From contig JAGGXI010000064.1 of NCBI GenBank assembly GCA_021163155.1, positions 1 to 35,809 on the forward strand: DNA of 35,809 nt, written 5' to 3'. The stretch is from Candidatus Aerophobota bacterium. GTDB taxonomy: Bacteria; Aerophobota; Aerophobia; Aerophobales; JAGGXI01. Shown one piece after another: positions 1 through 35,809 of the stretch; position 1 is the stretch's first letter, and each line of letters starts with the position of its first letter. The notes under the pieces are model-generated. The model was not told the origin of the DNA. It was given only the letters and a program-made list of their open reading frames with translations, and ran no database searches. Position numbers and translations under genes: made by a program.

Positions 1-52
1 ATATAATGGCATACTTTACCGAATCTGGGTTTAAGATAACTTTTTTAAAAAA
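1..52. other. window-edge intergenic stretch downstream of holB
   Basis: No gene is seen here. Positions 16-36 (around TTACCGAAT...GGTTTAA) resemble the right edge of the intergenic element at 20122-20204, which also contains TTACCGAATTCAAGTTAA. It may be the end of another copy cut by the window edge. The match is short and imperfect. Confidence 0.25.
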
Positions 53-1036
53 TTACTGTAAATTTTGATATTTTAATTTCAACCACATATTCTCAAGAGC
101 TAATTTAGGTTTCACATTTCTCTTGAGATAGTTTTTGGTTGCCTCTATTGTGTTAATAGCATCCCGAATGGTAAAATAAGAGTATCTTTTTTCTTCCTCT
201 TTTAGTTTTTCTATCTTATCAGAGTTAATTAACTCTATATCTTCTCCTTCTTTTAAAAGTAAAAGGTCACGAAACCAGAATAAAGTCATATTAAGAATCT
301 CTTCTAACTGTTCTTCATCAAAATTTTTCCAATTTGCAACTAATTCAAATATCTCCTCTATAGTAATATTTCTATTTAATTTGTTGATTATGTTGTCTCT
401 TTCCTTAAGAATGTTCTCTTCCTTTATTAAAAAGAGAGCTTTTTTAACACTTCCTCTGGATAAATTCATTATAAGAGAGATTTTTGATAAATTCTGGGGA
501 AGATGGTTAATTATAATCTCTCTTATTTGTTCAGAAGAAAGAGAAGAGAAACGAATGATTTCACACCGAGACAAAATTGTAGGAAGAATTTCCCTTTTGG
601 TTTCGCTAATTAAGATAAATATTGTATCCGGGGGTGGTTCTTCTATTATCTTAAGAGCAGAGTTAGCTGCTTCCAGAGTAAATTTATTTGCTTCCTCTAT
701 AATCCATACTCTTTTTTTGCCTTCGTAAAGTTTATAAGCAGCTTCTCTCTTTAAATTACGTATTTGTTCAATTTTAAGTGAATCTTTTTCTGGCTTGATA
801 ATCTGGACATCAGGGTGATTTAAATGGTCAATCTTTAGACAAGAGGAACATTTATCGCAACTATCTATACCTTCCCTCTTGCAGTTTAATGCTTTAGCAA
901 AATTTAAAGCAGTAAAAGTTTTCCCCACTCCTGCCGGCCCTATAAATAAATAAGTACCAGCAAGGGATAAGGAGGCTATCTCTTTTTGAAGTATTCTTAC
1001 AGCTCTTTGTTGACCTTTTATCTGTGCAAAAGACAT
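53..1036 (-). CDS. holB: DNA polymerase III delta-prime subunit (clamp-loader AAA+ ATPase)
   Basis: This is a clamp-loader subunit that helps place the sliding clamp on primed DNA in the replisome. The 327-residue protein has a Walker A motif GPAGVGKT at 33-40 and four cysteines (C52, C60, C63, C66) forming the zinc module typical of delta-prime/gamma. It also has a Walker B-like segment ending IIEEAN near 112-116, and the SRC motif at 156-158 that contributes the trans-acting arginine. Length and motif order fit HolB. DnaX is usually much longer, so a gamma/tau assignment is less likely. The ATG at 1036 has only a weak ribosome site. The tmk gene lies upstream on the same strand across a 103-bp gap, and holB-tmk adjacency is common in bacteria. 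Confidence 0.9.
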   Translation of the reverse strand: MSFAQIKGQQRAVRILQKEIASLSLAGTYLFIGPAGVGKTFTALNFAKALNCKREGIDSCDKCSSCLKIDHLNHPDVQIIKPEKDSLKIEQIRNLKREAAYKLYEGKKRVWIIEEANKFTLEAANSALKIIEEPPPDTIFILISETKREILPTILSRCEIIRFSSLSSEQIREIIINHLPQNLSKISLIMNLSRGSVKKALFLIKEENILKERDNIINKLNRNITIEEIFELVANWKNFDEEQLEEILNMTLFWFRDLLLLKEGEDIELINSDKIEKLKEEEKRYSYFTIRDAINTIEATKNYLKRNVKPKLALENMWLKLKYQNLQ

Positions 1037-1084
1037 AATTTTCTGTTTAGCTTATATAATTCAGTCTTCTCCAAAAACTCCAGA

Positions 1085-1139
1085 GTCCTATGATAGTCTA
1101 ATCTGTGTAATTTGGACTTTTATCTGGGTAATTAGAGAT
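1085..1139. repeat. dispersed intergenic repeat (family C copy)
   Basis: This short segment between holB and tmk contains TCTAATCTGTGTAATTTGG followed by ACTTTTATCTG, then AGAGATTT and TTTTTTCAGG, the last running into the tmk end. The same succession of words, with scattered substitutions, is found at about 26140-26200. It is therefore a dispersed repeat and not a gene. I see no hairpin or T-tract that would make it a convincing terminator. Confidence 0.5.
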
Positions 1140-1745
1140 TTATGGTTTTTTCAGGAATCTCAATACGATCTTCCTTATAGCAAGATGTGTTTTTTCAGGT
1201 TTATCTTCTCCTTTAATTATTTTTATCCTTTTTGGGCAAGATTTAGCAATCTCAAGGTATCCTTGGCGCACTTTTTCATAAAAAGAAATTTTTTCCTCTT
1301 CTATTCTATCATTTCCTCTGCCACGTTGTTTGGACAAAGAAGGATTAATATCTAAAAGAAAGGTGATATCGGGAAGAATTTCTTGAGTAGCTATTTTATT
1401 TAATTTATTTATCCACACTATATCTATTCCTCTTCCGTAACCTTGATAAGCAACTGTGGCATCCATAAAACGATCACAAATTACAATTTTCCCTTCTTTT
1501 AAGGCAGGTTTGATTACCTCTTCTATATGTTCTCTTCTATCAGCTAAATAAAGGAAAAGTTCACTTATCTTGCTTACTTTATTAGAAGGATGCAGAAGTA
1601 TTGCTTTGATTTTCTCCCCTAATTTTGTCCCCCCAGGCTCACAGGTTTTTACTATCTGATAACCTTTATTCTTTAGATAATCAGATAATAAAGATACTTG
1701 AATACTTTTTCCACTCTTATCTATTCCCTCAAAGCTAATGAACAA
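1140..1745 (-). CDS. tmk: thymidylate kinase
   Basis: Tmk phosphorylates dTMP to dTDP with ATP in the cytoplasm, the last specific step towards dTTP. The 201-residue protein has the P-loop GIDKSGKS at 7-14, EPGGT at 36-40, the nucleoside-site motif DR at 91-92 followed by TVAYQGYGRG, and a lid-like segment QRGRGNDR around 140. The length is normal for the family. The start is TTG at 1745, read from the complementary strand, with AAGGAG about 7 nt upstream. No better ATG precedes the FISFEGID core. It is followed on the same strand by holB and may be co-transcribed with it. Confidence 0.93.
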   Translation of the reverse strand: MFISFEGIDKSGKSIQVSLLSDYLKNKGYQIVKTCEPGGTKLGEKIKAILLHPSNKVSKISELFLYLADRREHIEEVIKPALKEGKIVICDRFMDATVAYQGYGRGIDIVWINKLNKIATQEILPDITFLLDINPSLSKQRGRGNDRIEEEKISFYEKVRQGYLEIAKSCPKRIKIIKGEDKPEKTHLAIRKIVLRFLKKP

Positions 1746-1839
1746 AAAGCTCTCCTTTTATTAATGTTTCTCTTTTACTATAGTTTAGATTATCTAAGTT
1801 GAACTGTCAAGAAATAGTACCAAAAGGTTTGTCCCACAC

Positions 1840-1883
1840 TCATTTACCCATCATCTCATCATCCCATCCACCCATCATTCCAG
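1840..1883. repeat. CCCATC/CCCATCAT low-complexity tract
   Basis: This is a degenerate tandem of CCCATC, CATCAT and CCATC words between the divergent tmk and RAM genes. A related tract with CCCATTCACCCATCTACCC words lies at 33592-33652. It is probably a microsatellite-like repeat. It sits just upstream of the candidate promoter for the RAM gene. Confidence 0.5.
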
Positions 1884-1887
1884 TTGG

Positions 1888-1915
1888 TTGACAGATGAAA
1901 AAAATGTTATAAATT
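1888..1915 (+). promoter_or_regulatory. candidate sigma-70 promoter of the RAM gene
   Basis: TTGACA stands at 1888-1893. Downstream is TGTTATAAATT, which reads either as an extended -10 (TG-N-TATAAA at 1905-1913) or as TAAATT at 1910-1915 with a 16-bp spacer from TTGACA. The gene start at 1951 follows, with a strong ribosome site GAGGAGGTGAAAA. This is the only consensus-like promoter in the divergent gap. It is inferred from sequence only. Confidence 0.45.
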
Positions 1916-1950
1916 AAATACTGTTAAAATAGAAGATGAGGAGGTGAAAA

Positions 1951-2352
1951 ATGATGCAAACAGCTTTTATCTTGATTAATGTCAGTGCAGGAAAAACATG
2001 GGAAGTAATAGAGAAATTGAAAAAAATGGAGGAAGTAGTGGAAGTTTATTCTATCGCTGGTGAATATGATATCATTGCAAAAATAATTTTTTTTAGCCTT
2101 AAAACATTAGGTGAAATTGTGCCCAAAAATATTCAAAATATACAGGGAATAGAAAGAACTAATACTCTACTTTCCTTTGAGGTTCATAAATATAAACGAT
2201 ATGAACCTTGCAAAAAAGCAAAAGAGCTTGAAGATAGTGGAGAAGAAATAAAGCTGTATGAGCTTTGTAAAAGATGTAAAGAGCTTGAAGACTGTATTTA
2301 TGGCCGGCAAGTAATTAAACGAGGGATTGAACCTGCACCTTCGTTTAAGTAG
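1951..2352 (+). CDS. stand-alone RAM (Lrp/AsnC effector-binding) domain protein with duplicated cysteine tail
   Basis: Residues 1-80 match the RAM ligand-binding domain of Lrp/AsnC regulators (AFILINVSAGK..., EVVEVYSIAGEYD, IQGIERTNTLLSFEV). There is no helix-turn-helix domain before it, so this is a stand-alone RAM protein. Such proteins bind amino acids or modulate full-length Lrp partners. The tail (81-133) carries two copies of a 12-residue motif, YEPCKKAKELED (84-95) and YELCKRCKELED (103-114), 19 residues apart. This gives cysteines 87, 106, 109 and 115, including a CxxC. The start has a strong site, GAGGAGGTGAAAA. The trpD gene begins 69 bp downstream on the same strand, so the two may share a transcript. 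A role in sensing tryptophan or its precursors is only an inference from position. Confidence 0.75.
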   Translation: MMQTAFILINVSAGKTWEVIEKLKKMEEVVEVYSIAGEYDIIAKIIFFSLKTLGEIVPKNIQNIQGIERTNTLLSFEVHKYKRYEPCKKAKELEDSGEEIKLYELCKRCKELEDCIYGRQVIKRGIEPAPSFK

Positions 2353-2373
2353 ATTAGATAGGTTTATATTTTA

Positions 2374-2402
2374 AACAAGATAGACAAGATAGACAAGATA
2401 AG
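2374..2402 (+). repeat. short tandem AGACAAGAT repeat in the trpD leader
   Basis: The 69-bp gap between the RAM gene and trpD contains AAACAAGAT followed by AGACAAGAT AGACAAGAT, then the trpD ribosome site AAAGGAG seven bases before the ATG at 2422. No leader peptide, terminator hairpin or T-box is evident. Confidence 0.5.
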
Positions 2403-2421
2403 AAGAGAAAGGAGAGAATAG

Positions 2422-3462
2422 ATGAGAACAGTAATGCGTAAGCTTACCTCGCAAATTGATCTCACCGAGAGAGAAATAAAAACAACAATAATGGGGATAA
2501 AGGAAGATAGGATTGACGAAGTCCAGATTGCTGGATTTTTAGTTGCTCTCTTAATGAAGGGACCAACGGTTGAAGAGATTGTTGCTATAGCTAAAACTAT
2601 GAGAGAGGTTTGTCTTCCCTTAAAACCTGAAGTAAACGGGGAATTGATAGACACTTGTGGAACTGGAGGTGGTTTTCCTACCTTCAATGTTTCTACCGCC
2701 GTTGCTATTACTACCGCTGCAGGAGGATTATACGTAGCTAAACATGGAAGTCGGTCAATTGCTCACAGTTCAGGTAGTGCTGATGCTTTCGAAGCTTTAG
2801 GAGTAGAGATAAAACTTACTTCTCGTCAGGCAGAAAAATTGATTGAAAAAACAGGAATAGCTTTTGTAAATGCAGCTTATTTCCATCTCCTTATGGGTAA
2901 AATATGGCAACCAGAAAATAAATTGGGAATAAAAACAGTGTTTTTCACTATCATCGGTCCTTTAATTAACCCAGCAAGAGCGCGTTGCCATATAAATGGA
3001 GTCTACCAACCACAATTAGTCAAAAAAGTAGCTCAGGTGTGGGCAAAGCTCGACCATAAACATATTCTGGTGGTTCATGGAATGGATGGATTGGACGAAA
3101 TATCTTTGGTGGGAGAAACCCATATTGCTGAAGTAAAAGATGGTCATATAGATGATTATACCATTGTTCCTGAAGATGTAGGTCTTAAAAGATGCAAGAT
3201 TGAGCAGTTGAATGGAGGCTCACCCGAAGATAATGCAAAAATAATCAGAGATATTTTTAAAGGAAAAGAAAAAGGACCAAAAAAAGATATGGTTATCCTT
3301 AATAGCGCAGGTGCTTTTGTAGCAGGAGGTAAAGTAAAAAATCTTAAAGAAGGAGTAGAAACCGCCCGAGAAATTATTGAAAGCGGGAAAGCTTACCAGA
3401 AATTAGAGGAATTGGTAAAGGCTTCTCATAGTATAAACAATGAAACTTACCGAAGCAATTAA
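2422..3462 (+). CDS. trpD: anthranilate phosphoribosyltransferase
   Basis: TrpD transfers the phosphoribosyl group of PRPP to anthranilate, the second step of the tryptophan branch. The 346-residue protein has the PRPP and anthranilate-site motifs DTCGTGG (77-83), FNVST (88-92), KHGSRS (107-112) and SSGSADAFEALGV (116-128). The loop after GTGG reads GFPTFN, and the aspartate seen in many homologues (GTGGDG) is absent. The family otherwise matches over full length. The start at 2422 has AAAGGAG at good distance. Its last 23 nt overlap the start of trpC, indicating translational coupling. Neither trpE nor trpG is upstream; the preceding gene encodes a RAM-domain protein. Confidence 0.94.
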   Translation: MRTVMRKLTSQIDLTEREIKTTIMGIKEDRIDEVQIAGFLVALLMKGPTVEEIVAIAKTMREVCLPLKPEVNGELIDTCGTGGGFPTFNVSTAVAITTAAGGLYVAKHGSRSIAHSSGSADAFEALGVEIKLTSRQAEKLIEKTGIAFVNAAYFHLLMGKIWQPENKLGIKTVFFTIIGPLINPARARCHINGVYQPQLVKKVAQVWAKLDHKHILVVHGMDGLDEISLVGETHIAEVKDGHIDDYTIVPEDVGLKRCKIEQLNGGSPEDNAKIIRDIFKGKEKGPKKDMVILNSAGAFVAGGKVKNLKEGVETAREIIESGKAYQKLEELVKASHSINNETYRSN

Positions 3463-4156
3463 AAGGGCAAAAAAAGAAGGGAAAGTTCCTTTAATTGCAG
3501 AAATTAAAGCTCGCTCTCCTCAGGATGGCGAGCTTTTAAGAGGGCGTGACCCGATAGAGATTGTCTCTCAATATAGAAAAGGAGGGGCGGTAGCTATTTC
3601 AGTAGTTACCGAAGCAAGGCATTTCGGAGGAGATATAGAAATTTTAAAAAAAGTGGTGCAGGAGAAAAAGCTTCCTGTTTTAAGAAAAGATTTTATTGAT
3701 ACAGAAAAAGAGGTGGAAAAGACAAAAGAGTTAGGAGTGGATGCCCTCCTCTTGATTGCTGCTATACTTTCGTCTAGAAAGTTAAAAAAATTAAATAATT
3801 ATGCTCATTTAATGGGATTAGAGACAGTGATTGAGGTTCATACGAGAGAAGAATTGGAAAGGGTAAAAAGACTAAATCTGGATATTCTGGGAATAAATAA
3901 TAAGGATATCTTAAATTTGGAAAGAGGCGAGGATAAAGTTGAAGTTACTCTTTCTCTTCTTCCCTTTATTCCCCCAGGGGTAATTCTACTTAGCGAAAGC
4001 GGAATAAGAAAAATAGAGGATGTAAAAACCTTAATAAAAAAAGGAGTAGATGCTTTTCTGATGGGGACAGTGCTTTTAAAAGCAGAGGATATTTATCAAA
4101 AGACAAGGGAAATGGTATGGCCAGGTAAAAACAGGATTAGAGGATTAGAGGATTAG
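3440..4156 (+). CDS. trpC: indole-3-glycerol phosphate synthase
   Basis: TrpC closes the indole ring of CdRP to give indole-glycerol phosphate. The 238-residue TIM-barrel enzyme shows the catalytic set: E21 and K23 in IAEIK, K83 in LRKDF, E132 in VIEVH, N153 in GINNKD, and the phosphate-binding SESG at 185-188. The start overlaps trpD by 23 nt. The C-terminus is unusual. The final residues NRIRGLED are encoded by the GGATTAGA octamer repeat that runs on into the intergenic region, and the TAG stop at 4154-4156 lies inside the third octamer. The catalytic barrel appears complete before that, so the repeat has supplied the tail and stop without obvious damage. Confidence 0.94.
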   Translation: MKLTEAIKRAKKEGKVPLIAEIKARSPQDGELLRGRDPIEIVSQYRKGGAVAISVVTEARHFGGDIEILKKVVQEKKLPVLRKDFIDTEKEVEKTKELGVDALLLIAAILSSRKLKKLNNYAHLMGLETVIEVHTREELERVKRLNLDILGINNKDILNLERGEDKVEVTLSLLPFIPPGVILLSESGIRKIEDVKTLIKKGVDAFLMGTVLLKAEDIYQKTREMVWPGKNRIRGLED

Positions 4157-4363
4157 AGGGAAAAGAAAAAACAAAGAAAAAACAGTGAGACGTAAACTGG
4201 TAGCCGCAGGCTTTAGCCTGCGAAGAGGTAAGAGTAAAAAACAGGATTAGAGGATTAGAGGATTAAAGGATTAAAGGATTAAAGGGAAAGAGATACCGGT
4301 AGCCGCAGGCTTTAGCCTGCGAAGCGGTGGTTTTAACCACCGTACTCAAGAGAAAGTAAAGGT
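4134..4363 (+). repeat. octamer/hairpin repeat block between trpC and trpF (family A)
   Basis: The block starts inside trpC with three GGATTAGA units (4134-4157). It holds a hairpin copy with palindrome CGCAGGCTTTAGCCTGCG at 4205-4222, then five more octamers (two GGATTAGA, three GGATTAAA). A second copy of the same hairpin follows at 4303-4321. Directly after it is another perfect hairpin, CGGTGGTT-TT-AACCACCG, at 4325-4342. The words GTGAGACGTAAACTGG and GAGATACCGG precede the hairpins and recur in other blocks. There is no T-tract in the sense direction, so classical intrinsic termination is not supported. Confidence 0.85.
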
Positions 4364-5053
4364 ATGGTTAAGATAAAAATTTGTGGGATAACTTCTCTAA
4401 AAGATGCCCTTTTATGTATAAAAGAAGGGGTAGATTTTTTAGGTTTTGTTACTGAATATCCTATTGCTGTTCCCTGGAATTTATCCCGGGAAAAGGCACG
4501 AGATTTAATCCAAGAAGTAAAAAACAAAGTTAATACAGTAGTAGTTACTTCAGGAGATATATCTAAAATTTTAGAAATCGCTCAATTTACTAATCCCCAT
4601 TTTCTTCAGCTTCACGGAAAAGAGAGTCTAATGGATATTGAGAGAATAGCTAATAAATTGAAAAAGAGAAATATAAAGGTAATTAAGGCTCTTTCTCTAA
4701 ATAATAAAACTTATCAATCTTTCTTTGAGATAAAGAATCCTTTAAAGGCAGCAAAAGCTTTGGAAAAAGTAGGGATTTTTGCTCTCACTATAGATAGCAA
4801 AACCGATGTTATGCCTGCAGGAACAGGGATTCCTTTAAATTGGGAATTAGCGAAAAAGATAAAAGAAAACATCTCTTTACCTTTAATTTTAGCCGGGGGA
4901 TTATCTTCTATAAATGTGGAAAGAGCGATAAAAATTGTTGAGCCTTTTGCTGTAGATGTATTAAGTGGGGTAGAAACAAATTTTAAAAAAGACCCTCAGA
5001 AAGTTTCAAGTTTTGTCAAGGAAGTTTTGCACGAAAATCCTTTTATAAAATAG
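4364..5053 (+). CDS. trpF: phosphoribosylanthranilate isomerase
   Basis: TrpF performs the Amadori rearrangement of phosphoribosylanthranilate to CdRP. The 229-residue barrel begins KIKICGIT with the catalytic cysteine C7. It has LQLHG at 81-85, the catalytic aspartate D144 in LTIDS, and the phosphate-binding glycines PAGTG at 151-155 and AGGLSS near 187. The segment after strand 1 reads GFVTEYPIAVPWNLSREKA, where many bacterial enzymes have a KSPR motif. I recall this VPWNLSRE form from archaeal-type TrpF proteins, but no alignment was made. The start ATG at 4364 follows a weak AAAGG. It is separated from trpC by the family A repeat block. Confidence 0.92.
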   Translation: MVKIKICGITSLKDALLCIKEGVDFLGFVTEYPIAVPWNLSREKARDLIQEVKNKVNTVVVTSGDISKILEIAQFTNPHFLQLHGKESLMDIERIANKLKKRNIKVIKALSLNNKTYQSFFEIKNPLKAAKALEKVGIFALTIDSKTDVMPAGTGIPLNWELAKKIKENISLPLILAGGLSSINVERAIKIVEPFAVDVLSGVETNFKKDPQKVSSFVKEVLHENPFIK

Positions 5054-5073
5054 GGAACGGTCGCGACCGTTCC
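5054..5073. repeat. perfect 20-bp palindrome after trpF
   Basis: GGAACGGTCG is followed at once by its reverse complement CGACCGTTCC, with no loop, directly after the trpF stop (TAG 5051-5053). What follows is TTACCTC, without a T-tract, so it is not a typical intrinsic terminator. It could be a protein-binding site or a member of a dispersed palindrome family. Confidence 0.8.
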
Positions 5074-5252
5074 TTACCTCAATAAATGTGGAATTTGTGA
5101 TTCAAAATCAATCCTTTCAGTATATAGGATAGATCGCTGTCAGCCTAAGGAATTATGAGGCTAAAAAAATACCTAAAATCGGACGTAAAAGGTGTACAAC
5201 AAATTTCGTGCAAAACTTGGTTGTCAAGGAAATCAGGGGGAAGAGGTGAAAA
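5074..5252 (+). other. trpF-trpB intergenic region
   Basis: This 179-bp stretch separates trpF from trpB. Its first part (about 5083-5139) resembles, with many substitutions but the same length, the complement of 35702-35759 upstream of the P-II-like gene; shared words are AATGTG, TTTGTGATT and ATAGATCG. A short stem, AGCCT...AGGCT, followed by seven A lies near 5142-5170. I find no consensus promoter. The trpB ribosome site GAAGAGGTGAAAA ends the region. Confidence 0.4.
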
Positions 5253-6443
5253 ATGGTATTTAATAGAAAAGGATATTTTGGAAGGTATGGTGGTTGTTTT
5301 GTTCCCGAAATTTTAATGCCAGCGTTAAAAGAGCTGGAAGAAGCTTACTTTAGTCTGGGAAAGGAAAAAGATTTTCAAGAAGAGCTGGACTATTATTTAA
5401 AAAATTATGCTGGAAGACCAACTCCTCTTTATTTTGCTTCACATCTTTCTCAAAAGCTTAAGGGCCCAAAAATATACCTTAAAAGAGAAGATCTGCTTCA
5501 TACTGGTGCTCATAAAATCAACAATACTTTAGGGCAGGTGCTTTTAGCTAAAAAAATGGGGAAAAAACGCATTATTGCTGAGACAGGAGCAGGTCAACAT
5601 GGAGTAGCTACAGCCACAGCTTGTGCTCTTTTGGGAATAAAGTGTGCAGTCTATATGGGGGAAGAAGATGTGAAAAGACAGTCTTTAAATGTTCTTCGTA
5701 TGAGAACTCTTAAAGCAGAGGTTATTCCTGTGAAAAATGGTTCTCGTACCCTTAAGGATGCTATAAATGAAGCCTTGCGAGATTGGGTAACTAATATAGA
5801 AACAACCTTTTATGTTTTGGGCTCTGTAGTAGGACCTCATCCTTATCCTACAATGGTAAGAGATTTTCAATCTGTTATTGGTAAAGAGGTGAAGAGGCAA
5901 ATTATGGAAAAAGAGAAAAGGCTTCCTGATTATCTTATTGCTTGTGTAGGGGGAGGAAGTAATAGTATGGGTCTTTTTTACCCTTTTTATAAAGAAGAGA
6001 AAGTGAATTTTATCGGAGTGGAAGCCGGGGGTCTGGGATTAAATACAAAAAAGCATTCAGCAACTCTTGCCAGCGGTGAACGAGGTGTTCTTCATGGAGC
6101 ACTTACCTATCTTTTACAGGATAAAGATGGTCAAGTTAGACTTACTCATTCTGTTGCTCCCGGTTTGGATTATTCGGGGGTGGGGCCGGAATTATCCTTT
6201 TACAAAGAGACAAAAAGAGCAAAATTTACTACAGTTACTGATAAAGAAGCAATTTCTGCTTTTTTTCTTCTCTCGGAGGTTGAAGGTATTATTCCTGCTT
6301 TAGAATCCGCTCATGCCGTCGCTTATTTGAAAAAAAACTGCTCCCAATTTAAAAATAATCTTGTTGTTCTCAATCTTTCTGGGAGGGGGGATAAAGATAT
6401 GTGTATTATAGAGAGATTTTTAAAGGAAAAAAACAATGAATAA
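5253..6443 (+). CDS. trpB: tryptophan synthase beta chain
   Basis: TrpB condenses indole with L-serine on pyridoxal phosphate to make tryptophan. The 396-residue protein matches the major TrpB1 type. The PLP lysine is K88 in HTGAHKINN, the catalytic glutamate E110 lies in AETGAGQHG, and the phosphate loop is GGGSN at 233-237. [10 protein letters not shown] stands at 190-199, and SGRGDKD lies near the C-terminus. The start ATG has a good ribosome site, GAGGTG. The end overlaps trpA by 8 nt (ATGAATAA), as expected for subunits made in equal amounts for the alpha2-beta2 complex. Confidence 0.96.
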
Positions 6444-7233
6444 AATAGAGGATAAATTTAAGGAGCTTAAAAAAAAGGGGAGAAAAGGGTTTATTCCTTT
6501 TATTACCTGTGGAGACCCTGACCTTGTGACAAGTAAAAGTTTAGTTTTTGCTTTAGAAGAAGCAGGGGCTGATATTATTGAGTTAGGAATCCCTTTTTCT
6601 GACCCTATAGCTGATGGCCCTACTATTCAGGCATCTTCTAAAAGAGCATTAACTAATAGGGTAAGTTTAAGAAAAGTAATTCAGTTTGCAAAAGAGATAA
6701 GGAAAAAATCTCAAATACCTCTGGTTCTTTTAAGTTATTTCAATCCTATTTATAGGTTGGGAATAAAAAATTTTATAAAAGAATCCAAGGATATAGTAGA
6801 TGGGGTTATTATTCCCGACCTTCCCCCTGAAGAAGCAAAATTATTAGAAGGATTAGAAGAAGATAAGTTGCCTTTAATTTTTCTTCTCGCTCCTACCTCT
6901 ACCGAGGAAAGAATAAGGTTAGTGAGTCAATTTTCTCAAGGATTTATTTATGTAGTTTCTATCTCTGGGGTAACAGGAGCAAGGGAAGCAGTACCTTACA
7001 AAATAAAAAACCTTATTCTTCAAATTCGAAATCTTACTGATAAGCCTGTCTGCTTAGGATTTGGAATATCTACTCCTAATCAAGTGAAAGTAGTAAAAGA
7101 TTGGGTAGACGGAGTAATTGTAGGGAGTGCCCTCGTCAATATTATAGATAAATATGCGAAGGATAAAAAATTAATGATAAAAGAGGCAGGAAAATTTGTA
7201 AAAAATTTAAGGGAAGCCCTTTCCTCTCCATAA
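6436..7233 (+). CDS. trpA: tryptophan synthase alpha chain
   Basis: TrpA cleaves indole-3-glycerol phosphate to indole and glyceraldehyde 3-phosphate and channels the indole to TrpB. In the 265-residue TIM barrel the catalytic residues stand at their canonical positions: E49 in [11 protein letters not shown] and D60 in [18 protein letters not shown], the [11 protein letters not shown] phosphate loop and CLGFGIS are also present. It overlaps trpB by 8 nt and is the last recognisable gene of the trp set. A 191-bp gap with a repeat follows before the thiamine gene. Confidence 0.96.
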
Positions 7234-7331
7234 TTGTTCCAGCCCGCATCCTTGCATTATAAGAAAAAATGGATATACTGGAAATCGGTGAATAGTAAGA
7301 AGCAAAACGTGAGATGTGAAGAGTAAAATAT

Positions 7332-7391
7332 GGTAGCCGCAACTTTTAAGTTGCGTATGTCTTCACGGGCTCTGAGCCTCGCGGCTTCCAA
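7332..7391 (+). repeat. family A composite hairpin between trpA and thiE
   Basis: GGTAGCCGCAACTTTTAAGTTGCG (7332-7355) is a copy with the stem variant CGCAACTT/AAGTTGCG. A second palindromic half (GGGCTCTGAGCCTCGCGGCTTCC) in opposite orientation follows. The whole composite reappears in reverse complement at 18727-18790, with a different spacer. No octamer array accompanies this copy. Confidence 0.75.
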
Positions 7392-7424
7392 TTCATAATT
7401 TCCGAGTATAATAAGGCATATCTA

Positions 7425-8510
7425 ATGAATTTGGAGAAAAGTATTTATAGAATAATGGACGTCAATCTTAATCGGGCATGCGAAGGATTAAGAGTCATAG
7501 AAGATGGGGTAAGGTTTATATTAAATGATTATTCTCTTACAAAAAGAGTTAAAGAATTACGTCATTGTATAATAAAAGCAGTAAAAGAATTTCCTCAAAT
7601 TAACCAGACCAAGCTTATAGTCTCTCGAGATATTAAAAGAGATGTAGGGATGAAAATTAAAGAAGATGAACGGAGAAAATTTGAGGAGATAATAGAGGCT
7701 AACTTTAGAAGAGTAGAGGAAGCAGAAAGAAGTATGGAAGAATTTGGTAAATTATTTTCTCCTATTATAGGGGAGAAGTTTAAGCAAATTCGTTTTAGAA
7801 CTTATTCTTTAGAAAAGAAGATAAGAATAAAATTTAAAAAAAGATGCGATGTTGCTCTTTATATAATCACTGATTCTCATTTAATAGGGGAGAATTTTGA
7901 GCAAAAGATAAAAGAAGTGGTATTTAGCGGAGCTACTGTAATTCAATTAAGAGAAAAGAATCTTCCTTTTGCCCCTTTTTTAAAAAGGGCTATTAAATTA
8001 AGAAAGATAGTTCCTTTTAAAAAAACTCTTTTTATCATAAATGATAGAGTGGATATAGCTGTAGCTTCTCAAGCAGATGGGGTACATTTAGGGCAGGAGG
8101 ATATCCCTCTTAAGGATGCTCGTAAAATCATGGGAGAAAATAAAATAATTGGTATCTCTACACATTCTTTGAATGAAGCGATGAAAGCAGAAAAAGAAGG
8201 TGCAGATTATGTAGCCATAGGTCCTATTTTCCCTACTTCTACTAAAGCTGATGTTAGCCTACCGAGGGGAACAGAAATAATTTCTCAAATTAAAAAAGCG
8301 GTAAACATTCCTGTAGTAGCTATAGGAGGTATAAACGAAGGGAATGTAGAGGGAGTTTTAAGAGCTGGAGCCGATGGAATAGCAGTGATAAGTGCTATTT
8401 TTAAAGAGAAAGATGTAGGATTAGCTACAAGAAATCTTTATAAAAAGATAAAGAAAATAAGAGAAAAAATAATTCGTGAGCAGGATGTACATATTAACAA
8501 GAAACTCTAA
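7425..8510 (+). CDS. thiE: ThiD2-ThiE fusion: HMP-phosphate kinase and thiamine-phosphate synthase
   Basis: Residues 1 to about 135 (IYRIMDVNLNRACEGLRVIEDGVRF..., SRDIKRDVGMKI, EANFRRVEEAERSMEEFGKL) match what I know as ThiD2. This is a monofunctional hydroxymethylpyrimidine-phosphate kinase often fused to ThiE. Residues 143-355 are a complete ThiE barrel: LYIITDS (145-151), TVIQLREKN (171-179), INDRVDIAVASQADGVHLGQED (205-226), GISTHS (243-248), AIGPIFPTSTK (264-274) and VAIGGI (298-303). Together they would phosphorylate HMP-P and join HMP-PP to thiazole phosphate. The ATG at 7425 has only a weak AAGG upstream. The 3' end overlaps the start of tsaE by 35 nt. No thiamine riboswitch was found upstream. 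Confidence 0.9.
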   Translation: MNLEKSIYRIMDVNLNRACEGLRVIEDGVRFILNDYSLTKRVKELRHCIIKAVKEFPQINQTKLIVSRDIKRDVGMKIKEDERRKFEEIIEANFRRVEEAERSMEEFGKLFSPIIGEKFKQIRFRTYSLEKKIRIKFKKRCDVALYIITDSHLIGENFEQKIKEVVFSGATVIQLREKNLPFAPFLKRAIKLRKIVPFKKTLFIINDRVDIAVASQADGVHLGQEDIPLKDARKIMGENKIIGISTHSLNEAMKAEKEGADYVAIGPIFPTSTKADVSLPRGTEIISQIKKAVNIPVVAIGGINEGNVEGVLRAGADGIAVISAIFKEKDVGLATRNLYKKIKKIREKIIREQDVHINKKL

Positions 8511-8961
8511 AGAGACTAAAAAGTTGGGGAAGAGCATAGGCGAAGAACTTCTTCATGGTTCTATAATAGCTTTAACAGGAGAATTAGGTAGTGGAAAAAC
8601 TACTTTAATTCAGGGAATAGGGGAGGGGATAGGAATCATTTCCATAATTAAAAGCCCTTCTTTTACTATTATTAATGAATATCCTGGCCCTATTGCTTTA
8701 TATCATTTTGACCTTTATCGACTGAGGGATGAGCAAGAAATTATATCCCTTGGATATGAGGAATATTTTTATAAAAGAGAGGGAATTGTAGCAGTGGAAT
8801 GGGCGGAAAAGATAAAAGATTTTTTACCTAAAGAGCACCTTAAAATAGATATTCAAATGTTAAGTTTATCAGAAAGAAAGATAAGTTTAAAACCTTGTGG
8901 CTTTTATTATAAGGGAATTGTAAATAGGATTAGAGGATTAGAGGGAAAGAGATACCGGTAG
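8476..8961 (+). CDS. tsaE: tRNA t6A biosynthesis ATPase TsaE
   Basis: TsaE is the P-loop ATPase that drives the TsaB-TsaD complex making threonylcarbamoyl-A37 in tRNA. With the GTG start at 8476, Walker A is GELGSGKTT (35-43), followed by KSPSFTIINEY, YHFDLYRL and VEWAEK, all typical. An ATG at 8485 is an alternative start; neither has a clear ribosome site. The gene overlaps the thiE end by 35 nt. The last residues NRIRGLEGKRYR are encoded by GGATTAGA octamers and the hairpin head, and the stop TAG (8959-8961) is the TAG of GGTAGCC. The native C-terminus was thus probably overwritten or extended by the repeat. TsaB follows after more repeats. Confidence 0.92.
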   Translation: MSRMYILTRNSKETKKLGKSIGEELLHGSIIALTGELGSGKTTLIQGIGEGIGIISIIKSPSFTIINEYPGPIALYHFDLYRLRDEQEIISLGYEEYFYKREGIVAVEWAEKIKDFLPKEHLKIDIQMLSLSERKISLKPCGFYYKGIVNRIRGLEGKRYR

Positions 8962-9229
8962 CCGCAACCTTCAGGTTGCGTAAAAACAGGATTAGAGGGG
9001 AAAAAGCAGGATTAAAGGATTAGAGGATTAGAGGATTAGAGGGAAAGAGATACCGGTAGCCGCAACCTTCAGGTTGCGTAAAAGCAGGATTAGAGGGAAA
9101 AAAGCAGGATTAGAGGATTAAAGGATTAAAGGATTAAAGGATTAGAGGATTAGAGGGAAAGAGATACCGGTAGCCGCAACCTTCAGGTTGCGTAAAAACA
9201 GGATTAGAGGGGAAAGGGGAGAGATTGAT
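8931..9229 (+). repeat. triple octamer/hairpin repeat block between tsaE and tsaB (family A)
   Basis: Three near-identical units of about 100-110 bp stand in tandem. Each has GGATTAGA/GGATTAAA octamers, then GGGAAAGAGATACC, then the hairpin GGTAGCCGCAACCTTCAGGTTGCG (8957-8980, 9055-9078, 9169-9192), then GTAAAAACAGG or GTAAAAGCAGG. The number of octamers differs between units. The block begins inside the tsaE reading frame, and its last part forms the purine-rich ribosome site before tsaB. Confidence 0.9.
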
Positions 9230-9898
9230 TTGTTAGTTTTAGTAATAGATACCTCTGGGAATGAGGGTAGTTTATGTTTAGGAAGAAAAGGAAAAGTTTT
9301 TGATATAAAGAGACTTCTCCCTTATTCGTCTTCAGAATCTATTTTCCCTGCATTGGATAAACTAATTGGGGAAAATAACTTGAAAATTAGAGATCTACAA
9401 GGAATTATTGTTAATTTAGGCCCTGGCTCATTTACTGGCTTACGAATAGGATTAAGTTTAGCAAAATCTCTATCCTTCAGTCTCAATCTTCCCTTAGCAG
9501 GTGTTTCTTTATTGGATAGCTGGGCTTTCTCTACTCATAAAAAGGGAGTTATTTGTCCTCTTCGCCAGGCTTATAAAGAGAGGTTTTATGGAGCATTTTA
9601 CAAAAGAGATACAGGGGAAATATCAAAAATAACAGAATATCTATTTTTTTCTTTTGAAGAAGTTATGGAAAAAGCAGAGCAATTCCTTCCACAAAAGGTG
9701 ACTTTCCTTATCTCAAGTGAAAATAAAAAAATACAGGATAAAATAAAAAAAACAAGAAGTTTTTTTACTTATTTTATTGAAAATAGCTTATCCTTAAAAA
9801 TTTTACTCGATTCTGGTATAAAAAAGATAGAGGAGGGAAAGATAGACAAATTTTACACTTTAGTCCCTCTTTACATTTCTCCTCCTGAAATAAGATAA
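9230..9898 (+). CDS. tsaB: tRNA t6A biosynthesis protein TsaB
   Basis: TsaB is the non-catalytic ASKHA-fold partner of TsaD in t6A synthesis. The conserved N-terminus VLVIDTSG (ATP-fold strand) and VNLGPGSFTGLRIGLSLAKSLSFSLNLPLAGVSLLD are present. I place the start at TTG 9230, with AGGGGAGAG just upstream, giving 222 residues, which is normal for TsaB. The frame stays open further upstream to 9188, but those 14 codons (RKNRIRGERGEID) are repeat sequence and not protein-like. The repeat therefore seems to provide the ribosome-binding site. TsaD and TsaC are not in this window. Confidence 0.88.
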   Translation: MLVLVIDTSGNEGSLCLGRKGKVFDIKRLLPYSSSESIFPALDKLIGENNLKIRDLQGIIVNLGPGSFTGLRIGLSLAKSLSFSLNLPLAGVSLLDSWAFSTHKKGVICPLRQAYKERFYGAFYKRDTGEISKITEYLFFSFEEVMEKAEQFLPQKVTFLISSENKKIQDKIKKTRSFFTYFIENSLSLKILLDSGIKKIEEGKIDKFYTLVPLYISPPEIR

Positions 9899-9905
9899 AC
9901 AAGAG

Positions 9906-10370
9906 ATGAAAAGCTGGAAAAACTCATTTGAAGGGAAGATAGAAATCCGTCGGATGAAAAGAGAGGATTTAATAGAAGTTAGTCAAATTGAAAAGCTCTC
10001 TTTTCCAACTCCCTGGTCATTCCATGTTTTCTCTTCCGAACTCAATAAAAAGGGATTTGCTTTCTATTATGTAACAGAATATGGGGAGAGGGTAGTAGGC
10101 TATGCGGGTTACTGGAAAATAGCAAAGGAAGCTCATATAGTTAACCTTGCCATTCATCCAAGCTTTAGAAAAAGAGGAATAGGGACAAAATTGTTAAGGT
10201 ATCTTTTTCAAGAAGCTCGAGGACAAGGTCTTGCAGAAGTTACTTTAGAAGTAAGGTATTCTAATATAGCTGCTCAACGCCTTTATGATAAATTCGGTTT
10301 TAAAAAGGTGGCTATTCATCGTCACTACTATATAGATGAAGATGCTATTATCTACTGGAAGAAGATGTAA
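9906..10370 (+). CDS. rimI: GNAT acetyltransferase, RimI type (ribosomal protein bS18 N-acetyltransferase)
   Basis: The 154-residue GNAT protein begins the conserved domain with IRRMKREDLIEVSQIEKLSFPTPWS, the PTPW form typical of RimI. The acetyl-CoA loop is RKRGIG within LAIHPSFRKRGIGTKLL. The C-terminal LEVRYSNIAAQRLYDKFGFKKVAIHRHYY is the classical RimI ending. It lies 7 bp after tsaB, and tsaB-rimI (often with tsaD) is a common bacterial arrangement. The ATG has a weak site, AAGAG. Its last 23 nt overlap the 3' end of the convergent bioY gene. Confidence 0.9.
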   Translation: MKSWKNSFEGKIEIRRMKREDLIEVSQIEKLSFPTPWSFHVFSSELNKKGFAFYYVTEYGERVVGYAGYWKIAKEAHIVNLAIHPSFRKRGIGTKLLRYLFQEARGQGLAEVTLEVRYSNIAAQRLYDKFGFKKVAIHRHYYIDEDAIIYWKKM

Positions 10371-10932
10371 AATGGATAGCTTTTGCTATTAGTGCAGCGG
10401 CGGTGAGTTTTATTATATCCCCGGATATAAAAGGAGCAATGCCTAAATAAAAGATTTCCTTAATCCCGATCTTTAAAGTGTAAATTAAACCCAACCCACC
10501 TGCCAGATAAATAACTACTGTTCCTAAACTCATAGCTAAAATTATGTGAAAAAAATTATTTTTCGGTTTTCCTGCTACCTTACCTGTTATGCAAGCGGCT
10601 AAAACGAAGCCAATTATATATCCTCCGGTAGGACCTGCAAGATAAGCTAAACCACCAGTAGCTCCAGCAAAAATAGGAAGACCTATTGCCCCTAAAAAAA
10701 GATATAAAAATTGGGATATTCCTCCCAATTTACTTCCTAAAATTACGCCACTTAAAAGAACAAAAAGAGTTTGTAAAGTGATAGGAATGGGAGTAAAAGG
10801 GAGAGGTATCCTTACAAAAGCGCCTAAACTTGTAAGAGCTACAAAGATGCTTACCCCCATAATATCAGAGACTATTTTAGGGAAGGTTATTTCTCGCATA
10901 AGAATAGTTTTTGTTCTTTGTGCTTCTATCAT
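10348..10932 (-). CDS. bioY: biotin transporter substrate-binding subunit BioY (ECF S component)
   Basis: BioY is the membrane S component that captures biotin for an energy-coupling-factor transporter. The protein has about six membrane segments. Characteristic segments are LGAFVRIPLPFTPIPITLQTLFV, LGSKLGGISQFLYLFLGAIGLPIFA and GPTGGYIIGF. I choose the ATG at 10932 (194 residues) because AAGGAG lies 6 nt upstream. The ATG at 10950 is in frame, but it precedes that ribosome site and would put it inside the gene. No EcfA or EcfT and no biotin synthesis gene is nearby, so it probably uses shared ECF modules. No BirA-type operator was recognised upstream. The 3' end overlaps rimI by 23 nt. Confidence 0.93.
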   Translation of the reverse strand: MIEAQRTKTILMREITFPKIVSDIMGVSIFVALTSLGAFVRIPLPFTPIPITLQTLFVLLSGVILGSKLGGISQFLYLFLGAIGLPIFAGATGGLAYLAGPTGGYIIGFVLAACITGKVAGKPKNNFFHIILAMSLGTVVIYLAGGLGLIYTLKIGIKEIFYLGIAPFISGDIIKLTAAALIAKAIHFTSSSSR

Positions 10933-10950
10933 TACTAACTCCTTTTTCAT

Positions 10951-11331
10951 TTTTTATTTTGGTTCTTTGATCATACAAGAAAGTATTAGTTTGAGATTTA
11001 TATGGCTATCGAGCTTTAATCCTGCTTTTACGCAACCTGAAGGTTGCGGCTACTTTTTTTCTCGGTTTTCCCTCTAATCCTCTAATCCTGCTTTTTTACT
11101 CTTACCGCTTCGCAGGCTAAAGCCTGCGGCTACCAGTTTACTTCTCACTGTTTTTTCCCTTTAATCCTGCTTTTACGCAACCTGAAGGTTGCGGCTACCG
11201 GTATCTCTTTCCCTTTAATCCTCTAATCCTGTTTTTCTCTTGGTTTTTTCTCTTTTTTTCTCTCGGTTTTTCCTCTAATCCTCTAATCCTTTAATCCTCT
11301 AATCCTGTTTTTTAGTCCTCTAATCCTCTTT
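10951..11331 (-). repeat. octamer/hairpin repeat block between EF-G-like gene and bioY (family A)
   Basis: This 380-bp gap holds no gene. On the minus strand it contains three hairpin copies. Two have the CAACCT/AGGTTG stem (11031-11053 and 11176-11199) and one has the CAGGCT/AGCCTG stem (11111-11134). GGATTAGA/GGATTAAA octamers lie between them and up to the EF-G-like stop. The G-rich strand is the coding strand of both neighbours. The part next to bioY (10951-11020) is plain AT-rich sequence with no promoter I can defend. Confidence 0.85.
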
Positions 11332-13380
11332 TCACTTGTCAGCTTGAACTTGGGAAATAATTTTCTGCATTATCTCCTCAGGGACTCTCTCATAATGAGA
11401 AAATTTTTTTTTAAAGGTTCCCTTTCCTTGAGTTATAGAACGAAGGCGAGTAGAATAGCTGGGTAATTCTGCTGCTGGAACATAAGCCTTTATTCTTTTT
11501 CTATTCTTAAATGATTCCACTTGCATAATTCTTCCTCTTCTGCTATTTAAATCGCCATTTGTTTCTCCTAAAAATTCATCAGGAATTTCAACCTCTATTT
11601 CCATAATAGGTTCCAAAAGAACAGGTTTGGCATTTTCCACTGCTTTTTTAAGCCCTATAGAGGCAGCAATTTGAAAAGCAATATCAGAAGAATCTACAGG
11701 ATGGTAAGTACCATCAAATAAAGTTACCTCCATATCAATTAGAGGGTAAGAGGCTAAAAATCCTTTTTTTGTGGTTTCCCTAACTCCTTTTTCTACGGAA
11801 GGGATAAATTTGGCAGGAACTGCTCCTCCTTTGATTTTATCTACAAATTTAATTCCTTCCCCTCGAGCAAGAGGTTTAACTCGTAACCATACATCTCCAT
11901 ATTGTCCATGCCCGCCTGTTTGTCTTTTGTATCTTCCCTGTGATTCTGCAACTGCGGTAATGGTTTCCCGATAGGGAATTTTGGGTTCTTCTGTCTTTAC
12001 ATCTATACCAAACTCCTCTTTTAGTCGCTCTATTACAATCTGCAAATGCATTTCCCCTGTTCCAGAAAGAATGGTCTGACCGAATTCTTTATCTATTTTC
12101 ATTTTAAGAAAAGGGTCCACCTTAGTTAGCTTAGCTAAAGCGACACTTAATTTTTGTTCATCTTTCTCTTTTTGAGTTTTAATAGCTATAGAGGTAGTTA
12201 GTTCTGGAATCTCCGGAGAAGGAAATTTTATCAGCGACTCTTTTTTACATAAAGTATCTCCAACATCTGTATTTTTAAGTTTGGTTATTGCTCCTATATC
12301 TCCGGCGAGTATTTGAGGAACCTCTTTTCTTTTATTTCCCTGCATTAGATAAATTTGCCCGATTTTCTCTTCCTTGTTTTTGGTAGAGTTATAAACAATG
12401 CTTCCCGAAAAAAAAGTGCCTGAATAAACCTTAAATAGATTAACTTCTCCTAAATGTGTTTCAGCGAGAGTTTGAAAAACGAGGGCAGACAAAGGCTCTT
12501 CCTTATTTATTTTTCTTTCTATTTCTTTGTCATCTATAGATTTCCCCTTTACAGATTTTCTCATTAAAGGGGAGGGGAAAAAATTGATTATAGTATTCAG
12601 TAAAAAATCTATTCCTATATTTTTAAGAGCAGACCCACAAAACAAAGGGATAAAACTATTTTTTATAAATCCATCTCTTAATCCTTTTTTAATTTCCTCT
12701 TTGCTTAATTCCTCATTTGCCAGGTATTTTTCAATAAAAGCATCGTCTGTTTCCGCTGCTGATTCTATCAACTTTTTTCTATATTCTTCCAATTTCTGCC
12801 TCTCTTCTTCAGAAACCTGTTTTTTCTCGACTTTTCCTTCTTTGTATATTCTTTCTTCAAGTTCTATTAAATCAACGACTGTTTTTTCATTTAAGGGTAA
12901 TTGGAAAGGAAGACAAGAAATCTCAAATTCCTCCTCTATCTGTTTAATTATAGAAGAAATCTCAAATTCCTCCTCTATTTTATTAATAAATATTGCCCGA
13001 GGAATTCCTTCTTTTATTGTATATTTCCAAACTTTTTTTTCTTCATTACCTATTTCCAGTGAAGGAGAGATAACAAATAATGCTGCTTCCACTGCTTTTA
13101 AAATAAACCGTGTTTTATCTATAAAGTCTGTAAACCCGGGGGTATCCAGTAAATTAATCTTATGGTTTTGCCATTCCAAATGAATCAAGGAGGGGTTTAT
13201 GCTAAAATTTCTCTTTTTTTCGATATTATCGTAGTCGGATGTTGTATTTTTTTCTTTTATATTTCCCATTTTGGTTATTAACTTAGCTTCGTATAATATA
13301 GCTTCTACTAAGGATGTTTTTCCTGTTCCTTGTCCTCCCACCAAAGCTATATTTCGTAAATTATCACTAAAACCTGTCAT
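11332..13380 (-). CDS. elongation factor G-like GTPase (EF-G2/EF-G-like family)
   Basis: The 682-residue protein has the full EF-G domain order. The G domain shows G1 GGQGTGKT (15-22) and G3 DTPG (79-82). Domains II-V follow, with RETITAVAESQGRYKRQTGGHGQYGDV and the C-terminal SYSTRLRSITQGKGTF. Two features separate it from the housekeeping factor. The switch I threonine region (RGITI) is replaced by RNFSINPSL, as in EF-G-like paralogues. The G4 motif reads NKIE (133-136) in place of NKxD. A 24-bp sequence coding IEEEFEIS occurs twice, 39 bp apart (residues 135-142 and 148-155), and the first copy falls on G4. The start has AGGAGG 8 nt upstream. GTP specificity is uncertain, and no ribosomal role is proven. 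The gene ends one repeat unit before bioY. Confidence 0.85.
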   Translation of the reverse strand: MTGFSDNLRNIALVGGQGTGKTSLVEAILYEAKLITKMGNIKEKNTTSDYDNIEKKRNFSINPSLIHLEWQNHKINLLDTPGFTDFIDKTRFILKAVEAALFVISPSLEIGNEEKKVWKYTIKEGIPRAIFINKIEEEFEISSIIKQIEEEFEISCLPFQLPLNEKTVVDLIELEERIYKEGKVEKKQVSEEERQKLEEYRKKLIESAAETDDAFIEKYLANEELSKEEIKKGLRDGFIKNSFIPLFCGSALKNIGIDFLLNTIINFFPSPLMRKSVKGKSIDDKEIERKINKEEPLSALVFQTLAETHLGEVNLFKVYSGTFFSGSIVYNSTKNKEEKIGQIYLMQGNKRKEVPQILAGDIGAITKLKNTDVGDTLCKKESLIKFPSPEIPELTTSIAIKTQKEKDEQKLSVALAKLTKVDPFLKMKIDKEFGQTILSGTGEMHLQIVIERLKEEFGIDVKTEEPKIPYRETITAVAESQGRYKRQTGGHGQYGDVWLRVKPLARGEGIKFVDKIKGGAVPAKFIPSVEKGVRETTKKGFLASYPLIDMEVTLFDGTYHPVDSSDIAFQIAASIGLKKAVENAKPVLLEPIMEIEVEIPDEFLGETNGDLNSRRGRIMQVESFKNRKRIKAYVPAAELPSYSTRLRSITQGKGTFKKKFSHYERVPEEIMQKIISQVQADK

Positions 13381-13408
13381 TTTAATTTCCTCCTCTTGGT
13401 CATTTTTG

Positions 13409-14458
13409 TTACCTTGTCTTCGCTCTATAATCGATTTCTTTTTCTCCTCCTCCAGGCACTTCTATCTCGTAGATAATACTATTATCTTTTATTTTATACT
13501 CGGAAGGAGTACTGTTTAATATTTCCCATTCTCCATAAAAGTGCTCCTGAACTTTTATCTTTGCAGGCGTATTTCTTGAATTGATAAGAATTATCTTATA
13601 ACTATACTCTTTTTCTGAAGATTCTAATTGTTTATAGGAAGTTTGAACTCTTTCCCCTTTTATTCCCTTCGCTTCTCTTAAATATATTTTTCCTTTTTCA
13701 AAAGGTATAATTTGAGGGAAACTATCTTTTCCAAGAAAAGAGATTTTGTTATTTAGCCCTATTTTGTAGATATATACATCCCCTGAAGGAAAGACTATTC
13801 CTGCTCCTTTCTCTTGAGTATTCTCAAATATTAATTCCTCTCTTACCTCTTCATTGTATTTAGCTCCATCAAAAAAATAGATTTTTTGTATAGGAATGTT
13901 TTCTTTAAGGAAAATTGCAATCTTTTTTTCCTCTCCTGTTTTAAGAGTTATAGGATAAGAAGGAGTATAAGAAAAAGGGGGTTCCTCTCTAAAAAGAGTT
14001 AGGTTAACTTGAGAGAAGTTCATCCCGCTTTTGTTTATTACTGTTCCCCAGCCATATAAATTCATAAATTTTTCTTTACTATCTATCTTAATTTGATAAT
14101 CTAATTTCCAACTCAGGTTTGTGGTAAGATAGTTGACTTTTAAGAGAGTTCTTCCATCTTTTTCAGATATTACTCTCCATAAAAGCGAATCTAATGCATA
14201 TTCTTGCTCTAAAATATTGCATCCTTCTACTTCTGGGTAAACTGAATCTATAATTATTCCCTTGCTTACAGGACCGAAACTTAATAAATTAACTCCTTTT
14301 TTAACGGATACCATCCTTATCTCTTCTATTAAGCCAAGACCATTAGAGAAGATAGTTACCCTTGTTATATCTTTTTCCTGAGCAAAGGCAAGGAGGGAAA
14401 AGCTTAGCAAAATAATTAATATCCCGATAACAATAAAAATTATTTCTCTCTTTTTCAT
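13409..14458 (-). CDS. exported protein of unknown function, DUF4139-like
   Basis: A signal peptide, MKKREIIFIVIGILIILLSFSLLAFAQE, is followed by about 320 mostly beta-type residues. The pattern ITRVTIFSNGLGLIEEIRMVSVKKGVNLLSFGPVSKGIIIDSVYPE, then LKVNYLTTNLSWKLDYQI near the middle and VEVPGGGEKEIDYRAKTR-like closure at the end recalls DUF4139/MuiA-type proteins. Their biochemical function is not known to me. I choose the ATG at 14458 because the upstream in-frame codons (to 14542) include hairpin-repeat sequence; ATGs at 14473 and 14464 are also possible. No clear ribosome site was found. It lies 29 bp before the EF-G-like gene and may share its transcript. Confidence 0.6.
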   Translation of the reverse strand: MKKREIIFIVIGILIILLSFSLLAFAQEKDITRVTIFSNGLGLIEEIRMVSVKKGVNLLSFGPVSKGIIIDSVYPEVEGCNILEQEYALDSLLWRVISEKDGRTLLKVNYLTTNLSWKLDYQIKIDSKEKFMNLYGWGTVINKSGMNFSQVNLTLFREEPPFSYTPSYPITLKTGEEKKIAIFLKENIPIQKIYFFDGAKYNEEVREELIFENTQEKGAGIVFPSGDVYIYKIGLNNKISFLGKDSFPQIIPFEKGKIYLREAKGIKGERVQTSYKQLESSEKEYSYKIILINSRNTPAKIKVQEHFYGEWEILNSTPSEYKIKDNSIIYEIEVPGGGEKEIDYRAKTR

Positions 14459-14536
14459 GTTCATCTTTTGCATCTCGTTCAATCTTAACTGAGTTTTACG
14501 GTAGTTAAAATCACCGCTTCGCCGATAAACATAAGC

Positions 14537-14797
14537 TACCACCGAATGAATTCGGTGGTATTTATATGGATGTCCTGCTTTTACGCAACCTGAAGGTTGC
14601 GGCTACCAGTTTACGTCTCACTGTTTTTTCTTTGTTTTTTCTTTTCCCTTTAATCCTTTAATCCTCTAATCCTTTAATCCTGCTTTTACGCAGGCTAAAG
14701 CCTGCGGCTACCAGTTTACGTCTCACTGTTTTTTCTTTGTTTTTTCTTTTCCCTTTAATCCTTTAATCCTTTAATCCTCTAATCCTGCTTTTTCCTC
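14537..14797 (-). repeat. octamer/hairpin repeat block between fabH and the DUF4139-like gene (family A)
   Basis: On the minus strand two units stand in tandem. One has the CAGGCT/AGCCTG hairpin (14689-14712) and one the CAACCT/AGGTTG hairpin (14584-14607). Each is preceded by octamers GGATTAAA/GGATTAGA and by AGTGAGACGTAAACTGG. At the far end is another perfect hairpin, TACCACCGAA-TGAA-TTCGGTGGTA (14537-14560). The first octamer begins a few bases after the fabH stop. A further hairpin remnant (around 14490-14522, GCGGTGATTTTAACTACCG) resembles 4325-4342. Confidence 0.88.
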
Positions 14798-15784
14798 TTA
14801 CCATTCAAGAAGAATAGAGCCACAGGTAATTCCGCCTCCAAAAGTGGTGAAAAGAATCTTATCCCCCCTCTTTATTCTCTTTTTTCTTATCGCCTCATCT
14901 AAAGCTACTGCAATAGAAGCGGCTGATAAATTACCATAGCGGTCTAAATTAATCCAGGTTTTATCCATACTTAACCCCACCCTTTTAGTTACTGCTTTGA
15001 TAATACGAATATTAGCTTGATGGGGGATAAAAAGATTGATATCGTTAGTAGTTAAGTTTCCTTTATCTAAAGATATTTCTATTGTTTGGGCCATCATCTT
15101 TACCGCTTTTTTAAACAGTTCATTGCCTTTCATTTTCATATAATGCTGTCTGTTTTTAACTGTTTCTATACTAGCAGGAAGTCTTGAGCCTCCAGCAGGA
15201 ACTTTTACTAAGTCTGCCCCAGAGCCATCAGCCCCTAAATAGCTGGAGATTATCCTGCTACTACCATGGGATGGTCTTAAGATTGCTGCTCCTGCGCCAT
15301 CGGCAAAAAGAACACAAGTATTTCTATCTTTCCAGTCGGTAATTCGGGAAAGGGTTTCTGCGGCTACTATTAAGATAGTATTATACATACCCGTAGCAAT
15401 AAATTGACTGCCTATACTAAGCGCATAGAGAAAGCCGGAACAAGCAGCTTCTAAATCAAAGCCAACAATTTTTCGTGCTCCCAACTTTTCCTGAAGAATA
15501 CAAGCTGTAGCAGGAAAAATCATATCTGGAGTAATAGTTGCCACAATAATCATATCTAATTCTTCAGAAGTAACTTTTGCAGCTTCCATAGCTTTTATAG
15601 AAGCTTTATAAGCTAAATCTGAAGCTGCTTCATTTTTATCAGCAATTCTTCTTTCCTTAATTCCTGTCCTTGCGCGTATCCACTCATCAGAAGTATCAAC
15701 CATATTCTCTAAATCTGCATTAGTTAAGATACGACGAGGAACATAAGAACCTGTTCCTGTTATCTGGGTCTCAATTAATTTCAT
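14798..15784 (-). CDS. fabH: beta-ketoacyl-ACP synthase III
   Basis: FabH condenses acetyl-CoA (or another short primer) with malonyl-ACP to start fatty-acid synthesis. The 328-residue protein has the catalytic triad C115 (EAACSGFLY), H255 (FIPHQANIR) and N285 (YGNLSAAS), and the C-terminal FGGGITCGSILLEW. The start ATG at 15784 has AAAGG 7 nt upstream. It follows plsX on the same strand across a 217-bp gap that contains a copy of the GGGAGGCT repeat. The rpmF-plsX-fabH order is the usual bacterial one, although the spacing is wider than normal. Confidence 0.96.
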   Translation of the reverse strand: MKLIETQITGTGSYVPRRILTNADLENMVDTSDEWIRARTGIKERRIADKNEAASDLAYKASIKAMEAAKVTSEELDMIIVATITPDMIFPATACILQEKLGARKIVGFDLEAACSGFLYALSIGSQFIATGMYNTILIVAAETLSRITDWKDRNTCVLFADGAGAAILRPSHGSSRIISSYLGADGSGADLVKVPAGGSRLPASIETVKNRQHYMKMKGNELFKKAVKMMAQTIEISLDKGNLTTNDINLFIPHQANIRIIKAVTKRVGLSMDKTWINLDRYGNLSAASIAVALDEAIRKKRIKRGDKILFTTFGGGITCGSILLEW

Positions 15785-15825
15785 TATTATACCTTTACAC
15801 CGTTAGATAAGTTTTTCTATCTAAT

Positions 15826-16001
15826 AGTGAGATGATTTAAGAATTTCTTTCTCTCTATTTTTAACCTATTTCAGCCTACCAAAATTTTAGACAACCCACT
15901 TGTGGGCAGGGGCAAGGCTAATCATCCTTTGTAAATCAAGAGCTAAAAAACAATTGGGAGGCTAAAGCCTCCCCTATCCAGATGGAGAACTTTAACGAGC
16001 T
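15826..16001. repeat. family B intergenic element between plsX and fabH
   Basis: The core is a perfect hairpin, GGGAGGCT-AA-AGCCTCCC, at 15956-15973, followed by CCTATCCAGATGGAGAACTTTAACG. Upstream of it CCTTTGTAAATCAAGAGCTAAAAAACAATT matches the copy at 18953-18982. Positions 15829-15849 (GAGATGATTTAAGAATTTCTT) recur at 21293-21313 with two differences. The plsX stop follows directly. It is a dispersed element and has no coding capacity. Confidence 0.7.
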
Positions 16002-17009
16002 CTAATAGGGTTTATTTTCGGTTAAAGCTTTTTCTATATATTTATTTATTTCTACTTTAGAAAATTCATAAGCAGTTAAAATAGCATTTTTGATAGCTTT
16101 ACTGGAGGAAGCACCATGGGCTATGATACAGGTTTTATTGACTCCTAAAAGAGGAACTCCTCCATACTCAGCATAATCAAAACTTTTATTTAGGTTTTTT
16201 AACAATAATAGGGAATAATCTTTTTTCTCTGTTTTTAGCAAACTCTTTTTTATTTCCCTATTTACTATACTGAGGGTAGTTTTAGCAAATCCCTCAGCAA
16301 ATTTCAGTATTATATTTCCTATGAAACCATCGCAAATAACTACATCCACCTTCCCACTGGTGATATCTCTGCCTTCTATATTACCTACAAAGTTTAAAGA
16401 GGATTGTTTGAGAAGTTTAAAAGTTTGTATAGCCAGATCATTGCCTTTATTCTCCTCTTCCCCTATATTTAACAGACCTACTCTTGGTTCTTTTTCTTTG
16501 AGTATTCTATAAACATAAACACTCCCCATAATGGCAAATTGAAAAAGGTGGTTAGCTCGAGAAGAAACGTTTGCTCCTGCATCCAGAAGGACAACTCTCT
16601 TGTCTTCTACTATTGTAGGAAGGAGAACTGCTAAACAAGGGCGCTCTACCCCTCTTAATCTTCCTATTTTAAGTAAACTGGCTGCCATCACTGCTCCCGT
16701 ATTACCTGCGCTAACCAGAGCATCCGCCTCTCCTCTCTTGAGTATATCTAAAGCTACATTAATAGAAGAGTCTCTTTTCTTTTTTAAAGAGGAGATAGCA
16801 AAATCGTTCATACTGACTACCTGAGAAGCGTGTTTTATTATAAAAGGAAATTTCTTTAAATGAAATTCTTCAACTTTATCCTCAATTTTTTTCTTATCCC
16901 CTACTAAAATTGCCTCAATTTGAGAGTTTTCGTTAATTGCTTTTAAGGTTCCTTCAATTACTATATTTATACCTTTCTCTGCTCCCATAGCATCTATGGC
17001 TATTTTCAT
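16002..17009 (-). CDS. plsX: phosphate acyltransferase PlsX
   Basis: PlsX makes acyl-phosphate from acyl-ACP for PlsY, starting phosphatidic acid synthesis at the membrane surface. The 335-residue protein shows the family N-terminus KIAIDAMGAEKG, VSMNDFAISSLKKKRDSSI, ALVSAGNTGAVMAASLLKIGRLRGVERPCLAV, LDAGANV and VICDGFIGNIILKFAEG, and the C-terminal YGGVPLLGVNKTCIIAHG. Its ATG lies 3 bp after the rpmF stop, and the ribosome site AAAGGAG lies in the rpmF end. This is a standard rpmF-plsX pair. Confidence 0.96.
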   Translation of the reverse strand: MKIAIDAMGAEKGINIVIEGTLKAINENSQIEAILVGDKKKIEDKVEEFHLKKFPFIIKHASQVVSMNDFAISSLKKKRDSSINVALDILKRGEADALVSAGNTGAVMAASLLKIGRLRGVERPCLAVLLPTIVEDKRVVLLDAGANVSSRANHLFQFAIMGSVYVYRILKEKEPRVGLLNIGEEENKGNDLAIQTFKLLKQSSLNFVGNIEGRDITSGKVDVVICDGFIGNIILKFAEGFAKTTLSIVNREIKKSLLKTEKKDYSLLLLKNLNKSFDYAEYGGVPLLGVNKTCIIAHGASSSKAIKNAILTAYEFSKVEINKYIEKALTENKPY

Positions 17010-17012
17010 AAA

Positions 17013-17219
17013 TTAACTCGTCTCCTTTTTTTCCTTCCCTTTTTCTTTTATCACTACTGCCAGTTTTCCTTTGTAATAACCACATTTAGGGCAAGCAAAA
17101 TGAGATAATTTAGGGCTTTTACAATGAGGGCAATAACTAATAGAAGGAAGAGAAATCTTCTGTTGAGCTTTTCTACTCCCCATTCGAGATTTAGAACGTT
17201 TTTTCTTAGGAACACCCAT
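17013..17219 (-). CDS. rpmF: 50S ribosomal protein L32 (bL32)
   Basis: The 68-residue basic protein begins GVPKKKRSKSRMGSRKAQ, the diagnostic L32 start, and carries a zinc ribbon of four cysteines (CPHC...CPKC). It is a component of the large ribosomal subunit. The start has AAGGAG six bases upstream. Upstream lies a good promoter candidate at 17247-17274. The usual YceD (DUF177) gene is not next to it; ackA precedes it on the same strand. Confidence 0.96.
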   Translation of the reverse strand: MGVPKKKRSKSRMGSRKAQQKISLPSISYCPHCKSPKLSHFACPKCGYYKGKLAVVIKEKGKEKKETS

Positions 17220-17246
17220 TATCTACTCCTTAAAGTAAAATATTTT

Positions 17247-17274
17247 TTTATAAGCTAATTTAAATTTTTGTGAA
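17247..17274 (-). promoter_or_regulatory. candidate promoter of rpmF-plsX
   Basis: On the minus strand TTCACA (17274-17269) and TATAAA (17252-17247) are separated by 16 bp. Each matches its consensus hexamer at five of six positions. Transcription would start near 17240, about 20 bases before the rpmF ATG, leaving room for the AAGGAG site. It lies in the ackA-rpmF gap and suggests that rpmF-plsX is transcribed separately from ackA. Confidence 0.5.
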
Positions 17275-17318
17275 AATTTCTTAGTCCGTGACCTCAAAAG
17301 AAAGCACAGAGTATGATT

Positions 17319-18671
17319 TTACATATAACTTCTTCTATCTACTTTAGCTACAATTTTAAGAAGTTCGGGTCTCTCTTTGCATTCTTTTGAGAATTGCTCA
17401 TCTCGTATTTTATTTCTATACTCTTGCTTTTGGAAAGAATATTTAAAGTTAGTATGAACATCGTATCTTTTTTCAAGAATGGCTACAGCATCCTCTACAA
17501 AAACTATTTCTTCGTCTGTAGGAATAATAAATATTTTAACTGGAGAACTATCTGCTGAAATATCCAATTCTGCATTTCTTGTTCTCGCTAAGGCATTTTT
17601 TTTAATATCAGGCTTTACTCCAAATTGTTCGAGTCCTTCTAAAGCTTTTTCTCTAACTTCATTGCCCATCTCTCCTACTCCAGCAGTAAAAATAATAGCA
17701 TCCACTCTCCCCAATACGGCCATATAAGCACCAATATATTTTTTAAGCCTGTACGTCTCAATTTCAAAGGCTAATTTTGCTTTTCTATCACCGTCCTCCA
17801 TTGCTTTAATTATATCTCGTTGGTCAGTATATTTGTTACTTATGCCCAAAAGGCCGCTTTTTTTGTTTAAAATATCATCCATCTCGTTGGGGCTATATTT
17901 TTTTTCTCTCATCATATATAAGTCAGCTGCGGCATCATGGTCGCCAGCGCGGGTCCCCATAACCGCTCCTTCTAAAGGAGTGAATCCCATACTTGTATCT
18001 ACAGAAATTCCATTTTTTACAGCATTTATGCTAACTCCATTGCCTATATGACAGCTCACAAGATTACATTGAAAAGGATCTTTTCCTAAAAGGACAGCCG
18101 CTCTTTTTGCCACATATAAAAGCGAGGTGCCATGAAAACCGTACCTTCTTATACCATATTCTTTATACCATTCGTATGGCAAAGCATAAATATAAGCATA
18201 AGAAGGCATAGTTTGATGCCAGGCTGTGTCAAAGACAGCCACCTGTGGAGTATGAGGAAGCAAGGCTGTTGCTGCCTCTATGCCAGCAATATTAGGAGGA
18301 TTATGAAGAGGAGCAAGAGGAGAGACTTCCCTAATCATCTTTAAGACATTTTCATCTATAAGCACAGATTTAGTAAATTTTTCTCCCCCGTGAACAACTC
18401 GATGGACTACCACCGCAATTTGATTTAAATTTTTGATAACTCCATATTTTGAGTTTGTCAATGTGTCTACAACTAATTCAATGGCTGTTTTGTGGTCTGG
18501 GCATTTATAGTTAACCTTAAGAGGTTTCTTTCCTGGTACCTGATGAACAATAAAAGACTTTCCTATAGTAACTCTTTCTACTATTCCTTTTGAAATTGCT
18601 CTCTTTTTATCCCAATCATAGAGTAGATATTTAACTGATGAACTGCCACAATTTAAAGATAAAATGAACAT
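17319..18671 (-). CDS. ackA: acetate kinase with C-terminal extension
   Basis: AckA interconverts acetyl-phosphate plus ADP and acetate plus ATP. Conserved residues include NCGSSSVKY (7-15), the arginine in VVHRVVHGG, the aspartate in FDTAWHQTMP, HIGNG, GTRAGD and the C-terminal TDEE. Several positions depart from common enzymes (GTRAGDHDAA where GTRSGDIDP is usual), a variant I believe occurs in some deep-branching bacteria. At 450 residues it is about 50 longer than the typical 400. The extra C-terminal part after AVAILEKR (YDVHTNFKYSFQKQEYRNK..., rich in K/R/E) has no recognisable domain. The start has AAAGGAG about 7 nt upstream. The pta gene lies upstream on the same strand, 430 bp away, so the pathway pair is neighbouring but separated by repeats. 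Confidence 0.94.
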   Translation of the reverse strand: MFILSLNCGSSSVKYLLYDWDKKRAISKGIVERVTIGKSFIVHQVPGKKPLKVNYKCPDHKTAIELVVDTLTNSKYGVIKNLNQIAVVVHRVVHGGEKFTKSVLIDENVLKMIREVSPLAPLHNPPNIAGIEAATALLPHTPQVAVFDTAWHQTMPSYAYIYALPYEWYKEYGIRRYGFHGTSLLYVAKRAAVLLGKDPFQCNLVSCHIGNGVSINAVKNGISVDTSMGFTPLEGAVMGTRAGDHDAAADLYMMREKKYSPNEMDDILNKKSGLLGISNKYTDQRDIIKAMEDGDRKAKLAFEIETYRLKKYIGAYMAVLGRVDAIIFTAGVGEMGNEVREKALEGLEQFGVKPDIKKNALARTRNAELDISADSSPVKIFIIPTDEEIVFVEDAVAILEKRYDVHTNFKYSFQKQEYRNKIRDEQFSKECKERPELLKIVAKVDRRSYM

Positions 18672-18720
18672 TTATCTCTCCTTTTCATAATTTGGGTAAT
18701 ATTAAAATGATCTATTTTTT

Positions 18721-18791
18721 GGAATTGGTAGCCGCGAGGCTCAGAGCCTGCGAGGGTAGATATATACGCAACTTAAAAGTTGCGGCTACCA
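18721..18791. repeat. composite family A hairpin pair upstream of ackA
   Basis: GGTAGCCGCGAGGCTCAGAGCCTGCG (18727-18752) on the plus strand faces GGTAGCCGCAACTTTTAAGTTGCG on the minus strand (18790-18767), separated by GAGGGTAGATATATA. Together they are the reverse complement of the composite at 7332-7391. The intergenic region 18672-19101 (430 bp) holds this element, the 18873-19080 element and otherwise only AT-rich sequence, with no gene. Confidence 0.75.
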
Positions 18792-18872
18792 CTTTTCATT
18801 TAGGATAATTTCCTCCTCTCTATATAATCCTTTTTTTCTTTATCTATAATGTTTTCCCACAATTCTTTCATA

Positions 18873-19080
18873 AAAATTTTGTAACTATTCAGCCTGTTCA
18901 ATTATAGTATGGGGCTAATTGGCTGTTTAGTGTGTAGGGGTGACTTCAGTCGCCCTTTGTAAAACAAGAATTAGAGGTAATTGGGAGGCTAAAACCTCCC
19001 CTACCTTATAGAGAGTTTTAATAGATTGCCGAATTCTGAGCTAAAGTTAGTACAGGGTGCCTGAATAGTTACAAAATTTT
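18873..19080. mobile_element. MITE-like element with 20-nt terminal inverted repeats (family B core)
   Basis: AAAATTTTGTAACTATTCAG at 18873-18892 is matched exactly by its reverse complement at 19061-19080. The inner 168 bp contain hairpins GGGTGACT-TC-AGTCGCCC (18938-18955) and GGGAGG-CTAAAA-CCTCCC (18983-19000), then the words GAGAGTTTTAAT and GCCGAATTCTGAGCTAA shared with other family B copies. There is no open frame of note. No convincing target-site duplication is visible at the edges. Size, inverted ends and lack of coding fit a non-autonomous element. The transposase family is unknown. Confidence 0.6.
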
Positions 19081-19101
19081 GATATTATCATAATTTGTTC
19101 A

Positions 19102-20103
19102 CTATTTCAATATTTTTGATTGGATGCAGGTTATAGCTATTACTCCTACAATATCTTCAACACTACAGCCCCTTGATAAGTCATTTACTTGTTTAGCAAG
19201 TCCTTGAACGAGTGGACCGTAGGCCTCTGCTTTGGCTAATCTTTGAGTCAGTTTATAAGCAATGTTGCCACAATTTAAGTCAGGGAAAATTAAAATATTT
19301 GCCCTTCCTGCCACTGGGCTTCCAGGCGCTTTTCTTTTGCCTATAGAAGCCACCAACGCACTGTCACCCTGCAGCTCTCCGTCAATTAATAAGTCTGATC
19401 TTCTTTTTTGAGCAATATGTGTTGCTTCAATAACTTTATCCACAATAGGGTTTTTACCACTTCCTTTGGTGGAAAAAGATAACATGGCTACCTTTGGTTC
19501 CACTTTAAGTAACTCTTTTGCTGTATCAGCGGAAGAGATAGCAATCTCGGCTAATTGTTCTGCGTCTGGATTGGGGACACCTCCCGAATCAGCAAAAATA
19601 AATAATCCCTTCTCTCCATAAGGACAATCAGGAACAATCATTATAAAATAAGTAGATACTGTTTTAATTCCCTCTCGTCTTTTAAAAACTTGAAGGGGAG
19701 GTTTTAAAGTCCAACTTGTAGGATGAATTGCTCCTCCTACTATTCCGTCAGCATCTCCAGAGTAAACCATCATTGTCCCGTAATACATTGTATCCTTTAG
19801 AAGCTCTTTTGATTCCTCTAAAGTTGCTCCCTTTCCTTTACGTAATTGGTAGTACTTATAAGCATAATCTTCCTTTTTTACAGAAGTTAAAGGGTTAATG
19901 ATAAGAATATTATTAATATCAATTTCTTCTTTTTTGATAAGGGAATAGATTTTTTCTTCCTTTCCTAAGAGAATTATTTTGGCTATTTCCTCTTTGGAGA
20001 CGATTTCGGCTGCTTTTAAGGTTCTAACCTCTTCTCCTTCAGGCAAAACAATAGTCTTTTTTTCTTTTTTTGCCTCCTCTTTCATTTTTTCTATGAAGTT
20101 CAT
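19102..20103 (-). CDS. pta: phosphate acetyltransferase (phosphotransacetylase)
   Basis: Pta converts acetyl-CoA and phosphate to acetyl-phosphate, feeding AckA. The short form (333 residues) lacks the DRTGG regulatory domain and matches the clostridial or archaeal type. Features include TIVLPEGEEVRTLKAAEI, DGIVGGAIHPTSWTLKPPLQV, FADSGGVPNPDAEQLAEIAISSADTAK, AMLSFSTKGSG, GELQGDSALV and IFPDLNCGNIAYKLTQRLA. Three ATG codons stand in a row; the third (20103) has AAGGAG at a 6-nt distance and is my choice. Family B elements lie on both sides of the gene, upstream at 20122-20204 and downstream at 18873-19080. Confidence 0.95.
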   Translation of the reverse strand: MNFIEKMKEEAKKEKKTIVLPEGEEVRTLKAAEIVSKEEIAKIILLGKEEKIYSLIKKEEIDINNILIINPLTSVKKEDYAYKYYQLRKGKGATLEESKELLKDTMYYGTMMVYSGDADGIVGGAIHPTSWTLKPPLQVFKRREGIKTVSTYFIMIVPDCPYGEKGLFIFADSGGVPNPDAEQLAEIAISSADTAKELLKVEPKVAMLSFSTKGSGKNPIVDKVIEATHIAQKRRSDLLIDGELQGDSALVASIGKRKAPGSPVAGRANILIFPDLNCGNIAYKLTQRLAKAEAYGPLVQGLAKQVNDLSRGCSVEDIVGVIAITCIQSKILK

Positions 20104-20121
20104 CATCATCTCCTTAATTTA

Positions 20122-20204
20122 AACTTGAATTAGGCAATTTGAATAATCTTAGCTAAAGCCTCCCCTACCCAGAGAGAGCTTTAATGGGTTACCGAATTCA
20201 AGTT
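20122..20204. mobile_element. small family B element with short inverted ends between coaD and pta
   Basis: AACTTGAATT (20122-20131) and AATTCAAGTT (20195-20204) are exact inverted repeats, extendable inward with mismatches (AGGCAA against CGGTAA). The interior has AGCTAAAGCCTCCCCTACCC and GAGAGAGCTTTAATGGGTTACCG, matching the family B core at 15956-15990 and 18983-19040. The right end overlaps the coaD stop codon, and the left end lies just before the pta ribosome site. Confidence 0.5.
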
Positions 20205-20691
20205 AAAAGTTGTTTTTAAATTTTTCTAATAATTTTTCTCTTACTATTTCAGGAATTAAACCTTCACTACATCCTTTCAATTGCACTATCTCTTTAATAA
20301 TACTTGATGAAAGATAAGAGTATTTTTGGCTAGTCATAAGAAAGATGGTTTCAATTCCAGGGCTTAGTTTTCTATTCATCAAGTCCATTTGAAACTCGTA
20401 TTCAAAATCTGAAAGAGCTCTAAGACCTCGAATGATAAAACGGGCTCCTTTTTTTTCGGCGTAGCGGACTAAAAGACCCCGAAAACTTTCAACTTCTATA
20501 CCAGGAGAGGCAGGTATGGCTCCCTTTATCATTTCCGTCCTTTCCTTTACAGTGAATAAAAATGTCTTTGAAGGATTATCATTAACGGCTATAATTATTT
20601 TATCAAGTAGAAGTCTACTTCTACGTATGATATCTAAATGTCCATTAGTAATAGGATCGAAACTTCCTGGATAAATAGCAATTTTTTGCAT
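20203..20691 (-). CDS. coaD: pantetheine-phosphate adenylyltransferase
   Basis: CoaD makes dephospho-CoA from phosphopantetheine and ATP. The 162-residue protein has the nucleotidyltransferase signature YPGSFDPITNGHLDII with the NGH motif, AVNDNPSK, FLFTVKERTEMI, FIIRGLRALSDFEYEFQM and MTSQKYSYLSSSIIKEI. Length is normal. The start ATG has TTGGAG about 7 nt upstream. The stop codon falls inside the inverted end of a repeat element. CoA supply fits the adjacent acetyl-CoA gene pta, but the link may be accidental. Confidence 0.96.
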   Translation of the reverse strand: MQKIAIYPGSFDPITNGHLDIIRRSRLLLDKIIIAVNDNPSKTFLFTVKERTEMIKGAIPASPGIEVESFRGLLVRYAEKKGARFIIRGLRALSDFEYEFQMDLMNRKLSPGIETIFLMTSQKYSYLSSSIIKEIVQLKGCSEGLIPEIVREKLLEKFKNNF

Positions 20692-20694
20692 AAA

Positions 20695-20776
20695 AAATCT
20701 CCAATACTACTTTACGAGATTTCTGAAAAGCCAGAAATCAGTGTAATCGTTTTTAAGAATTTGTGTAATCAGAGGA
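20695..20776. repeat. family C intergenic repeat between the Nudix gene and coaD
   Basis: On the minus strand the order is GATTACACAAATTCTTAAAAA, CGATTACACTGATTTCTGG, CTTTTCAGAAATCTCGTAAAG. The same order, with an internal insertion, appears on the plus strand at 26086-26205. It is a dispersed repeat with an imperfect dyad (TTTCTGG...CAGAAAT) and no terminator T-run. Confidence 0.55.
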
Positions 20777-21280
20777 CTATCGAGATTTTTCGAAGTCTTT
20801 TTTAAGATAATCTTCTAAAATTTTTTTATGGTCAAATGCCAAGTTAGAAGGTATTTCTCCTTTTTTTAAAACCTTTATTTTCTCTGCATCATCAGAAGGC
20901 TTCATCATTCCCTCCCCTTTTCCTATAAAGACAGTAGTCACAGTATGAAAACGGGGGTCTCTTTTAGGGTCAGAATAAGTATGAAATTGCCTTGCATCTA
21001 TTATATTCAGATTTGTTTCCTCTTTTGCTTCTCTTTCAACAGCTTCTTCTAAGGATTCTCCGTAATCTACAAATCCTCCCGGTAAGGCCCATCCATAAGG
21101 CGGATTTTTTCTCTTTATTAACACTATTCCCTCATCTTTTTCAATTATTATATCTACTGTGGGAATAGGATTTTGGTAATGAATATAACCACATTTTTGG
21201 CAAATTAGCCTTATTTTCCCATTTATCTCTTTTTGTTCAAGCTTTCCCCCGCACCTAATACAGTATTTTGCTTTCTTCAT
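20777..21280 (-). CDS. Nudix hydrolase with N-terminal zinc ribbon
   Basis: Residues 1-40 form a zinc ribbon with two cysteine pairs (YCIRCGG and ICQKCGY). The rest is a Nudix domain with the box [26 protein letters not shown], complete in the catalytic REAKEE glutamates. It would hydrolyse a nucleoside diphosphate-X substrate. A zinc ribbon plus Nudix resembles NudC-like NADH or RNA-cap hydrolases, but the protein is shorter than NudC (167 against about 260 residues) and lacks its N-terminal domain. The substrate remains open; ADP-ribose pyrophosphatases have similar layouts. There is no clear ribosome site at 21280. Confidence 0.85.
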
Positions 21281-21292
21281 TATTTAATCTTT

Positions 21293-21372
21293 GAGGTGAT
21301 TTAAGAACTTCTTCCGCTCTTCCTCCCCTTTTATGGGGGAGGACTAAGGTGGGGGTTATCCCCTCCCCTCAT
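21293..21372. repeat. intergenic hairpin TCCTCCCC/GGGGAGGA and companion repeat
   Basis: The gap between the Nudix gene and the first radical SAM gene has an 8-bp perfect stem (21321-21328 with 21336-21343, loop TTTTATG), then GACTAAGGTGGGGGTTATCCCCTCCCC. A 21-nt word at 21293-21313 recurs at 15829-15849. On the minus strand the stem is not followed by a T-run, so termination is uncertain. Confidence 0.5.
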
Positions 21373-21383
21373 TTTCTTTACCT

Positions 21384-22757
21384 TCAACCCTTTAAATAAT
21401 TTAAAGCCGCCTTAAGGGCTTTTTTAACAATAAACAAATCTCTTTTTTTCATCTGTTCTATAATAAATCTGGGTCTTAAATAAAAACTGAGATAGATTTT
21501 TATTAGCCATCTCCTTAGTTTTTTACTTGCTATTCCTGGAGTTTTCATCACCGAATCTAATATAGTATATTTAGACCAATTTTTTGTTAAAAGAAGATGT
21601 TTCTCTTTAGCTATTTTAAATAACTTTGTTCCTGGATAAGGAGTACAAATGGTAAATTGAGCAAGGCTTGGACTTAATTTCTTTACGAATTTAATCGTTT
21701 TCTTAATAGTCTGTTTTGTTTCTCCAGGGATTCCAATAATAAAGGAGCCTAAAGTGTTAATATTAGCTTTTTTGGCAATTTGAACGGCTTTTTCTGATTG
21801 AGTTAAAGTAATTCCCTTCTGAATGATATTTAAGATTTTTTGTGATCCCGATTCGATACCGAAATATAAGATATGGCATCCAGCCCTTTTCATCTTATTA
21901 GCAAGCTCCTGGGTGATAGTATTTACCCTGGAGGAAGCAGACCAAGAAATATTAAAGCCTTTTTTAATAATTAAATCACATATTTTCTCTGCTCTCTTAT
22001 TGTTTAAAGTAAAGGTATCATCAACTACTTCTACCTCCTGAATATTGTAATCATCTTTCAATACTTCCAACTCTTTTATTACATTCTCTGGACTTCTCGC
22101 TCTCCATCTTTTGCCGCATAACTGAGAAGAAGAGCAGAAAATACAGGAAAAAGGGCAACCTCTGCTGGTTATTATATTGGCAAATTGTTTTTTACCTACT
22201 TTGTATTTATCTATAGGTAAAAGAGAGTATGCAGGAAATGGCAACTCATCAAGATTTTCTATAAAGGGACGATTTTCTGTCTGTACTATTTTTCCATTAT
22301 CTCTAAAATTTATTCCCCGAATCTCTTCAAGAGGTAATCTTTCCCCATTAAAGCTATTTACTACCTCCTTCATTGTTTCTTCGCCTTCGCCTCTAACCAC
22401 TATATCTATAGAAGAGCATTCCTTTAAAGTATCGTCGGAGGTAAAGCTTACATGGGGGCCTCCAATAACTACTTTAATTCTTGAATTGTATTCTTTAATT
22501 AATTCAGCTACTTTATAAGCATCATAAATAGTAGAAGTGGTAGATGTTATCCCCACAATATCCGGTTTAAAGCCTCTTGTCTCTTCTCTTAAGTTTTTCC
22601 AGTCATAATTTAATGTTGGAGCATCTATAATTTTTACCTTATGTCCCTCCTTCTCTAAGACAGAAGATAAGTAAGCTAAACCCAGAGGTATAGCTGGTAT
22701 TCCTATAGTATCCTTTATAGCAAACTTAGAAGGAGGAGAAATAAATAATACCTTCAT
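21384..22757 (-). CDS. B12-binding-type radical SAM protein
   Basis: The 457-residue protein has an N-terminal cobalamin-binding-like Rossmann domain (VLFISPP, GLAYLSSVLEKEGHKVKIIDAP, VVIGGPHVSF, VVRGEGEET). No DxHxxG histidine motif is evident, as in many class B enzymes. A radical SAM barrel follows, with the cluster cysteines C201, C205 and C208 in SRGCPFSCIFC, then FGIESGSQKILNIIQKG and FIIGIPGETKQTIKKT. The C-terminal part from about 400 is basic. Such enzymes carry out methylations or ring changes on lipids, cofactors or natural products; the substrate is not readable here. It is followed upstream, after 18 bp, by a paralogue of the same layout. Confidence 0.85.
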   Translation of the reverse strand: MKVLFISPPSKFAIKDTIGIPAIPLGLAYLSSVLEKEGHKVKIIDAPTLNYDWKNLREETRGFKPDIVGITSTTSTIYDAYKVAELIKEYNSRIKVVIGGPHVSFTSDDTLKECSSIDIVVRGEGEETMKEVVNSFNGERLPLEEIRGINFRDNGKIVQTENRPFIENLDELPFPAYSLLPIDKYKVGKKQFANIITSRGCPFSCIFCSSSQLCGKRWRARSPENVIKELEVLKDDYNIQEVEVVDDTFTLNNKRAEKICDLIIKKGFNISWSASSRVNTITQELANKMKRAGCHILYFGIESGSQKILNIIQKGITLTQSEKAVQIAKKANINTLGSFIIGIPGETKQTIKKTIKFVKKLSPSLAQFTICTPYPGTKLFKIAKEKHLLLTKNWSKYTILDSVMKTPGIASKKLRRWLIKIYLSFYLRPRFIIEQMKKRDLFIVKKALKAALNYLKG

Positions 22758-22775
22758 TTTTTTAACCCTTTCACT

Positions 22776-24131
22776 TTATCCATAAGACCCACCAGCAAAG
22801 GAATTATCTTTACCTCTTTTTTTAAACATTCTTCTATAAGCTAAGTTCAAAGTTAAGAGAGGGACAAAATACTTCCACCTTCTTCCTCTGATTAAACCTG
22901 TTGACCTTTTTAGAATAGAGGGAAATCTATAAATTTTTTTATAAGCAAAATCAAATCCTTTTTTTAATTCTTGAGGAGTCATTAGCTTTGGTTGGAAGAC
23001 CGCATGGGCTAAGTCGTAATTTGCCCAATTTTTATCTATGATTCTTCCTTCTTTTTCCAGTTTTTCATATAATCTTGTCTCTGGTAAAGGAGTAAGGATG
23101 GCAAATTGAATAGCATCTAATTTTACTTTCTCTATAAATTTGATTGTTTTCTGGAAAATATTTTTATCATCATGGTCAAAACCGAAAATAAAAGCTCCTT
23201 CAATGGATATCCCAAATTGGTGGATTTTTTTGATGGCATTTTTGTAAAATTTTATCTTATTTTGATGTTTATTAATCTCTTTAAGAGATTCTTCGCAGAT
23301 AGATTCAAAACCGATAAATAATCCTTTGCATCCACTACGAGATGCTAAGTCCAAAAGTTCTTCATCTTGAGCAATATTAATAGATGATTGTCCTGCCCAT
23401 AATATATTACAAGGAATTAAAGCCTTAAATAACTGTTTAGCGTAAGATACATTACCTACAATGTTATCATCAAGAAAGCCAAAAAAACGTGTTGCTAAAG
23501 ACTTACCCGCCATCCCTTTAATTTCTTCTATTACTTTTTCTACGGGACGAAAACGATATTTTTTTCCAAAAAATTTACTTACAGAACAGAAAGAGCAGTT
23601 AAAAGGGCAACCTCTGCTTATCTGTAAAAATCGGGAAAGAAGGTATCCTTTTCCCTTAAGAAGATCCCTTCTGGGGAAAGGTATTATGGAAGGATCAGGT
23701 TTTTGATGATTTTGATAAAATTTAGAGAGGCCTTTTTTACCTCTTTTTGTAAAATCCTCTATCAATTTTTCCCATAAGCCTTCTGCTTCCCCTATTACTA
23801 TAGCATCAGCATGTTGGGCTGCTTCCTGAGGTAAAGCTGTAACATGTATTCCTCCTAATACTACAGGGATGTCTCTTTTTCTAAATTCGTCTGCTATCTC
23901 ATATGCTCGAGGGCTGGAAGCCGTCATTACAGTTATTCCTACTAAGTCTGACTTTTCATTAAAATCTATTTTTTCCATCCTCTCATCAATTAATTTTACC
24001 TCTATATCTTTAGGAGTTAAAGCAGCAACAGCTAAGAGACTGTGTGGAGGAAAATTGAAGAGTTTATCTCGATATCGCCTTTTTACACCCACCTTTTTCT
24101 TCCAGGTAGGAGAGATTAAAATAATTTTCAT
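22776..24131 (-). CDS. B12-binding-type radical SAM protein (tandem paralogue)
   Basis: This 451-residue protein has the same architecture as its downstream neighbour. A cobalamin-binding-like N-terminus (KIILISPTW, LLAVAALTPKDIEVKLIDERME, VVLGGIHVTALPQEA, IVIGEAEG) precedes a radical SAM domain with C175, C179 and C182 in SRGCPFNCSFC. FFGFLDDNIVGN, LFIGFESICEESLKEINKHQNK and FIFGFDHDDKNIF follow. The two differ clearly in sequence, so they are old paralogues and not a recent duplication. The start has AAAGGA upstream. The pair very likely forms an operon of two successive modification steps. The substrate is unknown. Confidence 0.85.
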   Translation of the reverse strand: MKIILISPTWKKKVGVKRRYRDKLFNFPPHSLLAVAALTPKDIEVKLIDERMEKIDFNEKSDLVGITVMTASSPRAYEIADEFRKRDIPVVLGGIHVTALPQEAAQHADAIVIGEAEGLWEKLIEDFTKRGKKGLSKFYQNHQKPDPSIIPFPRRDLLKGKGYLLSRFLQISRGCPFNCSFCSVSKFFGKKYRFRPVEKVIEEIKGMAGKSLATRFFGFLDDNIVGNVSYAKQLFKALIPCNILWAGQSSINIAQDEELLDLASRSGCKGLFIGFESICEESLKEINKHQNKIKFYKNAIKKIHQFGISIEGAFIFGFDHDDKNIFQKTIKFIEKVKLDAIQFAILTPLPETRLYEKLEKEGRIIDKNWANYDLAHAVFQPKLMTPQELKKGFDFAYKKIYRFPSILKRSTGLIRGRRWKYFVPLLTLNLAYRRMFKKRGKDNSFAGGSYG

Positions 24132-24563
24132 TTATTTGTTTCCTTTATTAAAAAGCAAGTAATAGGTTAAATTCTCAAGCCTATTTTGAGATTGCTTCAG
24201 AATTTTATCCCCTGCACTCACAGGTAAGAAATCCATCCTGTTCTTTGTTTTCCTGTTTTTTTGTTTTTTTCTTTCCCCTTTAATCCTTTAATCCTCTAAT
24301 CCTCTAATCCTCTAATCCTGCTTTTTGTCCTTTAGTCCTTCTTTTACGCAGGCTAAAGCCTGCGGCTACCAGTTTACGTCTCACTGTTTTTCCCTTTAAT
24401 CCTCTAATCCTTTAATCCTCTAATCCTGCTTTTTTAGTCCTGCTTTTACGCAGGCTAAAGCCTGCGGCTACCAGTTTACGTCTCACTGTTTTTTCCCTTT
24501 AATCCTTTAATCCTCTAATCCTTTAATCCTGCTTTTTTAGTCCTCTAATCCTTTTTTTCTGTT
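24132..24563 (-). repeat. octamer/hairpin repeat block between radical SAM genes (family A)
   Basis: This 432-bp gap contains no gene. On the minus strand it carries octamers GGATTAGA/GGATTAAA next to the downstream end of the SPASM-like gene, then two hairpin copies with the CAGGCT/AGCCTG stem (24347-24370 and 24449-24472). Each copy is followed by octamers and flanked by AGTGAGACGTAAACTGG. A further run of five octamers lies at about 24280-24320. The first 90 bp (24132-24220) are non-repetitive and contain the ribosome site of the neighbouring radical SAM gene. Confidence 0.88.
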
Positions 24564-26063
24564 CTATTCCTCTGATATATTCTTGATCTGAGCCTCAAAT
24601 TCTTCTTTATTTTTCTGTCGGTGATTCTCTATTACTTTGCTTAATTTTACTATAGAAGAATCGTATTCTCCTTTACGCATCTTTTCAAACTCTGGTCGAG
24701 TAAAGTTATCCAACTCCTTTGAATATTTATCGAGATAATTTGCAATGTTACCGTTGATAATGGTTTCTGCTCCTGCGTGAGTGGGGTGAGCATTGCATTC
24801 TTTAACTATCTCCCTTAAAAATTGAGGTTTGTCAATTATAGTGCAGGGTGTTAACCAGTTGTCGTTGGTTAGTTGATGCTTCCTTATATCCATAAAAAAT
24901 GGGCTGATAATTGCTTCTTTCAACCCTTTTCCTTGTTTCCATAAATCAAAGATGTTATCTGTAGCAAAATGGATAAAAACACAGGGTTCTATATCTCCAT
25001 TGGAATTTATATGGAAGTATTTTCTTCCTCCAGCTATACATCCTCCTACCCAGGGCCCATCGTTCCAGAAATCCCCAATAAATATAGGCTTACTGGAACG
25101 CCATTCCCATATTTTCTCACGGAGATGATTTCTCTGTTCAGGAGTAGGCATAAGCTCGATTTTCGGCTCTCGCCCTATAGGGATATAGATAAAATACCAG
25201 CCAAAGGAACAGTGCCTTGCTATAAGGTCGTCAATGAATTTATCACTGGTTACTACATCAGCATTTTGTCTGGTTACCGTAATGGAAAATCCTCCTAATA
25301 CCCCTGCTTTATATAAATCTTCTCTTGCTTTACATATTTTTTCCCATACTCCTTTTCCTCTTCTTGCATCGGTTTCTTCCTTAAAACCCTCTTCGCTTAT
25401 ACCGGGGGCTACATTTCCCAACCTGGCTAATTTCTTTATCTTCTTCTCATCTAATAGTGTTCCATTAGTGTAAACCTGAAAATACATATCCTTATGTTTC
25501 TCAGCTAAATCCAATATATCTTTACCTGTCTCTTTATCTTTGTAATAAAAAGGTTCTCCCCCAGAGATAGTTAAAAAATTAATTCCCATGCTTTTTGCTT
25601 CATTTAAGATTCTATCCAGAGTAGCAAAAGATAAACCCTCTGTTTTTTTGTATTCATGAGCATAACATCCATAACAGTTGAGATTGCAGGCGCTTGTAGG
25701 AGAGATAACAAAGAACCAGGGAGCTTTAAAACTTTCCTCTTTAAGTTTCTCTCTCTTTTTTGCTCCCGTAACCCAGTCAACAAAAAAGTTATTAGCTAAT
25801 CGTTCTCTGCTTACTTTAGATAATCTATCCTGAAGGAGTATTCTACCAAGGTCTGTCATAGGATGTTTTCTTTGAAAAGCTTTTTCTACATTTTCCATAG
25901 CAGATCTATTAGGACCGGCAAATTTATATAGTCCTTGTAAGATAATATCAAACTCCCTATAAAATTCCTCTTCATTTTTAGTTTTGGCTAATCTACTTAA
26001 ATAGTGGTTAATCTCTTTTTTTAAAGCCACTTTTTTTAATTTGGCTGCTGTAGAATCTAACAT
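24564..26063 (-). CDS. radical SAM protein with SPASM-like C-terminal region
   Basis: Residues 1-110 are a helical, charged N-terminal extension. The radical SAM domain has C126, C130 and C133 in SACNLNCYGCY, the FLTISGGEPF glycine motif, VYTNGTLL and an ISEEGFKEETDARRG segment similar to SPASM-type enzymes. Further cysteines in GGCIAGGRKYFHINSNGDIEPCVF, then in PCTIIDKP and in VKECNAH, probably bind an auxiliary Fe-S cluster. At 499 residues it is long for the group. SPASM enzymes modify peptides or proteins, but no small precursor peptide gene is visible beside it. The start has AAGGAGG six bases upstream, a strong site. Confidence 0.82.
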   Translation of the reverse strand: MLDSTAAKLKKVALKKEINHYLSRLAKTKNEEEFYREFDIILQGLYKFAGPNRSAMENVEKAFQRKHPMTDLGRILLQDRLSKVSRERLANNFFVDWVTGAKKREKLKEESFKAPWFFVISPTSACNLNCYGCYAHEYKKTEGLSFATLDRILNEAKSMGINFLTISGGEPFYYKDKETGKDILDLAEKHKDMYFQVYTNGTLLDEKKIKKLARLGNVAPGISEEGFKEETDARRGKGVWEKICKAREDLYKAGVLGGFSITVTRQNADVVTSDKFIDDLIARHCSFGWYFIYIPIGREPKIELMPTPEQRNHLREKIWEWRSSKPIFIGDFWNDGPWVGGCIAGGRKYFHINSNGDIEPCVFIHFATDNIFDLWKQGKGLKEAIISPFFMDIRKHQLTNDNWLTPCTIIDKPQFLREIVKECNAHPTHAGAETIINGNIANYLDKYSKELDNFTRPEFEKMRKGEYDSSIVKLSKVIENHRQKNKEEFEAQIKNISEE

Positions 26064-26258
26064 TTTTTTCCTCCTTGTATAAATTGATTACACAGATTCT
26101 TAAAAATGATTGATTACACTGATTTGGCGATGGTAATCTAATCTATTTAATTTGGACTTTTATCTGTAAAATCGGAGATTTCTGACTTTTTCAGAAATTT
26201 CTGATTGATTTATTTTAACAAAGAGAGTATGAAAAGTCAAATTAAGTATTTCCTCCTT
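26064..26258. repeat. family C repeat region upstream of the SPASM-like gene
   Basis: This 195-bp gap contains GATTACACAGATTCTTAAAAA and GATTGATTACACTGATTTGG, then TCTAATCTATTTAATTTGG and TTTCTGACTTTTTCAGAAATTTC. The first pair matches 20695-20776 (complement) and the second matches 1085-1155. TTTCTGA-CTTTT-TCAGAAA is a 7-bp hairpin. No promoter is convincing. Confidence 0.55.
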
Positions 26259-28895
26259 TCACTCCATCTCTTTCAATCTCTGTTTTATTTTTTTTATTTT
26301 ACATTGAAAAGTTTCTCTTTTCTCTTTCTCTTTTTCTATAATCTCAGGGGGAGCTTTACTTAAAAATTGAGGATAGGAGAATTTTTTTTCCAGAGAAAAG
26401 AGTTCTTTATTTAACTTTTCTATATCTTTTTTTAGTCTCTTTCTCTCTTTTTCAATATCTATTAAATCTTTTAGAGGGATAAATATTTCCACATCACCAG
26501 ACAGGGAAGATATAGAGCCTTTTATGGGAGTTATATCTTTATCTATAAGTAACTGGTTAGTTTTTATTAAATTAACAATATAAGAATTATTTTCCCTTAA
26601 GATATTAAGATTTTCCTCATTGCTTGTTTTAAGGGCTAAATCTATCTCTTTTTGTGGAGGTATTCTCATTTCTGAACGGATGGTGCGGACATCTTGAATG
26701 ACCTCCATTATAAGGTTCATCTTTTTCTCCGCTTCTTTATCTTCTCTTTCGCTTTCTGGCCAGGAAGAAATCATAATACTTTCTTTATCGTCTTTATCCC
26801 TTGGTAAACGTTGGTAAATCTCTTCTGTAATGAAAGGCATAAAAGGATGAAGTATTTTCAGGGTTCCTTTTAAAACCTTGTAAAGTGTCCATTGAGCAGT
26901 ATAACGAGATGAATCCCCCTTTTTATTTAATAAACGAGGTTTTGTTAGTTCTATGTACCAGTCACAAAATTCTCCCCAGATGAATTGGTATAGTAATTGA
27001 GCTGTCTCAGAAAAGAGAAGGCCATTCAAATTAGAGTTTGTTCTTTTAATAAGTAAAGAATAACGGCTTAGAATCCATCTATCAGATAATTTTAGTGATT
27101 TTTCATTCTCTAACCTCTTTTGAGGTTGAAAGTCTTGAAGATTCATTAAAGTGAAACGGGAGGCATTCCATATTTTATTGGCGAAATTTCTGTATCCTCG
27201 GACTCTCTCTTCGGAGAAACGAACGTAAGGGGAATCTGTTTTTAAAGCAATAAGGGAAAATCTAAAGGCATCTGTCCCATACTTTTCCATTAAAACGAGA
27301 GGGTCTATTACATTTCCTTTGGATTTACTCATCTTTTTACCTTTTTCATCTCCAATTAAGGGATGGATATAGACTTTGCGAAAAGGAATCTCGTTTGTAA
27401 ATTTAAGACCCATCATTATCATTCGGGAGACCCAGAAGAAGAGGATATCCCATCCACTGCATAGAAGAGATGTAGGATAAAAATTTTTAAACTCTTCTCC
27501 TCTTTCTGGCCAACCAAGAGTAGAAAAAGGCCAAAGGCTTGAAGAAAACCAGGTATCCAGAACATCTTCATCTTTTTTAAGATTTTTAGACCCACAATAA
27601 GAGCATTCTTTAAGGTCATTTATACTTACAGTTATTTTTCCACAATTTTGGCAGAACCAGGCAGGAATTTGATGTCCCCACCAGATTTGACGAGAAATAC
27701 ACCAATCATGAATCTCCTCCATCCACCGAAAATAGCTCTTTTTCCAAAAAGAAGGAACAAACTCAATTTTTCCTTCTTTAACTACTTTTACAGCCTCTTG
27801 AGCTAAATCACCCATTTTTACAAACCATTGAGGAGAAAGGTAAGGTTCTACTAATGTTTTACAACGATAACAATGACCTATTCTTAAGGTGTAATCCTCA
27901 ATTTTTTTTAAATATCCTTTTTCTTTGAGGTCATTTATTAGTTTTTCTCGACATTTAAATCTCTTTAACCCTTCATAAATTCCCCCTTCCTTATTTATAG
28001 TTCCGTCAGGATTGAGAATATTAATAAAGGGGAGATTATGTCTTTTGCCAATTAAGAAGTCATTAGGGTCATGAGCAGGGGTAACCTTAAGTGCTCCTGT
28101 TCCAAATTTTGGGTCTACATATTCATCATAAATTAAAGGAAGTTCTCTATTTACCAGAGGTAAAATTAATTTTTTCCCTTTGAGATTTTCAAATCTTTTA
28201 TCTTTTGGATTTACGGCTACTGCTGTGTCTCCAAGCATCGTCTCCGGTCTTGTAGTAGCTATTATAAGATAATTTTCTTTTTCTTTAAAAGGATATTTTA
28301 TATAATAGAGTTTACCCATTTTTTCTTCGTACTCTACCTCGATATCGGATAAGGCTGTTTGACAACGGGGGCACCAGTTAATAATGTAATCTCCTCTGTA
28401 AATATATCCTTGCTCGTAGAGACGAACAAATACTTCTCTTACTACCTTGCTATGTTTTTTATCCATAGTAAAAGATTTATGCTTCCAACTACAGGATATA
28501 CCAATGTTTTTAAGTTGAGAAAAAATTCTCTCCCCGTAATTATCTTTCCACTCCCATACTCTTTTATTGAACTCTTCCCTTCCTATTTTTTGTCTGCTTA
28601 ATCCTTTTTTAGATAATTCTCTTTCCACAACATTCTGGGTAGCTATCCCTGCATGGTCAATACCAGGAATCCAGAGAACCTCATATCCTTGCATTCTTTT
28701 AAATCGAGCCATAATATCCTGAAGTGTGTTGTTGAGAGCATGACCCATATGAAGAATGCCTGTAATGTTTGGAGGTGGCATTACCATAGAGAAAGTGTCT
28801 CCTTTCCTGCCAGAGTGAGGAGAGAAATAATCTTTTTCCTCCCAGAATTTTTGCCATTTTTTTTCTATCTCTTTAGGTTCGTATTTTTTCTTCAT
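26259..28895 (-). CDS. valS: valyl-tRNA synthetase
   Basis: ValS charges tRNA-Val and edits misactivated threonine. The 878-residue protein has the class I signature HMGH (49-52) and KMSKS (521-525), zinc-like cysteines (CPRC at 175-178, CYRC near 342, CQNC/CSYC at 415-434) and GIDHAGIATQ. The CP1 editing domain spans about 190-340 (ATTRPETMLGD). The WCISRQIWWGHQIPAW segment and the tRNA-binding alpha-helical domain follow. The C-terminal coiled coil (from about 810, EKERKRLKKDIEKLNKELFSLEKKF) is typical of ValS and separates it from IleS. A candidate promoter lies at 28929-28956. No T-box is visible. Confidence 0.97.
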   Translation of the reverse strand: MKKKYEPKEIEKKWQKFWEEKDYFSPHSGRKGDTFSMVMPPPNITGILHMGHALNNTLQDIMARFKRMQGYEVLWIPGIDHAGIATQNVVERELSKKGLSRQKIGREEFNKRVWEWKDNYGERIFSQLKNIGISCSWKHKSFTMDKKHSKVVREVFVRLYEQGYIYRGDYIINWCPRCQTALSDIEVEYEEKMGKLYYIKYPFKEKENYLIIATTRPETMLGDTAVAVNPKDKRFENLKGKKLILPLVNRELPLIYDEYVDPKFGTGALKVTPAHDPNDFLIGKRHNLPFINILNPDGTINKEGGIYEGLKRFKCREKLINDLKEKGYLKKIEDYTLRIGHCYRCKTLVEPYLSPQWFVKMGDLAQEAVKVVKEGKIEFVPSFWKKSYFRWMEEIHDWCISRQIWWGHQIPAWFCQNCGKITVSINDLKECSYCGSKNLKKDEDVLDTWFSSSLWPFSTLGWPERGEEFKNFYPTSLLCSGWDILFFWVSRMIMMGLKFTNEIPFRKVYIHPLIGDEKGKKMSKSKGNVIDPLVLMEKYGTDAFRFSLIALKTDSPYVRFSEERVRGYRNFANKIWNASRFTLMNLQDFQPQKRLENEKSLKLSDRWILSRYSLLIKRTNSNLNGLLFSETAQLLYQFIWGEFCDWYIELTKPRLLNKKGDSSRYTAQWTLYKVLKGTLKILHPFMPFITEEIYQRLPRDKDDKESIMISSWPESEREDKEAEKKMNLIMEVIQDVRTIRSEMRIPPQKEIDLALKTSNEENLNILRENNSYIVNLIKTNQLLIDKDITPIKGSISSLSGDVEIFIPLKDLIDIEKERKRLKKDIEKLNKELFSLEKKFSYPQFLSKAPPEIIEKEKEKRETFQCKIKKIKQRLKEME

Positions 28896-28928
28896 TTTGT
28901 TAATAACGCCTCTCCTTACTTTTAAGGA

Positions 28929-28956
28929 ATCTTACTGAAATGAGGAAAGTTGTCAA
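28929..28956 (-). promoter_or_regulatory. candidate promoter of valS
   Basis: On the minus strand a perfect TTGACA (28956-28951) is followed after 16 bp by TAAGAT (28934-28929), which keeps four of six -10 bases including the terminal T. It lies just after the stop of the upstream carrier gene and about 35 bp before the valS ATG. Confidence 0.4.
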
Positions 28957-28970
28957 CTATGTGTTACCCT

Positions 28971-30929
28971 TTATGGCATTGCCCATGATGGCATTATTCC
29001 CGCATGAACACCAAAGGCTATACCTATAAGGAGATAGGAAAGCAATGTTACAATAAACATACCTGTTATCTCGAAGAATATCCCTGCTTTTATCATTTGT
29101 GGGAGTTTGATATATCCTGTACCAAATACAATAGCATTAGGTGGTGTTGCTACTGGAAGTAAAAAGGCGCAGGAACAAGCAATTGCTGCCGGAATCATTA
29201 ATAATCTTGGGTCTTGCCCAATCGCAAGTGCTACAGCGGCTAAAATAGGCATTAGTGTAGTAGTAGTTGCTGTGTTTGAGGTCATTTCAGAGAGCCAAAC
29301 TCCAAGAGTGACTGCAGAGAATATAATTAATAGTACAGGGATATTTTTTAATCCTACTAATTGATACCCTATCCATCTATCAAGTCCTGTTGAATGAACG
29401 CCGCTAGCAAGCGCAAGGCCACCACCAAATAGCAATAATATTCCCCAGGGAATCTTGGTAGCCCATTCCCAGTTCAGTATAAATTCTCCTCTTTTAAGAT
29501 TAATTGGCCAAAGGAACAATAATACTGAGGCAAAAATTGCAATGGTTGAATCGTCTATCCAGGGAAATATCATATTCAATCCAGGAATTGTAAATGTTCC
29601 GATTATTTTTGTACTTCTAAAAATCCAGCAGGTTGCTGCAATGATAAGCACAATAGCAACTCCCTTTTCTCCTTTATTCATCGGACCCATTTTTTTGATT
29701 TGCTGATCAATTAATTCCATTCCCCCAGGCACTTCTTTAATCTCTGGTGGATATATAAAATGAGTCATTCCAAACCAGATAAGGAAAACCATCGTCCATG
29801 CAATAGGCATTCCTATCATAAGCCAGGAGAAGAAGTCTACTGTAGGTGCATTTGGGAATAAAACTGGTAATGCTCCAGCAAATACTATATTTGGCGGTGT
29901 TCCAATCAGTGTTCCGATGCCTCCACAACTTGCAGCATACGCTATACAAAGCATCAGACATGTTCCGAATTTATAATTACCCTCTGAAAAATCGACTCCC
30001 GAAAGTTTTCCCTCATCGATCATCTTTTGACCAACTTTTGCACTATGTAAGATAATCGCTAATGCCATAGGCATCATCATAACAGTAGTGGCTGTATTAG
30101 ATATCCACATTGAAAGAAAAGCTGTAGCTATCATAAATCCCAATATTATTCTTTTAGGACTTACTCCAACAATTTTAGTAATTCTCATTGCAATTCTTTC
30201 ATGTAAGTTCCACCTTACCATAGCCTCTCCAATGAAAAAACCACCCATAAATAAAAAAATAACTTTATTAGCATAGGGACTGCAGGAATTAGCCGCATTC
30301 GCTATCCCCAACAATGGAAATAGAATAATAGGTAATAGAGATGTAGCTGCTAAAGGTATTGTTTCTCCAATCCACCAGCAAGCCATTAGGGCTGCCACTG
30401 CCAAACAGGCTTTCATTATGTTTACTTTCTTCGCTATTTCTGAATATATTTTAAGGTTTTCTGTTTTAATCCACTTGAGAAAGTTTTTAGTATCAGATAT
30501 TTCTTTTACTCTTTTATTTGAGTTTAATTTTAATACATTCAGGGAAGCCCCTGTTTGTAACAAATCTTCACTTGCAGATTTTAACACTATTTTTGAGCTC
30601 ATATTATACATACTCGTTGGAGGAGGAACTATCAGAATTATCGCAAACAATATAACACCCAGGATAAAGCCGAGTTTCTGCCTGAGGCTATAAGGTTCTT
30701 TCTCTTTTTCTGACGTTGAAACACTGGTTGGCTTTTTATCCTTTTCTTTTTCTGCATGTTTCCCGATTGTTTTATCCGAAAGAGGCTCTGCTTTATTTTT
30801 TTCTGATTGTTCTGAGGAATCTGGAGATTCTGCAAATGCTGCAAAATCAAGTTTTATAATTCTTTTCGTTTGTTTGTCTAAGGTCCATAAATAACGCCAA
30901 AAGCCTGTTAATGTGTTTGATATATTCAT
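28971..30929 (-). CDS. SLC13/DASS family sodium-coupled anion carrier with N-terminal extension
   Basis: The 652-residue membrane protein has the two sodium-site SNT motifs of divalent-anion:sodium symporters, ISNTATTVMMMP (277-282 core) and TSNTATTTTLMP (551-556 core). The repeat halves GTLIGTPPNIVF and PVATPPNAIVFGTG also fit. Substrates in this family are C4-dicarboxylates, citrate or sulfate; the sequence does not tell which. Two parts are extra. One is a soluble N-terminus of about 83 residues rich in S, E and K. The other is a roughly 70-residue loop between the first and second hydrophobic segments (about 105-170). The start has GAGGAG 9 nt upstream. The sequence seems less A-rich than its neighbours, which could mean transfer, but I did not compute this. 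Confidence 0.9.
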   Translation of the reverse strand: MNISNTLTGFWRYLWTLDKQTKRIIKLDFAAFAESPDSSEQSEKNKAEPLSDKTIGKHAEKEKDKKPTSVSTSEKEKEPYSLRQKLGFILGVILFAIILIVPPPTSMYNMSSKIVLKSASEDLLQTGASLNVLKLNSNKRVKEISDTKNFLKWIKTENLKIYSEIAKKVNIMKACLAVAALMACWWIGETIPLAATSLLPIILFPLLGIANAANSCSPYANKVIFLFMGGFFIGEAMVRWNLHERIAMRITKIVGVSPKRIILGFMIATAFLSMWISNTATTVMMMPMALAIILHSAKVGQKMIDEGKLSGVDFSEGNYKFGTCLMLCIAYAASCGGIGTLIGTPPNIVFAGALPVLFPNAPTVDFFSWLMIGMPIAWTMVFLIWFGMTHFIYPPEIKEVPGGMELIDQQIKKMGPMNKGEKGVAIVLIIAATCWIFRSTKIIGTFTIPGLNMIFPWIDDSTIAIFASVLLFLWPINLKRGEFILNWEWATKIPWGILLLFGGGLALASGVHSTGLDRWIGYQLVGLKNIPVLLIIFSAVTLGVWLSEMTSNTATTTTLMPILAAVALAIGQDPRLLMIPAAIACSCAFLLPVATPPNAIVFGTGYIKLPQMIKAGIFFEITGMFIVTLLSYLLIGIAFGVHAGIMPSWAMP

Positions 30930-31107
30930 TTAACTTTACTCCTCTCTGAAGTCCGAAGGAAGGGGGTCAGGTCTCAACATTTGACATTTCGTCCTTCCCT
31001 CCCTGTGGTTTTTTAAGATATCGGAAAGAATCACCATTAAAGAATTAAGAACTGCAAGGATGCTTTCCTAACTCTGGGATAAAATAAGGGTTTGCAGCTC
31101 TTCAAAA
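30930..31107. other. intergenic region with a GGGGTCAGGTCT remnant
   Basis: This gap separates mrpD from the DASS carrier. AGGGGGTCAGGTCTCAACAT followed by TTGACATTT (30961-30989) matches, from memory, a motif that recurs around REP-associated (Y1) transposase elements in many bacteria. No transposase is present. Plus-strand inverted words (GGAAGG...CCTTCC) nearby are imperfect. The rest is unremarkable. Confidence 0.35.
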
Positions 31108-32808
31108 TTAATATTTTACTATATTATCAAAAATAACAAAAATTATCAAGGATACTATTACTAAAAGAAGCGAATTATTTAAACCAAGTTCCATTTGACT
31201 AATTCTTAACGAAATTCGCTTTCCATATTTTGTGGTAATAAATTTGTAAAGAAAAATCCCTAAAATAAAAGTAAATAAGCTTTTTTCTATATTATAAGAG
31301 GAATAAATTTTGATAGAGTAGGATAAGTCTTTTAATAAGATAAAATTAGATATCCCTTTGATTATATAGAAGGGGAAAATGCCTGATAGAAGACAGATTA
31401 TAGAGAGAATAACAATAGGATAAACCATAGTTTTAGGAATTTTCTTTATTTTGTTAGAAAAGAGTTCAGCTTTTTCTCCTTCCTTAAAATTTCCGGAGTT
31501 ATCATTTTTAATTCTTTCTTTGCTTAAAAAAATCATCATCAACTTAGTAAAAGAGGCTACTGTCCCCACACTTGCCAAAAAGATAAAAATAAAAGGAAGG
31601 GGATGCTCCTTTAGAGATGCTGATATAAGAGTTTTGCTAACAAACCCATTAAAAGGAGGTATCCCGGAAATGGAAAGAGCTCCTATCAGGAATGATATAG
31701 CTACACAAGGCATCTTTTTAAACAGTCCTGAAAGTTTTCTTAAGTCTCTTATATCTGTAGCATAGATCACCGCTCCCATTGAGAAAAAGAGCAGGCTTTT
31801 GAAGAAAGAGTGATTAAGAAGATGATAAAGGGAGCCAGTAAGGGAAAGAGTTGAGCCGGCTCCAAAGGAGACGATGATAAATCCCATTTGAGATACACTA
31901 TGATAAGCTAAGAGTTTTTTAATGTCGGTCTGCGATAAAGCCCAAATTACGGGCATTAAGGCAGTAAGAGAGCCTATCCAGAGAAAAAGATACTGAAAGT
32001 TAATCGCTTCTACGATATTGATAATTCTCCAGATAGCCAAAAAGGAGATTTTAATAATTATCCCGGATAAAAGAGCGGAGATAGGGGTAGGAGCATAGGC
32101 ATGAGCATCAGGAAGCCAGAGATGAAGTGGAATAAAAGCTGCCTTAATCCCTATTCCTACTATTATTAAAGAGATGGTTAATTGAAACATAAATGGAGGA
32201 ATGCCTTTTCCTATGCTAAAGGTTTTGCCTATCTGGGTTAAACTTAAACTACCGCATCCTTGATAAATAAGTCCTATGCCCAGGAGGAAAAGAGACATTC
32301 CAAGACCGCTAATCAGTAAGTAATTAAAACTCGCTTTTATAGCTCTACTCTCCTGAGAATAAGCGATAAGTATATAAGAGGCAATAGATAGAATCTCGAA
32401 GAAGACAAACATATTAAATATATCATTGGTAAGAATAACTCCTTGCATTCCTGCCAGTAGAATAAGGAAGAAGAAGTAGAACTTGTATTGATAATTTTTC
32501 TCTTTTAGACTATAGATAAGGCTAAATAAAGCAATAATTATCCCTAAAAAGGAGGAAAACCAGGCTAATCCATCCATATATAAACATATGCCTAACGGTT
32601 CTTTCCATCCACCCAAATTATATATAAGAGTCTCTTTTTTAATTAAAATATCAATGATAGAGAGTCCGACTATGATTAAGCTAATGATTATTGAGGATAG
32701 ACTGATTAACTTGATTAATTTAAGGTTTACTTTTAAAAAATTAATTAAGAGAATTAAACAAGCAGCAAAAAGAGGGATGATTATTAAAAAGAGAGGAATG
32801 CTATTCAT
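31108..32808 (-). CDS. mrpD: Mrp/Mbh antiporter subunit D (MbhH-like, ND2/ND4/ND5 family)
   Basis: This large proton/sodium-channel subunit has 566 residues and about 14 membrane helices. It carries the ion-path glutamate E138 in FVFFEILSIAS and lysine K222 in GIKAAFIPLHLWLPDAHAYAPTPISALLSG. Other residues expected of antiporter-like subunits are SQTDIKKLLAYHSVSQMG and LLNHSFFKSLLFFSMGAV. By position it corresponds to MrpD of multisubunit antiporters and MbhH of membrane-bound hydrogenases. Its start overlaps mrpC by 8 nt. It is the last gene of the cluster. The usual next genes for a hydrogenase (mbhI to mbhN) are absent; a carrier gene follows instead. Confidence 0.92.
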   Translation of the reverse strand: MNSIPLFLIIIPLFAACLILLINFLKVNLKLIKLISLSSIIISLIIVGLSIIDILIKKETLIYNLGGWKEPLGICLYMDGLAWFSSFLGIIIALFSLIYSLKEKNYQYKFYFFFLILLAGMQGVILTNDIFNMFVFFEILSIASYILIAYSQESRAIKASFNYLLISGLGMSLFLLGIGLIYQGCGSLSLTQIGKTFSIGKGIPPFMFQLTISLIIVGIGIKAAFIPLHLWLPDAHAYAPTPISALLSGIIIKISFLAIWRIINIVEAINFQYLFLWIGSLTALMPVIWALSQTDIKKLLAYHSVSQMGFIIVSFGAGSTLSLTGSLYHLLNHSFFKSLLFFSMGAVIYATDIRDLRKLSGLFKKMPCVAISFLIGALSISGIPPFNGFVSKTLISASLKEHPLPFIFIFLASVGTVASFTKLMMIFLSKERIKNDNSGNFKEGEKAELFSNKIKKIPKTMVYPIVILSIICLLSGIFPFYIIKGISNFILLKDLSYSIKIYSSYNIEKSLFTFILGIFLYKFITTKYGKRISLRISQMELGLNNSLLLVIVSLIIFVIFDNIVKY

Positions 32809-33136
32809 CTTCAGCTAATTTCTCTATCTGGGAAATATTTAAGGTTTGATATTCTTTATACATTTTTAAAACCAAAGCTAAGGCTAAAGCCGTAAGGCAT
32901 ATTCCAATGACAATAGCCGTAAGCATAAGAGCCTGAGGTAAGGGGTCTACCACATTTTTTATTCCTTTTTCCATTATAGGAGCAGTAGAACCATAGCGAT
33001 GCCCTATCAGGATAAAAAATAGGACTACCGCACTATCAGCAATGTTTAACCCAATTATTTTTTTAATTAAATTTTCTTTACTTATTATTCCCCAGATACC
33101 TATGAGAAAAAGGAGAAAAGTTAAATAAAATTCCAT
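32801..33136 (-). CDS. mrpC: Mrp antiporter subunit C (NuoK-like, MbhG-like)
   Basis: The 111-residue protein has three membrane helices in NuoK fashion: YLTFLLFLIGIWGIISKENLIKKIIGLNIADSAVVLFFILIGH, then DPLPQALMLTAIVIGICLTALALALVL. The conserved DPLPQALMLTAIVIG segment is diagnostic of MrpC/MnhC. It forms part of the membrane ion path beside MrpD. It overlaps mrpD by 8 nt and lies 2 nt after mrpB, which indicates tight coupling. Confidence 0.94.
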   Translation of the reverse strand: MEFYLTFLLFLIGIWGIISKENLIKKIIGLNIADSAVVLFFILIGHRYGSTAPIMEKGIKNVVDPLPQALMLTAIVIGICLTALALALVLKMYKEYQTLNISQIEKLAEDE

Positions 33137-33138
33137 TT

Positions 33139-33570
33139 TTATTCCTCCTGCCTTTCACATAAGCTATAGAAAATTAAGATAATCCCTGCCCCTACTTTTA
33201 ATCCAATGACCAAATTGAGAAGGAAAATAAACCCAGCTGTAGGGATTTCTCCTGCTTTTTTTAAAGGGAAAATATTTCCTAAGAAGCTCTTTCCTGCTAT
33301 AAGGCCGATTATTCCTAGAAGGATAAAAATAGTAATCATAAATGCTTCTAAAAAAGTTATTTTTGGGGAAGAAAATTTTTTCTCAGTTAAAAAAATTCCG
33401 CGAGAAAGAGAAAGAAGGATTATCCCTGATCCCAGGACTACTCCTCCCTGAAATCCTCCTCCTGGAGAAAGATGTCCATAGGAGATAAGATAAAGTCCAA
33501 AGAGAAGAATATAAGGTACTAATTTTCTTGAGGTAATGCTTACTATTTCTGATCTATCTTCTTTTTTCAA
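33139..33570 (-). CDS. mrpB: Mrp antiporter subunit B (MnhB/MbhF-like)
   Basis: The 143-residue protein has four membrane helices and the MnhB signature YGHLSPGGGFQGGVVLGSGIIL near residues 28-49. It begins VSITSRKLVPYILLFGLYLI, also typical. It contributes to the antiporter membrane arm. It lies 89 bp downstream of the MbhE-like gene, with a low-complexity tract between them, and 2 nt before mrpC. Confidence 0.94.
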   Translation of the reverse strand: MKKEDRSEIVSITSRKLVPYILLFGLYLISYGHLSPGGGFQGGVVLGSGIILLSLSRGIFLTEKKFSSPKITFLEAFMITIFILLGIIGLIAGKSFLGNIFPLKKAGEIPTAGFIFLLNLVIGLKVGAGIILIFYSLCERQEE

Positions 33571-33591
33571 TTTATTTTTTTCTCCTTTTTT

Positions 33592-33652
33592 TTCCTCATC
33601 TACTCATTCACTCTTCTCCCCATTCACCCATCTACCCATTCACTCATCTAAA
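33592..33652. repeat. CCCATTCACCCATCTACC low-complexity tract
   Basis: Degenerate tandem words (CTCATC, TACTCATTCACTC, CCCATTCACCCATCTACCC) fill most of the gap between mrpB and the MbhE-like gene. A related tract lies at 1840-1883. On the coding strand of this operon the tract is G-rich (GGGTAGATGGGTGAATGGG). It interrupts an otherwise tightly packed operon. Confidence 0.55.
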
Positions 33653-33659
33653 CCCCGAA

Positions 33660-33932
33660 CTAATACTTTCTTGCATGATTGAGCAGAAAAACTATTGAAG
33701 AGACGGTCACCAGGAGGACGATAGTCTCTCCTAAAGTGTCAAAAGCTCTGTAGCCAAGATAAATGCTGGATACTATATTAATAGCCCCTGTTTCCCCCTT
33801 TCCTTCAGCGACATAATGGTTGCTCACTGTTAATTTTAAAGGAAGATTAGGATTAAATCCATAGAAAAAGATTATTCCTAATACTATAAGGATAGATAAA
33901 ATGAGTATATTTTTTATCCCCTCTTTGTTCAT
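33660..33932 (-). CDS. MbhE-like subunit (C-terminal MrpA segment)
   Basis: The 90-residue protein has a first hydrophobic segment (ILILSILIVLGIIFFYG), a loop, and then AFDTLGETIVLLVTVSSIVFLL. The FDTLGETIVLL motif belongs to the C-terminal domain of MrpA and to MbhE of membrane-bound hydrogenases. MrpA proper is about 800 residues, and here its pieces are separate genes. The VAEGKGETGAINIVSSIYLGYRAFD portion is also typical. It stands between the MbhD-like gene and mrpB, in the usual order. Confidence 0.88.
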   Translation of the reverse strand: MNKEGIKNILILSILIVLGIIFFYGFNPNLPLKLTVSNHYVAEGKGETGAINIVSSIYLGYRAFDTLGETIVLLVTVSSIVFLLNHARKY

Positions 33933-33956
33933 TTCCTGGACCTCTCACCTCTTACG

Positions 33957-34181
33957 TTAATATCTTTTTGTTTTACTAATTACCACTACAAATAGAGTAG
34001 TGGTAACCCCTGCTCCTACCGCAGCTTCAGCAATAGCTACATCAGGCGCATGGAGAAGATAAAAGATAAGAGAAAGAAGAAGACTAAAAGCAGCTAAAGC
34101 GATAACGGCGTTTAAAAGATCCTTAAACTGAAGAGCAAAAATCGCCGTTATTATAATAACTATTAAAATAGAAATAATCAT
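33957..34181 (-). CDS. MbhD-like subunit (DUF4040; MrpA segment)
   Basis: This 74-residue membrane protein has two or three helices. The motif YLLHAPDVAIAEAAVGAGVTTTLFVVVI is diagnostic of the DUF4040/MbhD domain found also inside MrpA. It begins at the last base of the mrpG stop (TAATG overlap), so translation is coupled. Together with the MbhE-like gene it replaces the C-terminal part of MrpA. Confidence 0.9.
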   Translation of the reverse strand: MIISILIVIIITAIFALQFKDLLNAVIALAAFSLLLSLIFYLLHAPDVAIAEAAVGAGVTTTLFVVVISKTKRY

Positions 34182-34495
34182 TATTCGCCTTTCTCTTTCT
34201 CTTTCTCTTTTCTCCAGGGTAAAATCCCTTCTTCATAAGCACTTCTACCTATAGCATGGGAAGAGACAGGACTGGTGATAAAGAAAAACATAGTTATTAC
34301 TAAAATTCTTACAGTAACAAAACTCAATCCTTCCAAAATCATAAGTCCTATAAATATAGAGATTATCGAAGTAATTCCACACTTAGATGAGGCCTGCAAA
34401 CGGGTGTATACATCAGGGAAGCGCAAGATTCCTATATTACCAAAAGTAGCAAAAAATACTCCCATTCCTATAAAGAGATAAGCAATAAGTCTCAT
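34181..34495 (-). CDS. mrpG: Mrp antiporter subunit G (MnhG/MbhC-like)
   Basis: The 104-residue protein has three helices and the MnhG pattern FATFGNIGILRFPDVYTRLQASSKCGITSIISIFIGL and the C-terminal SSHAIGRSAYEEGILPW. The small charged tail EKEKEKGE ends the protein. It overlaps mrpF by 4 nt and the MbhD-like gene by 1 nt. Confidence 0.94.
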   Translation of the reverse strand: MRLIAYLFIGMGVFFATFGNIGILRFPDVYTRLQASSKCGITSIISIFIGLMILEGLSFVTVRILVITMFFFITSPVSSHAIGRSAYEEGILPWRKEKEKEKGE

Positions 34496-34761
34496 TCGTG
34501 TAGTTTCTTTCCTTTAAGATATTTAGTAATAGCAATGATACTAATATAACCAAGAATGGCATAAACTAAGGCTACATCCAGATAAATAGCACGGTGGAAA
34601 TTTACTGCTGCAATTACCATAATAGCGGTTACTTGAGATAAAATAAGATTCAATCCTATCAAACGATCTTGATGAGTTGGTCCTATTATTATTCTATACA
34701 CGCTTACCAGAGAATTTATCAAAAGAAGAAAAATAACTATGGTTAATATATTTATATCCAT
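34492..34761 (-). CDS. mrpF: Mrp antiporter subunit F (MnhF/MbhB-like)
   Basis: The 89-residue protein has three membrane helices and the conserved YRIIIGPTHQDRLIGLNLILSQV and YLDVALVYAILGYISIIAITKYLKGK. This is MrpF. It overlaps mrpE by 10 nt at the start and mrpG by 4 nt at the end. Confidence 0.94.
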   Translation of the reverse strand: MDINILTIVIFLLLINSLVSVYRIIIGPTHQDRLIGLNLILSQVTAIMVIAAVNFHRAIYLDVALVYAILGYISIIAITKYLKGKKLHE

Positions 34762-35264
34762 ATTTTCTTTAACCAGGTCTCAAAATGTCCTTTTATTAAT
34801 TTTGCTGCATAATGACTATGAATAGTTTTAGCATTTAGCCAGTGAACTATAAGGTAGTCTTCATATAAATCTAAAGTGAGGGTACCGGGAGTGAGAGTAA
34901 TAGAATTGGCCAAAAGGGCTCGAGCTATCTCAGATTTTAATCTCGTTCGAAAGTGAACTATTCGAGGATTAATTTCCATAGTTAATATTGCGGGTATCAT
35001 TTTGAAACTGGATAAATATATCTTGAATATTAAAACAAAAGGATATATTAAGAGTGGAGATATTCTGGGAATGAGAGCCCGACGGGCAACTTCTCTTTTT
35101 TCAATGAAGATATCGTAAGTAAAAAGGGCAAGGGTAAAGGAAAATAGAAATCCAAGGAGTAAAGAAAAGGGTGCTATATTACAGGTAAATGCCAGCCAAC
35201 CTATCATTAAGTAAACAGTGGTAAGCAAAATCCTAACTATTTTCCATTTTTGATGAATATCCAT
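34752..35264 (-). CDS. mrpE: Mrp antiporter subunit E (MnhE/MbhA-like)
   Basis: The 170-residue protein has two or three N-terminal helices followed by a soluble domain. The motif LLANSITLTPGTLTLDLYEDYLIVHWL is diagnostic of MnhE. It is the first antiporter subunit in transcription order, matching mbhA of hydrogenase clusters. The P-II-like gene lies 27 bp upstream on the same strand. The start has AAGGGA about 10 bases upstream. Confidence 0.93.
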   Translation of the reverse strand: MDIHQKWKIVRILLTTVYLMIGWLAFTCNIAPFSLLLGFLFSFTLALFTYDIFIEKREVARRALIPRISPLLIYPFVLIFKIYLSSFKMIPAILTMEINPRIVHFRTRLKSEIARALLANSITLTPGTLTLDLYEDYLIVHWLNAKTIHSHYAAKLIKGHFETWLKKIWI

Positions 35265-35291
35265 AGTTAGTTTATCCCTTAGAACTATATT

Positions 35292-35618
35292 TTAAAGGTT
35301 TTTTGTAAAATCCTTTACATAATCTATGGGAACAGTAAACAAGATTCCTATGCCTGGTTCTGATAAATCTTCAATGAGTTTTTCTACTTTTTTAATCTTT
35401 TTCTCATCGTCTACCACTGAAAAAATAGTCTTGTTGTAAGGTTTCTCTCCCTTCATAAAATCTTTAAGGTCAGCAAAAAGAGGAACTTCATAAGTAAGAA
35501 ATCCAATCATTCCTTCGCTGTCAAGAATAGTTGCTTTGGTGATATCTGCTTCTATAAAAGCATCTAAAATATCTTCTAAAAATTCTTCTTTATTAAGAAC
35601 AACCACTAATAATTTCAT
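35292..35618 (-). CDS. P-II-like small regulatory protein heading the antiporter cluster
   Basis: The 108-residue protein begins KLLVVVLNKEEFLEDILDAFIEADITKATILDSEGM. This is the beta-alpha-beta start of P-II-like (ferredoxin-fold, trimeric) proteins, and the end IGILFTVPIDYVKDF closes the fold. A middle part (GFLTYEVPLFADLKDFMKGEKPYNKTIF) replaces the usual uridylylated T-loop; no tyrosine in a classical context is seen. P-II-like proteins often bind nucleotides and regulate a neighbouring transporter. Being 27 bp upstream of mrpE and co-directional, it may regulate this antiporter. The function is inferred only from fold resemblance and position. Confidence 0.65.
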   Translation of the reverse strand: MKLLVVVLNKEEFLEDILDAFIEADITKATILDSEGMIGFLTYEVPLFADLKDFMKGEKPYNKTIFSVVDDEKKIKKVEKLIEDLSEPGIGILFTVPIDYVKDFTKNL

Positions 35619-35809
35619 AATTTTCTCTTGACAGCCAGCTTCTGCATGAAACTCACCCTATTAAATTTTTAGAATATCTTGAAATTTGTAATATTTGTAT
35701 TAATAACGATCTATGTAAAGAACAGAAAAATTAATTTCAAAATCACAAATATCACATTTAAGCTGTAGTTATCCTTGCACTATCAAGATTGATCGGTAAA
35801 GTAAGGTTG
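35619..35809. other. intergenic region upstream of the P-II-like gene
   Basis: This 191-bp region would hold the promoter of the antiporter cluster. It is AT-rich. Its segment 35702-35759 (complement) resembles the trpF-trpB gap at 5083-5139 over the same length, with shared words TTTGTGATT and ATAGATCG, so it may be a degenerate dispersed repeat. No gene is seen, and no promoter passes my threshold on the minus strand. Confidence 0.35.

Follow-up and report, generated by a model that had tools for sequence, protein, structure and literature searches.

Gene content of the locus

The DNA analysed here (hereafter the window) is a stretch of 35,809 nucleotides that spans contig C74 from end to end, in a genome of 1.83 Mb. 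Close to its end, on the minus strand, lies an open reading frame for a 108-residue protein with an ATG start, whose stop codon is placed 27 bp ahead of the mrpE ATG at 35264, as the initial annotation had described. Eight antiporter genes, identified by their Pfam matches, follow on the same strand in the order mrpE, mrpF, mrpG, mbhD, mbhE, mnhB, mrpC and mrpD. The features of the locus are:

35292..35618, minus strand: 108-aa P-II-like protein, heading the antiporter cluster (ORF, ortholog Pfam match, fold match, dN/dS)
35466..35483, minus strand: codons P46-L-F48-A-D-L51, the family's T-loop-position motif (per-position conservation compared with canonical GlnB)
35346..35357, minus strand: codons P88-G-I-G91, B-loop G-x-G retained (alignment with five canonical GlnB)
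34752..35264, minus strand: mrpE (PF01899), MbhA position (Pfam 6e-31)
34492..34761, minus strand: mrpF (PF04066), MbhB position (Pfam 1e-15)
34181..34495, minus strand: mrpG (PF03334), MbhC position (Pfam 3.7e-25)
33957..34181, minus strand: mbhD (PF13244) (Pfam 5.2e-22)
33660..33932, minus strand: mbhE (PF20501) (Pfam 4e-8)
33139..33570, minus strand: mnhB/mrpB (PF04039), MbhF position (Pfam 1.6e-25)
32801..33136, minus strand: mrpC (PF00420), MbhG position (Pfam 2.8e-26)
31108..32808, minus strand: mrpD-type antiporter subunit (PF00361), MbhH position (Pfam 1.8e-66)

The gene order E-F-G-MbhD-MbhE-B-C-D is presumably that of the MbhA-H antiporter arm, and the mrpD-type protein is the sole large antiporter subunit of the cluster. 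Compared with other Mrp/Mbh modules, this one is stand-alone, since it contains neither hydrogenase or complex-I subunits nor the MrpA N-terminal subunit, and it is headed by a P-II-like gene (P-II and EIIA genes head the clusters of relatives). A DASS-type Na+ symporter (28971-30929) comes after the antiporter arm (31108-35264). Elsewhere in the window (1951-2352, plus strand) a stand-alone Lrp/AsnC ligand-binding domain protein (PF01037), with a cysteine-rich tail and without the DNA-binding part, is encoded directly upstream of trp genes.

A second Mrp-type cluster is present in the same genome (L153, C79 3552-14227), where two MrpD-type subunits are followed by NuoH/B/C/D-like genes. This cluster, which resembles an Mbh/Mbs-like respiratory complex, also includes an NfnB-like Fe-S flavoprotein. 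No P-II gene was found at it, which indicates that the P-II-like gene goes with the stand-alone antiporter module and not with the one containing complex-I-like subunits.

Comparison of the P-II-like gene with its nearest relative (L007) gave a dN of 0.080 and a dS of 0.765 (dN/dS about 0.10), and the frame and position of the gene are maintained in relatives at 60-84% identity. The low dN relative to dS shows, for this pair of sequences, that the open reading frame is a real, constrained gene under purifying selection. Only 191 bp are visible upstream of it, because the window is the whole contig. In several relatives (L004, L006, L036) a divergent gene, often valS, is located upstream, in keeping with the earlier proposal that the P-II-like gene is the first one of the cluster. 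Scanning for promoters and terminators yielded sites no commoner than in shuffled sequences. From the arrangement of the genes we infer that the P-II-like gene is co-transcribed with the antiporter genes.

Relationship of the protein to the P-II superfamily

The window protein scored 17.5 bits against the P-II family (PF00543), below the cut-off of 25, and its ortholog at L004 matched the same family over the full length with 31 bits, above that cut-off. Orthologs exceeding it were found in five genomes of the order, and 38 of 86 family members matched P-II at E<1e-3; the sole other family matched by the 86 members was EIIA, in fusions. Profile-profile comparison with canonical GlnB (five proteins from related genomes) gave an E-value of 4e-6. 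The AF2 model, built from eight sequences (mean pLDDT 73, pTM 0.65), shows the order E-H-E-(HH)-E-H-E, with low confidence in the T-loop region (pLDDT 52-53), and agrees with the beta-alpha-beta-beta-alpha-beta layout of the ferredoxin-like P-II fold. When this model was compared with the PDB using Foldseek, all of the top 50 matches listed were P-II, GlnK or SbtB proteins, with TM values of 0.5-0.6 and E-values from 1.8e-4 to 1e-3. Sequence search of the solved structures retrieved no close relative, the best match being a P-II protein at E 0.008, and no NCBIfam family was assigned to the window protein. A match to the CBS domain (PF00571, E 0.029) was rejected as due to chance, since it was partial and below the cut-off, in a protein of P-II fold.

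Taken together, the L004 score, the matches of 38/86 members, the Foldseek result and the GlnB profile match lead us to accept the window protein as a predicted member of the P-II superfamily, and both the ferredoxin fold and the P-II kinship claimed by the initial annotation are borne out by structure prediction. Its sequence does not allow it to be accepted as a canonical GlnB/GlnK. In a tree of 114 columns, in which many forks are unresolved, the family forms a separate branch far from GlnB. The window protein groups with L007 (support 98), and all Mrp-linked and most fused EIIA-P-II members, the window protein included, fall in a branch of 20 rows with support 98; monophyly of the Mrp-linked rows alone was not resolved.

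The T-loop position is occupied by a motif, P-x-F-A-x-L, whose residues are conserved in the family at 90% (P46), 92% (F48), 72% (A) and 57% (L). P46 and F48 are nearly invariant and are the sole positions above 90% in alignment A3. The window protein carries P46, F48, A49 and L51. According to the model and the alignment, it has a long insert in the T position and a short B-loop, and it contains neither cysteine nor histidine. Alignment with the five canonical GlnB proteins placed I92 at the equivalent of K90, and D103 or a gap at the positions of the C-loop arginines R101/R103 (R-x-R). These three residues are likewise missing from the family consensus. The G-M-G-R sequence at the T-loop base has become G-M-I-G in the lineage of the window. 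The B-loop G-x-G is retained, as is the T-loop-base lysine K63, which is present in 68% of the family. It had been suggested earlier that the protein senses nucleotides and thereby the energy state; this suggestion is conjectural, as K90 and R-x-R are absent while K63 and G-x-G are kept. By analogy with other P-II-like groups, nucleotide binding may persist in an altered form.

Linkage to mrpE and the EIIA-2 partner

Conservation of the gene pair was assessed in 17 genomes of the order, orthologous MrpE being defined by an identity of 65% or more. In the eight genomes having that mrpE, the P-II-like gene always precedes it. None of the nine others has a Mrp-linked P-II-like copy; four of these contain a divergent MrpE alone (32-37%) and five have no MrpE. 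Outside the order, three genomes (G253, G402, G414) showed the genes P-II, EIIA, mrpE, F, G, mbhD, E and mnhB in this same order, with mrpC and D also present where the contig continues. Hence, orthologous mrpE is linked to a P-II-like gene in 11/11 loci, and the linkage on which the initial annotation depended is confirmed.

A gene for an EIIA-2 protein (PF00359) lies between the P-II-like gene and mrpE in 8 of the 11 Mrp-linked loci (G003, G005, G008, G015, G016, G253, G402 and G414), and the loci without it are those of the window's genome, G006 and G010. The ends of the EIIA-2, P-II and mrpE genes often touch or overlap, and in L005, L006, L036 and L038 the EIIA genes overlap a long mrpE frame. 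The P-H histidine motif was retained in 52 of 56 EIIA copies. Beside a CPA-linked paralog of the window's genome a decayed EIIA-2 was detected (G000:C36:24941-25219; locus L154 about 6891-7230, also L032), in which the active histidine of I-P-H is replaced by tyrosine (I-P-Y) and the reading frame is shifted for the N-terminal part, although this may be an assembly error. The same genome encodes EI, HPr and an ordinary ptsN EIIA, the latter beside a hpf-like gene. Since the local EIIA is absent at the window and decayed on C36, the P-II-like protein seems to have persisted in this genome after the loss of the EIIA partners encoded next to it.

Neighbourhoods of the wider family

Profile searches located the family in 71 of 386 genomes. 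Within 3 kb on the same strand, a CPA antiporter gene (PF00999) was found at 55/86 loci and Mrp genes at 8/86. EIIA occurs at 54/86 loci and is fused to the P-II domain in 13 of these; the fused gene adjoins a CPA gene in 11 of the 13. When both strands were read out to 1.45 kb, CPA, Mrp or EIIA genes turned up at 74 of 88 loci of the family and at 0 of 23 loci of canonical P-II genes (Fisher p 1.7e-14, a statistic that ignores shared ancestry). Five antiporter loci (three CPA, two Mrp-type) were found in the window's own genome. All three of its family members adjoin antiporters, the paralogs on C36 and C81 flanking two of its three PF00999 genes. The family is paired mainly with CPA antiporters, which consist of a single subunit, and with EIIA-2 proteins of the PTS. 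At about 13/88 loci the neighbours are others (phosphoglycerate mutase, MlaE, HD hydrolase, acyl-CoA ligase), and ion transport is therefore not the exclusive context of the family.

Several single loci show further combinations. Two of them (L041 5819-8925 and L088 4916-7900) contain EIIA-2, P-II-like, a small ORF and a ClC chloride channel/antiporter with CBS domains in one gene run. Directly downstream of the P-II-like gene, V-type ATPase G-like and I subunits are encoded at L008 9001-11965, and F-type ATP synthase atpI and atpB at L083 67-2019. Two MrpD-type subunits, a CPA-like protein, EIIA-2, P-II-like and NqrB/RnfD-type genes are clustered at L047 1663-9618, the NqrB/RnfD-type gene coming last, and L089 (7281-10247) carries a back-to-back pair of P-II-like family genes, each with its own CPA antiporter. 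In the plasmid collection, a single match was obtained, from Acetoanaerobium noterae, behind a DcuC-type carrier.

Comparison with known P-II systems

Known cases of P-II proteins acting on transporters concern the uptake of ammonium and bicarbonate. With GlnB/GlnK and its partner AmtB the window system has in common the fold, a detectable sequence kinship and a gene for a small protein beside that of its known (AmtB) or presumed target transporter. It differs in the lack of K90 and the C-loop R-x-R, in the P-x-F-A-x-L motif that replaces the T-loop without the Y51 context, and in its neighbours, which are mrp genes and not amtB or glnA. Canonical GlnB coexists as a separate gene in four genomes of the order (G003, G005, G006, G015). 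PtsN, the EIIA-Ntr protein, acts on K+ transport systems. Its EIIA-2 relatives (PF00359) are recurrent partners of the family, separate or fused to the P-II domain, and are here paired with that domain at antiporter loci.

SbtB is a P-II-like protein encoded with, and acting on, the Na+-coupled transporter SbtA (PMC13249358). It is among the fold matches of the window protein (6mmo), whose neighbour is mrpE, of an antiporter complex, instead of sbtA; the C-terminal CGPxGC redox loop of SbtB is absent from the cysteine-free window protein. The nearest published precedent for the idea is PII-NG, likewise a P-II-type gene in a cluster with an antiporter that couples cations to protons. Located beside CzcABC proton/metal antiporters, it was suggested to sense metals inside the cell and was described for proteobacteria, with no mention of a link to EIIA (PMC7726332). 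By its neighbours, the window gene differs from PII-NG, whose partner is an RND metal efflux system (czc) and not mrp. The PII-NG group was reportedly described by Sant'Anna in 2009. SbtB-SbtA and PII-NG-CzcABC are the nearest precedents, and neither involves Mrp/CPA antiporters or EIIA. The window protein displays both marks of the antiporter-linked family, namely P-x-F-A-x-L in the T-loop position and an antiporter/EIIA neighbour. No description of a P-II gene pairing with Mrp/CPA antiporters or EIIA was found in the open-access literature, which is weak evidence; a P-II family beside ion antiporters and a PTS protein is apparently undescribed.

Possible role of the P-II-like protein

The gene linkage, the predicted fold and the analogy with other P-II systems make it likely that the protein is a dedicated allosteric P-II-type regulator of the stand-alone Mrp/Mbh-type cation/proton antiporter. 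This was also the proposal of the initial annotation. The linkage makes it the best reading for the window, but the association of the family is broader than Mrp. The P-II-like protein would presumably be a homotrimer made together with the downstream antiporter. The trimer would most likely dock on the cytoplasmic face of the antiporter through the T-loop region (P-x-F-A-x-L), as in GlnK-AmtB and SbtB-SbtA, and would raise or lower antiporter activity depending on a small ligand that occupies the interface between subunits. The trimer, the binding to Mrp, the docking site, the ligand and the sign of control are all extrapolated from these analogies. The PtsN-like EIIA, with its phosphorylatable histidine, could supply a second input, the PEP-driven phosphorylation state of the PTS. 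Because EIIA is encoded with or fused to P-II in most relatives, the ancestral device probably combined both signals; in the species of the window, where the EIIA neighbour is absent, the P-II-like protein would act alone or with the separate ptsN EIIA.

The protein might instead control expression or assembly, by targeting a factor of transcription or translation or by serving as a chaperone of the Mrp complex, with or without EIIA. In other systems, PtsN and P-II proteins have kinases and transcription factors among their targets, gene adjacency does not tell such targets apart, and the P-II-like protein would be the sole candidate, since the clusters share no other conserved regulator gene. 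However, family members are paired with membrane transporters whose folds are unrelated (CPA, Mrp, ClC, NqrB/RnfD-type, DcuC), and the loci showed no gene for a DNA-binding protein as a regular companion. This indicates that the transporter is the common target, and we regard a role in expression or assembly as unlikely.

A sensor of cations or metals (CutA-like or PII-NG-like) responding to the transported ion and not to nucleotides would agree with the loss of most canonical nucleotide residues and with the metal sensing proposed for PII-NG next to CzcABC (PMC7726332). No conserved Cys/His cluster exists in the family, however, and the window protein lacks both residues. To our knowledge, monovalent-ion sensing by P-II folds has no precedent either, and this explanation appears quite improbable.

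Many bacteria use c-di-AMP to control the transport of K+ and Na+, and a DAC-domain synthase is present in the window's own genome (C18). The protein could accordingly be a c-di-AMP sensor like PstA/DarA that relays the signal to the antiporters. Nevertheless, the synthase occurs in 37 of 40 genomes with the family versus 36 of 40 without it, a distribution that is uninformative, and it was not found in three genomes having the family, so c-di-AMP is probably not required. Moreover, PstA/DarA proteins combine a short T-loop with a long loop at the B position (PMC6516651), the opposite of the window protein, with its long loop at the T position. Sensing of c-di-AMP is hence considered very improbable.

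That the gene is a mere passenger, a P-II fold protein of unrelated function placed in the cluster by chance, is hardly credible: the antiporter link is drawn from gene positions and a minority of family members are located elsewhere, but the 11/11 linkage to orthologous mrpE extends to genomes outside the order, and 3/3 own-genome members stand beside antiporters as against 0/23 control loci.

Implications

P-II-like transporter regulators are of a known kind; what the present data suggest as new is their occurrence at Mrp/CPA antiporters together with EIIA. More tentatively, and as a possibility that we rate somewhat short of even, there may be a widespread two-input module in which a P-II-like protein that senses a ligand and a PtsN-like EIIA that senses phosphorylation, separate or fused, jointly set the activity of proton/sodium-gradient machines. 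If so, it would act on CPA and Mrp antiporters and, at individual loci, on ClC, Rnf/Nqr-type proteins and ATP synthase, and ion flux would track PEP supply together with a metabolite or nucleotide signal. An antiporter-dedicated, PTS-tied P-II-like family would be a general route coupling ion and pH homeostasis to the metabolic state, and the Mrp complexes, whose regulation is poorly understood, would gain a concrete, testable controller.
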